A stretch of 64,000 bases of DNA from Denitromonas iodatirespirans (GTDB taxonomy: Bacteria; Pseudomonadota; Gammaproteobacteria; Burkholderiales; Rhodocyclaceae): assembly GCF_018524365.1 (NCBI RefSeq), contig NZ_JAEKFT010000001.1:248001-312000 (forward strand). Direction: 5' to 3'. The position numbers were made by a program, and so were the translations under genes. The notes under the pieces were generated by a model. It was not told where the DNA came from. It saw only the letters and a program-made list of their open reading frames with translations, and ran no database searches. Numbering within the stretch: position 1 is the stretch's first letter; every line of letters starts with the position of its first letter. Below are positions 1 through 64,000 of the stretch, one piece after another.

Positions 1-1038
1 GTGGCCATCGACCACCTGCCGCGCCAGCGCCCCGCACTGCACCACTTTGTCGCACCAGCGCGGTGCCTTGCACCAGGAATAGGCATCGGGCTTGTCGGCA
101 TCGGGGTGGGTCTCGCCCACCAGCGGATGATGCGCCACCGCCGAGCCGGCCAGCCAGGCATGGGACAGGTCCTCGACGATGTCGCGCGCGTCGAGCGGAT
201 GCACGTTGCCGACGGCGGCATCCCACACGCCGGGGGCGAAACGGCGCGCCCCGTCGACCGGATAATTGCCGAAGCTCAGGTAGCGCTCGGGACAACGGCC
301 CAGCGTCTCGAGCCCGAGGCGCCGCGAGAGGTCGAGAAAACGCGCCAGATCGCCGCGCGCCGGGCCGCCCGCCTCAAACCACGCCCACAGCGCGTCGACC
401 GAATCGAGCGCGGTCACCGCCTCCAGCGCATCGCCGAACAGATGCCGCTCCAGCCAGCCGCGGAACTCGCGCAGCAGGCTCAGCAGGCGCACCCGCTCTG
501 CCGGCAGGATGGCGCGCGCCGAGCCGCCCGGCTGCAGGCTCAGGGTATGCGGCCATTTGCCGGCCAGCATGCCCATCAGCTGCAGGAAGCGCGCCCGGGC
601 CGGCAGCGCCTCGGCGGCGGCCGACCCTTCGACCGCCTTGAAGCGGGTGCGCACGGCGTCGAAACCCGGCGTGCCGGCATAGGCGTCGCGGGCGAAATCG
701 GGCATGAAGAAGAGGTAGAAATGGGTGAAGTGGTCGGCCAGATTCTCGGCCGCCAGCATCAGGTTGGTGGCGCGTGCGCCGTTGGGCGGCGCTCTCACGC
801 CGGCCAGATCGGCCAGCGCGGCGGCCGCGGCGGCCGACTGCGACACCGAGCAGATGCCGCAGATGCGCGGCACCAGCACCAGCGCGTCCATCGGCGCCTT
901 GCCCGGCAGGATCTGCTCGAAGCCGCGGTACAGCGGCGAATTGACCCAGGCCGCGGACACCCGGCCGTCGGCCGCCTCAAGCGTGACTTCCAGATCGCCC
1001 TCGACCCGGTTGAACGGGCCCAATACCTGGCGGCTCAT
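1..1038 (-). CDS. hoxC: Regulatory (H2-sensing) [NiFe]-hydrogenase large subunit HoxC/HupV, 3' end missing
   Basis: This is the amino-terminal part (346 codons) of the large subunit of the cytoplasmic H2-sensing hydrogenase; the reading frame is open to the left edge, so the C-terminal nickel-ligand motif is outside the window. The protein starts MSRQVLGPFNRVEGDLEV, the usual RVEG start of large subunits, and carries the N-terminal nickel motif RICGIC at about residues 59-64. The ATG overlaps the hoxB stop codon by four bases (ATGA), so the two subunits are translationally coupled. Family knowledge: HoxBC/HupUV binds H2 and controls a histidine kinase (HoxJ/HupT), which acts on HoxA/HupR. Pairing with a small subunit that has no signal peptide and the presence of hoxA at 5827-7272 support the sensor role over an energy-conserving enzyme. 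Confidence 0.9.
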   Translation of the reverse strand, partial: MSRQVLGPFNRVEGDLEVTLEAADGRVSAAWVNSPLYRGFEQILPGKAPMDALVLVPRICGICSVSQSAAAAAALADLAGVRAPPNGARATNLMLAAENLADHFTHFYLFFMPDFARDAYAGTPGFDAVRTRFKAVEGSAAAEALPARARFLQLMGMLAGKWPHTLSLQPGGSARAILPAERVRLLSLLREFRGWLERHLFGDALEAVTALDSVDALWAWFEAGGPARGDLARFLDLSRRLGLETLGRCPERYLSFGNYPVDGARRFAPGVWDAAVGNVHPLDARDIVEDLSHAWLAGSAVAHHPLVGETHPDADKPDAYSWCKAPRWCDKVVQCGALARQVVDGH

Positions 1039-2030
1039 TGGCGCCCCGTCTTGCGGATCGCCGGTGTCACCACGGCATGGTCGGCCGTGGCATTGGCGCG
1101 CACGCGGCGTGGCGTGGCCGACTTGGACAGCGCCGCCAGCGCCACGAACCAGGCCTTGGGCATGTCGGTCGGCAGGCCGATGGGAATGCCGCCGACCTTG
1201 GGCGTCTGGGCGAAGGGATGGCCGGGCTCCTCGAAGCCCGGCTCGGTACAGCTGATGCAGGCATAGCCGCCATTGGTGCACGAGCCCTGCCCGTTCCACG
1301 GCCGCAGGTTGCAGTCGGCATGCGCCTGGGTGCCCTTGCAGCCCATGTGCTCCATCATGCAGCCGAGGTCGGAGGGTTTCTCGGCGCTGGCCTTGAATTC
1401 GTAGAACTCGTTGCGCGAACAGCCGTGGTGCACCAGGTGGTCGGCATAGAAGCGGGGCCGACCGAGCGCGTCCAGGCTGTCGGCCGTGACCTCGTCCATG
1501 GCCAGCGCCAGCAGCGTCTCGATCACCCAGTCCGGATGCGTCGGGCAGCCGGCAACGTTGATCACCGGCAGACCGCTGCCGCTGCGGTAGTCGGCGCCCA
1601 GCAGGCCGCCCATGTCGTCGCCCTCGTATTGCAGGCCGCAGGCGTCGGTCGGGTTGAAGCCGGCGGCCGTCACCCCGCCGTAGGCCGCACAGGTGCCCAC
1701 CGCCACGGTATGCGTGGCGCGCGTGGCGAGCGCACGCACCCAGTCGATCATCGGCCGACCGGTGCCGGCCAACAGGTGGAAACGTCCGCTGCCCTTGGGC
1801 CCGCGCAGCAAGGCGCCTTCGACGCACAGCACGTCGAGCGGCCGGCTGCCGCGCTCGCAGGCCTCGAGCAGCGCGACCGCCTCGGCGCCGCTGGCCTCCG
1901 ACAGGCTCGGATGCCACAGCAGGTCGATGCCTCCGTCGGCGAGCGTGGCCATCAGATTGGGGGTGTCGGCGCACAGCAGCGACATGGTGCAGCCGCCGCA
2001 ACCGCCGGACTGGAGCCAGAGCACGTTCAT
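1035..2030 (-). CDS. hoxB: Regulatory [NiFe]-hydrogenase small subunit HoxB/HupU
   Basis: A 331-residue iron-sulfur subunit of the H2 sensor. It starts directly with MNVLWLQSGGCGGCTMS, with no Tat signal peptide and no C-terminal membrane anchor, as expected for the soluble regulatory hydrogenase rather than the membrane-bound enzymes elsewhere in the window. Cluster ligands are visible: CGGC near the start, GTCAAYGG in the middle, NVAGCPTHPDW, and the cysteine-rich C-terminal third (HHGCSRNEF, MGCKGTQAHADC, CISCTEPGFEEPGHPF). The proximal cluster has the ordinary GCGGC form. The gene follows a small zinc-ribbon protein by 39 bases and overlaps hoxC by four, so all three are probably one minus-strand unit. 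Length is normal for HupU/HoxB. Confidence 0.93.
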   Translation of the reverse strand: MNVLWLQSGGCGGCTMSLLCADTPNLMATLADGGIDLLWHPSLSEASGAEAVALLEACERGSRPLDVLCVEGALLRGPKGSGRFHLLAGTGRPMIDWVRALATRATHTVAVGTCAAYGGVTAAGFNPTDACGLQYEGDDMGGLLGADYRSGSGLPVINVAGCPTHPDWVIETLLALAMDEVTADSLDALGRPRFYADHLVHHGCSRNEFYEFKASAEKPSDLGCMMEHMGCKGTQAHADCNLRPWNGQGSCTNGGYACISCTEPGFEEPGHPFAQTPKVGGIPIGLPTDMPKAWFVALAALSKSATPRRVRANATADHAVVTPAIRKTGRQ

Positions 2031-2069
2031 GGGAGCTATTGAATCACAGGGCCACGGGGCCGCACAGGG

Positions 2070-2354
2070 TCAGTCGGCCGCCTGGTCGCGCTTGTATTGA
2101 TAGAGCAGCGCCTGGCATTTGGCGCAGGTGACGATGCGCACCGCGTCCTCGCCACCGTGCAGCCCATGTTCGGCGGTCTCGGTGGCGCCGCACTTGGGGC
2201 AGGCGCCATCCGCGCCGGCCGAGGCCAGGTAGGTGGCACGGTCGGGCAGATTGCGCTGCGCCCGCATGTGCGCCTGGTGGCGGGTCAGCACGATGAAGGC
2301 GGCAATGAAAAGCGTGAGGATCAGAACGATCGGAAAGGCCATTTCAAGTGCCAT
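2070..2354 (-). CDS. Small membrane-anchored zinc-ribbon protein, unknown function
   Basis: A 94-residue protein with one N-terminal membrane segment (about residues 7-23, FPIVLILTLFIAAFIVL) and a soluble domain with two CxxC pairs (CPKC at 52-55 and CAKC at 77-80), the layout of a single zinc ribbon. I chose the ATG at 2354 because AGGAA lies just upstream and the membrane segment follows immediately; a longer in-frame start upstream would add a low-complexity tail and run into the phosphate-transporter promoter. It is the first gene of the hoxBC unit and is divergent from the phosphate transporter. I do not recognise the family. Its place suggests co-expression with the H2 sensor, but nothing in the sequence shows a role in hydrogenase function. 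Confidence 0.75.
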   Translation of the reverse strand: MALEMAFPIVLILTLFIAAFIVLTRHQAHMRAQRNLPDRATYLASAGADGACPKCGATETAEHGLHGGEDAVRIVTCAKCQALLYQYKRDQAAD

Positions 2355-2535
2355 GACAACGGATTCCTTGTTCGAGCGGGGCCGCGGCGCAAACGCCCGC
2401 AGCCTGAGGCGGATGCGACAGGGTACCGGTTTTCGCTTCGGGGCGGCCTTGTCGCAGATCAGCACCGTGCGTGCCTGCCTTGGCCGCCACCACCGATCGG
2501 GTCTCGACAAAAAAAGAGGATTCCGCCTTTGTGAC

Positions 2536-2553
2536 CTCTCACAAATCTGAAAC
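2536..2553 (+). promoter_or_regulatory. Candidate Pho box upstream of the phosphate transporter
   Basis: CTCTCAC-AAAT-CTGAAAC consists of two imperfect 7-base direct repeats separated by four A/T bases, the architecture of PhoB sites (consensus CTGTCAT, AT-rich spacer, repeat). It ends 33 bases before the proposed GTG start. Each repeat deviates from the consensus, so this is a tentative call supported mostly by the transporter that follows. The rest of 2355-2586, the region divergent with the zinc-ribbon gene, shows nothing else I can name. Confidence 0.35.
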
Positions 2554-2586
2554 AATTCGTGTTTTTTGCAAGCAGGCGGATCCTCG

Positions 2587-4173
2587 GTGGAACTCCAACA
2601 CATCAGCGAACTCGAGCGCGCGACCCAGCGCGGCAGTGGCGAAATGTTCCGGCTCGGCATGGGGCTGCTGTTCATCGTCGGCGTCATCCTCTTCGCCTCG
2701 ACCCGCGGCGTGGGCAGCGAGGTCAACGTGATGCTGGTCGCCGCCGCCGTCATCGGCGGCTACATGGCGATGAACATCGGCGCCAACGACGTGGCCAACA
2801 ACGTCGGCCCGGCAGTCGGCTCCAAGGCCATGAGCCTGGGCCTGGCGCTGGTCATCGCGGCCGTGTTCGAAGCGGGCGGCGCGCTGATCGCCGGCGGCGA
2901 GGTGGTCGGCACCATCCGCAACGGCATCATCGACGCCAAGCAGCTGCCCAGCGGGGAGGCCTTCGTGTGGCTGATGCTGGCCGCGCTGCTGGCCGGCGCC
3001 TTGTGGCTGAACATCGCCACCGCGGTCGGCGCACCGGTGTCGACCACCCACTCCATCGTCGGTGCGGTGCTCGGCGCGGGCATCGCCGCCAGCGGCTTCG
3101 GCGTGGCCAACTGGAACACGGTCGGCAGCATCGTCGCCAGCTGGGTGATCTCGCCGCTGCTGGGCGGCGTGGTGGCCGCCGGCTTCCTGTACTTCATCAA
3201 GCACCGCATCACCTACCACACCGACATGCGCGCCGCGGCCAAGCGCTGGGTGCCGGTGCTGATCGCGGCGATGATCTGGGCCACCACCTCCTACCTGCTG
3301 CTCAAGGGGCTCAAGGCCGTCATCAAGCTGAGCTTTACCGAGGCGCTCGTCTATGGCGCCATCGCCGCGGCGGTGATGTATCTCGTCCTGCGCCCGGTCA
3401 TCGCCCGCCAGGCGGACCGGAGCACCAACGACAAGGAGGGCATCAAGCGGCTGTTCACCGTGCCGCTGATCTTCGCTGCGGCGCTCTTGTCCTTCGCCCA
3501 TGGTTCGAACGACGTGGCCAACGCGGTCGGCCCGCTGGCGGCGATCGTCGACGTGCTGACCAGCACCTCCGGCCAGATCCACGCCAAGGCCTCGATCCCG
3601 GTGTGGGTGATGATGGTCGGCGCCATCGGCATCTCCCTGGGCCTGGCGCTGTACGGGCCGAAGGTGATCCGCACTGTCGGCTCGGAGATCACCGAGCTCG
3701 ACCAGATGCGCGCCTACTGTATCGCCATGGCGGCGACCATCACGGTGATCATCGCCAGCCAGCTCGGCCTGCCGGTCAGCTCCACGCACATCGCGGTGGG
3801 CGGCGTGTTCGGCGTCGGCTTCCTGCGCGAGTGGATCAAGAACAAGTACGCGCGCATGGAAGACGAGATCAAGGCCCATCACCCGGAAGACGACCAGGCC
3901 GCCATCGACGCCTTCATGGTGCGCTTCACCGCCGCGCCGGTGGCCGAGAAGGGCCAGATGCTGGCCGACCTGAAGGCGCAGGCCAAGGCGCATCTGGACC
4001 CGGCCCACTTCTCCAAGCAGGAGCGCAAGGCCCTCAAGCAGGTCTATCGCCAGGAGTTGGTCAAGCGCTCGCAGCTCAAGCGCATCGCCGCCGCCTGGGT
4101 GATCACCGTGCCGGCCTCGGCCGTCATGGCGGCCATGCTGTTCTTCATGATCCGCGGCATGATGATCGCCTGA
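2587..4173 (+). CDS. pit: PiT-family inorganic phosphate transporter
   Basis: A 528-residue low-affinity phosphate permease of the inner membrane, driven by H+ or Na+ symport. The two PiT signature repeats are plain: NIGANDVANNVGPAVGSK in the N-terminal half and FAHGSNDVANAVGPLAAI in the C-terminal half, each starting a bundle of hydrophobic segments. A second pair of repeats, GAPVSTTHSIVGAVLG and GLPVSSTHIAVGGVFG, sits later in each half. A charged cytoplasmic stretch of about 90 residues near the C-terminus precedes the last membrane segment. The GTG at 2587 is chosen because GGCGGA lies six bases upstream; a TTG seven codons earlier is possible. A strong terminator follows at 4194, so the gene is probably monocistronic. 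A PhoB-like site lies upstream. Confidence 0.9.
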   Translation: MELQHISELERATQRGSGEMFRLGMGLLFIVGVILFASTRGVGSEVNVMLVAAAVIGGYMAMNIGANDVANNVGPAVGSKAMSLGLALVIAAVFEAGGALIAGGEVVGTIRNGIIDAKQLPSGEAFVWLMLAALLAGALWLNIATAVGAPVSTTHSIVGAVLGAGIAASGFGVANWNTVGSIVASWVISPLLGGVVAAGFLYFIKHRITYHTDMRAAAKRWVPVLIAAMIWATTSYLLLKGLKAVIKLSFTEALVYGAIAAAVMYLVLRPVIARQADRSTNDKEGIKRLFTVPLIFAAALLSFAHGSNDVANAVGPLAAIVDVLTSTSGQIHAKASIPVWVMMVGAIGISLGLALYGPKVIRTVGSEITELDQMRAYCIAMAATITVIIASQLGLPVSSTHIAVGGVFGVGFLREWIKNKYARMEDEIKAHHPEDDQAAIDAFMVRFTAAPVAEKGQMLADLKAQAKAHLDPAHFSKQERKALKQVYRQELVKRSQLKRIAAAWVITVPASAVMAAMLFFMIRGMMIA

Positions 4174-4193
4174 TCGCACGCCAGGATCGACGA

Positions 4194-4224
4194 ACGGGCA
4201 GCCCGGCGCTGCCCGTTTTTTTTT
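4194..4224 (+). terminator. Rho-independent terminator after the phosphate transporter
   Basis: An 8-bp perfect stem (ACGGGCAG / CTGCCCGT) with a 7-base loop runs straight into nine T residues. It lies 20 bases after the transporter stop codon and before the antiporter start, so it separates the two genes transcriptionally. Confidence 0.92.
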
Positions 4225-4283
4225 GTCTGCGGCCCACCTGTTCGGCATACTCCCGGCCTGACTCCACCCACCAGGACATTTCC

Positions 4284-5525
<1,242 letters not shown>

Positions 5526-5534
5526 GGAGACCCC

Positions 5535-5789
5535 ATGTCGAAGATCGAATTTTCCAGCGAAGAAAAAGCCCTGCTGACCGACAAGCTCAAGCGCTACCTG
5601 GCCGACGAGCTGGATCAGGAGGTCGGCCAGTTCGAGGCCGGCTTTCTGCTCGACTTCATCTCCAGCGAGATCGGGGCCTATTACTACAACCGCGGCCTGA
5701 ACGACGCCCAGGCCGTGATCGCCCAGCGGCTCGACGATATCAACGACGCCATCTACGAGATCGAGATGCCGACCGAGCTATCGCGCTGA
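5535..5789 (+). CDS. DUF2164 family protein
   Basis: An 84-residue, highly charged, helical protein matching the DUF2164 family in length and in the central FEAGFLLDFISSEIGAYYYNRG region with NDAQAVIAQRLDDI after it. No membrane segment or signal peptide is present. It has a GAGGAG ribosome-binding site seven bases upstream and follows the antiporter by nine bases, so the two are probably co-transcribed. The family has no established function. Its 3' end faces the convergent hoxA gene with a 37-base gap. Confidence 0.85.
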   Translation: MSKIEFSSEEKALLTDKLKRYLADELDQEVGQFEAGFLLDFISSEIGAYYYNRGLNDAQAVIAQRLDDINDAIYEIEMPTELSR

Positions 5790-5826
5790 CGGATGCCGGC
5801 GCCCTCGCAGACGGATGCCGGCCCCC

Positions 5827-7272
5827 TCAGTCGCGCTCCAGCCCGTAGCGCGACAGCTTGTTGCGCAGCCCGACCCGTGACAGGCCCAACTCCTTGGCGG
5901 CGCGGGTCTTGTTCCAGCGGTGGCGGATCAGGCTTTCCTTGACGATGCGCGCCTCCAGCATCTCCAGCCGGCCCTTCAGGTCGCCATCCAGCCCGGCGAG
6001 CAGGTTGAGTTCGGGTTCGTCGTCGACCTCGGCGGCGCGCAGCACACGCGGGCTCAGGTCGGCGGCGCGCAGGCGCGTGCCGTCGGCCAGCGCCGCCATG
6101 CGCAGCACCTCGTTGCGCAGCTCGCGCACATTGCCCGGCCAGCGGTAGGCGCACAGGCAGGCCAGCACCTCGCGGTCGAGCGGCTCAAAGGCCTCGCCGC
6201 CGCTGCTGGACAACTCGCGCGCAAAGGCATTGGCGATGAGTGGGATGTCCATCGTCCGCTCGCGCAGCGGCGGCACGTGCACGGTGATGGCGGCCAGGCG
6301 GTAGAACAGATCCTCGCGGAAACGGCCGGCCTGCATGTCGGCTTCGAGATCGCGGTTGGTGGCGGTCACCACCCGCACATCCACCGGCAGCGGCCGCGGC
6401 GCACCGACCGGGCGCACTTCGCCCTCCTGCAGCACACGCAGCAATTTCACCTGGAAGGCCGGTGTGGTCTCGCCGATCTCGTCGAGGAAGATGCTGCCGC
6501 CGTCGGCCTGCTTGAACAGGCCCACGCGGTCTTCGTAGGCGCCGGTGAAGGCGCCGCGCTTGTAGCCAAAGAGCTCCGATTCGAGCAGCTGGTCAGGCAC
6601 CGCGCCGCAGTTTTCGGTGATGAAGGCCGCCTCGGCGCGCGGGCTGGCCAGGTGCAGGCCGCGCGCCAGCAACTCCTTGCCGGTGCCCGATTCGCCGGTG
6701 AGCAGCACCGGCACGTCGAGGCGCGCCACCTTCTCGACCAGCGCACACACCGCGTTCATCGGCGAGTCGGCCGCGCGCAGCAGGGCCGACACCGCATACT
6801 GCCGCGCCACCGCCTGACGCTGGCCGGCAACCCGCTGGCGCATCACCGGCTCGGCCACCTTCATGTCCAGCGACAGGCGATGGTTTTCGCTTTGCAGCCG
6901 GTACATCTCGGCCGCGCCGTTGAGCGTGAGCAGCAGCTGCTCGGGCTGCCAGGGCTTGAGCAGGTACTGGTAGATGCCGGCCTGGTTGATGCCGGCGATG
7001 ATGTCTTCCGAGTCGGTGTAGCCGGAGATGATGATGCGCACCGCGTCCGGCCACTTGTCGCGCACCTCGGCCAGGAACTGCACGCCCGAAGCGCCCGGCA
7101 TGCGCTGGTCGCACAGCACGATGTGAATCCACTCGCGCGCCATGATCGCCGCGGCCGCTTCGGCCGAGGCCGCGGTGAACACGGTGAAGTCTTCCTCCAG
7201 CGTGCGGCGCAGCGCCTCCTGCGAGCGCACTTCGTCATCCACCACCAGTACGGTGGGCAGGGTCTTGCTCAT
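5827..7272 (-). CDS. hoxA: Sigma-54-dependent response regulator HoxA/HupR
   Basis: A 481-residue NtrC-type activator and the likely transcriptional output of the H2 sensor HoxBC. The receiver domain (about 1-125) has the VVDDE pocket, phosphoacceptor Asp55 in VLCDQRMPG and Lys106 in LLKPW. The central AAA+ domain has Walker A GESGTGKE at about 193-200 and the sigma-54 contact loop GAFTGA at 240-245. The C-terminus has a Fis-type helix-turn-helix ([19 protein letters not shown]). The [16 protein letters not shown] linker is typical of the HoxA/HupR group. The ATG overlaps the hoxX stop (ATGA). In relatives the unphosphorylated form activates hydrogenase promoters; that is family knowledge, not visible here. 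Candidate -24/-12 targets occur at 29754 and 43027. The partner kinase (hoxJ/hupT) is not in the window. Confidence 0.93.
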
Positions 7273-8999
7273 ACGGCGGCACTCTCGTTGACGGCCGGCA
7301 CCTGCCAGCCCAGGTCCCGGTGACGGGCCAGATGGCGCGGCGTCCACGACTGCGGGCTTTTCAGCACGAAGTGGTAGCGCGCCACGTGATAGCTCGGATC
7401 GAAGCCGTAGAAGTTGCGCTGCATGTGGCGCAGCTCCTCGGCGCGGTAATCGGCCAGCGGCTTGTCGGCCTCGTCGGCGGCGCGGCGGGCCGCCTTGTCA
7501 GCCAGATGCCCGGGCAGCGCTGGATCGGCGGCCAGCGCCGCGGCGCGATGCGCCACCTCGGCGGCGAATTCGTCCGGCGTGGCGCCGAAGCAGGCGTCGA
7601 TCAGCCCCAGCGCCACCGCCCTGTGCGCCAGCAGCGGCAGGCGATCGCCCATGAGGCGGCGCCCGGCTGCCTCACCCACGCGGCGCGGCAGCAGGTAGCT
7701 CCAGTATTCGGAACCGAACAGGTTGCCCATGTTCTTGTAGTGCGGGTTCATCACCACGCCCTCGCGCGCCCACACCACATCGGCCGCCAGTGCCAGAAAG
7801 CAGCCGCCGGCGCCGGCGTTGCCGCGCATGGCGGCCACGGTGCGCTTGCTGGTCAGCGTCAGCAACGCGAGGCAGACATCGTTCATGGCGTTGATGTTGG
7901 CCCAGGATTCGTCGGCCGGCGACTCGGCCGCCTCGATCACATTCAGGTGGATGCCGTTCGACCAGAAATCGCGCCCGCCTTCAAGCACCAGCACCCGGGT
8001 CGGCCGTGCACCGGCCGCCGCGATGGCGTCGCGCAGGCGCACGCACTGCGCGGTGGACATCGCGCCGTTGGTGAAATCGAAACGCAGGAAGCCGACCGCG
8101 CCGTCGTCCGACTCGCGGTAGCCGATCTCGGCGGCCTCGGGGTCGGTATCGACGCGCGGCACGCTGGCGGCCTGGTCGGCGAACGCCAGCGTGGCCGGCA
8201 GCTTGAAGGGATGCTCGCTGCCGCCGCACTTCACATGGCCGATCCACACTGCGCCGTCGACCGTGGCGCGCAGCAGCGCCCCGTCGCGCCGGCCCACGAC
8301 CGCGCCCGGCACCGCACCGGCCGGCGCCGTGCCCGGCTGGGCGTCGAAGAGCTGGCAGGGCTCGCCGAACAGCGCATCGGCCACACCGGGGAAACCGTCG
8401 GCGGCGCGGATCTTGGCCAGCACGGTGGCGGTGGTGTCGCGTGACCAGTCGATGCGCCGGTCGGCCTGGTGCATCAGTTCGCGCCACTGGCCACGGGCGT
8501 TCGGCCAGTCGGCCAGCGCCGTCGGCGCCCAGCGGCCCGCGCGCCAGTCGGCCACGCGCGCCAGCGCCTCGCGCACCGCCGCCAGCGCGCCCGCGCTGAT
8601 TTCGTTGCGGTAAATGCTCGCCTTGGGCGCCGCGCGCATGGCGAACTCGCGGGTCGCCCACACCGGCCCGGCGTCCATCTCGGCCTCGGCCTGCAGCACG
8701 GTCACGCCCCAGCTAGCCTCGCCGTTCTGGATCGCCCAATCGAGCGCCGAGGGGCCACGGTCGCCAACGATGCCGGGGTGCACGATCAGCGTCAGATGCC
8801 GGCGCCAGATCGATTCGGGCACCGCGCGCTTGAGAAAGGGCGCGACGATCACGTCCGGCGCGAACAGCGCCACCGCCTCTTCGGCCACCGAATCAGCGAT
8901 GTCGAATTCCACCGAGAGTTCGTGCCCGTCTTCGCGCAACTCGGCGAAGAGGCGCTGGGTGAGGCTGTTGAAGCTATGGGTGAGCAGCAGGATGCGCAT
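7269..8999 (-). CDS. hoxX: HoxX/HypX, formyl-dependent CO supply for the hydrogenase active site
   Basis: A 576-residue two-domain maturation protein. The N-terminal half (about 1-260) resembles formyl-tetrahydrofolate-using formyltransferases, with LIVHPGIVGDRGPSALDW and VTVLQAEAEMDAGPVWATRE. The C-terminal half (about 275-560) is a crotonase/enoyl-CoA-hydratase fold, with RVLVLEGGRDFWSNGIHLN and AAMRGNAGAGGCFLALAADV. Family knowledge: HypX makes the active-site CO ligand from formyl-tetrahydrofolate under aerobic conditions and occurs in organisms with oxygen-tolerant hydrogenases. That fits the cysteine pattern of HupS in this window. It overlaps hoxA by four bases and lies 425 bases downstream of hypE. 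Length is close to that of known HoxX proteins. Confidence 0.92.
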   Translation of the reverse strand: MRILLLTHSFNSLTQRLFAELREDGHELSVEFDIADSVAEEAVALFAPDVIVAPFLKRAVPESIWRRHLTLIVHPGIVGDRGPSALDWAIQNGEASWGVTVLQAEAEMDAGPVWATREFAMRAAPKASIYRNEISAGALAAVREALARVADWRAGRWAPTALADWPNARGQWRELMHQADRRIDWSRDTTATVLAKIRAADGFPGVADALFGEPCQLFDAQPGTAPAGAVPGAVVGRRDGALLRATVDGAVWIGHVKCGGSEHPFKLPATLAFADQAASVPRVDTDPEAAEIGYRESDDGAVGFLRFDFTNGAMSTAQCVRLRDAIAAAGARPTRVLVLEGGRDFWSNGIHLNVIEAAESPADESWANINAMNDVCLALLTLTSKRTVAAMRGNAGAGGCFLALAADVVWAREGVVMNPHYKNMGNLFGSEYWSYLLPRRVGEAAGRRLMGDRLPLLAHRAVALGLIDACFGATPDEFAAEVAHRAAALAADPALPGHLADKAARRAADEADKPLADYRAEELRHMQRNFYGFDPSYHVARYHFVLKSPQSWTPRHLARHRDLGWQVPAVNESAAV

Positions 9000-9424
9000 G
9001 GGTCAGGCCTCGAATCGCTGTTGGCGGCTTGAAACCCGCCCGACGAAGCGCGGGCGATGGCGAAGCCGAGCCCGCGCCCCCCTCCCCTTCTGTACCGCCG
9101 AACGGAGAACGGAGACGGCGGGAATTGTCGTGTCGCCTGTCTGAGCCCGCAGGGCGAGTTCGCGACACGACCCGCCGGCGCCGGGCGTAGAGAGGGCACC
9201 GGCGAAGCCGGCGGCACAGTCGGGGCGCCTTCTTTGCCTCCTTTCTTGCGCGTGCAGGAAAGGAGGTCGCCCGCCGGGGCGAGACCCGGCCAACGCCCCG
9301 TCGAAGCGGGCAGCGCCAATCAGGATGATTGAATGCCGGTCCGCCACATCCCGGCACACGGTTGGCGGAAAGCGCCTTCGGCTTTTCCGCCCTACGTCCG
9401 ATGCAATGTCGTGCGCCATCCGCA
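9000..9424. repeat. Intergenic region hypE-hoxX with two palindromic elements
   Basis: No gene is supported in these 425 bases, although the flanking genes are otherwise tightly packed. Two hairpins are clear. At 9237-9266, CCTCCTTTC pairs with GAAAGGAGG around a 12-base loop. At 9364-9391, GGCGGAAAGC pairs with GCTTTTCCGCC with one bulged base. Both look like the dispersed palindromic intergenic sequences common in betaproteobacteria. Neither has a T-run, so they are poor Rho-independent terminators, but they could affect hoxX-hoxA expression through mRNA processing. Confidence 0.6.
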
Positions 9425-10471
9425 TCAGCAGATCCTCGGCAACTGCTCGCCCGACAGCCAGTCCACCATGCGCTTGCCGCCGAAGCCGGTGCGGATCTGC
9501 ACGAAGCAGTTCGGGTCGGTCGTCACCTCGCCGATGCGCGCCGCCTCGCGCCCCAGCGGATGGTCGCGCAGCGCGGCCAGCGCGACCTCGGCCGACTCGG
9601 GCGGCACGATGACGACCAGCTTGCCCTCGTTGGCCACATACAGCGGATCGAGGCCGAGCAGCTCGCAGGCGGCGTCCACCTGTTCGCGCACCGGAATCGC
9701 CTTCTCCTCCAGCAACATGCCGACGCCCGACTGGGCGGCGATCTCGTTGAGCGTGGTCGCCAGCCCGCCGCGCGTCGGGTCGCGCAGCACGCGCACCGCG
9801 GGCACGGCGGCCAGCAGATCGGCGATCAGGCCGTTCAGGGCGGCGGTATCGGAGACGATTTCGGAATCGAAGGCGAGCGATTCGCGCTGCGCCATGATGG
9901 CCATGCCGTGGTCGCCGATGGCGCCGGACACCAGGATGGCATCGCCCGCCCGCGCGTTGGCGCCGGAGAGCGAGCGGCCCGGCGGCAAGGCGCCGACACC
10001 GGTGGTCGTGATGAAAACGCCGTCGCCCTTGCCTTGCTCGACCACCTTGGTGTCGCCGGTGACGATGGCCACGCCGGCCTCGCGCGCGGCGCGTGCCATG
10101 GATTCGACGATGCGCTTGAGATCGGCGAGCGCAAAGCCTTCTTCGAGGATGAAGCTGGCCGCCAGATACAGCGGCCGCGCGCCCATCACCGCCACGTCGT
10201 TAACCGTGCCGTGCACCGACAGGCAGCCGATGTCGCCGCCGGGGAAGAACAGCGGCGAGACCACATGGGCGTCGGTGGCCATCACCAGACGCTCGCCGGG
10301 CGCCAGCGCCGGCAGCACGGCGCCGTCGTCGCCGGCATCGAGGGCGGGGTTAGTGAAGTGGTGGGCGAACAGTTCGCGCACGAGCTGGGCCGAGACACGG
10401 CCGCCCGCGCCATGGGACAGATCGACCCGACCGCGCTTGAAGTCGAGGGGACGTACGTAGTTGTCTTGCAT
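9425..10471 (-). CDS. hypE: Hydrogenase maturation protein HypE (carbamoyl dehydratase)
   Basis: A 348-residue member of the PurM/selenophosphate-synthetase fold family. It takes the carbamoyl group from HypF onto its C-terminal cysteine and dehydrates it with ATP to a thiocyanate, the source of the cyanide ligands of the active-site iron. The essential C-terminal motif is intact (the protein ends PRIC). The N-terminal HGAGG motif and the DDGAVLP and DAHVVSPLFFPGGDIG segments of the nucleotide site are present. It follows the FIST chemoreceptor gene by 57 bases on the same strand and precedes hoxX, so the receptor gene is embedded between hypD and hypE. Confidence 0.95.
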   Translation of the reverse strand: MQDNYVRPLDFKRGRVDLSHGAGGRVSAQLVRELFAHHFTNPALDAGDDGAVLPALAPGERLVMATDAHVVSPLFFPGGDIGCLSVHGTVNDVAVMGARPLYLAASFILEEGFALADLKRIVESMARAAREAGVAIVTGDTKVVEQGKGDGVFITTTGVGALPPGRSLSGANARAGDAILVSGAIGDHGMAIMAQRESLAFDSEIVSDTAALNGLIADLLAAVPAVRVLRDPTRGGLATTLNEIAAQSGVGMLLEEKAIPVREQVDAACELLGLDPLYVANEGKLVVIVPPESAEVALAALRDHPLGREAARIGEVTTDPNCFVQIRTGFGGKRMVDWLSGEQLPRIC

Positions 10472-10528
10472 GCTGTCTCAGATGCCGCACGTCCCCGATG
10501 TGGCCCGCGGGGGCCACGCTGTCTCAGG

Positions 10529-12568
10529 TCAGCGCGACGAATACTCCGTTTGGGTCAAATCCTTCAATGCGTCGGCCACCCGGCGGGTGTGCTCGGCCGT
10601 GCCATGGGTCCGCTTGCTCGAGGCCTGGATCGCCTCTAGCAGGGTCGACAGTTCGGCCACGCCGGACGACTGGCCTTCGATATCCTCGGCCACACGGCCG
10701 ATCTCTTCAGCCAGGCGCGAGATGTCGCGGCCGATGTCGTCGGCGCTGGTGCGTGATTTTTCGGCCAACTTGCGCACTTCGTCGGCCACCACCGAGAAGC
10801 CGCGACCGGCCTCGCCGGCACGGGCGGCCTCGATGGCCGCGTTGAGTGCGAGCAGGTTGGTCTGGTCGGCAATCTGCTGGATGACTTCGACCACGTTCTG
10901 GATGCGTTCGCTGGCCTCGGCCAGGTCGCGGGCGCTGGAGGCGACCTCGGTGGCCCTACCGGTCAGCTTGTCGACCGAGCCGGTCGCCTGGTGCACGGTC
11001 GATTCCTGGCTGACGATGTGCTCGCCCAGCTCGCGCATCGAGCCGTAGAGATCGGCCGCGCAGTCGGACAGCTTGCCCGCGGTAGCCTCATGCACGGCGC
11101 GCGCATGCGCCAGCTCACCGCCCAGGTCGTTGAGCCCGTCGAACACATGGGCCATGGCCTCGTCGAGCCCGGTGGCATCGAGCTTGGTGTCGAACTGCTG
11201 GGCCTTGAAGTCTTCGATCTGGCTGACCACGACGTTCGACAGCCCCGACAGCTTGGCCACCTGGCGGCGCAGGAAGAAGGCTTTGAACTCGCCGTAGTGA
11301 GCCACGAAGTTGTCCACGTAGGGGTCGCGGAATGTCTGGCCCGACGGCACGCGGAAGAAGAACACCGCGGTGAGCGTCTGGTTGAGATTGAGGCCGAGGA
11401 TCTCGCCGAAGGTCGAGAAACCCGCCACCGGGATGTCCTTGAGCACCGCGCCCATGGCGGCCAGCTCGCGGGTGTTGTAGAGGCGGCGCAGGATGCAGTC
11501 GTTGAGGATGCCGGCCACCGGGCGCCCCGGCTTGTCCTGCATGAAGCGCTGCAGATCGCGCTCGGTGGTGCTCACCAGGCTGACCCGACGCACCAGGTGC
11601 AGTTCGTCGCCCGGCGCGATGTCGCAGTAGAAGTGCACGCGGCCGGCCGCGATGTCGAGCTTCGACACCGAGCGCACGAACAACTCCTTGCCCACCTTGA
11701 TGGCGAAGGAGTATTCGGCCAGCTGGGCGTCGAGCGCCTCGGGGGTGCACTTGAGGGTGTCGCACAAGGCGTCGATGAGGCTGCGGATCTGGCCGCGGCC
11801 ATCGACCACCTGGGTGATGTAGCGCTGCTCGACCGAGGCCGACAGCACACTGAAGCGTTCGCCGGCGGGCTCGAAGTTCTGGCTCTTGAGCACGCCGAAA
11901 CGCACCCCCGGCGCCATTTTGACGAAGGCGATGAGCGCGTGGTTCTCGAGGCGGCGGCTGCCGTCATGGATGTAGGTGTTCTTGAAATCGAGCTTGCCGC
12001 CGGCGGAGCCGCCGACGAACAGGCAGGGGAAGCGCCCCGAATCGTAGAGCGCCTCCATGAAGAAGGACTCGGAGGCCGACAGCCCGTCGAACAGCACATA
12101 GGCCAGCGTGTCGCGATGGTCGATGTCGATGTCCACCTGCGCCCGCGCGATGCTGGCGCCGAGCCGTTCGACACGCGCCTTGAGCGGCATGGCCACCTGG
12201 CCCCGGCGCAGATCGTCGCATTCGAGCGGCAGGCTGATGACCTGCGCGCGGGCGACGAGGGAGGCATCGAAACACTGCAGCACGATGCTGTCCCAGTTGC
12301 CGTCGGTGCCGCAATACAGGCCGCCGCCCTCGCCACAGAGTTCGCCGGCGGTCGAGCACAAGGCCATGGCCACGCCGGGAAAGCGCGACCGCAACTGCCC
12401 GGCCACCTGGTCGATATCGTTGTGGGGCGACACGTAGCCGACGACGAAGGTCGGCTTCAATCGCAGCTTGGCCAAGGCCGCCGACAATCCGCCCGCGGTG
12501 CTTCGCAGCGTGGTGACCCCCTGCCCGTCCGACCCCGTCGCCTTACTCATCCTGCCAAACAAACCCAT
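10529..12568 (-). CDS. Soluble FIST-domain methyl-accepting chemoreceptor inside the hyp operon
   Basis: A 679-residue protein with no membrane segments. The N-terminal 375 or so residues match the FIST sensory domain (N and C parts), including [17 protein letters not shown] and [16 protein letters not shown]. Residues about 440-679 are a chemoreceptor signalling coiled coil, with the hairpin tip [20 protein letters not shown] near 566-585 followed by [19 protein letters not shown] domains are predicted to bind small ligands and often feed chemotaxis or cyclic-di-GMP outputs. The ATG at 12568 has AGGAGAG upstream; a longer in-frame start exists but lacks such a site. Same-strand placement between hypD and hypE, with gaps of 87 and 57 bases, indicates co-transcription. 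It may report redox or hydrogen-metabolism state to the chemotaxis array; that is inference. Confidence 0.88.
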
Positions 12569-12655
12569 GTCGCTCTCCTGCCGTCCATTGCGTGTGCATG
12601 GGCGATTAACGGCAGGGGAGAAGAAATCTTTGACACGCATGGACCGGCGGGGCGT

Positions 12656-13798
12656 TCAGGCGGCAACCACCGGCACGTCGCGGAAACGGCCGTAGTTGTA
12701 GTGGGCGGCGCAGGCGCCTTCGGAGGACACCATGCAGGAGCCCATGGGGTTTTCGGGCGTGCACACGGTGCCGAAGATCTTGCAGTCGGTCGGCGTCTTC
12801 ACCCCGCGCAGGATGGCGCCGCATTCGCAGGCCTTGTTGTCCGGCACGGACTGGAAGGCGAGGTCGAACTTGCGCTCGGCATCCCAGGCGGCGAAGGCGG
12901 CGCGGATGCCGAGCGCCGAGTACGGCACCTCGCGCAGGCCGCGCCATTCGAAGCTGCGGCGCAGCTCGAAGACCTCGCTGACCAGCGCCTGCGCCTTGCG
13001 GTTGCCCTCGGCGGTGACGGCGCGGGTGAATTCGTTCTCGACCTCGGCGCGGCCCTCGTTCACCTGGCGGATCAGCATGCGGATGGCCTGCATCACGTCG
13101 AGCGGCTCGAAGCCGGCGATGACCACCGGCTTGCGGTATTCCTCGGCAAAGAAGGCATAGGGCCGGCTGCCGATGATGGTCGACACATGCGCCGGGCCGA
13201 TGAAGCCGTCGAGCGGCACGGTGCCAAGGTCCCGCACCTCGGGCGACTCGAGGATGGTCATGATCGCCGAGGGGGTCAGCACATGGTTGCAGATCACGCT
13301 GAAGTTGCCGAGCCCCAGCGCCTGCGCCTGGCGGATGACCAGCGCGGTCGGCGGCGTGGTGGTCTCGAAGCCGATGGCGAAGAACACCACCTCGCGGGTC
13401 GGGTGTTTCTGCGCCAGTGCCAGCGCGTCGGCGGCCGAGTACACCATGCGCACATCGCCGCCGCGCGCCTTGGCCTTGAGCAGCGAGAGCTGATCGGAGG
13501 CCGGCACGCGCAGGCAGTCGCCATAGGTGCACAGGATCACCTCGGGGCGCGACAACACCAGGCGAATCGCCATGTCGATGCGGCCGATGGGCAGCACGCA
13601 CACCGGGCAGCCGGGGCCGTGGATCATGCGCACATTGGCCGGCAACAGGTCGGTCACGCCGTAGCGCGAGATGGCATGGGTGTGGCCGCCGCAGAACTCC
13701 ATGAAGGCGTACTGGCGATCTGCCCGGGCCTCGCGCGCGATATGCGCGGCCAGCGTGGCGGCCACCTCGCCGTCGCGGAATTCGTCCACATACTTCAT
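12656..13798 (-). CDS. hypD: Hydrogenase maturation protein HypD
   Basis: A 380-residue iron-sulfur scaffold on which, with HypC, the Fe(CN)2CO unit is built. All family motifs are present: CGGHTH at 37-42, GPGCPVC near 67, and the C-terminal [4Fe-4S] region with cysteines in KACECGAILRG, TDCKIFGTVC and SCMVSSEGAC. The start ATG at 13798 overlaps the hypC stop (ATGA), as expected for translational coupling of these partner proteins. The frame stays open upstream through hypC and into hypF, but only as an antisense-free accident of high GC. The next gene downstream is the FIST receptor, not hypE. Confidence 0.96.
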   Translation of the reverse strand: MKYVDEFRDGEVAATLAAHIAREARADRQYAFMEFCGGHTHAISRYGVTDLLPANVRMIHGPGCPVCVLPIGRIDMAIRLVLSRPEVILCTYGDCLRVPASDQLSLLKAKARGGDVRMVYSAADALALAQKHPTREVVFFAIGFETTTPPTALVIRQAQALGLGNFSVICNHVLTPSAIMTILESPEVRDLGTVPLDGFIGPAHVSTIIGSRPYAFFAEEYRKPVVIAGFEPLDVMQAIRMLIRQVNEGRAEVENEFTRAVTAEGNRKAQALVSEVFELRRSFEWRGLREVPYSALGIRAAFAAWDAERKFDLAFQSVPDNKACECGAILRGVKTPTDCKIFGTVCTPENPMGSCMVSSEGACAAHYNYGRFRDVPVVAA

Positions 13799-14040
13799 GC
13801 GCTGCCCTCGGCAATCGCCTGCAAATCGAGGCCGCTCGCCTCGAACAAGGCCAGCGTTTTGGCGGCCTCCTCCGGATCGAGCTTGGACAGCGCGTAGCCG
13901 ACGTGCACGATCACGTAGTCGCCGATCTCGGCGCCGTCGACCAGCGCCAGCGAGATCTCCTTGCGCACGCCGCCCAGGTCGACCCGGGCGGCGTCGCCCT
14001 CCAGCTTTTCCACAATGCGGGCAGGGATGGCCAGACACAT
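13795..14040 (-). CDS. hypC: Hydrogenase maturation chaperone HypC
   Basis: An 81-residue HypC/HybG/HupF-family chaperone that carries the iron ligand complex with HypD and delivers it to the hydrogenase large-subunit precursor. It begins MCLAIPARIV, with the essential Cys2 that contacts the iron and the large subunit. The beta-barrel signature GDYVIVHVGYALSKLD follows. The stop codon overlaps the hypD start. This is one of three HypC-family proteins in the window (others at 20908-21219 and 37143-37424); this one is the shortest and sits beside hypD, so it is the general maturation HypC. Confidence 0.95.
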   Translation of the reverse strand: MCLAIPARIVEKLEGDAARVDLGGVRKEISLALVDGAEIGDYVIVHVGYALSKLDPEEAAKTLALFEASGLDLQAIAEGSA

Positions 14041-14061
14041 GGTTTCGACTCCGTTGTTGCC

Positions 14062-16383
14062 TTAATCCATGGCGGCGCGGATCGCCACCCAGGCCTGGCC
14101 CAGCGCCAGACCGCCGTCGTTGGTCGGCGCCTGGCGGGCGCGCAGCACGGTCAACCCGCGCGTACTCAAACGCCGGCTCAGGCCCTCGGCCAGCTGGCGA
14201 TTGAGGAAGCAGCCGCCGCCCAGCGCCACCGTGCGCAGGCCCTGGGCGCGGGCGGTGCTTGCCACCCAGGCCTCGAGTGCCGCCACCAGCGTGGCGTGGA
14301 ACACCGCGGCGCCGCGGGGCGCATCGCCGCCGGTCAGCGCGGCCAGGGTCGGCATCAGATCGAGGGTGTTGGCCGCATCGATATGCCAACCGCCGGGTTG
14401 CGCAAACGCCGGGCCGTAGTGGCTCGCCAGCGCTTCGAGCCGCATGGCGGCCTCGCCTTCGTAGTGCATCACCTCGCACACCCCGAGCAGGCCGGCCGCA
14501 GCGTCGAACCAGCGGCCCATGCTGGTGGTGGGCGGGCAGCGGGTGCCGGCGTCGAGCAAGGCGCCAATCCGCTCCGAGCCGCGCTGGTGGGCAAAGCGCG
14601 GCGCGATCTCGGCGCTGCGCCCCATCGCATGCAGCGCCGAGGCGGCCATGCGCCAGGGTTCGCGGGCGGCACGGTCGCCGCCGGGCAAGGCCAGCGGCGC
14701 GAGGTGGCCGAGGCGTTCGAAGGATGCGCCGTCGACCCGCAGCAGCTCGCCGCCCCAGGCGGTGCCGTCGTCGCCCAGCCCGACGCCATCGAGCGCCAGG
14801 CCCAGCACAGGCTCGTCGACCGGCTGCTCGGCCAGCACCGCGCCGATGTGTGCGTGATGGTGCTGGACGGCGATCAGCGGTAGCTCGTGCGCCTCGGCGA
14901 AGCGATGGGCGGCCTGTGTCGCGTAGCTGTCGGGGTGGCGGTCGCAGGCGATCCACTCGGGCCGGCAGGCGAGCACCGTCATCAGGTGCTCGACGGTGGC
15001 GTCCATGGCCGCACAGGTGGCGGCATTGGACAGATCGCCCACATGCTGCGACAGAAAGGCCTCGTCGCCCCGGGTGAGGCACACGGCGTTTTTCAGGTAG
15101 CTGCCGAAGGCCAGCACCGGCGGGCCCTTGCGGCCGATGCGAATCGCCTGCGGGGTGTAGCCGCGGGCGCGGCGGACAAAGGCCGGCGCACCGTCGGCGA
15201 TGCGCGCCACGCTGTCGTCGCAGCGCACCAGCACGTCGCGGTCATGCATGAGATAGAGGTCGGCGATGCCGGCCAGGCGCGCGAGCGCTTCGGTGTTGTC
15301 GATCACCAGCGGTTCGCCGCCGGGGTTGGCCGAGGTCATCACCAGCGCCAGCGGCTGGGGCGCGTCGAGCCAGGCGGTGCCGCTCGGGCGACCGGCTTCG
15401 TCATGGAACAACAGGTAGTGCAGCGGCGCGTTGGGCAGCATCAGGCCGACCTGGTCCAGATCGGGCGCCACGCCCCACAGGTGCATGTCGGCGTCGGAGA
15501 GCTTGTCGAGCAGCACGATGGGCCGCTCGGGGGCCTTGAGCAGCGCGGCTTCGGCGTTGCCGACCCGGGCGTACTGGCGCGCCGAGGCGACGTTGGCGAC
15601 CATCACCGCAAAGGGCTTGTCGCCGCGCTGCTTGCGCTCGCGCAGGCGCTCGACGGCCTCGGGGTTGCGCGCATCGCACACCAGGTTGAAACCGCCGACG
15701 CCCTTGATGGCGACGATATGGCCGGTGAGGATGTGCAGCAGGGCGTCGGCCACCGGGTCGCGCGAGGCCACGCGCACGCCGTCGGCCTGCACCAGCGCCA
15801 ATTGCGGGCCGCAGTCGGGGCAGGCATTGGGCTCGGCATGGAAGCGGCGGTGCGCCGGGGCGTCGTATTCGTCCTGACAGGTTTCGCACTGCACGAAGCC
15901 GGCCATGCTGGTGTTGGCGCGGTCGTAGGGCAGATGGCGGGTGAGCGTGTAGCGCGGGCCGCATTCGGTGCAGTTGATCAGCGCATAGCGCCAGCGCCGG
16001 TTGGCCGGGTCGAACAGCTCGCCCAGACAGGCCGGGCAAACGGCCGTGTCAGGGCCGATGGCGGTGGTCACCGCGCCGCCCTCGCTGGGCCGGATGGTGA
16101 AGCCGCGGTCGCCGGTCAGCGGCGTACAGTCGGCACGCTCGACGGTGTCCACCCGCGCCAGCGGCGGCGCTTCCTTGATCATGCGCGCCAGCAGGGCCGA
16201 CAGGTTGCCGGGTGGCCCCTGCACCTCCATCTCGACGCCGGCACCGTCATTGCGCACCCAGCCGGCCAGGTCGAGTTGTTGCGCCAGGCGGAAGACGAAG
16301 GGACGGAAGCCCACGCCCTGCACCACGCCGCGCACGCGGATGCGGTTGCGGGCGAGCCGTGCGCCGGTGCCGTCGGCGTTCAT
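14062..16383 (-). CDS. hypF: Carbamoyltransferase HypF
   Basis: A 773-residue enzyme that uses carbamoyl phosphate and ATP to load the HypE cysteine. Domains in order: acylphosphatase (about 10-100, RVRGVVQGVGFRPFVFRLAQ); two zinc fingers of the Cx2C type (CPACLGELF ... CTECGPRY and CETCQDEYD ... CPDCGPQL, about 115-200); a YrdC-like domain (AIKGVGGFNLVCDARN and KPFAVMV); and a Kae1-like domain (QHHHAHIGAVLAE, VALGGGCFLNRQLAEGL). The start at 16383 lies 13 bases after the hypB stop. I see no good ribosome-binding site there, but the protein then begins just before the acylphosphatase domain as in homologues. Length is normal for the family. Confidence 0.95.
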   Translation of the reverse strand: MNADGTGARLARNRIRVRGVVQGVGFRPFVFRLAQQLDLAGWVRNDGAGVEMEVQGPPGNLSALLARMIKEAPPLARVDTVERADCTPLTGDRGFTIRPSEGGAVTTAIGPDTAVCPACLGELFDPANRRWRYALINCTECGPRYTLTRHLPYDRANTSMAGFVQCETCQDEYDAPAHRRFHAEPNACPDCGPQLALVQADGVRVASRDPVADALLHILTGHIVAIKGVGGFNLVCDARNPEAVERLRERKQRGDKPFAVMVANVASARQYARVGNAEAALLKAPERPIVLLDKLSDADMHLWGVAPDLDQVGLMLPNAPLHYLLFHDEAGRPSGTAWLDAPQPLALVMTSANPGGEPLVIDNTEALARLAGIADLYLMHDRDVLVRCDDSVARIADGAPAFVRRARGYTPQAIRIGRKGPPVLAFGSYLKNAVCLTRGDEAFLSQHVGDLSNAATCAAMDATVEHLMTVLACRPEWIACDRHPDSYATQAAHRFAEAHELPLIAVQHHHAHIGAVLAEQPVDEPVLGLALDGVGLGDDGTAWGGELLRVDGASFERLGHLAPLALPGGDRAAREPWRMAASALHAMGRSAEIAPRFAHQRGSERIGALLDAGTRCPPTTSMGRWFDAAAGLLGVCEVMHYEGEAAMRLEALASHYGPAFAQPGGWHIDAANTLDLMPTLAALTGGDAPRGAAVFHATLVAALEAWVASTARAQGLRTVALGGGCFLNRQLAEGLSRRLSTRGLTVLRARQAPTNDGGLALGQAWVAIRAAMD

Positions 16384-16396
16384 CGGGGGGGCGATA

Positions 16397-17320
16397 TCAG
16401 CATCCCGGGACAATGGCCGCCTCCTCCCTGCCGTCGTCACGGTCGGCATGCGCCCCGGCGGCGGCCGCCAGCCCCGCCTCGATCCAGGCCAGCCAGCCGT
16501 CGAAGCCCTCGCCGGTGGTGGCCGACACGCGGAACACCTTGAGGCGCGGATTGACCCGCAGGGCGAATTCGACCGCCTTGTCTGCATCGAAGCGCAGGTG
16601 CGGCAGCAGATCGGTCTTGTTGAGCAGCATCACGTCGGCAGCGGCGAACATGTCGGGATACTTGAGCGGTTTGTCCTCGCCCTCGGTCACCGACAGGATC
16701 ACCACCTTGTGCGCCTCGCCCAGATCGAAGGCCGAGGGGCACACCAGGTTGCCGACGTTCTCGATCAGCAACAGGCTGTCGTCGCACAGATCCAGCCGCC
16801 GCAGCGCCTGGCCGACCATCGCGGCGTCGAGATGGCAGCCCTTGCCGGTGTTGATCTGCAAGGCCGGCGCGCCGGTGGCGCGGATGCGCTCGGCGTCGAA
16901 TTCGGTCTGCTGGTCGCCTTCGATCACCGCCACCGGCACCCGGCTGGAGAGGCGATCGATGGTCGTGCACAGCAGCGTGGTCTTGCCCGAGCCGGGGCTG
17001 GACACCAGGTTCAGCGCGAAGATGCCGCGCCCGGCCAGCCAGCGGCGGTTGTCGTCGGCGAAGCGGTCGTTCTTGCCCAGGATGTCCTGCTCGATGCGCA
17101 CCATCTCGCCCTGCGTCAGCCCGGGCGCATGCGCATGGGCCGGCCCGTGGCCGAAATGCAGGTGGCCGGCGTGGTCCGAGGCCGGCGCGGGGTCGTGCGT
17201 CGACGCCGGCGCGTCCGCAGCCGGTTTCCAGCCGGTGGTCGGCGCCGCACTGCGCCGGGCGGCGCCCGCCGGACGGCCGATGGTCACTTCACCGGCCCCG
17301 CATCCACATACCGTACACAT
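16397..17320 (-). CDS. hypB: Nickel-insertion GTPase HypB
   Basis: A 307-residue GTPase that delivers nickel to the large subunit together with HypA. The N-terminal metal motif CTVCGC (residues 2-7) is present, followed by a histidine-rich linker ([18 protein letters not shown]) that could store or buffer nickel. The GTPase core has the P-loop [39 protein letters not shown] and the NKTD specificity motif. The GTG/ATG choice is settled by GGGAGGG seven bases before the ATG at 17320; a further upstream frame would lose the N-terminal cysteine motif. It lies between hypA and hypF on the same strand. Confidence 0.95.
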
Positions 17321-17336
17321 CGCAATTCCCTCCCAC

Positions 17337-17696
17337 TCACGCGCCGCGCGGCGCGGTGTCCACATCCAGTGCCTTGACCCGCATCTCGGTGCCGCCGGTG
17401 GCCTGCACCTGGTAGCTGCCGCAGTGCGGACACGGGTCGTAGAGCTGGCCGATCGGCACGCTGCGCCCGCAAGGCATGCACCAGCCGGTGCCCGCCACGG
17501 GCTCGACCTCCATGCGCGCGCCCTCGGCCACCGTGCCCTTCATCACCACCTCGAAGCAAAAGCGCAGCGCCTCCACTTCCACCGACGACAATGCCCCGAC
17601 TTCGAGCACCACCGCATTGACCTTGGTAAAACCTTGAACACTTGCCGCCTCTTCGACGATGCCGCGAATGCCTTCGGCCAGCGACATTTCATGCAT
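17337..17696 (-). CDS. hypA: Nickel metallochaperone HypA
   Basis: A 119-residue HypA/HybF protein that hands nickel to the hydrogenase precursor with HypB. It starts [10 protein letters not shown], where His2 is the nickel ligand of the family. The zinc site is formed by CMPCG and CPHCG in the C-terminal third. The start lies inside the last codons of hoxV (8-base overlap), and the gap to hypB is 16 bases, so the genes form one transcript. Confidence 0.95.
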
Positions 17697-18894
17697 CGGC
17701 AGGCTCCCCGGTCTTCTTGACCGTCACGTCGTACATCACGCACGGATCGAGCGCCAGCGCCAGCGCCCGCAGCCGCCATTCGGCATAGGCCGCGTCGGGC
17801 GCCTGCCAGTTGGCGCCTTCCTGCTCGAACACGCCGCCGGGGCGGAAATTCCACTCCGTGGGGGCGACGATGGCGTAGTCGGCCACCGTGTCGCCGTCGA
17901 GGCGCAGCGCATGCAGCAGCACCCCGCGCGCCGTGTCGACCCGCGCCAGCGCGCCGCCGCCGGGCAGCGGTGCCACATCGACCAGCGGCGGCATGTCTTC
18001 AGGCAGCGGGTGGCGCAAGCGGCTGGCACAGTCGGACAACTCCACCACCCGCGCGAACAGACGCGCCGCGATGCGGTGGCGATGGACCAGCAGCCGTGCC
18101 ACCAGCGGGTTGTTCACATGCCGGGCGAGCGGCCCGGTTTCATAGACATCGCCCGACAGGTGCGGGGCGCGGCAGTAGTCGGCATCGGGCCAGCCGCCCG
18201 GCAGCGCATCGGCAAACACGCTGGCCGGCAGCGGCGCGAGCAGCGGCACCGGGTCGTCGAGCGGATCGCTGGCGCCGGCCTCGATCAGGCGCGCCAGCGC
18301 ATCGCCGATGGTGCCGCCGCGTCGGCAGGCATCGGCGAACTCGCCCAGGTTGCGCGGCTCGCGCAGGCTGTTGAAGAAGCCGGCCAGCAGCTCGCGCGCC
18401 ACCAGGTCGAGCACCACGCCGCCGGCCTCGTAGGCGCTGCGATCGTCGGTGATCTGCCCGATGCGCTTGAGCACGAAGGCGAAGCGCGTGCGCTCGGGCG
18501 GGCGGTTGAACAACACCGGCCAGTCGAGCATCAAGCGCCACAGATGGAGCTTGACGGCCTCGATGGCCAGCGCGCACTCGGTGTCGGCGCTCATCGCGAA
18601 CCGCCCGCCGGTGGCCAGCGCACCGGCGGCACGCACCGCCACCCCCTGCGCCACGCCGCACAGACTGAACACCGCCGGCGCCAACTGCGCGGCCTGATCG
18701 AGCGTTTTGCCGACCAGCAGCTGCGCGGCCAGCGGCCGGCTGTTTTCGGCGTGCACCTCGGTCACCCGCCCGTCGTGCAGCGTGGCGACCAGATGCAGGG
18801 GCGCGTTCCCGGCACGCTCCGCCTGCTTTTGCTGTGGCGCGTTCTCCGGGGGCAACGTCACGCGCCCGTCGGACGGACGTGCCGGTGTGCTCAT
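17689..18894 (-). CDS. hoxV: HoxV/HupK, scaffold-like hydrogenase large-subunit assembly protein
   Basis: A 401-residue protein related to hydrogenase large subunits but lacking the full nickel site. In place of the N-terminal RICGxC motif it has FSLCGVAQG, and near the C-terminus DPCVMYDV replaces DPCxxCxxH. In relatives HoxV/HupK acts as a platform for transfer of the Fe(CN)2CO unit during assembly of membrane-bound hydrogenases under oxygen. The start overlaps the preceding hoxT stop (ATGA) and the end overlaps hypA by eight bases. Gene order between hoxT and hypA matches known hox/hup operons, which supports the name more than the weak large-subunit resemblance alone. Confidence 0.88.
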   Translation of the reverse strand: MSTPARPSDGRVTLPPENAPQQKQAERAGNAPLHLVATLHDGRVTEVHAENSRPLAAQLLVGKTLDQAAQLAPAVFSLCGVAQGVAVRAAGALATGGRFAMSADTECALAIEAVKLHLWRLMLDWPVLFNRPPERTRFAFVLKRIGQITDDRSAYEAGGVVLDLVARELLAGFFNSLREPRNLGEFADACRRGGTIGDALARLIEAGASDPLDDPVPLLAPLPASVFADALPGGWPDADYCRAPHLSGDVYETGPLARHVNNPLVARLLVHRHRIAARLFARVVELSDCASRLRHPLPEDMPPLVDVAPLPGGGALARVDTARGVLLHALRLDGDTVADYAIVAPTEWNFRPGGVFEQEGANWQAPDAAYAEWRLRALALALDPCVMYDVTVKKTGEPADA

Positions 18895-19370
18895 GCGTGC
18901 CGCCCCAGCGCCGTGCGCAGGAAGGCGCGGCGATCGAGCGGCGCCGGACGGGCCTCGGGCGGTGCGCTGAGCAGGCCGGCCATCGCCGCCTGCGCCACGG
19001 CCTCGGCATCGGCCTGGCTGGCGAATTCGCTCACCGGCGAAAACAGCGAACAGCTCTGGTAAGCCCCCAGCCCGGCCTCGCGGCTGCCCATGAAATCGTA
19101 GGCGCCCGAGGGGAACACCCATGTCTGCCCCTGGCCGACCGAGACGGCGCGAAAGGCCCCGCTGCCCGGCACGATGAGCAGGTTGATCGCCCACGGCAGC
19201 ACCAGCGCGCCCACCCAGTCGCCCTGCCAGCGGCGAAAATCGATGGCCGCGACCCGCAGCGCCGGGTTGCAGATCGGCAGACCGGCCATGCGCTCGGCGT
19301 GGATGCGACGAAACACCGCCTCGACCCGCATCGTCGGATCGGTGTCGTGCGCGTCGCCCGCCTCGGTCAT
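18891..19370 (-). CDS. hoxT: HoxT/HupJ, HybE-family hydrogenase assembly chaperone
   Basis: A 159-residue member of the HybE/HupJ family. Recognisable segments are RVEAVFRRIHAERMAGLPICNPAL cut short here as FRRIHAERMAGLPICNP, then GALVLPWAINLLIVPG and YQSCSLFSPVSEFASQADA. The family is thought to protect or escort the small subunit or its partner before Tat export; here it lies with HoxO and HoxQ, which have related tasks. It overlaps hoxV by four bases and follows the rubredoxin gene by three. A second family member, for the Hyb enzyme, is at 36613-37134. Confidence 0.88.
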   Translation of the reverse strand: MTEAGDAHDTDPTMRVEAVFRRIHAERMAGLPICNPALRVAAIDFRRWQGDWVGALVLPWAINLLIVPGSGAFRAVSVGQGQTWVFPSGAYDFMGSREAGLGAYQSCSLFSPVSEFASQADAEAVAQAAMAGLLSAPPEARPAPLDRRAFLRTALGRHA

Positions 19371-19373
19371 GTC

Positions 19374-19583
19374 TCACTCCTCGATCACCATGAATTTTTC
19401 CCGCGGCGCGTCGCAGTTGGGGCAGCGCCAGTGGGGCGGCAATGTGCCGAACGGCGTACCCGGCGGAATCTGCCACACCGGGTCGCCCTCTACCGGATCA
19501 TAGACCTGCCAGCAGATACCGCATTCGAGCAGTGCATCGTCGGCAATGCGTGCATTGTCGCCCAGATAGCTGCCTTCAAACAT
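19374..19583 (-). CDS. hoxR: Rubredoxin HoxR/HupI
   Basis: A 69-residue rubredoxin with the single-iron site made by CGIC (Cys21, Cys24) and CPNC (Cys54, Cys57). YDPVEGDP and PPHWRCPNC are typical of the family. In oxygen-tolerant hydrogenase operons HoxR is needed for proper assembly of the small-subunit clusters under high oxygen. Its presence fits the oxygen-tolerant character of HupS. The gene follows hoxQ by 27 bases and precedes hoxT by three. Confidence 0.94.
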   Translation of the reverse strand: MFEGSYLGDNARIADDALLECGICWQVYDPVEGDPVWQIPPGTPFGTLPPHWRCPNCDAPREKFMVIEE

Positions 19584-19610
19584 GCTTTCCTCCCGCCCGC
19601 CGGTGGCGGC

Positions 19611-20444
19611 TCAGTCGTCGCGCAGGGCGTCGATCCACTCGCCCAGGCGCACGATGCTTTCGGCGTAATCCTCCGGCGCGGCCGGGGCCACGTCCGGCAG
19701 GTCGGTCACCTCCAGCGTGTTGAGGATCAGGTTGTCGCTGCTGTTGAAGTACTGCACCCACCAGGTGTCGCGCAGGGCGGTGCGGGTGATGCGACAGTTG
19801 CCGTAGCCGCGCGAGAGGATCACCACCGGCCCGACGCCGAGGCTGGCGGCGAGATAGGCCAGATCCTCGGGCGTCATCGGCAGCAAGGTGAGATTGACGA
19901 TGTGGGCCGCATCGCCCGCGCGGCGACGGGCGGCGGCATCGAGCAACTCGCGCAGCACCGCGGGCGCATTCATGGCGCCGGCCGGCGGTGGCGTCACCGG
20001 CAGGCTGCGCTGCCCGGCGGCATCGCAGGCCGCGGTGACGGCGGCGGGCATGGGGCCGGCTTCGATGCGGTCGACGCCGCCCTCGCCCAGCACCCGCCAC
20101 AACCCGGCGAACACGGTTTCCTGGATACGCAGCGGCGTGGCGCCGGCCACCGTGGCACTGACTTCGCCCTGCCCCAGCGCCTCATTGACCACCGCCCGCA
20201 CCGGCGCCGGCAGCGCGGCCAAGTCCAGCGACAGCGGCGCACCGAAGCGGGTCGCCGCCATGCGGTCGCGCAAGGCGTCGAGAAAGGCCAGCGCCTCGGC
20301 ATGGCTGGCGGCATCGACCTCGAGCGTCATGCGCGGCGGGGCAAAGGCGTTCATCTCGCCCGGCGAGCCGATGAAGTCGACCGCCTCGTCGTCGATCTGG
20401 CTGCCCGGCCCGACGCTGAGCACGGGAATCGGAAAATCCTTCAT
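19611..20444 (-). CDS. hoxQ: HoxQ/HupH hydrogenase expression and assembly protein
   Basis: A 277-residue HupH/HyaF-family protein. Family marks include VLSVGPGSQ near the start, AGLWRV in the middle, and the C-terminal SRGYGNCRITRTALRDTWWV followed by FNSSDNLILNTLEV, a rubredoxin-like or NlpC-like tail region typical of HupH. HoxO and HoxQ form a chaperone pair around the Tat-exported small subunit precursor in relatives. The start overlaps the hoxO stop (ATGA). Nothing is missing relative to the usual length. Confidence 0.9.
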   Translation of the reverse strand: MKDFPIPVLSVGPGSQIDDEAVDFIGSPGEMNAFAPPRMTLEVDAASHAEALAFLDALRDRMAATRFGAPLSLDLAALPAPVRAVVNEALGQGEVSATVAGATPLRIQETVFAGLWRVLGEGGVDRIEAGPMPAAVTAACDAAGQRSLPVTPPPAGAMNAPAVLRELLDAAARRRAGDAAHIVNLTLLPMTPEDLAYLAASLGVGPVVILSRGYGNCRITRTALRDTWWVQYFNSSDNLILNTLEVTDLPDVAPAAPEDYAESIVRLGEWIDALRDD

Positions 20445-20911
20445 GACGCCGGCCCTCCACAGGCGCCCGACGCGGCACTGCGCACCGGGATGCCGATGCC
20501 CGGCGCGCGCTGCACCGGGGCTTTCATGGTGCGCTCGATGGCCGGGCCGAAGCTGTCCCAGTCGAGCATGCCTTCGAGCGTGCCCACATACTCGCCGCCG
20601 CGGCGAAACACCAGCGCCGGCAGACGGCGGATGTCGTAGCGTGCCGCCAGCAGACGGCTGGCCGCCAGATCGGCCACCGCCGTCACCGGCGGCGTGCGCA
20701 GGGTCGCCAGCACTTCGGGCACCACCACCGCCACGTCCCACACCTCGGGCACGCGCTTGGGGTCGTCGATCAGCAGCACCATCGACTCGCCGGCTTCGGC
20801 CGCGAAGCGGTCGACCCCATCCTCGGTGAGGGTGGGCAGGTGGTGCTGCGTGTCGAGCCGGTCCAGCAGTTCGGCCAACCGGTCCAGGTCGGGGGCGAGC
20901 GGTGTCGTCAT
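20441..20911 (-). CDS. hoxO: HoxO/HupG, thioredoxin-fold small-subunit chaperone
   Basis: A 156-residue HupG/HyaE-family protein with a thioredoxin-like fold but no CxxC active site: the strand-loop region reads DIRRLPALVFRRGGEYVGTL, keeping the cis-proline while the redox cysteines are absent. In relatives HoxO binds the Tat signal of the hydrogenase small subunit and stops premature export. It overlaps hoxL at its start (about four bases) and hoxQ at its end (four bases), giving tight coupling to its partner HoxQ. Confidence 0.9.
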   Translation of the reverse strand: MTTPLAPDLDRLAELLDRLDTQHHLPTLTEDGVDRFAAEAGESMVLLIDDPKRVPEVWDVAVVVPEVLATLRTPPVTAVADLAASRLLAARYDIRRLPALVFRRGGEYVGTLEGMLDWDSFGPAIERTMKAPVQRAPGIGIPVRSAASGACGGPAS

Positions 20912-21219
20912 GAGCGGTGTCCTCTGAGAAAGTCGGGCAATTGGGGCGGCTGGTCGAGCAGATCGGCAAAGGCCGCGTCCAGATCGGCGGGCTCGCCACG
21001 GGCGATGGCGTCCAGCGCGTCGAGCGCCAGGCGCACCGCCTCGGCGCGCCGGGCGTCGATGACTTCGCGCGCCGCACCGAGAAAGGTCAGCAACCAGCTG
21101 CCCGCCGGCTGCGCGCCGGTGAGCAGCAGATCGATGTCGTGCTCACGGCCGTGGCGGTCGCGGCAGCGCGCATGCATCGCCCCCGCCTCGATCACCTGCA
21201 TGGGTTCGCCGATGCACAT
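20908..21219 (-). CDS. hoxL: HoxL/HupF, HypC-family chaperone for aerobic maturation
   Basis: A 103-residue HypC relative that begins MCIGEPMQVIEAG, keeping the essential Cys2. It is longer than HypC, with a C-terminal extension ending in DQPPQLPDFLRG, as in the HupF/HoxL branch. In relatives it works with HoxV in moving the iron complex to the membrane-bound hydrogenase large subunit in air. The stop overlaps the hoxO start. A 230-base non-coding, repeat-rich stretch separates it from hoxM upstream, an unusual break in an otherwise overlapping operon. Confidence 0.9.
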   Translation of the reverse strand: MCIGEPMQVIEAGAMHARCRDRHGREHDIDLLLTGAQPAGSWLLTFLGAAREVIDARRAEAVRLALDALDAIARGEPADLDAAFADLLDQPPQLPDFLRGHRS

Positions 21220-21227
21220 GTCAGTAC

Positions 21228-21445
21228 CGCCTGGCCGACCCAAGGCGCAGGGTAGCCCCCTTGGGGGGGTGAGGCAGGGGTTTCGCGAAGCACTGCTTCG
21301 CGCGTGCCGAACGGGTCGGCTGTGTAAAGCCGACCCTCCGCGAGCACAGCGAGCGTGGGGGGCGCCCGCGCGCCCGCCCGGCCGCCCGAAGGGCGCGCAC
21401 CGCCCCCTCGGGGGGCAGCGAGCACAGCGAGCGTGGGGGCCGTAC
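21228..21445. repeat. Repeat-rich structured spacer between hoxM and hoxL
   Basis: No gene is supported. The sequence CGAGCACAGCGAGCGTGGGG occurs twice, at 21341-21360 and 21419-21438. Several strong hairpins lie between and before them: GGGTCGGCT pairs perfectly with AGCCGACCC (21313-21336), CGCGAAGC with GCTTCGCG (21284-21302), and CCCCCTT runs into GGGGGGG near 21257. This looks like a cluster of dispersed palindromic repeats inserted in the operon. It may stall RNases or polymerase; no T-run is present. Confidence 0.65.
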
Positions 21446-21449
21446 CACT

Positions 21450-22067
21450 CTAGTCGCCCTCCGGAAAGAAGCGCACATCGCCGATGCGGCAGGCCAAATG
21501 CTCGGGCGGGCGCCCCTGCTCGTAGGCGGCGCGTGCCAAGGCCGAGTCGTCGGCCGGCCCCGTGCCAGGTGCGCGCGGCACCGGACGCACGCCGCGCGCG
21601 CGCAGCCAGTCCAGGGCGATGGCGACCGCCTCGGGCACGCGGGCGGCGACGGCCGGGCGCAGGCTGCCGCCGAAGTCCTCCAACTCGACCGGCTGCACGC
21701 CGATCAGCAACAGTGATTCGGGGAAGCGATCGAGCATGCGCGCGGAGGCCAGCACTTCCTGGAAACCGGTCTGGTGCAGGCTCATCTTCTTGGCGCCGAG
21801 GAACTGCGGCACCGCATCGCCTTCGACCCGTTTTATGGTGCCCGGCGGCAGTCCGTAGTCCACCGCGTCGAACACCAGCAGATGGCGGGCAGCCGTCACA
21901 TAGGGCAGCAGATACAGCCCCTGCGTGCCGCCATCCATCGCCGTCACCTTGTCGGGCAGCGCCCAGGCGGCGTTCAGCGCCTCGACGCAGCGCACGCCGA
22001 AGCCCTCGTCGGCCCACAGCAGGTTGCCGATGCCGAGGATCAGGATCGAATCGTTGCTGGCAGTCAT
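21450..22067 (-). CDS. hoxM: Hydrogenase maturation endopeptidase HoxM/HupD
   Basis: A 205-residue nickel-dependent protease that clips the C-terminal tail of the large subunit after cofactor insertion. The family start is clear: ILILGIGNLLWADEGFGVRC with the metal-binding Glu/Asp region, then MDGGTQGLYL, VFDAVDYGLPPG and SLHQTGFQEVL with its conserved histidine. Its target is probably HupL, whose tail after DPCLACSTH would be [15 protein letters not shown]. It has a C-terminal extension of about 40 residues beyond the compact HybD type, as seen in other HoxM/HupD. It is the first gene of the maturation unit here, separated from hupC by an inserted 3.9-kb block. Confidence 0.93.
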   Translation of the reverse strand: MTASNDSILILGIGNLLWADEGFGVRCVEALNAAWALPDKVTAMDGGTQGLYLLPYVTAARHLLVFDAVDYGLPPGTIKRVEGDAVPQFLGAKKMSLHQTGFQEVLASARMLDRFPESLLLIGVQPVELEDFGGSLRPAVAARVPEAVAIALDWLRARGVRPVPRAPGTGPADDSALARAAYEQGRPPEHLACRIGDVRFFPEGD

Positions 22068-22365
22068 GTTGCCTCACCGGGTGTCACACCAAGCGTTACA
22101 TCGCAGGCTTCGTGCCAGTGCGTCGCGATGTTCGTAAAGCACGACAAAACAGGGACTTGCCGTCCGACACAGCGCCGCCGCCTCGCAAAACCGGGCGAAC
22201 GACAGGAAACCTCGCTACCAAAACGACAAGAAGATAACCGGCGCAAAAGCTGCAGACGCAGCGCCTCACCCGGCCGCCTTGTCCGCGGGTAGCGAGCCCG
22301 ACGCGCACGCACTCGCCGCAGGACCACGGTCGTGTTTTCCCGGCGGAAAACGGGACTGGCGAAAA

Positions 22366-22379
22366 TTGATCCGGATCAA
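22366..22379 (+). promoter_or_regulatory. Perfect FNR/Anr box of the ompW promoter
   Basis: TTGAT-CCGG-ATCAA is an exact match to the FNR/Anr/Fnr-type consensus. A -10-like TACTAT lies at 22401-22406. A start site near 22414 would put the FNR site centre at about -41.5, the class II activation geometry. The remaining 22068-22365, upstream of the divergent hoxM, holds no gene and no other site I can name. Confidence 0.85.
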
Positions 22380-22442
22380 TAACCACTTTATTGCCATGGT
22401 TACTATCCCGGCCATTCTTTGATGTTGTTAAAAGGGGATGTG

Positions 22443-23069
22443 ATGCAAACCAAGATGATTGCGGCACTGGTAGCGATGACGGCCTGCGCGCCGCTGATGG
22501 CCGAGCAACCCGAGGGCAACTGGATGATCCGCGCCCGGGTGGTCAACATCGACACCGCCAACAAGTCGGATGCCATTCCCGCCCTCGGCGTGGCCGCGGA
22601 CGAGATCCATGTCAGCAGCAAGGCGATTCCGGAACTGGACATCAGCTACTTCTTCACCAAGAACATCGCGGCCGAGCTGGTGCTGACCTATCCGCAGGAG
22701 CACAACGTGTCGGTGGCCGGCACCAAGATCGGCACGGTCCGCGAGCTGCCGCCGACGCTGCTGCTGCAGTACCACTTCATGCCCGACGCGAAATTCCGCC
22801 CCTATGTCGGCGCCGGCATCAACTACACCCGCTTCTCCAGCATCGACCTCAACGTGCCCGGCGTGGGCGATCTGGAAGTCGACAAGGACAGCTTCGGTCT
22901 GGCGCTGCAGGTGGGCATGGATGTGCAACTGTCGAAGCAGTGGTTCTTCAACGTCGACCTGAAGAAAGTGAAGATGGGCACCGACGTGAAGCTGGCCGGC
23001 GGCGGCAAGGTCAGCTCGATCGACATCGACCCGTGGCTGTTCGGCGTCGGTATCGGCTATCGCTTCTGA
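22443..23069 (+). CDS. ompW: OmpW-family outer membrane protein
   Basis: A 208-residue eight-stranded beta-barrel of the outer membrane. The ATG at 22443 is preceded by AAAGGGG and starts a signal peptide (MQTKMIAALVAMTACAPLMA). OmpW marks are GNWMIRARVVNI at the mature start, the ELDISYFFTKNIAAEL segment, YHFMPDAKFRPYVGAGINYT, and a terminal aromatic residue (GIGYRF). OmpW proteins pass small hydrophobic molecules and are induced by FNR in some bacteria, which fits the perfect FNR box and class II promoter upstream. The gene interrupts the hup operon on the opposite strand and ends in a terminator at 23093. Confidence 0.93.
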   Translation: MQTKMIAALVAMTACAPLMAEQPEGNWMIRARVVNIDTANKSDAIPALGVAADEIHVSSKAIPELDISYFFTKNIAAELVLTYPQEHNVSVAGTKIGTVRELPPTLLLQYHFMPDAKFRPYVGAGINYTRFSSIDLNVPGVGDLEVDKDSFGLALQVGMDVQLSKQWFFNVDLKKVKMGTDVKLAGGGKVSSIDIDPWLFGVGIGYRF

Positions 23070-23092
23070 GCCTGAACACACCTCGACTCACC

Positions 23093-23121
23093 AGGGGCGC
23101 TGCGGCGCCCCTGTGCTTTTT
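23093..23121 (+). terminator. Terminator after ompW
   Basis: AGGGGCGC pairs with GCGCCCCT around a TGCG loop, followed by GTGC and five T residues. It lies between ompW and the convergent PPOX gene and may serve both strands, though the T-run favours ompW. Confidence 0.8.
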
Positions 23122-23127
23122 GGCGGC

Positions 23128-24021
23128 TCATGGCGCCAGCCACTTGAGCGGGAGCGCGCCGTGCGTGCGCACGGCCTCCTCGATCGCGACATGCAGCACA
23201 CGGCCGGGCCGGGTCGGGGCCTCGTCCTGCGGCGGCAACCACTCGAGACGCACACGCCCCCTCAGTTGCAGCAGCTCGCGCGCGGCAAAGTCGATGAACA
23301 GCAAACCGGCGCGTGGGTTGAGCGCGAGGTTGCCCAGGGTGTTGAAGAAGCGGTTGCCCGGATAGTCGGGCACGCGCAGCGTCGCCCCGTCGATGCGCAC
23401 AAAGCCGGGCTCGCCGCCCCGGTGCGAGACATCCACGCCGTGGGTCGGTGCACTGGCATGGGCTGCGTCCGGATGCGCGCTGGCGATGAAGAAGGTGTCG
23501 GCCTCGGCCACGATCCGGCGAGCAGCAGCATCCCAGCCATGCACCACCTGCGGCGCGGCGTCGGCCAAGGGCGCCCACTCGGCACGGCGCGGGTGAATGT
23601 ACTTGGGACAGTTGCCGAAGCTCTGCGCCACCTCAAAGCGCAAGCGGCCGTCGTCGAGCGGCGTCACCCAACCATTGAGCCGGTTGCGACGGCGGGTATG
23701 GGCTTCGATGCCGAGCAGGCCGAAGGGCGCGCCCGGCCGCAAACCCTCGGCCACGCCCTCCCCCACCACCGCGCCGGACAGCATGTCGAGGCGGTGCTCA
23801 TCCGGCGCCGACAGAAAACCCGGGGCGCCGGCCAGCACGCCGGCACGCGGGTAGCCCTGCGCATCGAGCACCCCGAGCAAGGCGAACGGCAGTTGCGCGA
23901 AGAACTGCTGGTGCTGTGCCGGCATGGCATCGCGGATGAAGCGCTGGCCCACCGACGTGACCTGCTCCCCGAACCCGGCGCGCTGCTGGATGGCCGTCTC
24001 GCCGGCATGAAAGGCAGACAT
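23128..24021 (-). CDS. Pyridoxamine 5'-phosphate oxidase-like flavoprotein
   Basis: A 297-residue protein of the FMN-binding split-barrel (PNPOx-like) superfamily. It shows RRNRLNGWV and AQSFGNCPKYIHPRRAEW, the pattern of the larger fused PPOX proteins, then RIDGATLRVPDYPGNRFFNTLGN, here quoted in part as RVPDYPGNRFFNTLGNLALN. Its substrate is unknown. No signal peptide or membrane segment. It follows the GST gene by eight bases on the same strand, and both are divergent from a LysR regulator, so the three look like one detoxification-type unit. A role in hydrogen metabolism is not indicated. Confidence 0.78.
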   Translation of the reverse strand: MSAFHAGETAIQQRAGFGEQVTSVGQRFIRDAMPAQHQQFFAQLPFALLGVLDAQGYPRAGVLAGAPGFLSAPDEHRLDMLSGAVVGEGVAEGLRPGAPFGLLGIEAHTRRRNRLNGWVTPLDDGRLRFEVAQSFGNCPKYIHPRRAEWAPLADAAPQVVHGWDAAARRIVAEADTFFIASAHPDAAHASAPTHGVDVSHRGGEPGFVRIDGATLRVPDYPGNRFFNTLGNLALNPRAGLLFIDFAARELLQLRGRVRLEWLPPQDEAPTRPGRVLHVAIEEAVRTHGALPLKWLAP

Positions 24022-24029
24022 GATCGTGC

Positions 24030-24650
24030 TCAGGCCACCGGCGTCGCGGGCATGCCGACGAAATTCGGCAGGCCTTCGATCCGCGCCAACCAGGCCCGCA
24101 CCCGTGGATACGCTTCGAGGCTGACCCCGCCCTCGGGGGCGTGGGCGATATAGCTGTAGCAGGCAACATCGGCCAGGCTCGGCGCCGCACCGACCAGATA
24201 ATCCGTATCGGCCAAGGATGCCTCCACCACTGTCAGCAGGGCGTGGCTGTGCGCGACCAGGGTCGGATCCGGCGCGTTCTTGCCGAACACCACATGGATA
24301 CGCGCCCGGGCCGGCCCGGCGGCCAACGGCCCGGCCGCCACCGACAGCCAGCGCTGCACCCGCGCGGCACCGACCGGGTCGCTCGGCAGCCAACGGCCCT
24401 GGCCGTACTGCATGGCCAGATAGACCAGGATGGCGTTCGAATCGGGCAGCGTGAGGTCGCCGTCCTGCAGCACCGGCACCTGGCCGAAGGCGTTCATGGC
24501 CAGGAACTCGGGCCGTTTGTGCGCCCCGCCGGCCAGGTCGACCTGGATGAATTCATGCGGCAGCTGCAACAAGGCCAGAAACAGGCTGACCCGGTGGCTA
24601 TGGCCGGACAGCGGAAAACCGTGGAGGCGGATGGCGGGCGAAGCGGTCAT
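24030..24650 (-). CDS. Glutathione S-transferase
   Basis: A 206-residue GST. The N-terminal thioredoxin-like domain has GFPLSGHSHRVSLFLALL with the catalytic-serine region, FGQVPVLQDGDLTLPDSNAI with the cis-proline and the glutathione gamma-glutamyl contact DS. The C-terminal all-helical domain contains YLVGAAPSLADVACYSYIAH, the conserved N-capping aspartate motif. The ATG at 24650 starts just before the first strand; an upstream in-frame extension of 35 residues is not conserved-looking. It is divergent from the LysR gene with a 110-base spacer carrying a dyad site. Confidence 0.9.
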   Translation of the reverse strand: MTASPAIRLHGFPLSGHSHRVSLFLALLQLPHEFIQVDLAGGAHKRPEFLAMNAFGQVPVLQDGDLTLPDSNAILVYLAMQYGQGRWLPSDPVGAARVQRWLSVAAGPLAAGPARARIHVVFGKNAPDPTLVAHSHALLTVVEASLADTDYLVGAAPSLADVACYSYIAHAPEGGVSLEAYPRVRAWLARIEGLPNFVGMPATPVA

Positions 24651-24726
24651 GACGGAAGACTCCGGTGGGTCAGGTGCCGGCCATTGTGGGCGGCTTGAAC
24701 ACCGGAATAAATAGGCAAAACAGAAC

Positions 24727-24754
24727 TTGATTACTTCAGTTACTGGAGCAATCA
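24727..24754. promoter_or_regulatory. Dyad-symmetric LysR-type binding site candidate
   Basis: The sequence between the GST and LysR genes has an interrupted dyad: TTGATTACTTCAG on the left is matched by CTGGAGCAATCA on the right around TTA, with few mismatches. It overlaps the region just upstream of the LysR start at 24761, where autoregulatory sites of this family usually lie. No binding evidence beyond symmetry and location. Confidence 0.5.
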
Positions 24755-24760
24755 TGCCGC

Positions 24761-25651
24761 ATGGACCTGCTCAAGCACATGCGAATCTTCGTCGCCATCG
24801 CCGACGGCGGCAGCCTCACCGCGGCGGCCCAGGCGCTCGACACCTCGCTCCCCTCGGTGGTGCGTGGTCTCGGTGCGCTCGAAACCCATCTGGGCGTGCG
24901 CCTGTTCAACCGCAGCACGCGCCGCATCGCGCTCACCGAGGAGGGCCGGCGCTACCTCGCCGACTGCCGCCAGCTACTGAGCGCGGTGCAGGACGCCGAA
25001 GCCGCCGTGCGTGCCGATGTCAGCGAACCCACGGGGCTGCTGCGCATCACCGCGCCGGTGCTGTTCGGCCAGATGTACGTGGCACCGGCGGTGAACCGAT
25101 TCCTTGCCCGGCATGCCGGGGTCAAGGTGGAGTTGATCCTGCTCGACCGAGTGGTGAGCCTGGTCGAAGAAGGCTTCGATGCGGCGATCCGCATCGGCGC
25201 CCTCGACGATTCGGCGCTGGTGGCGCAGACGCTGGGCATGGTGCGCCAGGTGGTGGTGGCCAGCCCCGACTACCTGGCCCGCCACGGCCGCCCCACGCAC
25301 CCGCGCGAGCTGCGCCAGGCCGAATGCGTCCGCTTCACCGGCAACCACGGGCCGCACTGGTGTTTCATGGAAGGCGGGCGCCGGCTGAACGTGCCCATCG
25401 ACGGGCGGCTCAGTGTCAACCTCGTCGCACTGGGTCTGGCCGCCTGCCGCGACGGCCTGGGCTTTGGCAGCTTCCTGTCCTACCAGAGCGCGCCGGACGT
25501 GGCGCGCGGCGCGCTGGAGATCGTGCTGGCCGACTTTGAGCTGCCACCCCGCCCGATCAGCGTCATCTACCCGCATGCGCGCCTGCTGCCGGCACGCACC
25601 CGGGCTTTCATCGCGACCATGCGCGAGGCCCTGGCCGGGTTTTCGATGTAG
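24761..25651 (+). CDS. LysR-family transcriptional regulator
   Basis: A 296-residue regulator. The N-terminal winged helix-turn-helix is typical (MDLLKHMRIFVAIADGGSLT, then LPSVVRGLGALETHLGVRLF and RSTRRIALTEEG). The periplasmic-binding-protein-like effector domain fills the rest (LLRITAPVLFGQMYVAPAV, GFDAAIRIGALDDSALVAQ). The sequence resembles the large AaeR/DsdC-like CrgA type (TGLLRITAP) in betaproteobacteria. It is divergent from the GST-PPOX pair, its probable target. Its 3' end overlaps the HigA-like gene on the other strand by 44 bases. Confidence 0.92.
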   Translation: MDLLKHMRIFVAIADGGSLTAAAQALDTSLPSVVRGLGALETHLGVRLFNRSTRRIALTEEGRRYLADCRQLLSAVQDAEAAVRADVSEPTGLLRITAPVLFGQMYVAPAVNRFLARHAGVKVELILLDRVVSLVEEGFDAAIRIGALDDSALVAQTLGMVRQVVVASPDYLARHGRPTHPRELRQAECVRFTGNHGPHWCFMEGGRRLNVPIDGRLSVNLVALGLAACRDGLGFGSFLSYQSAPDVARGALEIVLADFELPPRPISVIYPHARLLPARTRAFIATMREALAGFSM

Positions 25652-25973
25652 GCGGGCCGGCCTCCGGCGTCAGCGCCTGGGCGTCTCTGCCGGCACGCCG
25701 CCAGAGTTGATGCACATCCCACACCGACTGCATGACCATCCACATCTGCGGATCGGTGTGGAAGAAACGGCCGAGGCGCACGGCGGTATCGGGCGTGAAA
25801 GCGCGGCGGCCGCGCACCAGCTCGTTCACCCGCCGGCGCGAGATGCCCAGCGCCCGGGCCAGCGCATCCTGCGAGATGCGCGCCGGGCGCAGGAAGCGCG
25901 ATTCGAGAAAGCGCCCCGGATGCACAGGGGTGCGCACCGGCGCCCGAGGCGCCATCGGCAAAAGCCTCGGCAT
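25608..25973 (-). CDS. HigA-type helix-turn-helix protein, no toxin partner
   Basis: A 121-residue XRE/HigA-family DNA-binding protein. The helix-turn-helix is ARISQDALARALGISRRRV, followed by the HigA-typical NELVRGRRAFTPDTAVRLGR and the FHTDPQMWMVMQSVWDV region. No higB-like gene lies next to it. It starts five bases after the hupC stop and reads in the same direction, so it is probably the last gene of hupSLC. The first ATG (25973) is used; another six codons in is also possible. The C-terminal 30 residues are low-complexity and overlap the convergent LysR gene. It could regulate the hup operon or be a leftover of a toxin-antitoxin module. Confidence 0.75.
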   Translation of the reverse strand: MPRLLPMAPRAPVRTPVHPGRFLESRFLRPARISQDALARALGISRRRVNELVRGRRAFTPDTAVRLGRFFHTDPQMWMVMQSVWDVHQLWRRAGRDAQALTPEAGPPTSKTRPGPRAWSR

Positions 25974-25978
25974 GCGAG

Positions 25979-26686
25979 TCAGTCCTTGAACATGCGCCAG
26001 CCGCTGATCATGGTCGAGATCAGGCTCTGGCGGCTCATGATGTCTTCGCGAATCGCCGCATACACATGCACCAGCACGAAGCTGACCGTCACCCACATGC
26101 CCAGGCGATGCCAGGCGTGCACCTGCAGGCTGTTGCCGCCCACCGCCGAGATCACCCAGCCGAACATCTGCGACGCCCAGCTGCCCTCGCCGAGCCCCTC
26201 GCCATACAGCGCGAAGCCGGTGCAGATCATGTACACCGCGCCGATGGTGAAGAACAGGAACATCATCAGCTGCGCCAGCGGGTTGTGGCCGACGTATTTC
26301 TTCGGCTCTTTCACCAGAAAGAGATACCAGCGCAGTTCGTAGAACACCTCGCTCCACCAGCGCGCGCTCCACACCGGCAGGATGAAGATCTGCCGCGCAT
26401 GATGATTGCCGACAATCGCCCAGTAGATGCGGCCGATGAAGCCGATGGCGAAGATGTAGGCGGCGGCGAAATGGGCGAAGCGGATGTAGCCCATGAGGAA
26501 CTGCGCACTGGCCTCGCCCGGCACCGAAGGCAGCGGCTGGCCGATGAAGTAGCCGGTGATGGCCAGCACCGTGATGGCCAGGGCGTTGATCCAATGCCAC
26601 AGGCGCAGCGGCGCCTCGTACACATAGACCGCCTTGACCATGCGGGCACTGCGTTCGGCCTCGAAGGCATCTTGTTCTGCGAGCAT
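25979..26686 (-). CDS. hupC: Hydrogenase cytochrome b subunit HupC/HoxZ
   Basis: A 235-residue di-heme cytochrome b that anchors the periplasmic hydrogenase and passes electrons to quinone. Four hydrophobic segments are visible, with heme-ligand histidines in RLWHWINALAITVLAITGY, YIRFAHFAAAYIFAI and VHAWHRLGMWVTVSFVLVHV. The cytoplasmic KYVGHNPLAQLMMF motif is family-typical. The start at 26686 has GAAGGAG at a good distance; the frame continues upstream into a non-coding hairpin region. It is separated from hupL by 114 bases, longer than other gaps in this operon, and is followed directly by the HigA-like gene. Confidence 0.94.
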   Translation of the reverse strand: MLAEQDAFEAERSARMVKAVYVYEAPLRLWHWINALAITVLAITGYFIGQPLPSVPGEASAQFLMGYIRFAHFAAAYIFAIGFIGRIYWAIVGNHHARQIFILPVWSARWWSEVFYELRWYLFLVKEPKKYVGHNPLAQLMMFLFFTIGAVYMICTGFALYGEGLGEGSWASQMFGWVISAVGGNSLQVHAWHRLGMWVTVSFVLVHVYAAIREDIMSRQSLISTMISGWRMFKD

Positions 26687-26707
26687 GTTGTTTCTCCTTC
26701 GGAGAAG

Positions 26708-26804
26708 GTGATTGGTAATTGGTGATGGGGTGATTGGTGGGCCGTACCGACCGGCACGGCCTTGCCTGGCTCTTGCCAATGACCAATCACGAATCACCAA
26801 TCAA
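26708..26804. repeat. Inverted-repeat spacer between hupL and hupC
   Basis: The spacer contains repeated GATTGGT units on the left (26709-26738) and ACCAATCA units on the right (26782-26804, reaching into the hupL stop codon). Together they can form a long imperfect hairpin in the hupSLC transcript. The central loop is about 40 bases. It has no T-run, so it looks more like an mRNA-stability or processing element than a terminator. It could set the hupSL to hupC ratio. Confidence 0.55.
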
Positions 26805-28591
26805 CGCACTTTGACAAGAGCCATTTCCTGCCCGTCCGGACTCATCACATGCGTCGAGCAGGCCAGGCAGGGGTCGAAGGAATGCAGGGTGCGCAGGATC
26901 TCCAGCGGCTGGTCGGCCACCGCCACCGGCGTGTTCATCAGCGCGGCCTCGAAGGCGCCGATCTGCCCTTGGCCGTCGCGCGGACTGCCGTTCCAGGTGG
27001 TGGGCACCACGGCCTGGTAGTTGTCGATCTTGCCGTCGCGGATCTTGATCCAGTGGCCCAGCGCGCCGCGCGGCGCCTCGGTGAAGCCCACGCCCTTGGC
27101 CTCTTTCGGCCAACGCGACGGATCCCACTTGTCGATGTTGGCGGTGGCGGTGTCGCCGGCCTTGATGTTGGCGATGAGCTTGTCGAAGAAGTAGCGCATC
27201 TTGTGCGCGGCCCACGAGGCCTCCAGCCCGCGCGCGGCGGTGCGCCCGAGCGTGGAGAACAGCGCTTCGAGCGGCAGGCCGAGGTCGGTCAGCAGCTTGT
27301 CGGTCGGCTCCTTGAACTCCGGATTGCCCTGCACATAGCCGACGATGTAGCGCGACAGCGGGCCGACCTCCATGGCGTGGCCGCGCCAGCGCGGCGACTT
27401 GATCCAGGAGTACTTGCCCTCCTCGTCCAGCGACTTGATGTTCGTCTTGGTGCCCTGCGTCTTGGGGCCGAGGGTGAAGTTGGGCTCGGTGACGCCGTCC
27501 CAGGGGTGCAGCCCCTTGGTCTCGTCGGCGTACTTGTACCAGGAGTGATTGACGAACTCCTGGATCTCCTCCGGGTCGCGCAGGTCGACCTCGTGGATTT
27601 TGGTGAGATCGCCATTGATGATCGCGCCGCGCGGCAGCAGCAGGTTGCTGCCCGAATAGTCGTTGGCACGATCGGGGATGTCGCCGTAAGACAGCACCGA
27701 CAGGCTGGAGAGCCCGCCGCCGAAGGTCCAGTCCTTGTAGAAGCTGGCGATGGCCTGCAGGTCGGGCAGGTACACCTGGTCCACGAACTCGATGGTGCGG
27801 TCGATGATGCTCTGCACCAGGTTCAGCCGCTCCATGTTGATGGCGCCGACCGCGCCGGTGCCGTCCATGTTGATGGCACAGGGCATGCCGCCGACCAGCC
27901 AGTTGGGGTGCGGGTTCTTGCCGCCGAAGATGGTGTGGATCTTGACGATTTCCTTCTGGAAATCGAGCGCTTCCAGGTAGTGCGTGACCGCCATCAAGTT
28001 GGCTTCGGGCGGCAGCTTGTAGGCCGGGTTGCCCCAGTAGCCGTTCATGAACGGGCCGAGCTGACCCGATTCGACAAACTTCTTCAGCCGGTTCTGGATA
28101 TCGCGGAAATAGCCCGGCGAGCTGTTCGGCCAGTTCGAGATGCTCTGCGCCAGTGCCGAGGTGGCCTTGGGGTCGGCCGACAGCGCGCTCACCACGTCCA
28201 CCCAGTCGAGCGCATGCAGGTGGTAGAAGTGCACCAGGTGGTCGTGCACCTGCAGCGTGAGCTGCATGATGTTGCGGATCGAATTGGCGTTGTCGGGGAT
28301 CTCGATGCCCAGCGCATCCTCCACCGCGCGGCAGGAGGTGAGCGCATGGGTGCCGGTGCACACCCCGCAGATGCGCTCGGTAAAGGCCCAGGCATCGCGC
28401 GGGTCGCGCCCCTTGAGGATCACCTCCAGCCCGCGCCACATGGTGCCGGTGGACACCGCGTTGCGGATCACGTTGTTGTCGTCGAGGTTCACCTCGACCC
28501 GCATGTGCCCTTCGATGCGCGTTACCGGATCGACCACCACCCGCTTGCCGGTGTTGTCGAGCTTGAAGCCCTGCGTTTCGTACACACCCAT
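26801..28591 (-). CDS. hupL: Membrane-bound uptake [NiFe]-hydrogenase large subunit (group 1d type)
   Basis: A 596-residue catalytic subunit. The nickel-iron site is intact: RICGVC at the N-terminal pair and DPCLACSTH at the C-terminal pair. The tail after that histidine, 15 residues ending ALVKVR, is the part removed by the protease HoxM. Other family marks are [31 protein letters not shown] and [13 protein letters not shown]. It follows hupS by two bases and precedes hupC. It exits with HupS through Tat to the periplasm. The companion small subunit places it in the oxygen-tolerant class. Confidence 0.97.
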
Positions 28592-28593
28592 GA

Positions 28594-29682
28594 TCAGTCC
28601 TCTCCCTTCGGCGTATCGATGCCCGTTTTCTGGCGGGCGCGGGCCAGCGCGGTGACCGCGGCATGGGCGGCAATCGAGGCGCCCACCACCCCGGCGGCGG
28701 TGCCGCCCACTTTGTCGGCATTGGCTTCGACGCCGAACTGCTGGATGTCGGTGACCCGGTCGTAGAACGAGCCCTTGTCCCAGAAGCCGTCTTCCGAGCA
28801 GCCGATGCAGCCATGGCCCGACTGGATGGGGAAGGACACGCCCTCGTTCCAGCGCACCGTCGAACAGGCGTTGTAGGTGGTCGGGCCCTTGCAGCCCATT
28901 TTGTAGAGGCAGTAGCCCATGCGCGCCTGGTCGTCGTCCCATTGCTCGACGAACTGCCCGGCGTCGAAGTGCGGGCGGCGATAGCATTTGTCGTGGATCC
29001 GCTGGCCGTAGAACATCTTCGGCCGCCCCTGGCGATCCAGCTCGGGCAGGCGGTCGAAGGTCAGCATGTAGGTCACCACCGCCGTCATCACCTCGGCGAT
29101 CGGCGGGCAACCCGGCACCTTGATGATCGGCTTGTCGAAGATCACCTTGTGCACCGGCGTGGCGCGCGTCGGGTTCGGCTTGGCCGCCTGCACGCAGCCC
29201 CACGAGGCACACGAGCCCCAGGAGATGATCGCCTTGCAGTCGGCGGCGGTCTCCTTGAGTTTTTCGATGAAGGGCCGGCCGCTCTGGATGCAGAACATGC
29301 CGTCCTCGTTGAGCGGCGGGTTGCCCTCCACCGCCAGGATGTAGTTGCCCTTGTACTTGGCCCGCACCTCGTCGAGGATCGCCTCGGCCTGATGCCCGGC
29401 CGCCGCCATCAGCGTGTCGTCGTAGTCGAGCGAGAGCATCGACAGCACCACATCCTTGGTCAGCGGATGCGCCGAGCGGATGAAGGATTCCGAACAACAG
29501 GTGCACTCCAGCCCGTGCAGCCAGATCACCGGCGTGCGCGGCTTGGTCTCCAGCGCATGCGCAATCTTTGGCGCGAAGGCCGAACCCAGGCCCAGCGAGG
29601 TGGCGGTCAGCGAACAGAACTTGAGGAAACTGCGGCGCGTGATGCCCTGCCGGCGCAGTACCTCGTAGAAGGTGTCGGTCAT
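28594..29682 (-). CDS. hupS: Oxygen-tolerant-type uptake hydrogenase small subunit
   Basis: A 362-residue iron-sulfur subunit. It has a Tat signal (RRSFLKF at 16-22), with cleavage likely after AHA at residue 43. The proximal cluster region reads LECTCCSES, with an extra Cys at 62, and SCASWGCVQ, with an extra Cys at 163. With that cleavage these are mature residues 19 and 120, the positions of the two additional cysteines that form the [4Fe-3S] cluster of oxygen-tolerant hydrogenases. Other ligands are in GCPPIAEVM and the C-terminal [24 protein letters not shown] and GHGCIGCSE motifs. A hydrophobic C-terminal segment serves as membrane anchor. AGGGAGAC precedes the start. First gene of hupSLC. 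Confidence 0.97.
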
Positions 29683-29753
29683 CGGGGTGTCTCCCTGGTG
29701 GGTCTTGTTATCCCCCGCCGGCGGGCGCTCGGCGGAACGTCGGATGACACCAT

Positions 29754-29769
29754 CACAAGAAGCATGCCA
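29754..29769 (-). promoter_or_regulatory. Candidate sigma-54 promoter of hupSLC
   Basis: Read on the minus strand the sequence is TGGCATGCTTCTTGTG. It has the GG and TTG positions of the -24/-12 consensus (TGGCACG-N4-TTGC), with T in place of C at the last key base. The start codon is about 60 bases further on. A nearly identical element precedes the second hydrogenase (43027-43042). HoxA, a sigma-54 activator encoded in the window, is the likely partner. Confidence 0.65.
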
Positions 29770-29790
29770 CCGTGCCGAAAGTCGAAAAAC

Positions 29791-29804
29791 TTGATGTATA
29801 TCAA
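29791..29804. promoter_or_regulatory. Perfect FNR/Anr box upstream of hupS
   Basis: TTGAT-GTAT-ATCAA matches the FNR/Anr consensus exactly. It lies 22 bases upstream of the proposed hupS sigma-54 element, in the spacer shared with the divergent pqqA. It could control either side. The rest of the 29683-30040 spacer holds no gene; the pqqA side shows only its GAGGAG ribosome-binding site. Confidence 0.75.
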
Positions 29805-30040
29805 GCACCTCCCGACGCACGCACACCCCGCCGAAAAGACCGGACCGGAAAGCAGGTTTCCGGTTTTCGACGGCTACCGCCCAGGCCACTGGCGGATTCA
29901 CCCCCGAGTCCGCCGCCTTGCCCGTCAATCATGATTTTCAGTAGGCGAATGCGGCAAAAGGCGGATGCCCGGCGCGCAGGCGGCTCTCACTATGAGCCCC
30001 AGGCACGGCATGGGGCCGCGCCGCCATTGAGGAGACACAC

Positions 30041-30115
30041 ATGACCTGGGAAACCCCCGCCTATTGCGAAATCCGTCTGGGATTCGAAGTCACGGCTTAC
30101 GTCTACGTCCGCTAA
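30041..30115 (+). CDS. pqqA: PqqA-type ribosomally made precursor peptide
   Basis: A 24-residue peptide starting MTWETPAYCEIRLGFEVTAY. It contains the PqqA core E-x3-Y (Glu16, Tyr20) within FEVTAY, where PqqE forms the Glu-Tyr cross-link that starts PQQ synthesis. The N-terminal W-x-x-P and RLGFEVT pattern matches known PqqA leaders. A strong GAGGAG site lies six bases before the ATG. The C-terminal end VYVR is short, as in other PqqA. Unusual points are a Cys at position 9 and a second Tyr at 22, two residues after the core tyrosine. It is followed 61 bases later by pqqD. Confidence 0.9.
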   Translation: MTWETPAYCEIRLGFEVTAYVYVR

Positions 30116-30176
30116 GCCGGTCCGGGGCGGTGGCGGCCTGCCGCCTTCGCCCCCTCTCCGCCCGAGGCCCGCCATC

Positions 30177-30482
30177 ATGACACTTGCATCGACCGCCACC
30201 GACCGCCGCCCGCAGCTGTCGCCCCACTTCATGTTCCGCTGGGAAGCCAGCCAGGACGCCTACATCCTGCTCTACCCGGAAGGGCTGATCAAACTCAACC
30301 CCTCCGCCGGCGAGATCCTCAAGCGCTGCGACGGCCAACACACCGTGGCCGAGCTGATCGCCGAGCTTCAGGACGCCTTCCCCGGCCCCGCCGACGACAT
30401 CGACCAGGGCGTGCGCGCCTTTCTCGACGTGGCCACCGACAAGGGCTGGCTGCACGCCGGAGAACTTGTGAAGAAATCGTAG
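30177..30482 (+). CDS. pqqD: PqqD peptide chaperone
   Basis: A 101-residue RiPP recognition element that binds the PqqA leader and presents it to PqqE. Family marks are RPQLSPHFMFRWEASQDAYI, LLYPEGLIKLNPSAGEIL and VAELIAELQDAFPG. The gene is free-standing, not fused to pqqC or pqqE. The last six or so codons and the stop codon lie inside a 145-base inverted-repeat element (30461-30605), so the native C-terminus may have been altered by its insertion. Gap to pqqE is 151 bases, nearly all of it that element. Confidence 0.93.
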   Translation: MTLASTATDRRPQLSPHFMFRWEASQDAYILLYPEGLIKLNPSAGEILKRCDGQHTVAELIAELQDAFPGPADDIDQGVRAFLDVATDKGWLHAGELVKKS

Positions 30483-30605
30483 CGAGCAGGGCCGAGTGCA
30501 AGGCGCGAGTTCGCGAACGACGAGACATATCGATTGGATAGGCGAGGAGTGAGCGAGTGAGCAACGCAGCAATCGGCACGCGCAGTAGATTTATTCACAA
30601 GTTCT
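30461..30605. mobile_element. MITE-like 145-bp element with 18-bp terminal inverted repeats
   Basis: The left end AGAACTTGTGAAGAAATC (30461-30478) is matched by the right end GATTTATTCACAAGTTCT (30588-30605) as an inverted repeat with one mismatch in 18. The interior has no reading frame of note and contains further GAGCGAG-type short repeats. It covers the 3' end of pqqD and most of the pqqD-pqqE spacer. Size and structure fit a miniature inverted-repeat element; no transposase or clear target duplication was seen. Confidence 0.65.
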
Positions 30606-30633
30606 GAGACCACCTGCCACAAGGAGCACAACC

Positions 30634-31779
30634 ATGCCAAAAGACAGCAACGGCCTCACGCTCGACGGCCAGGGCAAGCCCCTGTGGCTGTCCCTCGAAC
30701 TCACCTACCGCTGCCCGCTCAAGTGCAGCTGGTGCAACAACCCGCTGGATTTCGACGACTACGCCGCCCGCGAGCTGACCACCGACGAATGGAAGCGCGT
30801 GCTGCGCGAATCGCGCGAGCTGGGCGCCCTGCAGCTGGGCTTTACCGGCGGCGAGCCGCTGCAGCGGCCGGACCTCGAAGAACTGGTGGCCTACGCCAAC
30901 GCGTTGGGCTTCTACACCAACCTGATCACCTCCGGCATCGGCCTCACCGAAGAGCGCCTGGTGGCGCTCAAGGCCGCCGGGCTCAAGCAGATCCAGCTGT
31001 CGCTGCAGGCCACCGAGGCCGCGGTCACCGATGCGCTGGTCGGCGCCACCGCCCACGAGCGCAAGCTCGACGCCGCCCGCCGCATCAAGGCGCACGGCTT
31101 TCCGATGGTGCTCAACATGCCGGTCTTCCGCCAGAACATCGGCATGACCGACGCGATGATCGCCTGGGCCGCCGAGCTGGGCATCGAGTACATCGAGTTC
31201 GCCAACATCCAGTACTACAACTGGGCGCTGATGAACCGCGACGAACTCATGCCCACCCTCGAACAGGTGCGCGAAGCCGAACAGGTGGTGCAGCGCTGGC
31301 GCAACAAACTGGGCAAGAAAATGACGATCTACTTCGTCATCCCCGACTACTACGAAGGCCGCCCCAAGGCCTGCATGAACGGCTGGGGCGCCATCCACCT
31401 GACCATCGCCCCCGACGGCGTGGCCATGCCCTGCCAGGAAGCGCGCGTGATCCCCGGCCTCGAATTCGAATCGGTGCGCGACAAGCCGCTGGCCTGGCTG
31501 TGGCACGAGTCGCCGCTGTTCCGCAAATATCGCGGGCTCGACTGGCTGCCCGAGCCCTGTGTGTCGTGCGACGAAAAGGAAAAGGACTTCGGCGGCTGCC
31601 GCTGCCAGGCCTTCCTGCTCACCGGCGACGCCGGCAACACCGACCCGGCCTGTGGCCGCTCGCCGCATCACGCCCGGGTGCGCGAGGCCGTCGACACCGC
31701 CGCCCGCCCGCTGCGCTTTCGCAAGCCGCTGTTCAAGCGCGCCGCCGGCACCGTCACCACCGCCTTTCTGGAGGACTGA
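30634..31779 (+). CDS. pqqE: PqqE radical SAM PqqA cross-linking enzyme
   Basis: A 381-residue radical SAM/SPASM enzyme that joins the glutamate and tyrosine side chains of PqqA. The SAM cluster motif is C27-x3-C31-x2-C34 (RCPLKCSWC). FTGGEPLQRPDLEEL follows. The SPASM auxiliary-cluster cysteines are present at 247 (ACMNGWG), 267 (MPCQEA), 309, 312, 322, 324 and 340. An AAGGAG site lies before the ATG. Length is normal. The sequence is a good PqqE by motif, so the first step of PQQ chemistry is likely retained even though pqqB and pqqC are not in the window. Confidence 0.95.
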   Translation: MPKDSNGLTLDGQGKPLWLSLELTYRCPLKCSWCNNPLDFDDYAARELTTDEWKRVLRESRELGALQLGFTGGEPLQRPDLEELVAYANALGFYTNLITSGIGLTEERLVALKAAGLKQIQLSLQATEAAVTDALVGATAHERKLDAARRIKAHGFPMVLNMPVFRQNIGMTDAMIAWAAELGIEYIEFANIQYYNWALMNRDELMPTLEQVREAEQVVQRWRNKLGKKMTIYFVIPDYYEGRPKACMNGWGAIHLTIAPDGVAMPCQEARVIPGLEFESVRDKPLAWLWHESPLFRKYRGLDWLPEPCVSCDEKEKDFGGCRCQAFLLTGDAGNTDPACGRSPHHARVREAVDTAARPLRFRKPLFKRAAGTVTTAFLED

Positions 31780-31780
31780 G

Positions 31781-31876
31781 ATGCGCCACCCCTACGACAC
31801 CGCGCGCGGCACCATCGCCCTCGGCATCGCGCTCACCGTGGTGCTGGCGGCACTGGTGCGCCTGCTGGCCGGCTGA
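31781..31876 (+). CDS. 31-residue single-span membrane peptide in the pqq operon
   Basis: A tiny gene starting one base after the pqqE stop, with GGAGG at the end of pqqE as its ribosome-binding site. The peptide is MRHPYDTARGTIALGIALTV followed by VLAALVRLLAG. It has a short charged head and one membrane helix (about residues 11-29). It ends eight bases before the PuuD-like membrane gene. Its tight spacing and good ribosome-binding site support it as a real gene. It may be a small subunit of the following membrane protein. No family recognised. Confidence 0.7.
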   Translation: MRHPYDTARGTIALGIALTVVLAALVRLLAG

Positions 31877-31884
31877 GGCGCGCC

Positions 31885-32382
31885 ATGGACATGCTGCTCG
31901 ACCTCACCCTGCGCTGGGCGCACTTCATCGCCGGCATCATCTGGGTCGGCCACAACTACTCCAGCGTGGTGCAGCGCCCCAGCTGGCAGCCGCTGCGCGC
32001 CGACGAGCTGAGCGACGACCGCAGCCCGCGCTTCCAGGCGCTGCTCAACCGCGAGCACGGCTTCTTCCGCTGGGCCTCGGTGGTTACCTGGTGTGCCGGC
32101 CTGCTGATGCTGTGGCGCCAGGGCTGGCTCCCCGGCGCGCTCGCCCTGCAAGGCGGCCTGGCGCCGATCGGCATGGGCATGTACATCGGCACGCTGATGA
32201 TGCTCAACGTCTGGCTGGTGCTGTGGCCGCACCAGAAAAAGGTGCTCGGCCTGGTGCCCGCCGGCATCGACGAGCGCCTGCGCTGCTCGCGCATCACGCA
32301 CCTGTCGTCGCGCACCAACACCATGCTGTCGATCCCGCTGCTGTTCTTCATGGCCACCGGCAGCCACGGCGGTCTGCTGTGA
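31885..32382 (+). CDS. PuuD-like (urate hydroxylase N-terminal domain-like) membrane protein
   Basis: A 165-residue integral membrane protein with about four hydrophobic segments. It resembles the membrane domain of PuuD-type urate oxidases: LTLRWAHFIAGIIWVGHNYS at the start, LNREHGFFRWASVVTWCAGL, and MGMYIGTLMMLNVWLVLWPH with conserved histidines that may bind heme. PuuD proteins carry a C-terminal cytochrome c domain; that domain is absent here, and no purine-degradation genes are nearby. Its stop codon overlaps the start of the aminotransferase gene. In this operon it may serve as an electron outlet to the respiratory chain, which is inference only. Confidence 0.75.
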   Translation: MDMLLDLTLRWAHFIAGIIWVGHNYSSVVQRPSWQPLRADELSDDRSPRFQALLNREHGFFRWASVVTWCAGLLMLWRQGWLPGALALQGGLAPIGMGMYIGTLMMLNVWLVLWPHQKKVLGLVPAGIDERLRCSRITHLSSRTNTMLSIPLLFFMATGSHGGLL

Positions 32383-33461
32383 CGGCTTACAGCTTTGCCG
32401 CCGGCCCCGCCCGCCTGCCCGACGCCGTGCTCGAACGCGCCCGCGACGCGTTGTTCGTCCGCGGCGTAGACGGCGCCGCCACGCTGGAGCGCCCCTTCAC
32501 CGGCGACGCCTTCCGCGCCACGCTGGCCCATGCCCGCGAACGCCTCGCCGCGCTGCTCGGCCTGCCGCCCGGCTACCGCATGCTGTTCCTCGCCGGCGGC
32601 GCCATGCACCAGTTCTCGCTGCTGCCCATGAACCTGCTCGGCACCGCCCGCTGCGCCGCCTACGCCGACTCCGGCTACTGGTCGCAGCGCGCCATCGACG
32701 AAGCCCGGCGCTACACCAAGGTGGTCATTGCCGCGCGCTACACCGGCGCCACCCCGCTGGCCGCGCCGACCGCCGGCCGCTGGCATCTGCCTCCGGGCTG
32801 CGCCTACTGCCACATCACCCCCAACGAAACTGTCGACGGCCTGGCCTACCCCGAGCTGCCGCACACCGGCGCCGTGCCGCTGGTGGCCGACGCCACCTCC
32901 TGCTTCCTCGCCACGCCGCTCGACATCACCCGCTTCGGCCTGATCTACGCCAGCGCCCAGAAAAACCTCGGTGTGGCCGGCCTCACCGTGCTCGTGGTGC
33001 GCGACGAGCTGCTCGGCCGCGTCGCCCCACACGTCCCCACCGCATTCAGCTACCGCATCCAGGCCCAGCAGGACAGCACCTACAACACCCCGCCCACCAC
33101 CGCCATCCACGTGGCCGCCATGGTCTTCGACTGGATCGCCGACAACGGCGGCCTCACCACCCTGGCCGCCGCCAACCGGCGCAAGGCCGAGCGGATCTAC
33201 CGTGTCATCGACGGCAGCGGCGGCGTCTACACCGCCCCGGTGGTGCCCGCCCACCGCTCGGTCACCAATATCCGCTTCCACCTCGCCGACACCGCCCTCA
33301 CCGAACGCTTCATCGCCGAGGCCGAGGCCCACGGCCTGCATCACCTGCGCGGCCACCCCCGCATCGGCGGCCTGCGCGCCAGCCTCTACAACGCCATGCC
33401 TGAAGCCGGCGCCAATGCGCTGGCGGAGTTCATGAGCGATTTTGCCCGGCGGTACGGATGA
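32379..33461 (+). CDS. SerC-like (phosphoserine aminotransferase family) PLP enzyme
   Basis: A 360-residue class V aminotransferase closely resembling SerC. Visible motifs: YSFAAGPARLPDAVL at the start, LFLAGGAMHQFSLLPMNLL, PNETVDGLAY, ADATSCFLATPLDITRFG, and the PLP lysine Lys195 in ASAQKNLGVAG. QDSTYNTPPTTAIHVAAM is the usual substrate-side segment. The GTG start overlaps the upstream stop (GTGA). A housekeeping serC is normally found with serA or pheA; this copy is in the pqq operon instead. It may act on serine metabolism or, more interestingly, on an amino group of the PqqA-derived product. Codon use is like the neighbouring genes. Confidence 0.85.
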   Translation: MTAYSFAAGPARLPDAVLERARDALFVRGVDGAATLERPFTGDAFRATLAHARERLAALLGLPPGYRMLFLAGGAMHQFSLLPMNLLGTARCAAYADSGYWSQRAIDEARRYTKVVIAARYTGATPLAAPTAGRWHLPPGCAYCHITPNETVDGLAYPELPHTGAVPLVADATSCFLATPLDITRFGLIYASAQKNLGVAGLTVLVVRDELLGRVAPHVPTAFSYRIQAQQDSTYNTPPTTAIHVAAMVFDWIADNGGLTTLAAANRRKAERIYRVIDGSGGVYTAPVVPAHRSVTNIRFHLADTALTERFIAEAEAHGLHHLRGHPRIGGLRASLYNAMPEAGANALAEFMSDFARRYG

Positions 33462-33579
33462 GCCCGCCCCGGTCGTTCCGACATGCGCTCGCACCCGCGT
33501 TGCGAGGAAGCGCCGCCGGTCGCGCCCACACACCCACGCCAGCGGCAAGCCACACGCACAGCGACGGCAGAGGCATCCA

Positions 33580-34320
33580 ATGACCCGCCTCCGCCTGCCC
33601 TGGCACGACCGCCCCGGCCTCGCCGGCGGCATCGACACCGACGGCAGCCGAGCCGGCGAATTGCTACAACTGGGCTTCGGCAGCGTCGAGTTCGGCACCG
33701 TCGCCGCCCACCCGCAAGCCCCCAACCCGCTCGCCCCGCTGGTCGCCCGCCTCTCCGCCCTGCCATCACGCAACCCCGGCAGCAGCGCCATCGGTATCGG
33801 CATCGGCCTGTCCCCCGGCGCGCCCGCCACCGCCGTGCCGGGGCAATGGCTCGACGGCCTGCATGGCGCCTGGCAGGCGGCCGACTACCTCAGCTTCAAC
33901 CTCAGCGCCCGCGCCCACCGCCCGCTGCTGGCGCCCGAACACCACACCATGCTGGCCATCACCCTGCGCGTCCTGGCCCGCGAGCGCGACCGCCTGCCCC
34001 GACGCGTCGCCCTGGCCCTCAAACTGCCGCTCGGCGAGCACCACACCCCCCTACCCGCCATCGCCGACGCCGCCGCCCACGCCGGCATCGACAGCCTCAC
34101 CCTCGTCCTCGCCGACCCGCCCGCCAACCGCACCGACCAACTCACCCGCCTCGCCGCCCTCGCCCGCCACCTCCCCACCGGCCCCGCCCTCGTCGCCGTC
34201 GGCGGCATCCGCAACGCCCACGACGCCCGCGCAGCCCTCGACGCCGGCGCCTCGGCCGTGCAGGTTCACCGCGCTTTCACCCAGCACGGCCCGGCCTGCC
34301 TGAACAACCTCAGCCCGTAG
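33580..34320 (+). CDS. Shortened dihydroorotate dehydrogenase-like TIM-barrel protein
   Basis: A 246-residue protein that resembles PyrD-type FMN oxidoreductases. The N-terminal LAGGIDTDGSRAGELLQLGF and SVEFGTVAAHPQAPNPLAPL match the PyrD start, and VAVGGIRNAHDARAALDAGA followed by SAVQVHRAFTQHGPACLNNL matches the FMN phosphate end. It is about 90 residues shorter than class 2 PyrD. The segment usually reading NxSSPNT is NLSARAHRP here, so the orotate-binding asparagine appears lost. A different substrate is likely. It follows the SerC-like gene by 118 bases, which hold no other gene, and closes the apparent operon. Confidence 0.72.
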   Translation: MTRLRLPWHDRPGLAGGIDTDGSRAGELLQLGFGSVEFGTVAAHPQAPNPLAPLVARLSALPSRNPGSSAIGIGIGLSPGAPATAVPGQWLDGLHGAWQAADYLSFNLSARAHRPLLAPEHHTMLAITLRVLARERDRLPRRVALALKLPLGEHHTPLPAIADAAAHAGIDSLTLVLADPPANRTDQLTRLAALARHLPTGPALVAVGGIRNAHDARAALDAGASAVQVHRAFTQHGPACLNNLSP

Positions 34321-34796
34321 GGCTCGACGCGCCGCATCAGCGCACATCACAAGTCGAGATCCGCGGCAGGCAGATTGCCTACCTCGTCCGCAAGATTTAG
34401 GGCAAAGGAGGAAGTGCCGCCGCCGATGAGTGGTCTGCGGTTGCGCATCAGCGTTTGGCGCTGGATCGGTGATTGTTGGGCTTCATTTCATTCAGCCCAA
34501 GCTACGCGCACTGACAAGGCTTTAGACGCCAAAAACCAACGTCCGTCGTTGAGCATCAGGTTAGTTGCTCGATCCCCTGATCATCGCCGTCAGCGACTCA
34601 GCGTGCATTGCCGCGTTCGAACATCGCGTCGGATAGGCCAACCACCTACACACGCCCACATGGCATCAAAAATTTTTCACATGGGGTATGCCGAATTACT
34701 TCCAAGCGATAGAATCCCACCGTTTGTAAGCATATGTTTCCATCCTCGGGTCACAGCCCTGCCCGCATGGAATCCAGATCGTTAAGGAGACTTCAC
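34321..34796. other. Intergenic region with one palindromic repeat
   Basis: No gene is supported in these 476 bases. Base composition drops in GC compared with the genes to the left. A hairpin, TTGGGCT pairing with AGCCCAA around an 11-base loop, lies at 34476-34500 and looks like a dispersed intergenic palindrome; it is followed by GCTACG rather than a T-run. The promoter of the lipoprotein pair is presumably in the last 150 bases, but I see no clear match to a known consensus. Confidence 0.55.
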
Positions 34797-35549
34797 TTGG
34801 ACCGAGTCAAGCAATTCATCATCGTAGCGACCGCACTCCTCATGGCTGCCTGCTCCTCGGCGCCGAAACAGCCGATTGCCTTCAATGCAGAAACCATCAA
34901 AGGCGAAAGCAACCGGATTGCCATCCAGATGGGTGCCGTACCGGAAGCCATTACGACTTTTCCGGGTGCCGGATGTCTTCTATGCGTCGGGATTGCAATG
35001 GCGGCGCATTCCGACCTGAGTTCGCATGTCCATTCTCTCAAGCCAGACGAATTGGCTTCGTTGCCACAACGTCTGGCAGACACACTGCGCGCTCAGGGGG
35101 CGGAGGTTTCGATACTCAAGGAGCCGGTGGATCTCGAAGCGCTGTCCAGCAACTCCGGGAAAGGCGACGACAGCCGTCAAACGGAAAAGGACTTCCGGCC
35201 TTTGTCGGAACGTCTTGGTGCCGACAAACTTCTTGTCATCACCACATACAATTCAGGTGTGCTTCGCAAATATTCCCAATACGTGCCGGTTGATGTCCCA
35301 GAGGCATTTTTCTGGGGTGTTAGCTACATGGTGGACCTGAAATCCAATACGTATGTCTGGTACGCACCGCTCAATCGGAGCCGCAAGGCGGAAGGCGCTT
35401 GGAACGAACCGCCGAACTTCCCGGGCTTGACCAACGCGTACTATCAGGTCCTGGCTGAATCGACAGATTACCTCGCGGGCGAACTCTCAAATAAGAGTGA
35501 CGCATCGAGCGCGAAGCGGGTGGCAACAGCGACCGTTCAGGCCAAATGA
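34797..35549 (+). CDS. Putative lipoprotein, unknown function
   Basis: A 250-residue exported protein with a lipobox: the signal MDRVKQFIIVATALLMAACS has LMAAC, giving an acylated cysteine at about residue 19. I chose the TTG at 34797 because TAAGGAGA lies six bases upstream; an ATG ten codons earlier is possible. The mature part shows RLADTLRAQGAEVSILKEP and RPLSERLGADKLLVITTYN, a pattern like outer-membrane-associated lipoproteins that report on an assembly state, but I recognise no family. Codon use is less GC-biased than in the neighbouring clusters, suggesting later acquisition. Its stop overlaps the next lipoprotein start (ATGA). Confidence 0.8.
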   Translation: MDRVKQFIIVATALLMAACSSAPKQPIAFNAETIKGESNRIAIQMGAVPEAITTFPGAGCLLCVGIAMAAHSDLSSHVHSLKPDELASLPQRLADTLRAQGAEVSILKEPVDLEALSSNSGKGDDSRQTEKDFRPLSERLGADKLLVITTYNSGVLRKYSQYVPVDVPEAFFWGVSYMVDLKSNTYVWYAPLNRSRKAEGAWNEPPNFPGLTNAYYQVLAESTDYLAGELSNKSDASSAKRVATATVQAK

Positions 35550-36505
35550 TGCGGCGCGAGCTTTCGAGCCGTCTGCAAGGCATGCTTGGGCTGGCGATTG
35601 TCTGCACGACGATCCTGGCCGGATGCGTGACACCACCAGTCAAACCTCAGGTGAGGCTGGTGGATGCTGCAGCCGCCGCGAGGCTGGAGGGGCCATGGGT
35701 CGCAGTGGTCGGGGAGAATCGGCCCTTCCCATTTTTGGGTGAGTACCGCGACAACGGCTCCACCAACGCGTATCAAATGCTCTATCCGGCACCCAACATG
35801 GCAGCCTTCATTGCAGGGGTCGCAACCCACGCGGCACTGCAAAGTGCGGCAAACGATGCACGTGCCACAGCTCAATCCCGACAGTCCGATCGCGTTCTCG
35901 CGCCATATGTAAATGCCATTGGGAAATTGGATACCCATGGTGTTTTCCATGAAGCATTGCGCATGCGCCAATCACAGGCTGAGATTTCCATGTCAGCCGA
36001 CGCTACTTCGGCTTCATCTCTGCAGGTACACCTGGCTGCTCATGCAATCATGGCGCAAAGCCAGCGAGCATTGATTGTTGACCTTGTTGCCAGAATCGAT
36101 CAAATGGCAGGACAGGATGATGAGTTCGCATTCGTCCACAAAGTGCGAGTCATTTCTGACCCGATCCTCGCCGAGGACGACGCAGTTAGCATGTACTGGC
36201 TCGAAAATGACGGCCATCGTTTGAAAACGACAACAGAGAACTTGCTGGCAAAGGCCATCGATCTATTTGTCGCCGATGCCACTCGTCATCTTGCACCAAG
36301 TACTTTGAGTCAGATCTCGGCGCGGTACCGCTTCGGGAACGAGCAGCGAACCGAGCGGGCGGACCTCCTTGCGGAGCCATGCGGCCGACAAATACTACGC
36401 ACCTTGAGGGGCTGGGTATTGTCCGTGCCAGTCTGGCAGTTGCCGGAAAAAAGGGCGTGCCAAGCGCCCGTCCAGTCGAATCTGCCATATTTGCCACCAG
36501 CGTAA
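35546..36505 (+). CDS. Putative lipoprotein, unknown function
   Basis: A 319-residue exported protein translationally coupled to the lipoprotein before it. The signal peptide ends in the lipobox LAGC (about residues 24-27, IVCTTILAGCVTPP). The mature protein is mostly helical, with SQSDRVLAPYVNAIGKLDTH, FHEALRMRQSQAEISMSA and KTTTENLLAKAIDLFVADAT. No domain is recognised. The last 40 residues are irregular and may be a shifted end. Composition is again less GC-rich than the flanking genes. Together the pair looks like an inserted cell-envelope module between the pqq and hyb clusters. Confidence 0.75.
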   Translation: MMRRELSSRLQGMLGLAIVCTTILAGCVTPPVKPQVRLVDAAAAARLEGPWVAVVGENRPFPFLGEYRDNGSTNAYQMLYPAPNMAAFIAGVATHAALQSAANDARATAQSRQSDRVLAPYVNAIGKLDTHGVFHEALRMRQSQAEISMSADATSASSLQVHLAAHAIMAQSQRALIVDLVARIDQMAGQDDEFAFVHKVRVISDPILAEDDAVSMYWLENDGHRLKTTTENLLAKAIDLFVADATRHLAPSTLSQISARYRFGNEQRTERADLLAEPCGRQILRTLRGWVLSVPVWQLPEKRACQAPVQSNLPYLPPA

Positions 36506-36612
36506 CCTGGTCTCGCGCGCGAATACCGGAGCAATCGAAGACGGTCTGTAGGCATCGAATGGTTGATCCCGTGGCCTATGGTGTCTGGCTACGCGGCCCG
36601 TTCCGGCCTCTC

Positions 36613-37134
36613 CTACCGTCCTCCCGACAGCCGCAGGAATTCCCGTCGTCCTCGATCGACCGCCGGTTTCGGGGGCGACTCCGGAGTCTCCGGCGCGGTC
36701 AGCGCGGTGCGGAGAGCGTCGCGCACAACGGCTTCGGCGGTGGCCATGTCCGCCAGCCCGGAAACGCTATTCACGAGGGGAAAGTACTGGAACGCCGGGA
36801 GCAGGCCGTCGCTGCTGTCAGCAATGAACGGCAACGTGCCGACGGGCAGCGCGACCGGGCTGCGGGTACCAGCGGAGACGTCGGCCCACAGCGTGCCACC
36901 GCCGGGCAGGAGCATGAGTTGCACGCACCAGGGGGTGACGAGGCCGCCGAGCCAGTCGCCGTCGATGCGTGCGAAGCGCAGGGCGCGCACTTGCAGGGCG
37001 TCGTTCACGAAGGGCAGGCCTTGCATGGCGGTGCGCCAGACGGTGTCGAAGTGGGCTTGCACGGCGTCTTGCGGCGAGGCGGCCCACGGCGTGGCGACGA
37101 CGGGCGGCGGTGGGGTCCAGGCCGGGATGCGCAT
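36613..37134 (-). CDS. hybE: HybE-family chaperone of the second hydrogenase
   Basis: A 173-residue HybE/HupJ-family assembly protein. It shares the pattern of HoxT (18891-19370): AHFDTVWRTAMQGLPFVNDA, LGGLVTPWCVQLMLLPGGGT and FQYFPLVNSVSGLADMATAE, followed by the RREFLRLSGG tail. It lies eight bases after the HypC-like gene and is the last gene of the hyb operon. In E. coli HybE is a proofreading chaperone for the Hyb Tat-exported pair. No T-run terminator was found downstream. Confidence 0.88.
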   Translation of the reverse strand: MRIPAWTPPPPVVATPWAASPQDAVQAHFDTVWRTAMQGLPFVNDALQVRALRFARIDGDWLGGLVTPWCVQLMLLPGGGTLWADVSAGTRSPVALPVGTLPFIADSSDGLLPAFQYFPLVNSVSGLADMATAEAVVRDALRTALTAPETPESPPKPAVDRGRREFLRLSGGR

Positions 37135-37142
37135 GCGGGCGC

Positions 37143-37424
37143 TCAGGGGCGGGCGTGGCCGGTCAGGTCGGTGAAGTAGCGCTGGGGGTCGTAGTCGCCG
37201 TCGAGCGAGGCGGCGAGCGCTTCGAGGGCTTCTTCGATGAGGGCGAGCTGTTCGGCTTCGACCACTTCCTTGGCGAAGCCGAGTTGCACCAGCACCCAGG
37301 TGTCGACGGGCTGCGGGCCGACGAAGAGCATGTTGACCCGCTCGCGGCGCTCACCGCGGGCGACGATGGCGACGTGACCGCCGGCTTCGAGTTCGACCAC
37401 CTGCATGGGGATGGACAGGCACAT
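37143..37424 (-). CDS. hybG: HypC/HybG-family chaperone of the second hydrogenase
   Basis: A 93-residue HypC-family protein starting MCLSIPMQVVELEAGGHVAI, with the essential Cys2. Further marks are VNMLFVGPQPVDTWVLVQLG and a C-terminal extension ending DPQRYFTDLTG, longer than HypC. It shares its first base with the last base of the protease gene stop (TGATG), so translation is coupled. As the third HypC-like protein in the window it probably serves the Hyb large subunit specifically. Confidence 0.88.
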   Translation of the reverse strand: MCLSIPMQVVELEAGGHVAIVARGERRERVNMLFVGPQPVDTWVLVQLGFAKEVVEAEQLALIEEALEALAASLDGDYDPQRYFTDLTGHARP

Positions 37425-37945
37425 CAGGCGGCCTCGGCGCGGCGTGGTGTGCAGGGCACGCCGGCACTGTGCAGCGCGCTGACGATGGCGGCCTCGGCCT
37501 CGGGCAGCGCGGCGGCGACGGCCTGGGTGAGTGTCATGCCGGTGTCGACGCTGACCGGCTGCACGCCGACCACCACCACCCGGCGCGGCGCGCGGTCGGT
37601 GAAGTGCAGCGTGGCGAGCACGTCGGAGAGGCCGACCTGGTGCGGCGAGAGCTTGGTGCGGAAGAAGGCGGGCACGTCGTCGTCCTGGAGCACCACCACG
37701 CTGGCCGGCGGACGGCCGGTGCGCACGCAGTCGGCAATCACCAGCAGATCGAGATTTTCGAGGTCTTCGAGCATCTCCATGGCGCAGGTGCCGCCGTCGA
37801 GCACGGTGACCCACTCGGGCAGGCGGTAGCCGGCCTCGATGCGCTCAACGAGGCGCACGCCCACGCCTTCGTCCGAGAGGAGGATGTTACCCACGCCGAG
37901 CAGGGCGACTCGGCGCGGGGCATCCGGGCGGGAGGCGGTGTGCAT
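37424..37945 (-). CDS. hybD: Hydrogenase maturation protease for the second hydrogenase
   Basis: A 173-residue endopeptidase of the HybD/HoxM family. Motifs: ALLGVGNILLSDEGVGVRLV with the first metal-binding acid, VLDGGTCAMEMLEDL, VIADCVRTGRPPASVVVL and LSPHQVGLSDVLATLHF with the conserved histidine. It would cut the HybC tail after DPCLACAVH, releasing ILDTEHTEVVTVKAA. It is one base downstream of hybC and overlaps hybG by one base. It is shorter than HoxM (205 residues), lacking that protein's C-terminal extension. Confidence 0.93.
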   Translation of the reverse strand: MHTASRPDAPRRVALLGVGNILLSDEGVGVRLVERIEAGYRLPEWVTVLDGGTCAMEMLEDLENLDLLVIADCVRTGRPPASVVVLQDDDVPAFFRTKLSPHQVGLSDVLATLHFTDRAPRRVVVVGVQPVSVDTGMTLTQAVAAALPEAEAAIVSALHSAGVPCTPRRAEAA

Positions 37946-37946
37946 G

Positions 37947-39659
37947 TCAGGCGGCCTTCACGGTGACCACTTCGGTGTGCTCGGTGTCGAGGATGTGCAC
38001 CGCGCAGGCCAGACAGGGGTCGAAGGAATGCACCGTGCGCAGCACTTCGAGCGGCTGCTCGGGGTCGGCCACCGGGTTGTCGAGCAGGCAGGCTTCGTAC
38101 GCGCCCGGCGCGTCGTGCTCGTTGCGCGGAGCGGCGTTCCAGGTGGTGGGCACCACGCACTGGTAGTTGTCGATCTTGCCGTCCTTGATCACCACCCAGT
38201 GCGAGAGCACGCCGCGCGGCGCTTCGTGAAAGCCCACGCCGCGCTGCTCGCCCTTGGGGAAGGTGGGCGGGTTGAAGGTGGTGAGGTCGCCCTTGCCCAT
38301 GTTGTCGACCAGGCGGTCCCACTGCGCGGCGAGCTCGTCCACCTGCACCGCGCAGGCGACGGCGCGTGCGGCATGGCGGCCGATGGTGGAGTGCATGGCG
38401 TCGAGCCCGACCTTGATGCCGGCAATGGACGAGACGCGCTCGAGCGTGGCGGTGGCGTAGCGCGCGGTCGGTTCGTGGCCGGCGGCGAGGCCGGCGAGCA
38501 CGCGCGCCAGCGGGCCGACCTGCATGGGCTTGCCGTAGAAGGTGGGCGACTTGAGCCAGGAGTATTTGCCCTCGTCCTGGAAGTCGGTGTAGTTCGGGGT
38601 GGTTTCGCCCTCGTAGGGGTGCAGGCTCTTGTCGTTGCCGCCCTTGTAGTCGTACCACGAGTGCTTGACCGCCTCGCTCACGCCGTCGAGGAAGTACTTG
38701 TCGTGGAAGGTGTTGATCGCCTTGAAGGTCGACAGGTCCCCGCCCGCGATATGACCGCCCGGGATGGCGAATGTCTCGCCTTTGCCGTCGAGCGGGATGT
38801 CGGGCACGCACAGGTAGTCGGTGATGCCGCGGCCGACCTGGGTCCACTCGGGGTAGAAGGCGCCGATGGCGGCTACATCCACGAGGTAGACGTTCTTCAC
38901 GAAGTCGTCGAGCTTGCCGATCCACTCCTTCACCGCGAGCAGGCGCTCCATGGTGAGCACCGACTGCGCATCGAGCGCCAGCGGGTTGGCCACACCGCCC
39001 ACCGCCACGTTCTGGATGTGCGGGGACTTCGAACCGAGCACCGACACGATCTTGCTGGCGTAGCGCTGCACTTCGAGCGCCTGCAGATAGTGCGACACGG
39101 CGAGCAGGTTCACCTCGGGCGTGAGCTTCATCGCCGGGTGGCCCCAGTAGCCGTTGGTGAAGATGCCCAGCTGGCCGGTGCCGACGAAACCTGTGAGCCG
39201 CTCCTTGACCTTGGCGAACTCATGCTTCGAGTTACCCGACCAGTTCGACAGGCTCTCGGCGAGGGCGCTGGTCTTGGCCGGGTCGGCCTTGAGGGCGCTG
39301 GTGACGTCCACCCAGTCGAGCGCGGACAGGTGGTAGAAATGCACGATGTGATCGTGGATCGCGTGCGCCAGGATGATCAGGTTGCGGATGCTGTTGGCGT
39401 TGACCGGGATCTCCAGGTTCAGCGCGTTTTCCACCGCGCGCACCGAGGCGATGGCATGCACCGTGGTGCACACCCCGCAGATGCGCTGGGTGATGGCCCA
39501 GGCATCGCGCGGGTCGCGCCCGGTGAGGATGTTCTCCACCCCGCGCCACATCTGGCCCGAGGCCCAGGCCTTGGAGACGCGGCCGTCATTCACTTCCACG
39601 TCGACACGCAGATGGCCTTCGATGCGGGTGACGGGGTCGATGGTGATGCGTTGGCTCAT
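37947..39659 (-). CDS. hybC: Second [NiFe]-hydrogenase large subunit (Hyb type, group 1c-like)
   Basis: A 570-residue catalytic subunit. The nickel-iron ligands are intact: RICGVC near residue 58 and DPCLACAVH near the C-terminus, followed by a 15-residue cleavable tail. [37 protein letters not shown] and GYWGHPAMKLTPE are family marks. It lies 13 bases after hybB with GAGGAG upstream, in the order O-A-B-C typical of Hyb enzymes, which are reversible quinone-linked hydrogenases of the periplasmic face. It is clearly distinct from HupL in sequence, so it is a paralogue from a different subgroup, not a recent duplicate. Confidence 0.96.
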   Translation of the reverse strand: MSQRITIDPVTRIEGHLRVDVEVNDGRVSKAWASGQMWRGVENILTGRDPRDAWAITQRICGVCTTVHAIASVRAVENALNLEIPVNANSIRNLIILAHAIHDHIVHFYHLSALDWVDVTSALKADPAKTSALAESLSNWSGNSKHEFAKVKERLTGFVGTGQLGIFTNGYWGHPAMKLTPEVNLLAVSHYLQALEVQRYASKIVSVLGSKSPHIQNVAVGGVANPLALDAQSVLTMERLLAVKEWIGKLDDFVKNVYLVDVAAIGAFYPEWTQVGRGITDYLCVPDIPLDGKGETFAIPGGHIAGGDLSTFKAINTFHDKYFLDGVSEAVKHSWYDYKGGNDKSLHPYEGETTPNYTDFQDEGKYSWLKSPTFYGKPMQVGPLARVLAGLAAGHEPTARYATATLERVSSIAGIKVGLDAMHSTIGRHAARAVACAVQVDELAAQWDRLVDNMGKGDLTTFNPPTFPKGEQRGVGFHEAPRGVLSHWVVIKDGKIDNYQCVVPTTWNAAPRNEHDAPGAYEACLLDNPVADPEQPLEVLRTVHSFDPCLACAVHILDTEHTEVVTVKAA

Positions 39660-39672
39660 GACTGGGTTCTCC

Positions 39673-40836
39673 TCAATGGGCACCGTGCACCGCGTCTTCG
39701 CGCGGCAGCACCGGGAAGCGGCGGGTAATGACGATGTAGGCAAGAATCTCGATGGCGAACATGCCGAAGGTGACCAGCATCTCGGGCACGGACGGGAAGT
39801 AACTCCAGCCCTCGCCGGTGTCGTAGCCGACCAGGAAGGCGTTGATGCGCAGCAGCACGCCGCCGAGCATCAGCAGCGCGCCGGCCACGAAGAGCCGCGC
39901 CGGGTTGCGCCGCGCGGCCTGGGCGCGCAGCAGCACGAAGGGCGCGACGAAGCAGGCTGTCTCGAGCCAGAACATGGCCGCCTGCACGCTGCCCTCGAAG
40001 GCATAGCCGAGCGCGCCGCGGACGATGAGATCGCCGAAGCGCACCGCCAGGAACACGCCGAGCATGCCGAGCATGATCTTGGAGAGCGGCGTGAGCAGGT
40101 GCATCTCGATCGTGCGCCGGTAGCCGGCCGCCGCCAGGCAGGACTCGAACAGCACCACGGCGTAGCCCATGGTGATGGCCGAGATCAGGAAGATCAGCGG
40201 CAGCACGATGCTCTGCCACAGCGGGTGGATCTGCGTGCCGAAAACCACCAGCAAGGAGCCGAGCGAGCTCTGGTGCATCATCGGCAGTACGGTGCCCAGG
40301 GCGATGAAGAAGAACATCGCCTTGTTCACCTTGCGCCTGGCGTCCTTCATGCCCCACTTCTCGAAGAAAGTCGGCGAGAACTCGATCCACATCACCACGA
40401 TGTAGAGCGAGATGCAGGCGGCCACCTCGAACATCACCGAGTTGGGCGAGGCATAGCCGGGCGCGAGGATGTGCCAGAAGTTCCACCAGCGGCCGAGGTC
40501 GAACAGCACGCCGACGCCGGCCAGCGTGTAGCCGAAGAGGCTGGCCAGCAGCGCCGGGCGCACCAGCGGGTGGTACTCGCCCTTGTTGAAGATGTACACC
40601 AGCATGGCCACCGAGAAGCCGCCGCAGGCGAAGGCCGAGCCGATCACCACGTCGGCCACCACCCAGATGCCCCAGGGGTAGCCGTCGTTGAGATTCGTCA
40701 CTGTCCCCAGGCCATAGACGAAGCGCACGGCGAGGATCGCCAGCGCGGCCAGAATCAGCACGCCGAGCACGAAGGTGACCGGCGACAACAGCCGCCCGCC
40801 GACCGGTGCCGGCGCAGCGTGTGCGTGCTTAGTCAT
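39673..40836 (-). CDS. hybB: HybB, NrfD-family membrane subunit
   Basis: A 387-residue integral membrane protein with about ten hydrophobic segments, of the NrfD/HybB family that exchanges electrons with quinone and may couple this to proton movement. Visible family segments are NLNDGYPWGIWVVADVVIGS, FDLGRWWNFWHILAPGYASP and MHQSSLGSLLVVFGTQIHPL. The start at 40836 has a strong AGGAGG site, with a few hydrophilic residues before the first helix. It overlaps the end of hybA by eight bases. Confidence 0.94.
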   Translation of the reverse strand: MTKHAHAAPAPVGGRLLSPVTFVLGVLILAALAILAVRFVYGLGTVTNLNDGYPWGIWVVADVVIGSAFACGGFSVAMLVYIFNKGEYHPLVRPALLASLFGYTLAGVGVLFDLGRWWNFWHILAPGYASPNSVMFEVAACISLYIVVMWIEFSPTFFEKWGMKDARRKVNKAMFFFIALGTVLPMMHQSSLGSLLVVFGTQIHPLWQSIVLPLIFLISAITMGYAVVLFESCLAAAGYRRTIEMHLLTPLSKIMLGMLGVFLAVRFGDLIVRGALGYAFEGSVQAAMFWLETACFVAPFVLLRAQAARRNPARLFVAGALLMLGGVLLRINAFLVGYDTGEGWSYFPSVPEMLVTFGMFAIEILAYIVITRRFPVLPREDAVHGAH

Positions 40837-41812
40837 GATCGCCTCCTTCGTCGTCATGCTTCACATTGCGCTTGGCCACCCAGGTCATCGCGCCGAGCAC
40901 CGCCAACGGCAGCACCAGGCCGCCGTACAGCGTGTGCTGCAAGGTCTCGGACTGCGAGGAGAACGAGCGCTCGGGCAGCGGCCGGTGGCCGAGTTTGTCG
41001 AATGGCACCGCCGCCAGCTTGAGCATCTGCGTGCCGCCGACTTCTTTCTCGCCGTAGATGTGCTGCACATAGACCGGCGCCGGGCCGTTCCACGACGGCT
41101 GGTCGCCAGTCGTGAGGTTGCCGCGCGGCCAGGTGGTCTCGGCGCCTGGGGTGAGGGCCAGCCGGCGCTTCGCCTCGGCCTTGAGCTCACTGACCTTGCC
41201 GAACAGCGTCGCACCGGTCGGGCACACCTCGGCACAGGCGGCGTACTTGCCCTCGGGCAGGCGATGGCGGCACAGCTCGCACTTGCCGATCTTGCCGGTG
41301 GGCGAGTCGTAGTCGTACTTGGGGATGCCGAACGGGCAGGCCGCCACGCAGTAGCGGCAGCCGATGCAGGCGTCGGGGTCGTAGCCGACGATGCCGGTCA
41401 CCGGGTCCTTGGTCATCGCCGACACCGGGCAGGCCGACACGCAGCTCGGATCCACGCAGTGCAGGCAGGAACTCTTCATGAAGGCGTAGCCGTCCTGCAC
41501 CTGATCCTTGTGCATGCCGCTGCCGTCGACATAGGCCTTGATCACGTTGAAGGTCTTGGCGGTGGTGTCGACCGGCACATCCCAGGCCGCCTCGATCGGC
41601 GTGGCGTAGTCCAGCGGCAGGCCGTTGGCGTCCTTGCAGGCGGCCACGCAGGCCTTGCAGCCGATGCACAGGGTCGAATCGAAGAGCAGGCCCACCGCGT
41701 CGGGTGAGATCTGGGCATTGCCGCGCGCACTGGCGTCGGTGCAGGTGGCGGCGCCCGCCACCGCTGCACTGCCGGCCAGGGCGCGCTTCAGAAAGTCGCG
41801 CCGGCTGGCCAT
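40829..41812 (-). CDS. hybA: HybA, four-cluster ferredoxin-type subunit with Tat signal
   Basis: A 327-residue periplasmic electron-transfer subunit. The N-terminus has a Tat motif (SRRDFLKRALAGSAAVAGAA). The cysteine groups expected for four [4Fe-4S] clusters follow: CIGCKACVAAC, CLHCVDPSCVSACP, CIGCRYCVAACPFG and CELCRHRLPEGKYAACAEVC. A hydrophobic anchor near the C-terminus (GGLVLPLAVLGAMTWVAK) tethers it to the membrane. It links the HybOC dimer to HybB. It follows hybO by one base and overlaps hybB by eight. Confidence 0.95.
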   Translation of the reverse strand: MASRRDFLKRALAGSAAVAGAATCTDASARGNAQISPDAVGLLFDSTLCIGCKACVAACKDANGLPLDYATPIEAAWDVPVDTTAKTFNVIKAYVDGSGMHKDQVQDGYAFMKSSCLHCVDPSCVSACPVSAMTKDPVTGIVGYDPDACIGCRYCVAACPFGIPKYDYDSPTGKIGKCELCRHRLPEGKYAACAEVCPTGATLFGKVSELKAEAKRRLALTPGAETTWPRGNLTTGDQPSWNGPAPVYVQHIYGEKEVGGTQMLKLAAVPFDKLGHRPLPERSFSSQSETLQHTLYGGLVLPLAVLGAMTWVAKRNVKHDDEGGDHD

Positions 41813-41813
41813 G

Positions 41814-42971
41814 TCACACCTCGCTCTTGTCGGTGTTCGCCTCGGCCTCGGCGTGCTGCTTGCCGAGATTGCGCGCCAGCACCGCGCCGGCGCCGGCCGC
41901 CGCGCCGGCCACCCCGGCCAGTACCGCCGCCGAACCCAGCGTGGCGCCCTGCCCCTGCGATTCGTGCAGGCCCGGATACATCGCCGGCGGCTCGACGTTC
42001 TTCACCTTGGCGAGCATGTGGATCGGCTTGGTAAAGCCCACGCCTTCCTCGGTGCAGCCAATACAGGGGTGGCCGCAGCCCACCGGCCAGGTGCCGGCGC
42101 CGGCATCGCCGAACAGCACGGTCGGGCAGTTGGCGTAGGTCTCGGGCCCCTTGCAGCCGAGCTTGTAGAGGCAGTAGCCCTTGCGATGGCCGTCGTCGCC
42201 GAACTGCAGCGCGAAGCGGCCGGCGTCGAAGTGCGCGCGGCGCTCGCAGTTCTCATGCACCAGGCGCGAGTAGGCGAACAGCGGGCGGTTGAGGTGATCG
42301 ACCGGCGGCAGGCTACCGAAGGTGAGGAAGTGCACCACCGTGGCCAGGAAGTTGTAGGGGTTGGGCGGGCAGCCGGGGATGGTGACCACCGGCTTGTCGA
42401 TGATCTTGTTCACCCCCACCGCGCCGGTCGGGTTCGGATCGGTCGAGGGCATGCCGCCCCACGACGCACAGGAGCCGATGGCGATCACCGCCGCGGCATG
42501 CTCGGCGCACTCGCGGGTCAGCTCGATCGCCGTCTTGTTGCCCACCTTGCAATACACCCCGCCGTCGCGCGTCGGAATCGCCCCTTCGACCACCAGCAGG
42601 TACTTGCCCTTGTTGGCCGCCATGGCCGCATTGCGCGCGGCCTCCACCTGGTGGCCGGCGGCGGCGAACAGGGTCTCGTGGTAGTCGAGGGAGATGACGT
42701 CGAGGATCAGCTTTTCGAGCGTGGGGTGCTCGGCGCGCAGCATCGACTCGGTACAGCCGGTGCATTCCTGAAAATGCAGCCAGATCACCGACGGCCTTTT
42801 GGCCGCCTCCATGGCCTGCTGCACCGCCGCCTCGGCGCCCTTGGGCAAGCCCAGCGTGGTGGCCAGCGTGGCGCAGAACTGCATGAAACTGCGCCGGCTC
42901 ATCTCGAGGCGCTTCTCGATCGGGCGCGCCGTCGTGGCGACACCCGCGTGGTCGTTCGAACTGGGAACCAT
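41814..42971 (-). CDS. hybO: Second hydrogenase small subunit, standard (oxygen-sensitive type) clusters
   Basis: A 385-residue small subunit with a Tat signal (MSRRSFMQFCATLATTLGL at about 24-42). The proximal cluster region reads FQECTGCTES and GSCASWGGMPS; both extra cysteines of the oxygen-tolerant class are absent (Gly in each place), unlike HupS. Remaining ligands are in IPGCPPNPYNFL, NCERRAHFDAGRF, LGCKGPETYANCP and GHPCIGCTEEGVGF. A glycine/alanine-rich C-terminal helix (AAVLAGVAGAAAGAGAVLA) would anchor it. The ATG at 42971 has GGGGGAG upstream; a longer in-frame start would place residues before the signal. First gene of hybOABC. Confidence 0.95.
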   Translation of the reverse strand: MVPSSNDHAGVATTARPIEKRLEMSRRSFMQFCATLATTLGLPKGAEAAVQQAMEAAKRPSVIWLHFQECTGCTESMLRAEHPTLEKLILDVISLDYHETLFAAAGHQVEAARNAAMAANKGKYLLVVEGAIPTRDGGVYCKVGNKTAIELTRECAEHAAAVIAIGSCASWGGMPSTDPNPTGAVGVNKIIDKPVVTIPGCPPNPYNFLATVVHFLTFGSLPPVDHLNRPLFAYSRLVHENCERRAHFDAGRFALQFGDDGHRKGYCLYKLGCKGPETYANCPTVLFGDAGAGTWPVGCGHPCIGCTEEGVGFTKPIHMLAKVKNVEPPAMYPGLHESQGQGATLGSAAVLAGVAGAAAGAGAVLARNLGKQHAEAEANTDKSEV

Positions 42972-43026
42972 GTCTCCCCCCTGTGCCAGATGCCGGTGCT
43001 CCGCGGCACCGTTGGGAGGAGTCACT

Positions 43027-43042
43027 ACCAAGAAGCGTGCCA
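43027..43042 (-). promoter_or_regulatory. Candidate sigma-54 promoter of hybOABC
   Basis: On the minus strand the sequence is TGGCACGCTTCTTGGT, matching TGGCACG-N4-TTG of the -24/-12 consensus, with G in place of the final C. It lies about 56 bases before the start codon and shares TGGCA-Y-GCTTCTTG with the hupS element at 29754-29769. The -24 half overlaps a perfect inverted repeat (GTGCCACC/GGTGGCAC, 43037-43057) that could be a regulator site. Confidence 0.65.
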
Positions 43043-43185
43043 CCCGGACGGTGGCACAAAAGTCGTTTTATTTCATTGGCTTGGCTAACGCCGCCGCGCA
43101 GACGGTCGGCCGCGGCCTGAACACCCGGCGGCCGAAAAAGGAAACTTGATTACCAGCCAAATCATCGCTGCGACATCGTTTATTT

Positions 43186-43199
43186 TTGATATATATCAA
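43186..43199. promoter_or_regulatory. Perfect FNR/Anr box upstream of hybO, proximal
   Basis: TTGAT-ATAT-ATCAA is an exact, fully palindromic FNR-type site. It lies 144 bases upstream of the candidate sigma-54 element, in the 317-base spacer between hybO and the exporter gene (42972-43288). The spacer has no other gene. Confidence 0.75.
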
Positions 43200-43271
43200 T
43201 TAGTTGCATAAACACACCGCCTTTCCACATGGAACATCGGACAAAAACCGGAAACCTGACTCCCGGTTTTT

Positions 43272-43285
43272 TTGATACATATCAA
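43272..43285. promoter_or_regulatory. Second perfect FNR/Anr box upstream of hybO, distal
   Basis: TTGAT-ACAT-ATCAA matches the consensus exactly. It is 86 bases from the proximal site and three bases beyond the end of the LysE-type gene at 43289. Two boxes at a spacing of about eight helical turns suggest cooperative or looping control. Confidence 0.72.
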
Positions 43286-43288
43286 TTT

Positions 43289-43903
43289 TCAGCGATTCGA
43301 TGAGGCCGCCAGTGCCGCACCGGCACCGATGAACAGGCCGCCGAACAGTCGGTTCTGCATCCGCTGCACCCGCACACTGGCCAGCCACGGGCGTATCCGG
43401 GCGGCGAGCCCCGCATAGCAGGACATGACCACCACATCCACCGCCACCATGGTCGCGCCGATGATGGTGAACTGCAGCCACTCCGAACCGCCCGGCCGGA
43501 TGAACTGGGGCACCAGCGCGGCGATGAAGACGATGGCCTTGGGGTTGGTGAGATTGACCAGCACGCCCGAGGTGAAGAGCCGTTGCCGGCGCGCCAGCGG
43601 CGCACTGCCGAGCCCGTGCGGAACCGCGCGCCACTTCTGGATGCCCAGCCACACCAGATACAACGCACCGACAACCTTGAGCACCAGAAACGCGGTTGCC
43701 GAAGCGGCAAGCACCGCCCCCAGCCCCGCACCGATGATCGCCAGCTGGATCAGCAAGGCCAGTTGCAGGCCGGCAATGGCGCGCGCCGCCGCGGCAAAGC
43801 CATGCTGCGCGCCCACGCTCAGGGTCATCACCGCACCGGGCCCGGGCGTCAGCGAGATGATGATCGATGCCGCCAGAAAGGCCAGCCAGAGATGTCCATC
43901 CAT
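43289..43903 (-). CDS. LysE/RhtB-family amino-acid exporter
   Basis: A 204-residue membrane protein with six hydrophobic segments. The RhtB pattern is clear: SLTPGPGAVMTLSVGAQHGF near the start and GVLVNLTNPKAIVFIAALVP in the middle. Substrate unknown; family members export amino acids or their derivatives. It is divergent from the GST gene at 44009, with a 105-base spacer. The end lies close to the distal FNR box of hybO; its transcription reads toward hybO. Confidence 0.9.
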   Translation of the reverse strand: MDGHLWLAFLAASIIISLTPGPGAVMTLSVGAQHGFAAAARAIAGLQLALLIQLAIIGAGLGAVLAASATAFLVLKVVGALYLVWLGIQKWRAVPHGLGSAPLARRQRLFTSGVLVNLTNPKAIVFIAALVPQFIRPGGSEWLQFTIIGATMVAVDVVVMSCYAGLAARIRPWLASVRVQRMQNRLFGGLFIGAGAALAASSNR

Positions 43904-44008
43904 GTGTCATGCTCCTCAAGGAAACGACCGGGCCGCCCCGGCGTCCTGGCCCCTTCGGGGGCGCTCAGAATGTGTCATACCATGCCGTCAACACCGCCGG
44001 AGAACAAG

Positions 44009-44644
44009 ATGCTGACCGTTTTTGGCTGCCCCAACAGCCGCTCGCTGCGCACCGTCTGGGCGCTGGAAGAAGCCGGCGCCGACTACGACTATGTGTTCGT
44101 GGACCTCTTCAAGGGCGCAGGCCGCCAGCCCGCCTTCCTGGCCATCAACCCGGCCGGCAAGGTGCCGGCCCTCAGGCTGGACGACGGTTCGGTGATCACC
44201 GAAACCGGCGCCATCGGCCTATGGATCGCCGAACACTTTCCGGATGCCGACCTCCTGCCCACCGAAGCCAGCGCCCGGACGCAAGCGCTGCGCTGGCTGT
44301 GCTTCTGCCTCACGGAGCTGGAACAGCCCCTGTGGACCATCGCCAAGCATCGCTTCGCCCTGCCGGAGAAGCGTCGCCTGCCGGCGATCGAAGACACCGC
44401 CCGCTGGGAATTCAACACCGCCGCCGCGTTGCTCGCCCGGCATCTCGAAGCAACGCCCTGGCTGGCCGGCGATCGCTTCAGCCTCGCCGACATCTTCGCC
44501 AGCCACTGCCTGGCATGGGCCAAATCCGCCAAAGTGTCCCTGGAAGGCGCGGTGCTGCCAAGCTATCTTGAACGCAACTGGGCCCGCCCGTCCCTGCAAC
44601 GCGCCCTCACCCGCGAAGCGGCCGAAAAGGAGCAACAATCATGA
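44009..44644 (+). CDS. Glutathione S-transferase
   Basis: A 211-residue GST with the thioredoxin-like start MLTVFGCPNSRSLRTVWALE, AINPAGKVPALRLDDGSVIT with the cis-proline, ETGAIGLWIAEHF, and in the helical domain WLAGDRFSLADIFASHCLAW. GGAG lies seven bases before the chosen ATG; another ATG nine codons upstream is in frame. It overlaps the next gene by four bases (ATGA), so both are on one transcript. It is not closely similar to the GST at 24030. Confidence 0.9.
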   Translation: MLTVFGCPNSRSLRTVWALEEAGADYDYVFVDLFKGAGRQPAFLAINPAGKVPALRLDDGSVITETGAIGLWIAEHFPDADLLPTEASARTQALRWLCFCLTELEQPLWTIAKHRFALPEKRRLPAIEDTARWEFNTAAALLARHLEATPWLAGDRFSLADIFASHCLAWAKSAKVSLEGAVLPSYLERNWARPSLQRALTREAAEKEQQS

Positions 44645-45258
44645 CACTCACCTCCGCCCTGGCACTCGCCGGCGCCGTCTTCGTGCTGGCCGTGACGCCC
44701 GGCCCGGCCGTGGCCAGCATCACCGCCCGCACGCTCGGCTCGGGGCTCGGCGCGGCCTTGTGGCATGTGGCCGGCATCGCGCTGGGCGACATCGTGCTGA
44801 TCGCCCTGGCCTGCCTGGGCATGACCACGCTGGCGCAGAACTACGGCGAGGTGTTTCTGGCGGTGAAGTGGCTCGGCGCCGCCTACCTGATCTGGCTGGG
44901 CATCGGCGCCTTGCGCGGCGACGACACGCCCCCGGCGGAGTTGCCGCCCGGCCCCTCGGCCGGCTATTTCAAGGATGCGCTCACCGGCCTCCTGACCACG
45001 CTCGGCAACCCCAAGGCGATTCTCTTCTACGCCGCCTTCTTCCCGACCTTCATCGATCTGGCGAGCATCACCTTTGTCGACTTCCTGCTGGTGTGTGCCA
45101 TCGCCTGCTCGATGGTCTTCGTGGTGCTGGCCGGCTACGCCCTGCTGGCCGCCCGGGCGCGCCGCCTGCTGCGCGACCGGCGGGCAGTCCGCGCCATGAA
45201 CCGGGTCTCAGGCGGGGTGCTGGTCGGCACCGGCGTAGTCATTGCCGCCCGTAGCTGA
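44641..45258 (+). CDS. LysE/RhtB-family exporter
   Basis: A 205-residue exporter with six membrane segments. FVLAVTPGPAVASITARTLG and TGLLTTLGNPKAILFYAAFF are the family marks. It is coupled to the GST gene before it. It is a second, different member of the same family as the divergent gene at 43289. The 3' end overlaps the convergent YiiX-like gene by 51 bases. A GST-plus-exporter pair suggests removal of a conjugated compound, but the substrate cannot be read from the sequence. Confidence 0.9.
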   Translation: MTLTSALALAGAVFVLAVTPGPAVASITARTLGSGLGAALWHVAGIALGDIVLIALACLGMTTLAQNYGEVFLAVKWLGAAYLIWLGIGALRGDDTPPAELPPGPSAGYFKDALTGLLTTLGNPKAILFYAAFFPTFIDLASITFVDFLLVCAIACSMVFVVLAGYALLAARARRLLRDRRAVRAMNRVSGGVLVGTGVVIAARS

Positions 45259-46041
45259 GGCGTCGCCCACGCGCGGCGCGTCCCACACCAGCGACCGGTA
45301 GTCCAGCCCGCCATCGATGCTCGGCTTGATGATCGCGAAATAAGGCGAGATGTCGAAGTCTCGCGGCGTAAACAGGCTGTGATGCCGCACGCGCAGCACC
45401 TCGGTTTCGCAGCTATTGCAGTGACGCGGATCGCCCGGCCGCGACGGGCGCCGGATCACCTCCGGCAGGATCGGATAGCCGATGCTCTGGAAGGCCTGCG
45501 CAATCAGCGTCGAGCAGATCGCCCGTGTCGGCTCACCGCTGCCGAGCGACAACAGGCGACGCCGGAAGCGCGTCGGCACCGGCGGCGTCGGCAGCAGGTA
45601 GCGCGCCAGATCGACGATGTTCTTCAGGTCGTACTGGTAGCCGATACGTGATACGGCGTAGGCGATCACCGCCTGGCGGTCCTTGATGCTCAGCCCGACC
45701 GGCCGGCAGATGCGCGTGTGCATGCCGTCGTATTTGGACAGCGACACCGCCTCGACGCCATTTTCGGTATCGGCTTCGATCAGCACCAGCGGCTCGCTGG
45801 TCGGCCCCGACACGACCCCCGGGCCGATATACAGGGCCGCGTGCGACCAGGTGGACTGGGTGAGGTACTTGATGGCAGCACTGATGCGGCGGTTGCCCTC
45901 GACCAACAGGATGTCGCCGGGCAGAAGCGCGCGCTGCAGGCGTTCGGCAGAATGCGTGGCCAGCGGCGTGTAGCTCGGCAGTTCGGCATTCAGGTAGCTC
46001 GCCAGCAAACGACCGATGCCGCGCAGTATCCGGTTCGCCAT
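45208..46041 (-). CDS. YiiX/YebB-like permuted papain-fold hydrolase
   Basis: A 277-residue protein of the YiiX/YebB (NlpC/P60-related, permuted) family. The motif order is GDILLVEGNRRISAAIKYLT, then STWSHAALYIG with the catalytic histidine, and later RAICSTLIAQAFQSIGYPIL with the catalytic cysteine, which is the permuted order. Such proteins are predicted amidases, acyltransferases or peptidases of the cell envelope. No signal peptide is evident. ATG at 46041 has GAGG eight bases upstream. The gene overlaps the convergent exporter. Specific substrate unknown. Confidence 0.8.
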   Translation of the reverse strand: MANRILRGIGRLLASYLNAELPSYTPLATHSAERLQRALLPGDILLVEGNRRISAAIKYLTQSTWSHAALYIGPGVVSGPTSEPLVLIEADTENGVEAVSLSKYDGMHTRICRPVGLSIKDRQAVIAYAVSRIGYQYDLKNIVDLARYLLPTPPVPTRFRRRLLSLGSGEPTRAICSTLIAQAFQSIGYPILPEVIRRPSRPGDPRHCNSCETEVLRVRHHSLFTPRDFDISPYFAIIKPSIDGGLDYRSLVWDAPRVGDASATGGNDYAGADQHPA

Positions 46042-46070
46042 CGACACGCCTCATGATTCAGGGTCCGCCG

Positions 46071-46493
46071 TCAGCTTACAACGGATCGCACGCCCCCCTC
46101 CGTGAACACCGGCACGCCGCTTCGACGCCGTCGCGCGGCATGGCGCACCACCCGCAGGCGCCGGCGCAACACGGGCTGCGCGAGCGCCTGGGTCACCGGC
46201 AGACGCAGGCCACCCCGAAGCCCGGACGGCAAGGCCAGCGCCGGATGCAGCCGGCGCCACAGCTGTACATACATCACCGTCATCAGCACCGCCTGCACCG
46301 ACATCGCCACGCCAGCCACGGCAAACAAGACCCACGCGTGACTGTCGGCGAAGGCCGGGTGCAAGGCGCCGCCGAACACGGCAATTACCAAGGCGGCGAG
46401 AAAATTGAGCACCGCCACCCCGCCCATCGCAACAATGACCAGCGGCCAGACTTTTTCCAGCAGGACTTCGGGGGGTAGGTCGGAAGGGCGCAT
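46071..46493 (-). CDS. Small two-span membrane protein, unknown function
   Basis: A 140-residue protein with two hydrophobic segments (about 15-40 VWPLVIVAMGGVAVLNFLAA and 55-80 AWVLFAVAGVAMSVQAVLMT) and an arginine-rich C-terminal tail. GGAGAGAG lies before the ATG at 46493. It is followed 29 bases later by the YiiX-like gene on the same strand, so the two may be co-transcribed. No family recognised. The basic tail and second half could bind nucleic acid or membrane phospholipid, but the sequence does not show which. Confidence 0.68.
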   Translation of the reverse strand: MRPSDLPPEVLLEKVWPLVIVAMGGVAVLNFLAALVIAVFGGALHPAFADSHAWVLFAVAGVAMSVQAVLMTVMYVQLWRRLHPALALPSGLRGGLRLPVTQALAQPVLRRRLRVVRHAARRRRSGVPVFTEGGVRSVVS

Positions 46494-46575
46494 CGGCTCT
46501 CTCCGCAACGACGACTCATACTCCTGAGAGACGCCCACCCGCGCGAGGTTCCCGGCGCCCACGGCAGGCGGGCGC

Positions 46576-46603
46576 AAAAAAGGGCCGCCCCGAGGCGGCC
46601 CTT
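46576..46603 (-). terminator. Rho-independent terminator after ilvD
   Basis: Read on the minus strand, AAGGGCCGCC pairs with GGCGGCCCTT around a four-base loop and runs into a T-run. It lies 24 bases past the ilvD stop codon. Confidence 0.9.
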
Positions 46604-46626
46604 GGCACGCGTGCGAGCGCTGGCGT

Positions 46627-48477
46627 TCAGCGCTGCACTTGCGTCACATCGCGCACCGCGCCGGTGTCGGCGCTGGTGGTCAGCGCGGCGTAGGCCTGCA
46701 GGGCGGCCGACACCACGCGCTGGCGGCCGATCGGCTTCCAGGCGTCGGCGCCCTTGGCGTCCATGGCAGCGCGGCGTTTGGCCAGGGCGGCCTCGTCGAT
46801 GAGCAGGTTGATGCGCCGGTTGGGGATATCGATCTCGATAGTGTCGCCCTCTTCGATCAGGCCGATCGCACCGCCGCAGGCCGCCTCGGGCGAAGCATGG
46901 CCAATCGACAGGCCGGAGGTGCCGCCCGAGAAGCGCCCGTCGGTGAGCAGCGCGCAGGCCTTGCCCAGGCCCTTGGACTTGAGATAGCTGGTCGGATAGA
47001 GCATCTCCTGCATGCCCGGCCCGCCCTTCGGACCCTCGTAGCGGATGACGACCACGTCGCCGGCGACGATCTTGTCGGCCAGAATGCCCTCGACCGCAGC
47101 GTCCTGGCTTTCGAACACCCGGGCGCGACCGGTGAAGGTCCAGATCGACTCGTCCACGCCGGCCGTTTTGACGATACAGCCCTTCTCGGCGATGTTGCCG
47201 TAGAGCACGGCCAGACCGCCTTCCTGGGTGAAGGCGTTGGCGCGGTCACGGATCACGCCGTGGCTGCGGTCCATGTCGAGTTCGTTCCAGCGGCGATCCT
47301 GGCTGAAGGCGACCTGGGTGGGCACCCCGCCGGGCGCGGCGCGGAAGAAGTCGAACACCTTGTTGTCGTGCGCCTGCATCACATCCCAGCGCGACAGGGC
47401 CTCGGCCAGCGTCTTGCTGTGCACGGTATGGGCGTTGCGGTGAAGCAGCCCGGCGCGATCGAGCTCGCCGAGAATGCCCATGATGCCGCCGGCACGATGC
47501 ACGTCTTCGATATGCACGTCCGGCACCGCCGGCGCCACCTTGGACAGGCACGGCACCTTGCGCGAGATGCGGTCGATATCGGCCATGGTGAAGTCGACGC
47601 CCGCCTCGCGCGCCGCGGCCAGCAGATGCAGCACGGTGTTGGTCGAGCCGCCCATGGCCACGTCGAGGGTGATGGCGTTTTCGAAGGCCTCGAAGCTGGC
47701 GATGCTGCGCGGTAGCACCGTGGCGTCGTCCTGCTCGTAGTAGCGACGCGCCAGCTCGACGATCTTGCGCCCGGCGGTGAGGAACAGCTGTTTGCGGTCG
47801 GCATGGGTGGCCACCACCGTGCCGTTGCCCGGCAGCGACAGGCCCAACGCCTCGGTCAGGCAGTTCATGGAGTTGGCGGTGAACATGCCGGAACAGGAAC
47901 CGCAGGTCGGGCAGGCGGAGCGCTCGACGGCAGCCACTTCTTCGTCCGAGCAGCTCGAATCGGCGGCCTTGACCATGGCGTCGACCAGATCCAGGGCGAT
48001 GACCTTGTTCTCCCACTTGACTTTGCCGGCCTCCATCGGCCCGCCGGAGACGAAGATCACCGGGATGTTGAGGCGCAGCGCGGCCATCAGCATGCCCGGG
48101 GTGATCTTGTCGCAGTTGGAGATGCACACCATGGCGTCGGCGGTGTGGCCGTTGACCATGTACTCGACCGAGTCGGCGATGAGGTCACGCGAGGGCAGGC
48201 TGTAGAGCATGCCGCCGTGGCCCATGGCGATGCCGTCGTCGATGGCGATGGTGTTGAATTCCTTGGCCACGCCGCCGGCCGCTTCGATCTCGCGCGCCAC
48301 CAGCTGGCCCATGTCCTTGAGGTGGACATGACCCGGCACGAACTGCGTGAAGCTGTTGACCACGGCGATGATCGGTTTTTCGAAGTCGCCGTCCTTCATG
48401 CCGGTCGCCCGCCACAGGGCGCGGGCGCCTGCCATGTTGCGGCCGGCGGTGGAAGTGCGTGAACGGTACTGGGGCAT
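46627..48477 (-). CDS. ilvD: Dihydroxy-acid dehydratase IlvD
   Basis: A 616-residue iron-sulfur dehydratase of branched-chain amino acid and CoA synthesis, converting dihydroxy-acids to 2-keto acids. Family marks are [39 protein letters not shown] and [20 protein letters not shown]. The cysteines in the first two are cluster ligands. The ATG at 48477 starts [17 protein letters not shown], which aligns with the usual N-terminus; an open extension upstream is not protein-like. Ends at a strong terminator. Normal length. Confidence 0.96.
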
Positions 48478-48673
48478 GGGGTTGGTCTCCTGAAACCTGG
48501 GGCTGCCTGCGAACTGAACATTGTAGCGCGAGCCGAGCGCTTCGGGCGCCCGGGCGCCCCTTGAACGATAGCTGCAAAATGACAATTCAGGCGTCATAAT
48601 AGGCAGTTTTCCCTCCTTGGCCGGTGTTCGCGGGTGACGCTGTAACATCGCTCCACTACACTGTTGACCCAGC

Positions 48674-50389
48674 ATGAACCGACTCACAGATTTTCACGCC
48701 CCCGACGGGCACACCCCCAACACGATGTCCGATTCCCCAGCCGACCTGTGGTCCCGCCTGCGCCAGGCTGCCTCGCACCAGGCCGGCGTGCATCTGCGCG
48801 ACCAGTTCGCCGCCGACCCGGGCCGGGCCGAGCGGATGAGCGCGCGCAGCGCCGGCCTCTTCCTCGACTACAGCAAGAACCGCATCGACGACGACGCCCT
48901 CGGGCTGCTGTTCGCGCTGGCCGATGCCAGCGATCTGCGCGGCGCGATCGACGCCATGTTCGGCGGCGAGCGCATCAACAGCACCGAGCACCGCGCCGTG
49001 CTGCACACCGCGCTGCGCGCGCCGGCCGACGCCGACATCCGTGTCGATGGCCACAATGTGGTCCCCGACGTGCACGCCGAGCTCACTCATATGACCGAGT
49101 TTGCCGAGCAGGTGCGCAGCGGCGCCTGGCGCGGCCATACCGGCGAGGCCATCACCGACATCGTCAATATCGGCATCGGCGGCTCCGACCTCGGCCCGCG
49201 CCTGGTGTGCGACGCCCTGCGCCCGCTGGCGCCGACGGGCCTGCGCACGCATTTCGTCGCCAATGTCGACGCCGGCCGCCTCAACGGCCTGCTGCGCCAG
49301 CTCGACCGCGCCACCACCTTGTTCGTGGTCTGCTCCAAGAGCTTCTCCACTCAAGAGACGCTGACCAACGCCCGCAGCGCGCGTGCCTGGTTTCTGCGCG
49401 GAGGCCCCACCGAGGCCGACATCGGCCGCCATTTCGTCGCGGTGTCGACCAATGCCGAGGCGGTCTCCGACTTCGGCATCGATCCGGCCAACATGTTCGG
49501 CTTCTGGGACTGGGTGGGCGGGCGCTATTCGCTGTGGTCGGCCGTCGGCCTGAGCATCATGCTGCAGATCGGCCCGGCCGCCTTCCGCGAGCTGCTCGCC
49601 GGCGCCCATGCCATGGACACCCACTTCCGCACCGCGCCATGGTCGGAGAATCTGCCGGTGCTGCTGGCGTTGATCGGCGTGTGGTATGTGAACGGCTTCG
49701 GCGCCGCCACCCACATGATCGCCCCCTACGACCACGGCCTGCGCCAACTGCCCAGCTTCCTGCAGCAGCTCGACATGGAGAGCAACGGCAAGCAGACCAC
49801 CCGCGACGGCCAGCCGGTCGGCCGGGCCACCGGGCCGGTGGTGTGGGGCAACAGCGGCATCAACGGCCAGCACGCCTTCTACCAGCTGCTGCATCAGGGC
49901 TCGCAACTGGTGCCGGCCGACTTCGTCGCCAGCCTGCACAGCCCCGACAATACCCGCCCACACCACGACATCGTGCTGGCCAACTGCATCGCCCAGGCCC
50001 AGGCGCTGATGATGGGGCGCACCGCCGACGAGGCACGCGCCGAGATGGTGGCCGAAGGCCTGCCCCCCGAGCGCATCGCCGAGTTGCTGCCGCACCGTGT
50101 TTTCGCCGGCAACCGCCCCACCAACCTGATCCTGCTCGACGCGCTCACGCCGCGCACTCTCGGGGCCCTGCTGGCGATGTACGAGCACAAGGTGTTCGTC
50201 CAGGGCGTGCTGTGGCATGTGAACAGCTTCGACCAATGGGGCGTGGAGCTGGGCAAGCAGCTGGCCCGGCGCATCGAGGCTGCCTTCGAGAGCGGCGTCA
50301 TGCCGGCCGGCGCCGACAGCTCCACCTGCCGCTTGATCGCCCTGGCGCGCGCCGCCCTGCACGAACGCGACGACGGCACGACGCGCTAG
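48674..50389 (+). CDS. pgi: Glucose-6-phosphate isomerase
   Basis: A 571-residue enzyme that interconverts glucose 6-phosphate and fructose 6-phosphate. Family signatures are [59 protein letters not shown] and [20 protein letters not shown]. An internal ATG 17 codons in (MSDSPADLW) is an alternative start; the first ATG gives a usual-length protein. Divergent from ilvD with a 196-base spacer that holds no gene. Followed by yceH after 51 bases. Confidence 0.96.
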
Positions 50390-50440
50390 AGGCGGGCGAT
50401 CCGCTATCATCGCAGGCTGCGCCATAGCCGGGATCGCCCC

Positions 50441-51097
50441 ATGACCGACACCACCGAATCGACCGAAGGTTTCGACCTCAGCCCGAACGAAGCCCGCGTG
50501 CTCGCCGTACTGATCGAAAAAGGCTTCACCACCCCCGACCAGTACCCGCTCAGCCTCAACGCCATCACCACCGGCTGCAATCAGCTCACCGGGCGAGAGC
50601 CGGTCATGCAACTGGACGAATCCGAGGTCAGCGAAGCGATCAGCAGCCTGCTGGCGCGTGGTCTGGTCGGCCGCTACGAAGGGGCCCGGGTGGTCAAGTA
50701 CGAGCACCGCATCCGCCTGCGCCATTCGCTGCCGCCGGCCGAGCAGGCCATCATGGCGCTGCTGATGCTGCGCGGCCCGCAGACTGCCGGCGAGCTGCGC
50801 AGCCGCGCCGAGCGCATGCACCGCTTCGACGACATCCCCACCGTGCAGGCCGCGCTCGAACACCTGGGCGAAAAATACCCGCCCATGGTGCTCGCCCTGC
50901 CGCGCGCGCCGGGCACCAAGGAAACCCGCTATGCCCACCTGATGTGCGGCGAGGTGGACGTGGCCAGCGCCATGGCCGCCGCAGCGCCGTCCGCGCCGGG
51001 CGGGCTGGCCGCGCGGGTCGAAACGCTCGAGGCCGAAGTCGCCGCGCTGCGCGCCGAGTTGCATCAGCTCAAGATCAACCTGGGCGAAGCCGACTGA
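50441..51097 (+). CDS. yceH: YceH (DUF480) family protein
   Basis: A 218-residue protein with the tandem winged-helix fold of the YceH/DUF480 family. Marks are [60 protein letters not shown] and [21 protein letters not shown] short coiled coil ([19 protein letters not shown]) ends the protein. No enzyme activity is known; DNA binding is likely from the fold. It ends four bases before lgt and probably shares its transcript. Confidence 0.93.
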
Positions 51098-51101
51098 GCC
51101 G

Positions 51102-51896
51102 ATGCTGACCCACCCGCAATTCAACCCGATCGCGCTCAAGCTCGGTCCGCTTTCGATCCATTGGTACGGCCTGATGTACCTGGTCGCCTTCGTGCTGTTC
51201 ATCGTGCTCGGGCGTATCCACCTCAAGCGCCGGCCCGAGTTGGGCTGGACCGCGCAGCAGCTCGACGACTTGCTGTTCTACGGCGTGATCGGCGTGGTCG
51301 TCGGCGGGCGCCTCGGCGAGGTGCTGTTTTTCCAGCCGGGGTATTACTTCAGCCATCCGCTCGAGATCCTCGCCACCTGGAAAGGCGGCATGAGCTTCCA
51401 TGGTGGTTTCCTCGGCGTGCTGCTGGCCATGTGGCTGTATGGCCGCAAGCATGGCAAGGGCTTCTGGCAGATCACCGATTTCATCGCGCCGCTGGTGCCC
51501 ACCGGCCTGGCCGCCGGGCGCATCGGCAACTTCATCAACGGCGAGCTGTGGGGCCGGGTGGCCGACCCCTCGCTGCCGTGGGCGATGGTCTTTCCGCAGG
51601 TCGACACCCTGCCGCGCCACCCCTCGCAGCTCTACCAGGCGGCTGGCGAAGGCTTGCTGCTGTTCGCGCTGCTGTGGTGGTTCGCCCGCGCGCCGCGCCC
51701 GCTGCGCGCGACCTCGGCCGTGTTCCTGATCGGTTATGGCGTGCTGCGCTTCGCCATGGAGTTTTTCCGCACCCCGGATCCGGGCATTTTCGGCACTCTC
51801 AGCCTGGGGCTGTCGACCGCGCAGTGGCTGTGCGTGCCGATGGTCCTGGCCGGTGTGGCGCTGATGCTGCACGCCTACCGCCGACCGGCGTCCTGA
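51102..51896 (+). CDS. lgt: Prolipoprotein diacylglyceryl transferase
   Basis: A 264-residue inner-membrane enzyme that attaches diacylglycerol from phosphatidylglycerol to the lipobox cysteine of prolipoproteins. Conserved segments are [36 protein letters not shown] with catalytic histidine, [15 protein letters not shown] and [16 protein letters not shown]. About seven membrane segments. It is close behind yceH (four bases). It would process the two lipoproteins at 34797 and 35546, among others. Confidence 0.96.
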
Positions 51897-51955
51897 ACTG
51901 CCGCACCGGACGCCGGTCACAACGCTTCGATCGCCGCCAAGCACGAGAGGCCCGC

Positions 51956-53335
51956 ATGGTTTCCAACATCGTCACGCGCAGTCTGGAACGAATGCGCGAC
52001 ATCATTTCCTGGGGCGGCAAGTCCCAGGCGCATCTCGAAGCCCATGACCTCGACCGCCTGCGCGCGCAGATGCGCGAGTGCGCCGAGGGCACCGGCGGCG
52101 AGGTGTCCACCCGCCAGCGCGCAGCGCGCCTGGCGCAGACCTATCTGGAGCTGGACGACGACGCACGCCATGCCTTCCTGCGCATGATCGCGCTGGAGTT
52201 CGGGCCGGACCCGAATCGCGTGGCCGAAGCCCATGCCGCCTACCAGGACAAGGTGGGCACGCCCGAGCAATGGGATGCCGAAGCCAAGCTGCGCGGCGCC
52301 ATGCGCTCGCGGCGCATCCGCATCCTCACGCAGTTCAACGCGATCCCCGCCGGGGTCAAGTTCCTGGTCGACCTGCGCGCCGACCTGCTGCGCTTTCTCA
52401 AGGACGACCCCGAACTCAAGGCCCTCGACCGCGAGCTCGAAGCGCGGCTCAACGCGTGGTTCGACGTCGGCTTCCTGGAGCTGCGCCGCATCACCTGGGA
52501 GAGCCCCGCCGCGCTACTCGAAAAGCTGGTGCAATACGAAGCGGTGCACGAGATCCGCTCCTGGAAGGATCTCAAGAACCGGCTCGATACCGACCGGCGC
52601 TGCTACGCCTTCTTCCATCCACGCATGCCGCTGGAGCCGCTGATCTTCGTCGAGGTGGCGCTGGTCGACGACCTGGCCGACAACGTCCAGAAGCTGCTCG
52701 ACGAGATGGCGCCAGTGTCCGACACCAGCCGCGCCAATACCGCCATCTTCTATTCGATCAGCAACACCCAAGTGGGTTTGCGCGGGGTGTCCTTCGGCAA
52801 CTTCCTGCTCAAGCGGGTGGTCGACGACCTCAAGCGCGATCTGCCCAGTCTCAAGCAGTTCGCCACGCTGTCGCCGATCCCGCGGCTCAAGGACTGGGTG
52901 CGCGCCCACCCGGAGGCGCTGGCCGAGGCCTTCACCGAGGCGGACTGGAAAAAGCTCGCGCCCTTCGGCATCGACGGGCCGGACGCGGCCGGCTTCAAGG
53001 CCCTGCTCGACGACACCTGCCCGTGGCTGGAGCAACCCGGCCTGCCCGCCGCCCTCGGCACCCCGCTGACCCGATTGGCCGCACGCTATCTGTGTCATGC
53101 CAAGTCGCGCGGCGCGCCCTTCGACCCGGTGGCCCGCTTCCACCTCGGCAACGGCGCGTGCATCGAACGCCTGAACTGGATGGGCGACACCGCGGCCAAG
53201 GGCATGGCCCAGTCCTTCGGGCTGATGGTCAATTACCTGTACGACCCCGATCGCATCGAGGCCAATGTCGAAGCCTTCGTGGCCGACGGCACGATCGCCG
53301 CCTCGGGGCCGATCAAACGCCTGGCCAAGGGCTGA
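51956..53335 (+). CDS. Malonyl-CoA decarboxylase
   Basis: A 459-residue malonyl-CoA decarboxylase (MCD family), converting malonyl-CoA to acetyl-CoA and CO2. The N-terminal helical bundle (about 30-140, with EFGPDPNRVAEAHAAYQDKV) leads to the catalytic GNAT-fold domain with FYSISNTQVGLRGVSFGNFL, FATLSPIPRLKDWVRAHPEA and VARFHLGNGACIERLNWMGD. KGMAQSFGLMVNYLYDP near the end is also conserved. The ATG at 51956 has GAGAGG upstream. It lies 59 bases after lgt. A hairpin follows at 53339. No malonate transport genes are next to it, so it probably controls cellular malonyl-CoA or works in a catabolic route elsewhere. Confidence 0.94.
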   Translation: MVSNIVTRSLERMRDIISWGGKSQAHLEAHDLDRLRAQMRECAEGTGGEVSTRQRAARLAQTYLELDDDARHAFLRMIALEFGPDPNRVAEAHAAYQDKVGTPEQWDAEAKLRGAMRSRRIRILTQFNAIPAGVKFLVDLRADLLRFLKDDPELKALDRELEARLNAWFDVGFLELRRITWESPAALLEKLVQYEAVHEIRSWKDLKNRLDTDRRCYAFFHPRMPLEPLIFVEVALVDDLADNVQKLLDEMAPVSDTSRANTAIFYSISNTQVGLRGVSFGNFLLKRVVDDLKRDLPSLKQFATLSPIPRLKDWVRAHPEALAEAFTEADWKKLAPFGIDGPDAAGFKALLDDTCPWLEQPGLPAALGTPLTRLAARYLCHAKSRGAPFDPVARFHLGNGACIERLNWMGDTAAKGMAQSFGLMVNYLYDPDRIEANVEAFVADGTIAASGPIKRLAKG

Positions 53336-53338
53336 ACC

Positions 53339-53359
53339 GGCGGGGCCGCGCGCCCCGCC
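53339..53359. terminator. GC-rich hairpin between convergent genes
   Basis: GGCGGGGC pairs perfectly with GCCCCGCC around a five-base loop, between the ends of the malonyl-CoA decarboxylase and FAH-family genes. No T-run is present, so it may only help Rho-dependent or structural termination on both strands. Confidence 0.45.
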
Positions 53360-53365
53360 AAGGCC

Positions 53366-54064
53366 TCAGACGATCTTCAAGGCCAGCGTCCCGATCCCCT
53401 CGACGCCGCCCTTGAGCACGTCGCCGCGCGTGACGGCGCCGACCCCCGCCGGCGTGCCGGTCATCAGCAGATCGCCGGGCGCCAGCTCGAAATAACGCGA
53501 CAGCCCGGCCACCGCCTCCGCCACCGACCAGATCATGTCCGACAGGTCGCCGCTCTGGCGGCGCTGGCCGTTCACCTCCAGCCAGATCGCGCCGAGCGCC
53601 AGATGCCCGGTGTCGCAGGCCGGGCGCAGCGCTGAGATGGGCGCCGCATGGTCGAAGGCCTTGCCGATCTCCCAGCTGCGCCCCTGGGCCTTCATCTGCG
53701 CCTGCAGGTCGCGGCGCGTCATGTCCAGCCCCACCCCGTAGCCCCACACATGATCGAGCGCGTCGGCCACGGCGATGTCGCGACCGCCACGGCCGATGGC
53801 TGCCACCAGTTCGATCTCGTGATGCAGATCGTCCGTCATGGTCGGATACGGCCACTCGGTCGGTGTCTCGCCGCTCACCGCAAACGCGGCATCGGCCGGC
53901 TTGCAGAAGAAGAACGGCGGTTCGCGATCGGGCGAGCCGCCCATCTCGCGGGCATGGTCGGCATAGTTGCGGCCGATACAGTAGATGCGCCGCACCGGAA
54001 AACGGTCGGTCGTGCCGGCCACCGGAAGGCTGGCCTGAGCTGGGGCGGGAATCACAAAGGACAT
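53366..54064 (-). CDS. Fumarylacetoacetate hydrolase-family protein
   Basis: A 232-residue FAH-fold protein. Conserved segments are [57 protein letters not shown] with the metal-binding acids, [14 protein letters not shown] and [19 protein letters not shown]. The family includes acylpyruvate hydrolases and related hydrolases and decarboxylases of aromatic degradation; the substrate here cannot be fixed. AGGAAC lies before the ATG at 54064. It is convergent with the malonyl-CoA decarboxylase gene and divergent from hemP. Confidence 0.9.
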
Positions 54065-54203
54065 GGCGGTTCCTGACAGGGGACGGGAAAGAATTCGGAC
54101 TATACCTGTCCACCCCATGACGCCGCACACCCCCGGCGCCGACCGTCGGCGGACGAGGATGAACAACACCGACGACGCTTGACGGCGCCGGCCGAAGATG
54201 ATG

Positions 54204-54229
54204 AAATGCGAATCGTTCTTGTTTGCATT
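54204..54229 (+). promoter_or_regulatory. Fur-box-like site upstream of hemP
   Basis: AAATGCGAATCG followed by TTCTTGTTTGCATT gives an AT-rich dyad of AAATGC and GCATT arms with GAAT-type Fur half-sites. It ends ten bases before the hemP start. Similar sites precede ftrA (57934) and the second rpsD (62605). The FAH-family gene is divergent from here. Confidence 0.6.
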
Positions 54230-54238
54230 GCTTGGACC

Positions 54239-54427
54239 ATGACATTGCCCCGCCAGCCCGCCCCGTCCGCCGTCACCACGGAACCGCTCCGTACCGACGA
54301 CCGTGCGTCGCCGGCCATCGCCAGCGAATCGCTGCTCAAGGGGCGCAGCGTGGTCACCATCGAACACAAGGGCATCAGCTACCGGCTGCAGGAAACCCGC
54401 GCCGGCAAGCTAATCCTGACCAAATAA
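54239..54427 (+). CDS. hemP: Hemin uptake protein HemP
   Basis: A 62-residue HemP-family protein. The conserved C-terminal half is [20 protein letters not shown] followed by [10 protein letters not shown]. The N-terminal third is variable. The ATG at 54239 is preceded directly by the Fur-like site, leaving little room for a leader; an in-frame upstream extension would be in that site. Family members are small iron-regulated proteins required for heme uptake gene expression in some betaproteobacteria. It is followed 24 bases later by bfd. Confidence 0.9.
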
Positions 54428-54451
54428 GCTATATCGAAAGGAGCCGCCCGC

Positions 54452-54679
54452 ATGTATGTCTGCGTCTGCAACGCCGTCACCGAAAGCGACATTCACCATG
54501 CCGCCGCCCAAGGCGCTCGCCGCGTGCGCGACTTGCGTGTCCACCTCGGCGTGACGGCGGATTGCTCTCGCTGTGCGGGTGCGGCAAAGTGTTGTCTCGA
54601 CCGGGCAGTGGCGTCGGCATCCATGTCGGCCCACGGCTTGGCGTCGAGCCCGCCCCGACTCCTGGAGACCACCGCATGA
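54452..54679 (+). CDS. bfd: Bacterioferritin-associated ferredoxin Bfd
   Basis: A 75-residue [2Fe-2S] protein that reduces the core of bacterioferritin to free stored iron. The four ligands are in [11 protein letters not shown] (CxC, residues 4 and 6) and [18 protein letters not shown] lies before the ATG. The stop codon overlaps the bfr start (ATGA), so the pair is coupled. Length is typical. Confidence 0.94.
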
Positions 54680-55161
54680 AAGGCGACAAGAACATCATCA
54701 AACTGCTCAACCGCCAACTCACCCATGAGCTGACGGCCATCAACCAGTACTTCCTGCATGCTCGCATGTACAAGAACTGGGGCCTGGCCAAGCTCGGCAA
54801 GCATGAGTACGACGAGTCGATCGAGGAGATGAAGCACGCCGACGTCCTGATCGAGCGCATCCTGTTTCTCGAAGGCCTGCCCAATCTGCAGAACCTCGGC
54901 AAGCTCCTGATCGGCGAGAACGTGCCCGAGTGCCTGAAAGGCGATCTGACGCTGGAGAGCACCGCCCGCAAGGACCTGATCGAGGCCATCGAACAATGCG
55001 AGTCCTGTAAGGACTACGTCTCCCGGGAGGTGCTCGAAGCGATCCTGGAAGACACCGAAGAGCATATCGATTACCTGGAAACCCAAATCGAACTGGTCGA
55101 CAAGGTCGGTCTGCCCAACTACCTGCAATCGCAGATGGACCCGGGGCACCCGTCCAGCTGA
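54676..55161 (+). CDS. bfr: Bacterioferritin
   Basis: A 161-residue iron-storage subunit that forms a 24-mer with heme at two-fold interfaces. The ferroxidase ligands are visible in [20 protein letters not shown] (Glu18), [20 protein letters not shown] (Glu51, His54 and heme Met52), [20 protein letters not shown] (Glu94-type and Glu127/His130-type residues). Its partner Bfd is directly upstream and translationally coupled. A GC-rich hairpin without T-run lies downstream at 55173-55191. Being behind a Fur-like site together with hemP, it may be iron-regulated as a group. Confidence 0.96.
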
Positions 55162-55247
55162 CCAACCGCCGCGGGCGCCCCTGTGGCGCCCGGCCAGCCA
55201 GTTCCTGCGGGACCAGCCAGCCGAACATCCATTGCCTGGAGATCCGC

Positions 55248-55373
55248 ATGAACCGTCACGACACCCTCACCGCACGACCACCGCTGCGCGGCTGGACCAC
55301 GGCTGCGATCCTGGTCGGCATCGGCGCCCTGCTCGATTTCCTGATCACCGCCGCCACCGCCACGCCCGTCTGA
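55248..55373 (+). CDS. 41-residue single-span membrane peptide before tonB
   Basis: A short gene with CTGGAG seven bases before the ATG. The peptide has a basic head (MNRHDTLTARPPLRGWTT) and one hydrophobic helix (AAILVGIGALLDFLITAATA). It lies between bfr and tonB on the same strand. Codon use is like the neighbours. No family recognised. It could be a small partner of the TonB system or a chance frame; the ribosome-binding site favours a gene. Confidence 0.55.
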   Translation: MNRHDTLTARPPLRGWTTAAILVGIGALLDFLITAATATPV

Positions 55374-55448
55374 TTCATGAATTTCAGTACATCGATGCGA
55401 CCGGGTGTCGCGTTTGCCGATCCGTCCCCCGCGCTAAAATGGGCGCCT

Positions 55449-56222
55449 ATGGCCCCCAACAACGCCACTCCCGCACCGGCCTCGGTCGCGCCGCGGCGCG
55501 CATCTGCGCGCGCGCGCCTGGCCGCCTGCGCGCGCCTGCTGGTCGTCATCGGCCTTCATGCGCTGGCCCTGGCCTTGATCCTGCGCGCCGTCGATGTGCC
55601 GCCGCTGGCCCCTGTCACCACCATCGAAGTGGCGCTGATCACCCCGCCGGCCCCCAAGCCCGTCAGCCCGCCCGAGCCCATCGAGCCCCCCAAACCACCA
55701 CCGCCGGCCCCGAAACCGCCCCCGCCCAAGCCGGTCGTCCGCCCGACGCCGCCCAAGCCCGTGGCCAAACCCGCCCCCCGCCCGGCTCCCGCGCCTTCGC
55801 CCACCGCCATCAGCGAACCAAAGGAAGAGGCGCCACCTCCGGCCGAAGCTCCTGCGGCTCCCGTGGCCGAGGCGGCACCGCCTGTCGCGCCGGTCAAGGC
55901 GGCCCCCGGCCCCACCGTCGCCGCGCCCGCCCCGATCATCGCGGCGCGCTTCGATGCGGCCTATCTGGACAACCCCAGCCCGCGCTATCCGCGCCTGTCA
56001 CGCCGCATCGGCGAACAAGGCAAGGTGCTGCTTCGCGTGCTGGTCACCGCCGAGGGCACGGCCGGCGAAGTACGCCTGCAGCAGTCTTCCGGCCACTCGC
56101 GCCTCGACGAGGCCGCGCGCAACGCCGTCAGCCAATGGCGCTTCGAGCCCGCCCGCCAGGGCGACCGGCCGGTGGCCAACTGGGTGATCGTGCCCATCGA
56201 ATTCAAACTGGAGAACACCTGA
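55449..56222 (+). CDS. tonB: TonB energy-transducing protein
   Basis: A 257-residue TonB. The N-terminal anchor is LLVVIGLHALALALILRAV. A long proline-rich, lysine/proline spacer (PPEPIEPPKPPPPAPKPPPP and more) crosses the periplasm. The C-terminal TonB domain has YPRLSRRIGEQGKVLLRVLV and SRLDEAARNAVSQWRFEPAR. The ATG at 55449 sits just after a TAAAAT -10-like element at 55434-55439, suggesting a near-leaderless message; an ATG 24 codons earlier is in frame but would precede that element. Followed by exbB after one base. Confidence 0.9.
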   Translation: MAPNNATPAPASVAPRRASARARLAACARLLVVIGLHALALALILRAVDVPPLAPVTTIEVALITPPAPKPVSPPEPIEPPKPPPPAPKPPPPKPVVRPTPPKPVAKPAPRPAPAPSPTAISEPKEEAPPPAEAPAAPVAEAAPPVAPVKAAPGPTVAAPAPIIAARFDAAYLDNPSPRYPRLSRRIGEQGKVLLRVLVTAEGTAGEVRLQQSSGHSRLDEAARNAVSQWRFEPARQGDRPVANWVIVPIEFKLENT

Positions 56223-56223
56223 G

Positions 56224-56979
56224 ATGGATACCCCCAACGCCTTTGGCCTGAGCCAGCTGTGGGCCCAAGCCGACATCATCATCCAAGCCGTCGCGATCCT
56301 GCTGATCCTCATGTCCGTGGTCAGCTGGTATCTGATTCTCAGCAAGGGCCTGCGCCTGCTCGGCACCCGCCGCCACGGCGACGTGGTCGAAGCCTTCTGG
56401 CACGCCGCCTCGCTCGACGAAGGCCTGCGCCTGCTCAACACCCGGGCACCCGATGCACCCAGTACCAGCCTCGCCCACCAGGCCGCCGCCGCCCATGCCC
56501 ACTGCACCCGCCATGCCGCCAACACCACGCTGGGCAGCACGCTCGACGCCGGCGAATTCGTCACCCGCGCGCTGCGCCGGGCCATCGCCGACGCCACGGC
56601 GCGGCTCGAAAGCGGGCTCACCATCCTCGCCTCGATCGGCTCGACGGCGCCCTTCGTCGGTCTGTTCGGCACCGTGTGGGGCATCTACCACGCGCTCACC
56701 AGCATCAGCGTCAGCGGTATGGCCTCTCTCGACAAGGTCGCCGGGCCGGTCGGCGAAGCGCTGATCATGACCGCCTTCGGCCTGTTCGTCGCCATCCCCG
56801 CGGTGCTCGCCTACAACGGTTTCAATCGCGCCAACCGGGTCGAACTGTCCGAACTCGACGGCTTCGCCCATGACCTGCATGCCTACTTCGCCACCGGCGC
56901 ACGGGTGGCGGTCGGGGCGCCGGCCGACGAGCGGCGCGCCAACGCCATCAAACCGATCCGCCCCGCCGAGGTGGCATGA
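56224..56979 (+). CDS. exbB: ExbB proton-channel subunit
   Basis: A 251-residue MotA/TolQ/ExbB family inner-membrane protein with three membrane segments. LILMSVVSWYLILSKGLRLL is the first. The conserved TILASIGSTAPFVGLFGTVW and ALIMTAFGLFVAIPAVLAYN hold the second and third. With ExbD and TonB it uses the proton gradient to power outer-membrane receptors. It overlaps exbD by four bases (ATGA). Confidence 0.95.
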   Translation: MDTPNAFGLSQLWAQADIIIQAVAILLILMSVVSWYLILSKGLRLLGTRRHGDVVEAFWHAASLDEGLRLLNTRAPDAPSTSLAHQAAAAHAHCTRHAANTTLGSTLDAGEFVTRALRRAIADATARLESGLTILASIGSTAPFVGLFGTVWGIYHALTSISVSGMASLDKVAGPVGEALIMTAFGLFVAIPAVLAYNGFNRANRVELSELDGFAHDLHAYFATGARVAVGAPADERRANAIKPIRPAEVA

Positions 56980-57398
56980 TGGCCTTCGGCGGATTCGATA
57001 ACTCGGGGCAGAACGCCCCGATGAGCGAAATCAACACCACGCCGCTGGTGGACGTGATGCTGGTGCTGCTCATCATCTTCATGATCACCGCGCCCTTGCT
57101 GACCCACTCGGTCAAGATCGACCTGCCCACGGCCAGCAGCGCACCGACGGTCGAAACCCCCGACACCATCACCGTCTCGCTCAATGCCGAAGGCCAACTG
57201 TTCTGGAACAACGACCCCATCGACAAGGCCACCCTCGATCTGCGCCTCGCCGATGCGGCCACCCAGCAGCCCCAGCCGGAGTTGCATCTGCGGGCCGACC
57301 AGGAGACCCGCTACGCGGCCATCGCCGAACTGATGGCGGCCGCCCGCCAGGCTGGGGTCCAGAAGCTCGGCTTCGTCACGCTTCCGGCCGACGAGTAA
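56976..57398 (+). CDS. exbD: ExbD subunit
   Basis: A 140-residue ExbD/TolR family protein. The single membrane segment with the proton-path aspartate is PLVDVMLVLLIIFMITAPLL, preceded by MSEINTT. The periplasmic part ends DQETRYAAIAELMAAARQAG then VQKLGFVTLPADE. It completes the tonB-exbB-exbD operon. Confidence 0.95.
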   Translation: MMAFGGFDNSGQNAPMSEINTTPLVDVMLVLLIIFMITAPLLTHSVKIDLPTASSAPTVETPDTITVSLNAEGQLFWNNDPIDKATLDLRLADAATQQPQPELHLRADQETRYAAIAELMAAARQAGVQKLGFVTLPADE

Positions 57399-57933
57399 CA
57401 CCCCGCACCGCACTCACCCGCCGCCCAGGCGGGTGAGCCGGCACCGGGCGCAGCCTGGCGCCCGACACGCCGACGACCTGTCCTCGAACTCGCGCTCGAC
57501 GCCCCACCGCCCGCCCCGCTCGCACCGGTATCCACCTTTGAGCGTGTCGCTCTGACCGCATGTGCCCCACATCGCCAATCGTTGGCCGTCAGCAAAGCAA
57601 GACGCTGACCGGCCTTGTTGGGCGGTCAGCGTAGGCAGGGCGGTTTGGCGCGCTGCCGGCCAATTCCTGCAAAGGCCGCGGCGGCACGCAACGCCCGGGC
57701 CGTCGCCATGGCGCTTGCGGCTCCGCGCCAAGATGCCGGCAACGGCGCCGACACTCGTACGCAAGCCCTTGGTTCATTAATCACGGCCAAAAACGACGAC
57801 CTACCCTACTGGCGAAAGCGCCGGCCAGTTCGAGGGCGCCCCGCACGCCGCACCAGTCGACGAACGGCAGGCTCCCACCAACGATCTCCAGAGCCGTTGG
57901 CGCGCTTTTTTTGATCCATGGCAATACGATCCG
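57399..57933. other. Non-coding region between exbD and ftrA
   Basis: No gene is supported in this 535-base stretch. Short open frames on both strands lack ribosome-binding sites and protein-like composition. One weak hairpin, CCAACG with CGTTGG at 57878-57900 followed by CGCGC and seven T residues, could end transcription arriving from exbD. The sequence may be a degraded insertion, but no terminal repeats were found. Confidence 0.5.
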
Positions 57934-57953
57934 TTCTCATTCGCACTATCATT
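57934..57953 (+). promoter_or_regulatory. Fur-box-like site upstream of ftrA
   Basis: The site reads TTCTCATTCGCACTATCATT; its complement begins AATGATAGTGCGAATGAG, close to the Fur pattern of AATGATA-type half-sites. It ends 32 bases before the ftrA start. Confidence 0.6.
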
Positions 57954-57985
57954 TACCTACTTTTCAAATCATCGGAGTGCATTGA

Positions 57986-58525
57986 ATGTCATTCGCCCGC
58001 CACGCCATCGCCCTTGCATTGCTCGCCACGCCACTGGCCAGCCAGGCCCTCGAATACCCCATCGGCACCCCGCAGCACCTCTATGGCATGGAGATCGCCG
58101 CGGTCTATCTGCAGCCGGTGGAAATGGAGCCCGCAGGCATGATGACGCCCGCCGCCCAGAGCGATGTGCACATGGAGGCCGACATCCGTGCCCTGGCCAG
58201 CAACCCCAACGGCTTTGCCGAGGGCGATTGGATCCCCTACCTCGTCATCAACTACGAGATCAGCAAGAAGGGCAGCACCGAAGTGCTCAAGGGCGACTTC
58301 ATGCCCATGGTCGCCAGCGACGGCCCCCACTACGGCAACAACATCAAGCTGATGGGCCCGGGCAAATACACCGTCAAATACAACATCGCGCCGCCGGGCG
58401 CCAACGCCCATGCGCACTTCGGCCGGCACACCGACCGCGAGACCGGCGTGCGTCCGTGGTTCGCGCCCTTCACCGTCGAATATGAGTTCACCTATGCCGG
58501 CATCGGCAAGAAAGGGGGCTATTGA
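57986..58525 (+). CDS. ftrA: FtrA/P19-type periplasmic iron-binding protein
   Basis: A 179-residue periplasmic protein of the P19/Tpd/FetP family that binds ferrous iron (and copper) for the FTR1 permease. Signal peptide MSFARHAIALALLATPLASQ, cleaved near QALE. Metal-site residues are in LYGMEIAAVYLQPVEME, SDVHMEADIRALASN, DGPHYGNNIKLMGPGKYTV and AHAHFGRHTDRETG. It starts the ftr operon behind a Fur-like site. The stop overlaps the porin start (TGATG). Confidence 0.93.
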   Translation: MSFARHAIALALLATPLASQALEYPIGTPQHLYGMEIAAVYLQPVEMEPAGMMTPAAQSDVHMEADIRALASNPNGFAEGDWIPYLVINYEISKKGSTEVLKGDFMPMVASDGPHYGNNIKLMGPGKYTVKYNIAPPGANAHAHFGRHTDRETGVRPWFAPFTVEYEFTYAGIGKKGGY

Positions 58526-60006
58526 TGCGCCGACTCGCCCTGCCCCTGAGCGCCGCGGCGCTCACCGTGCTGGTGGGCATCGCGCCGGCGCAGGCAGCCG
58601 ACGACCCGGGCCTGCGTGCCATCGTCAAGCAGTTGGCCCAACGCATCGCCAAGCTCGAGGCGCGTAACGCCAGCCTCGAAGACCAGCTCAAGCAAAACAG
58701 CCCGTCGAGCGCGCTCGAAGCCCGCGTCAAGGCGCTCGAAGCCGAGAACCGCAGCCTGGCCGCCGCGCTCGACAGCGACCGGATCAGCGACAGCGAACCG
58801 GCCCTGGCCACCCGCCTCAAGGCGGTGGAGCAGAAAACCGTCGCCACCGGGCCGGCCAATGCGCTGGCCGAAGCGCTCGACGGCGTCTCGGCCGAAGTCA
58901 GCATCGGCGCCGTGGCGCAGCATCTGTCGAAAGACGGGCGCACCGACGGCAAGGGCGAGACCCGCCTCGGCTGGCGCGGCGACGTCGGCCTGACCCTGCC
59001 GGGCGGCCGCATCGGCGAGGGCGAAGGCCAGTTCTTCTTCCAGGCCCGCTTCGGCCAGGACGGCAGCCACACCGACACCCGCCCGTTCTTCACCGGCGCC
59101 ACCAACAGCATGGCCTTCGCGCAGGACGGGGTACCGAGCGAGAACACCAATGCCGTGCTCGCCCAGGCCTGGTATCAGCTCGACACGCCGATCGGCGCCA
59201 GCACACTGGACGGCGCACCGGCCCGGCTGGAGGTCACGGTCGGCAAGATGGACCCCTTCGTCTTCTTCGACCAGAACGGTGCGGCAGACGACGAATCGAG
59301 CCGCTTCCTGAACAACGTCTTCGTGCACAACCCGCTGCTCGACTCGGGCGGCCAGGTCGGCGCCGACGGCTACGGCTTCACGCCGGGCCTGCGGGTGGCC
59401 TATGTGAGCGAGGAAAACGGCTGGGGTGCCTCGGTCGGCCTGTTCGGCGCGGGCGATTCGAGCACCTTCGGCAAGAGCTTCACGCAACCCTTCGTGATCG
59501 CCCAGCTCGAAAAGACGGTGCGCGCCTTCGGTGGCTTCGACGGCAGCTACCGTCTCTACGCCTGGAACAACCCGCAGGCCGAAGGCTACGACGGCATCGA
59601 ACGCAGCCACGCCGGCTGGGGCATCAGCGCCGACCAGCAGGTGAGCGAGTCGCTCACGCTGTTCACCCGCTACGGCCACGGCATGCGCGGCCGCGCCGCC
59701 TTCGACCGGGCGCTGACGGTCGGTGGCGAGCTGACCGGCAATGCCTGGAAGCGCGGCAGCGACGGGCTGGGCTTTGCCTGGGCCTGGTTGCGCAGCGCCA
59801 AGGGCTTCCGCGCCAGCTCGGCCGGACTGGCCGACTGGGGGTATGACGCCAGCGGCGCCGAACAGGTGGCGGAGATCTACTACCGCTACCAACTCAACGA
59901 CCATCTCGCCCTCACGCCGGACCTGCAGTTCATCCGCCGTGCCGGGGCCGATGGCGATGCCGATCTGGTCACCGCCGCAGGGGTCCGCGCCCTGTATGCG
60001 TTCTAA
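58525..60006 (+). CDS. Porin-like outer membrane protein in the ftr operon
   Basis: A 493-residue outer-membrane protein. Signal peptide ends near AQAADD. A coiled coil follows (about 30-75, with QRIAKLEARNASLEDQLKQN), then a beta-barrel of the OprB/carbohydrate-porin type, with GQFFFQARFGQDGSHTDTRP, ARLEVTVGKMDPFVFFDQNG, GWGISADQQVSESLTLFTRY and a terminal aromatic (RALYAF). The coiled-coil-plus-barrel design recalls porins anchored to the cell wall. Its place between ftrA and ftrB suggests it passes iron or a small iron chelate. A porin inside an ftrABCD operon is not usual in model systems. Confidence 0.82.
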   Translation: MRRLALPLSAAALTVLVGIAPAQAADDPGLRAIVKQLAQRIAKLEARNASLEDQLKQNSPSSALEARVKALEAENRSLAAALDSDRISDSEPALATRLKAVEQKTVATGPANALAEALDGVSAEVSIGAVAQHLSKDGRTDGKGETRLGWRGDVGLTLPGGRIGEGEGQFFFQARFGQDGSHTDTRPFFTGATNSMAFAQDGVPSENTNAVLAQAWYQLDTPIGASTLDGAPARLEVTVGKMDPFVFFDQNGAADDESSRFLNNVFVHNPLLDSGGQVGADGYGFTPGLRVAYVSEENGWGASVGLFGAGDSSTFGKSFTQPFVIAQLEKTVRAFGGFDGSYRLYAWNNPQAEGYDGIERSHAGWGISADQQVSESLTLFTRYGHGMRGRAAFDRALTVGGELTGNAWKRGSDGLGFAWAWLRSAKGFRASSAGLADWGYDASGAEQVAEIYYRYQLNDHLALTPDLQFIRRAGADGDADLVTAAGVRALYAF

Positions 60007-60078
60007 GCAAGAACCTTGAAGTTCGGCCCCGTCTCCCGGCTTTCGGGCGATGGGGCCACGTTATTTGGGGAGATATCC

Positions 60079-60402
60079 ATGCGTCACACCGCCCTCGCCC
60101 TCTGTCTGAGCGTCCTCGCCGGCGCCGCCTCGGCCGCCCCCCCGACCTTCACGCTCACCGCCGAGAACGGCCGCTTCACGCCCGACGTGATCGAAGTGCC
60201 GGCCAATACCCGTTTCCGCCTCGAAATCACCAACAAGAACGCCGGCCCCGAGGAATTCGAAAGCCTGGAGTTGCGCAAGGAGACCGTGCTCGCCCCGGGC
60301 GTCACGCGCACCATCGTCTTCGCGCCGCTCAAGGCCGGCCGCTACCCCTTCTTCGGGGAGTTCCACCCCGACACCGCCAAGGGCGAAATCGTCGCCAAGT
60401 AA
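60079..60402 (+). CDS. ftrB: FtrB-type periplasmic cupredoxin-like protein
   Basis: A 107-residue periplasmic protein with signal peptide MRHTALALCLSVLAGAASAA and a cupredoxin fold: TLTAENGRFTPDVIEVPANT, RFRLEITNKNAGPEEFES and GRYPFFGEFHPDTAKGEIVA. The FHPD segment holds the histidine of the copper site; the usual cysteine is not visible (Gly-Glu instead). In ftr systems FtrB helps oxidise ferrous iron before transport by FtrC. The ATG at 60079 is preceded by GGGGAG. It lies 11 bases before ftrC. Confidence 0.85.
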   Translation: MRHTALALCLSVLAGAASAAPPTFTLTAENGRFTPDVIEVPANTRFRLEITNKNAGPEEFESLELRKETVLAPGVTRTIVFAPLKAGRYPFFGEFHPDTAKGEIVAK

Positions 60403-60413
60403 GGAGCGCACAC

Positions 60414-61217
60414 ATGGGCAATGCACTGTTCATCGTCTGGCGTGAAAGCGTCGAGGCGATTCTGGTGATCGCCATCCTGTATGCCTGGATCCAGGCCCGC
60501 GGCGACGGCCGCATCCGCCTGCGCCACCTGTGGCTGGGCGTGGCGGGCGGCCTCGGCCTGGCCGTGGCGCTGGCCCTGGCCATGCTCGGCTTCCATTCGC
60601 AACTGGCCGGCACCACGCTGGAGGCCTTCCAGGCCGGCATCATGATCGTCGCCGCGCTGCTGGTGACCCACATGGTGGTGTGGATGCGCCACCACGGGCG
60701 CACCCTCAAGCGCGAGCTGGAATCCGGCCTGGCCCGCGCGGCCGAGGAAACCGGCGGGCTGTCGGCGGCCCTGCTGGCGGCCATCGCGGTCGGCCGCGAA
60801 GGCGCCGAGACCGTGCTCTTTCTCTACGGCATCGTGGCCGAGAACGCCGATGGCGGCTGGGGCGGCTTGATGCTCGGCGCGGCGCTGGGCGCCTTGCTGG
60901 CCATCGTCACCGCCGCGCTCTTCCTCAAGGGCTCGCGCCTGCTGCCGCAGCGCGTGTTCTTCCGCATCAGCGAAGTGCTGCTCCTGCTGCTCGCCTCGGG
61001 CCTGCTGGTGTCGGGCCTCGAAGGCTTCCTCAACCTCGAATGGCTGCCGCCGCTGGTCGAACCGGTGTGGGACAGCGGCGCCCTGCTCGACGACAACGGC
61101 CTGCTCGGCACCTTCGCTGGCTATCGTGCACGCCCGGCGCTGAGTATCCTCAGCCTGTGGACGCTGTATTGGATGGCGACCCTGTGGCTGTTGCGCTCAC
61201 CGCGGAAACCGGCATGA
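60414..61217 (+). CDS. ftrC: FTR1-family iron permease FtrC
   Basis: A 267-residue inner-membrane permease with seven hydrophobic segments. The two REXXE iron motifs of the family are present: RESVE at residues 10-14 and REGAE in AVGREGAETVLFLYG. Family members import ferric iron from ferrous iron oxidised at the periplasmic face. The stop overlaps the ftrD start (ATGA). A GGAGC site precedes the ATG. Confidence 0.94.
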   Translation: MGNALFIVWRESVEAILVIAILYAWIQARGDGRIRLRHLWLGVAGGLGLAVALALAMLGFHSQLAGTTLEAFQAGIMIVAALLVTHMVVWMRHHGRTLKRELESGLARAAEETGGLSAALLAAIAVGREGAETVLFLYGIVAENADGGWGGLMLGAALGALLAIVTAALFLKGSRLLPQRVFFRISEVLLLLLASGLLVSGLEGFLNLEWLPPLVEPVWDSGALLDDNGLLGTFAGYRARPALSILSLWTLYWMATLWLLRSPRKPA

Positions 61218-62596
61218 GCGCAGCCCTCGCCGCGCCGGCACCGACGCGCCTGGCCGCGTTCGGCCGCTGGATGCAGCGCCATCGCCGGCTGATCCTCGGC
61301 CTGCAGTGGGTCACGCTGTTCGCCTACACCTTCCTGGTCACCGCGCCGGCCTTCCTGCCGCTGCCCGACAGTCAGGCGCATGTGTGGAACAACCTCACCC
61401 GCTTCGCCCAGTTCGTGTTCTGGGGGCTGTGGTGGCCCTTCGTGCTGGTCAGCATGATGCTGATGGGCCGGGCCTGGTGCGGCGTGCTGTGCCCCGAGGG
61501 CTTCGTCACCGAGCAGGTCAGCCGCATAGGCCTCGGCCGGCCGGTGCCGCGCTGGATCAAGTGGGGCGGCTGGCCCTTCGTCGCCTTCCTGGGCACCACC
61601 ATCTACGGCCAGCTGGTGAGCGTGTACGAATACCCCAAGGCCGCCTTGCTGGTGCTCGGCGGCTCGACCGTGGCGGCGATTGCCGTGGGGCTGGTGTATG
61701 GCCGCGGCAAGCGCGTGTGGTGCCGCCACCTGTGCCCGGTCAATGGCGTGTTCGGCCTGCTCTCGCGCCTGGCGCCGGTGCATTTCCAGACCGACCGCGC
61801 GCGCTGGGAGGGTACCGACCCGGCCCTCGTCATCCCGGTCAACTGTGCACCGCTGGTCGACATCCGCCGCATGCAAAGCAGCGCCGGCTGTCACATGTGC
61901 GGTCGCTGCGCCGGTCATCGCGACGCGGTCGAGCTGGCCGCCCGCACACCGGGCAGCGAAGTGGCGCGCCTGACGGCCGACGACGCCCAGCCCTGGGAGG
62001 TTCGCTTGCTGGTGTTCGGCCTCATCGGCACGGCCATCGGCGCCTTCCAGTGGTCGGCCTCGCCATGGTTCGTGCAGGCCAAGCTGGCCGCCGCCGAATG
62101 GCTGATCGAGCACGACAGCTTCGCCCTGCTCGGCGACGACGCGCCCTGGTGGCTGCTCACCCACTACCCGCAGGCCAGCGATGTGTTCACCTGGCTCGAC
62201 GGGTTGACGATCCTCGCCTACATCGGCGTGGCGGCGCTGGTGATCGGCGGCTGGATCTGCTTGTGGCTGCGTCTGGCCGGTGTGCTCAGCGGCCGGCGCG
62301 GCGCGCATCTGCAACTGGCCTACGCCTTGATCCCGCTCGGCGGCATCGGCGTCTTCCTCGGCCTGTCGGCGCTGACCGTGACCCTGCTGGCGGCCGAAGG
62401 CGTCGACATTGCCCAGCTGGGCCTGATCCGCGCCCTGCTGCTGGGCACCGCCTCGCTCGCCAGCCTGGTGCTCGCCGGACGGATGATCGCCCGCATGGCC
62501 TTGCCGCTCGGCCGCGCCGCCGCCACGCTCGGCGCCTTTGCCGTGGCAGGCGCCGGTGCGGTGCTGCCGTGGGTGACGATGTACTACCTGTGGTAG
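61214..62596 (+). CDS. ftrD: FtrD, polyferredoxin-like membrane protein
   Basis: A 460-residue membrane protein of the NapH/FtrD type, with about ten hydrophobic segments and cysteine groups for iron-sulfur clusters: WCGVLCPEGF, WCRHLCPVNGVFG and CHMCGRCAGHRD. It is thought to recycle electrons taken from ferrous iron by FtrB. It ends the ftr operon. A Fur-like palindrome follows eight bases after its stop codon and belongs to the next gene. Confidence 0.92.
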   Translation: MSAALAAPAPTRLAAFGRWMQRHRRLILGLQWVTLFAYTFLVTAPAFLPLPDSQAHVWNNLTRFAQFVFWGLWWPFVLVSMMLMGRAWCGVLCPEGFVTEQVSRIGLGRPVPRWIKWGGWPFVAFLGTTIYGQLVSVYEYPKAALLVLGGSTVAAIAVGLVYGRGKRVWCRHLCPVNGVFGLLSRLAPVHFQTDRARWEGTDPALVIPVNCAPLVDIRRMQSSAGCHMCGRCAGHRDAVELAARTPGSEVARLTADDAQPWEVRLLVFGLIGTAIGAFQWSASPWFVQAKLAAAEWLIEHDSFALLGDDAPWWLLTHYPQASDVFTWLDGLTILAYIGVAALVIGGWICLWLRLAGVLSGRRGAHLQLAYALIPLGGIGVFLGLSALTVTLLAAEGVDIAQLGLIRALLLGTASLASLVLAGRMIARMALPLGRAAATLGAFAVAGAGAVLPWVTMYYLW

Positions 62597-62604
62597 CGCA
62601 CTTC

Positions 62605-62625
62605 ATTTGCGAATGATTCGCATTT
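62605..62625 (+). promoter_or_regulatory. Fur-box-like palindrome upstream of the second rpsD
   Basis: The core GCGAAT-G-ATTCGC (62609-62621) is a perfect inverted repeat flanked by ATTT and ATTT. This is close to the AATGCGAATCATTCGC type of Fur box. It lies in the 206-base spacer between ftrD and the second rpsD, the rest of which holds no gene. A Zur site is an alternative reading. Confidence 0.6.
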
Positions 62626-62802
62626 GATTTAACATGCCAAACCGGTCGCGGCCCCTGCCCGACCGGACCAGCCCGCCACCCGATCCGCCCGGGAAGCCAG
62701 CCACCCTGTTTCCGGAGACCGGCTCGGTTCCCGCCCCTGCGTGACCCGCCGCCTCCCCCGCGCCAGCGCCGCACGCGCCGGCCCCGATACCAAGGAGTCC
62801 AC

Positions 62803-63417
62803 ATGTCACGATTCACCGGCCCGCGCCTGAAAGTCATGCGCGCCCTGGGCACCGAGCTGCCCGGCTTGTCCCGCAAATCCATCGGCGACCGCCCGCACCC
62901 GCCCGGCCAGCATGGCGCGCGCAGCAACCGGCGCAAATCCGACTTCGGCCTGCAGCTGATCGAAAAGCAGAAGCTGCGCTTCAACTACGGCCTGACCGAG
63001 ACCCAGATCCGCCGCCTGTTCCGCGAAGCCAAGCGCGACAAGGGGCCCACCGGCGACAAGCTGCTGGAGCTGCTCGAACGCCGACTCGACAACGCCGTCT
63101 TCCGCGCCGGCTTCGCCCCCACCGGCATCGCCGCCCGCCAGCTGGTGCGCCATCGTCATGTGCTGCTCAATGGCCGTTCGGTGAACATTCCGTCGATCCG
63201 CGTGCGCATCGGCGACGTCATCACGCTCACCGACAAGGCGCGCCGCATCGATCTGGTGGTCGCCAGCCTGGCCGAACCGGCACTGGCCCGCCCCGAGTGG
63301 CTGAGCTGGAACGACAAGGACGTCAGCGCCACCGTCGCCCGCCTGCCCGAAGGCGACGAGGTGCCCTTCCCGGTCAATGTGCAGGACGTGGTCGAGTACT
63401 ACGCGGTGCGCCTGTGA
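62803..63417 (+). CDS. rpsD2: Second (paralogous) 30S ribosomal protein S4
   Basis: A 204-residue S4-family protein. The start MSRFTGPRLKVMRALGTELP has no zinc-binding cysteines, so it is the cysteine-free form. RPHPPGQHGARSNRRKSDFG and QIRRLFREAKRDKGPTGDKL are conserved in S4, and the S4 RNA-binding domain is RLDNAVFRAGFAPTGIAARQ followed by LLNGRSVNIPSIRVRIGD. It stands alone, outside the rpsK-rpsD-rpoA operon where the housekeeping copy is normally found. A metal-responsive-looking palindrome lies upstream, suggesting use under iron or zinc shortage. It overlaps the next gene (GTGA). Confidence 0.9.
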   Translation: MSRFTGPRLKVMRALGTELPGLSRKSIGDRPHPPGQHGARSNRRKSDFGLQLIEKQKLRFNYGLTETQIRRLFREAKRDKGPTGDKLLELLERRLDNAVFRAGFAPTGIAARQLVRHRHVLLNGRSVNIPSIRVRIGDVITLTDKARRIDLVVASLAEPALARPEWLSWNDKDVSATVARLPEGDEVPFPVNVQDVVEYYAVRL

Positions 63418-63656
63418 GCGCCGATCTGCCCGGCTACACCCACCAGCCCGAGCTGGCGTTGGTGGCCGCGCTCGAACTGGTTACGCGCTACTCGAGCACC
63501 GGCAACCCGCGCCTGGCCGAGGCGGTGGTCGGCCAGTTGCGCGCCATCGCCGGCGACACACGCCTGCCCGCCGCGGTGCAGCGCTGTGCCGCATCCATTG
63601 TGGGTGACTGGCTGCAGATGGCCGTCGGAGCATCCGCCGGCGGCACGACCCACTGA
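63414..63656 (+). CDS. Small helical protein coupled to the second S4
   Basis: An 80-residue protein starting with GTG overlapping the S4 stop codon. Helical segments LALVAALELVTRYSSTGNPR and LAEAVVGQLRAIAGDTRLPA are visible. No signal peptide or membrane segment. I do not recognise the family. Translational coupling to the S4 paralogue suggests a linked role, for example in handling ribosomes under metal stress; that is inference. Confidence 0.7.
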   Translation: MSADLPGYTHQPELALVAALELVTRYSSTGNPRLAEAVVGQLRAIAGDTRLPAAVQRCAASIVGDWLQMAVGASAGGTTH

Positions 63657-63728
63657 CCGCCGCACGCGGGCGCACAACGCGCGAAAACCCCCTAAAATGC
63701 GCGCCAACATCCTCTTTGGACGCATGGC

Positions 63729-64000
63729 ATGGAAAAGTTTGTCGAACGCACGATGTACGCCTCGCGCTGGCTGCTGGCGCCCATCTACCTGGGCCTCAGC
63801 CTGGCGCTGCTGGCGCTTGGCCTGAAGTTCTTTCAGGAAGTGCTCCACGTTCTGCCGCATGTCTTTGAAACGGCAGAAACCGACCTGGTGCTGCTGGTGC
63901 TGTCGCTGATCGACATGGCGCTGGTCGGCGGCCTGCTGGTGATGGTGATGTTCTCCGGCTACGAGAACTTCGTCTCCCAGCTCGACATCGGCGACTCGGC
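63729..64000 (+). CDS. YqhA/UPF0114-family membrane protein, 3' end missing
   Basis: The first 90 codons of a membrane protein of the YqhA (UPF0114) family: [20 protein letters not shown] with three hydrophobic stretches, including [20 protein letters not shown] and [14 protein letters not shown], the family-typical loop. A TAAAAT -10-like element lies about 35 bases upstream of the ATG (at 63692-63697), with a possible second gene start none. The frame is open to the right edge of the window. Function unknown. Confidence 0.9.

Follow-up and report, generated by a model that had tools for sequence, protein, structure and literature searches.

The window, by which we mean the whole 64,000-nucleotide stretch of Denitromonas iodatirespirans DNA that was analysed, carries a pqqADE set that is the second, paralogous one of its genome and is followed on the same strand by a four-gene tail. 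We lean towards the reading that this operon is a second branch of PQQ biosynthesis for use at little or no oxygen, in which the tail replaces the O2-consuming PqqB and PqqC steps. Its low-oxygen switch is well supported; the tail, with a chemistry that we infer from sequence, is on balance a probable oxygen-free finishing route.

Organization of the operon and its pqqADE genes

Profile searches of the window delineated seven intact ORFs, all on the forward strand (Table 1). From pqqA2 to the gene of the DHOD-like protein, the intergenic gaps are 61, 151, 1, 8, −4 and 118 nt, the SerC-like gene overlapping the PuuD-like gene by 4 nt. PqqA2 exceeded the cut-offs of both PF08042 (Pfam PqqA; 44.2 bits, cut-off 21.1) and TIGR02107 (41.6 bits, cut-off 20), and its Glu16 and Tyr20 are both present, spaced by four residues. 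PqqD and PqqE are over their cut-offs too, and the cross-linking set is complete, as the first-pass annotation had stated. The SerC-like protein scored under the cut-off of TIGR01364. An Rfam search of the window gave zero matches.

Table 1. Features of the operon and its upstream region, in window positions
Feature	Positions	Strand	Description
FNR/ANR-type box	29791–29804		TTGATGTATATCAA, perfect; begins 250 nt upstream of the pqqA2 start
Palindrome	29928–29935		ATCATGAT, in the pqqA2 leader
pqqA2 (pqqA)	30041–30115	+	Precursor peptide MTWETPAYCEIRLGFEVTAYVYVR, type II, ending GFEVTAYVYVR
pqqD2	30177–30482	+	Peptide chaperone; TIGR03859 100.7 bits, cut-off 46
pqqE2	30634–31779	+	Radical SAM/SPASM enzyme for the Glu-Tyr cross-link, a member of the type II clade; TIGR02109 487.9 bits, cut-off 381.35
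31-aa peptide	31781–31876	+	Single-helix membrane peptide; no family match
PuuD-like	31885–32382	+	Membrane protein; Urate_ox_N 48.5 bits, cut-off 26.9
SerC-like	32379–33461	+	PLP aminotransferase, GTG start; NF003764 395.3 bits, cut-off 253
DHOD-like	33580–34320	+	DHO_dh 41.1 bits, cut-off 27

Neither pqqB nor pqqC was found inside the window. The absence, already reported in the first-pass annotation, does not extend to the genome: whole-genome searches identified a single pqqB and a single pqqC, both on contig C69, on which the canonical pqqABCDE of the same genome sits. Therefore, the window pqqADE is a second, paralogous set and not a pqqB/C-free route, and the idea that this genome makes PQQ without pqqB and pqqC was rejected.

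Like canonical pqqABCDE, the window operon encodes PqqA, PqqD and PqqE over the curated cut-offs, with Glu16/Tyr20 in the precursor, and operons of its kind occur in quinoprotein-bearing genomes. Different from the canonical operon, it has no pqqB or pqqC, a PqqA/PqqE clade of its own, an FNR/DNR-type box and the four-gene tail. In a maximum-likelihood tree, one branch (support 100/99) split 81 type II from 21 type I PqqE rows, and the window PqqE2 grouped outside the canonical (type I) clade. The cysteines of the CxxxCxxC motif and the SPASM region (C27, C31, C34, C247, C267, C309, C312, C322, C324 and C340) are present in 81 of 81 type II PqqE sequences. The type I precursors carry GFE[IV]T[ML]Y in all 20 peptides read, compared to GFEVTAYVYVR in type II.

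Among 52 carrier genomes, of which 50 were drawn from the 80 loci and the other two are G065 and G039, type II is the sole PqqE in 22, and 20 of these 22 hold both pqqB and pqqC. It follows that type II PqqE, and with it the second PqqADE set, very probably feeds PQQ synthesis. The same count indicates that the tail normally accompanies pqqB and pqqC, which goes against the earlier proposal of a route apart from these genes. Within this sample, pqqC was found in 50 of the 52 carriers; pqqB was over its cut-off in 50 of 53, and pqqB/C adjoin the type II operon in many relatives' loci.

Conservation of the tail

The order pqqE–PuuD-like–SerC-like–DHOD-like is retained in 74 of the 80 fetched loci, and a chance neighbourhood was rejected on this ground. 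The tail next to pqqADE is thus a conserved unit, as first proposed. The first-pass annotation had held that pqqB and pqqC elsewhere in the genome, together with a tail not conserved beside pqqADE in relatives, would speak against an alternative maturation route; the two genes do lie elsewhere, but the tail is conserved. By record title, the type II loci span beta-, gamma- and alphaproteobacteria. The SerC-like gene is missing from the alphaproteobacterial loci L117 and L121, and no DHOD-like gene was found in L117.

The type II carriers were selected via PuuD similarity. In a phylum sample, type II-strength matches, by PuuD match alone, occurred in 2 of 398 genomes (our own and G371). Most matches of an order-wide PuuD search were other PuuD-like proteins, and in ten such loci that were read (L039–L048) pqq genes were absent nearby; by eye, the PuuD-like gene there is a four-helix paralogue, often located beside argD/argF/argG or a quinoprotein gene. 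We also considered whether the tail belongs to hydrogenase genes. This was rejected: by eye, no hydrogenase stands among the neighbour families shared by 4 or more of 82 stretches.

Residues and predicted structures of the tail proteins

The PuuD-like protein (165 aa) shares the DUF989/Urate_ox_N core with the cytochrome c urate oxidase PuuD. Its AlphaFold2 model (pLDDT 90.4) contains four long helices instead of eight, and neither a cytochrome c domain nor its CxxCH motif is present. Shorter four-helix DUF989 proteins, corresponding to helices I, II, V and VI, are described in another gene context in PMC4562309. His13, His23, His58 and His161 are invariant in 81 of 81 sequences of the type II form, and His23 is not found in the housekeeping four-helix paralogues. 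A Foldseek comparison of the model with the PDB gave no match at E ≤ 0.001. By a rough script rule, 50 of 80 loci have a small ORF comparable to the 31-aa peptide ahead of their PuuD-like gene; in L047 and L048, a similar helix is, by eye, fused in frame to PuuD-like proteins. In our reading, the 31-aa peptide is an N-terminal helix that has become detached from the PuuD-like protein.

The SerC-like protein is homologous to phosphoserine aminotransferase SerC over the whole length, and its best PDB matches are 4xk1 and 7t7j. The PLP lysine, common to both, is K194 (numbered without the initiator) and is retained in 77 of 77 rows. Different from SerC, Phe replaces the phosphate-site His in 76 of 77 rows and Thr or Ser the paired Arg in 72 of 77; we take this His-Arg pair, in numbering and role, to be H41-R42 of the E. 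coli enzyme. The Arg of the GHR motif is usually lost.

The DHOD-like protein has the barrel fold and FMN-type residues of class-2 PyrD. Its model (AlphaFold2 pLDDT 95.9) matched E. coli PyrD 1f76 best (E 4.7e-15; TM-score 0.81 by query length), and it is ∼90 residues shorter (246 versus 336). K148, G208, G209, D19 and E37 are present in 76 of 76 rows, and FMN binding is predicted. The catalytic serine motif is lost: at the position presumably equivalent to the catalytic Ser of class-2 DHOD (that of the NxSSPNT motif), Ser occurs in 7 of 76 rows and Ala in 44 of 76, including the window protein. The changes in the SerC-like and DHOD-like proteins would fit new substrates.

Upstream boxes and probable low-oxygen control

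Scanning of the window identified four FNR/ANR-type sites with at most one mismatch, one of which is the perfect box upstream of pqqA2. A hydrogenase-like gene that runs divergently has its inferred start ∼109 nt away, and the box may serve that gene, or both it and the pqqA2 operon. The degenerate box TTGAYN4RTCAA, which was picked after the strict scan had been seen, occurs in perfect form within the upstream 450 nt of 22 of 36 type II operons led by pqqA, where it sits between −172 and −250; the other 14 have no perfect box. None of the 20 type I (canonical) operons read (of 21; L135 was left out) has one. In density, the 16.0 kb upstream of type II operons contain 22 perfect sites, and 619.5 kb of other sequence from these loci contain 12. 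The strict box with at most one mismatch was found in 16 of 36 regions, compared to 0–3 in 200 shuffles. Taken together, these observations indicated that the operon is probably under low-oxygen control.

No FNR/DNR-type box was found before pqqE or pqqD in 42 type II operons that have no adjacent upstream pqqA, and of 20 regions preceding pqqB in these loci, 1 has a box when one mismatch is allowed; therefore, these operons may run aerobically too. The palindrome in the pqqA2 leader, which was spotted post hoc, has 13 sites in the 16.0 kb upstream of type II operons and 7 in the 619.5 kb of other sequence from these loci; it is possibly a −10 region or the site of a second regulator.

Association with denitrification and quinoproteins

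We compared 40 carriers with 40 pqqC-positive non-carriers of the same order. Five carriers that are near relatives of retained rows (G302, G318, G327, G333 and G339) and the gamma- and alphaproteobacterial genomes G342–G349 were left out, as were 15 of 55 controls that had low completeness or repeated a genus. NirS or NirK was found in 38 of 40 carriers and 9 of 40 non-carriers (Fisher p 1.4e-11, ignoring kinship), where PF02239 scores NirF and NirN as well and the matches of G323 and G310 are partly fragments; neither enzyme was found in 2 of 40 carriers. NarG was present in 29 and 13 of 40, respectively (p 7e-4), and at least one of NirS, NirK and NarG in 40 and 20 of 40. For NirK alone there was no difference (7 versus 2 of 40, p 0.15). 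By eye, 7 of 40 genomes (G039, G065, G312, G330, G332, G335 and G336) have their type II pqqE less than 25 kb from narG or nir genes, whereas 0 of the 24 type I pqqE copies in the 40 genomes is so placed.

All 53 carriers gave a match to quinoprotein alcohol dehydrogenase, which exceeded the cut-off in 52. At least 15 of the 53 have such a gene no more than 25 kb from their type II pqqE; one of these is G332, where it is under the cut-off. The likely clients near the cluster are ordinary TIGR03075 quinoprotein alcohol dehydrogenases. Two carriers lack pqqB/C, both of them MAGs. In G331, a 12-contig MAG of 3.42 Mb, the operon is complete, NirS is present and a quinoprotein gene lies ∼9 kb off; neither pqqB nor pqqC was found in this MAG.

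Discussion

PqqC consumes O2. In the finishing route that we favour, falling oxygen would lead an FNR-family regulator to turn the operon on, PqqD2 and PqqE2 would cross-link Glu16 to Tyr20 in PqqA2, and a host protease would free the diamino acid. The tail proteins would then take over the O2-using steps of PqqB and PqqC. As a guess, the PuuD-like protein and its helper helix may oxidise the ring with oxygen from water. Full PuuD is thought to hand urate electrons to its own cytochrome c domain; by analogy, the PuuD-like protein could pass electrons into the respiratory chain. The DHOD-like flavoprotein would desaturate the new nitrogen heterocycle, and the SerC-like PLP enzyme might work on the α-amino group of an intermediate. 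We know of no clear reaction for a SerC-like aminotransferase in the PQQ route, and nothing beyond the presence of this gene backs the aminated or transaminated product suggested in the first-pass annotation. The product would be PQQ, or near enough to it to load quinoprotein dehydrogenases during denitrification.

Among the observations that count against this route, most carrier genomes keep pqqB/C in addition to the tail, and 9 of 40 control genomes have NirS or NirK without the type II cluster. More tentatively, and with somewhat less confidence than in the route itself, we suggest an oxygen-independent pathway to PQQ with outright substitutes for PqqB/PqqC, namely a heme-type membrane protein, a flavoprotein and a PLP enzyme. 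Some, G331-like, bacteria would rely on it alone, and others would have both ways of finishing PQQ, fed by one or two PqqADE sets.

The tail may instead convert PQQ, or a precursor of it, to another quinone, such as a deaminated or otherwise altered analogue, that serves dedicated enzymes while the cell denitrifies. The SerC-like and DHOD-like proteins keep their cofactor residues on altered substrate sites, and pqqB/pqqC stay in most carriers, which would agree with a tail that works downstream of PqqB/C or in parallel with them. However, the nearby clients are of the ordinary kind, and by eye no other candidate client stands among the recurrent neighbour families; we consider this explanation unlikely.

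Slightly less likely is that a low-oxygen pqqADE copy boosts the supply of cross-linked precursor, which PqqB/PqqC still finish with trace oxygen, the tail being an accessory for electron disposal, protection of intermediates or scavenging. Retention of pqqB/C by nearly all carriers agrees with it, as does the presence of the tail in pqqA-less operons without the box. However, the fixed tail order and the invariant residues look like catalysis, and G331 has the operon and a quinoprotein gene without pqqB and pqqC. Finally, a peptide natural product unrelated to PQQ would suit the very strongly conserved C-terminus of the type II precursor, unlike that of type I, but is highly improbable given the genomes that have type II as sole PqqE and also hold pqqB and pqqC, the quinoprotein matches in all carriers and the many loci where pqqB/C lie next to the operon.

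The cluster was put forward in the first-pass annotation as an undescribed system. It has in fact been described: sections of PMC12423496 (Mol Microbiol 2025) report pqqAED-puuD-serC-pyrD in Hyphomicrobium denitrificans and other denitrifiers, calling the five organisms or genera named with it denitrifiers, and section 2.9 offers oxygen-independent PQQ synthesis as speculation. Gene set and idea of function are the same as ours; the term 'FNR' is absent from the main text. Within the open-licence PMC literature, we know of no other description. Relative to those sections, our analysis adds the census, the sole-copy genomes that retain pqqB/C, the FNR/DNR-type boxes, the case-control count, the residue changes and the MAG without pqqB/C.

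In methylotrophs and alcohol oxidisers that denitrify, quinoprotein dehydrogenases are expected to operate without air. If the tail does finish PQQ without O2, this would explain their anoxic PQQ supply, and would bring three enzymes with new chemistry and a route to anaerobic PQQ production. As the operon is compact and present in cultivated denitrifiers, the proposal is directly testable.

Gene organization of the cluster

The PqqA, PqqD and PqqE proteins of the window all score above the curated family cut-offs in profile searches, and the first-pass annotation was right to regard them as sound. Along the cluster, the intergenic gaps are 61, 151, 1, 8, −4 and 118 nt. The same annotation had noted pqqB and pqqC as absent from the window; the genome-wide search identified one copy of each in the whole source assembly, which also carries a canonical pqqA-B-C-D-E set (G000:C69, a contig of the source genome). 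The pqq set in the window is a paralogous second set, not an incomplete one.

Features of the window and related upstream elements (L, loci of relatives)
Feature	Position in window	Strand	Details
Seven-gene cluster	30041-34320	one direction	pqqA, pqqD, pqqE, 31-aa peptide, PuuD-like, SerC-like, DHOD-like
SerC-like aminotransferase gene	start 32379		GTG start; 4-nt overlap with PuuD-like gene
FNR-type box	29791		motif scan; between pqqA and divergent hydrogenase-like gene, whose start is ~109 nt from the box
ATCATGAT palindrome	29928		long pqqA leader; also upstream of pqqA in L049-L052, L092, L106, L108, L110, L111, L113, L114
NiFe-hydrogenase-like genes, two sets	26787-29928; 37143-39743	-	flank the pqq cluster (by eye)
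Further perfect TTGATN4ATCAA boxes	22366; 43186; 43272		

Conservation of the type II set

In a maximum-likelihood tree of 102 PqqE rows, one branch with support of 100/99 parts 81 type II sequences (the window type) from 21 type I sequences (canonical pqqABCDE set), and the PqqE of all 80 retrieved loci falls within the type II clade. The loci yielded 33 different precursor strings: one is a misread, and the other 32 resemble PqqA and terminate in GFEVTAY[VA][YF][VT]R; type I precursors carry GFE[IV]T[ML]Y in 20 of 20 read.

The loci came from a scan of genome contigs that used four PuuD-like rows as queries, and span beta-, gamma- and alphaproteobacteria, as judged by titles. The tail that the first-pass annotation had singled out does recur: in these best 80 of 209 relatives, pqqE adjoins the PuuD-like gene in every case, and the order pqqE–PuuD–SerC–DHOD is retained on a single strand in 74. 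Among the 80, a full DHOD was not found on the stretch in L060, L099 and L106, and SerC was not found in the alphaproteobacterial loci L117 and L121; L082 falls outside the 74 because its DHOD was misread by the script. Of 300 genomes sampled evenly across the order, four have a PuuD of type II strength, and pqqE adjoins it in the three relatives among them; pqqC is present in 59, including these four.

Across the 82 stretches compared (L049-L128 flanks), a LuxR-type response regulator-like gene, named by eye, is close to the cluster in 26, and 12 encode a 329-aa protein of unknown function there. The type II genes of L090 (labelled Dechloromonas agitata is5) and L091 (Acidovorax sp. 210-6) share coordinates and have identical PqqE; an assembly may be mislabelled or mixed, or the genes may have been transferred recently.

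Type II PqqE and the PQQ pathway

PqqE is over the cut-off in all 52 carriers (genomes with the type II cluster) examined; with E 1e-90 as threshold, 22 of them have a single PqqE, which is of type II, and 30 have two or three. pqqC was detected in 50 of 52 carriers and pqqB, at E 1e-30, in 51 of 53 (one of the 51 is a fragment below cut-off); both are present in 20 of the 22 sole-copy genomes. Many loci, among them L053, L071, L074, L083, L084, L088 and L090, have pqqB and pqqC within the type II cluster or adjoining it. Given these two arrangements, the type II enzyme must supply PQQ synthesis in these genomes. A quinoprotein alcohol dehydrogenase was matched in 53/53 carriers (over cut-off in 52), and lies ≤25 kb from type II pqqE in at least 15 of the 53.

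At the thresholds used, neither pqqB nor pqqC was found in carriers G313 and G331. Since pqqA and pqqD were also not found near the G313 cluster (L067), a missing contig may explain this case. G331, a MAG of 12 contigs and 3.42 Mb, has an intact operon and a quinoprotein gene 9 kb off; MAG though it is, it is the best natural candidate found for use of the tail alone.

Residues and predicted folds of the tail proteins

The 31-aa one-helix peptide gave no family match in profile searches. By eye, a similar helix is joined in frame to the PuuD-like protein in L047 and L048, and on this ground the peptide is read as a putative detached first helix of that protein. The PuuD-like protein conserves H13, H23, H58, H161, N24, Y25, E57, R131, R136 and R143 in 81/81 rows; its predicted model (pLDDT 90.4) has no match to the PDB at E 0.001. 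As housekeeping paralogues (L039-L048) have LLY or LLW at the type II HNY, His23 seems to be characteristic of type II. Our guess, from the histidines, is that the protein would bind heme. By eye, the neighbours of the four-helix paralogue in L039-L048 are argD/argF/argG, a quinoprotein gene or further genes of housekeeping type, and in some of these loci it comes with a comparable small helical peptide or has such a helix fused to it.

In the SerC-like protein, the PLP lysine, Trp100, Thr150, Asp170 and Gln193 are conserved in 77/77 rows and Arg332 in 76; judging from these residues, PLP chemistry on an amino acid should be retained. Aligned to PDB enzymes, the phosphate-site His-Arg is replaced by Phe (76/77) and Thr/Ser (72/77), and the residue following GH is Arg in 11/77; the substrate is probably not a phosphorylated amino acid. 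The DHOD-like protein retains K148, G208, G209, D19 and E37 in 76/76 rows, with Ser at the catalytic serine position in seven; the top structural match of its predicted model (pLDDT 95.9) is E. coli PyrD. Class-2 DHODs introduce a double bond into a carboxylated nitrogen heterocycle.

Upstream elements and anaerobic respiration

When 450 nt upstream were scanned, perfect TTGATN4ATCAA was present in 7 of 36 pqqA-led type II loci, and with ≤1 mismatch in 16 of 36, versus 0-3 in 200 Markov shuffles. FNR, ANR or DNR bind boxes of this kind. The form TTGAYN4RTCAA occurs perfectly in 22/36 pqqA-led type II operons, at −172 to −250, with a density of 22 sites per 16.0 kb upstream versus 12 per 619.5 kb in the rest of these loci. 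It was found upstream of 0/20 type I operons and, scanning upstream of pqqE or pqqD, 0/42 type II operons with no pqqA beside them; pqqB upstream DNA (20 of the 80 loci) has a site with ≤1 mismatch in 1/20. The second element, ATCATGAT, is likewise enriched upstream of type II pqqA; in Thauera-like loci it follows the FNR/DNR-type box by ~36 nt, as would be the spacing of a −10 element, and in Denitromonas by a greater distance.

We compared 40 carriers with 40 same-order, pqqC-positive genomes without type II, the groups not being phylogeny-matched. In these unmatched groups, NirS-type cytochrome d1 is present in 33/40 carriers versus 7/40 non-carriers, NirS or NirK in 38 versus 9 (p 1.4e-11), NarG in 29 versus 13 (p 7e-4), and any of the three in 40 versus 20; NirK alone gives 7 versus 2 (p 0.15). 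By eye in the place tables, nar or nir genes lie ≤25 kb from type II pqqE in 7/40 carriers, and from 0/24 type I copies of carriers. Type II pqqE sits between narG and nir genes in G039, and between nirK and narG in G330. When it occurs by itself alongside a canonical set, the type II set is very probably under low-oxygen control.

Proposed function of the tail

According to PMC12423496, the steps from cross-linked Glu-Tyr to PQQ are performed by PqqB and PqqC, the latter using O2, and Klebsiella and P. aeruginosa, which have just the canonical genes, are cited there as making no PQQ anaerobically. For full PuuD, PMC4562309 proposes that urate is oxidised at the cytosolic face with electrons passing to its own cytochrome c domain, a route without the H2O2 made by soluble urate oxidase. 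PuuD-type oxidation and DHOD-type desaturation would be the kinds of step that PqqB and PqqC perform on cross-linked Glu-Tyr. Of the tail steps, that of the SerC-like protein is understood least; its gene is missing from L117 and L121 or lies at another site.

The first-pass annotation had put the cluster forward as a candidate for an undescribed system. PMC12423496 already documents it in Hyphomicrobium, Halomonas sulfidovorans, Stutzerimonas, Methylophaga nitratireducenticrescens and Azoarcus DN11, describes a drop in transcription of the cluster genes Hden_0551-0553 in two regulator mutants, and finds oxygen-independent PQQ synthesis "tempting to speculate"; our literature search found no test of the tail. 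The cluster is a genuine and conserved form of PQQ biosynthesis whose existence has already been published; the chemistry of its tail is testable.
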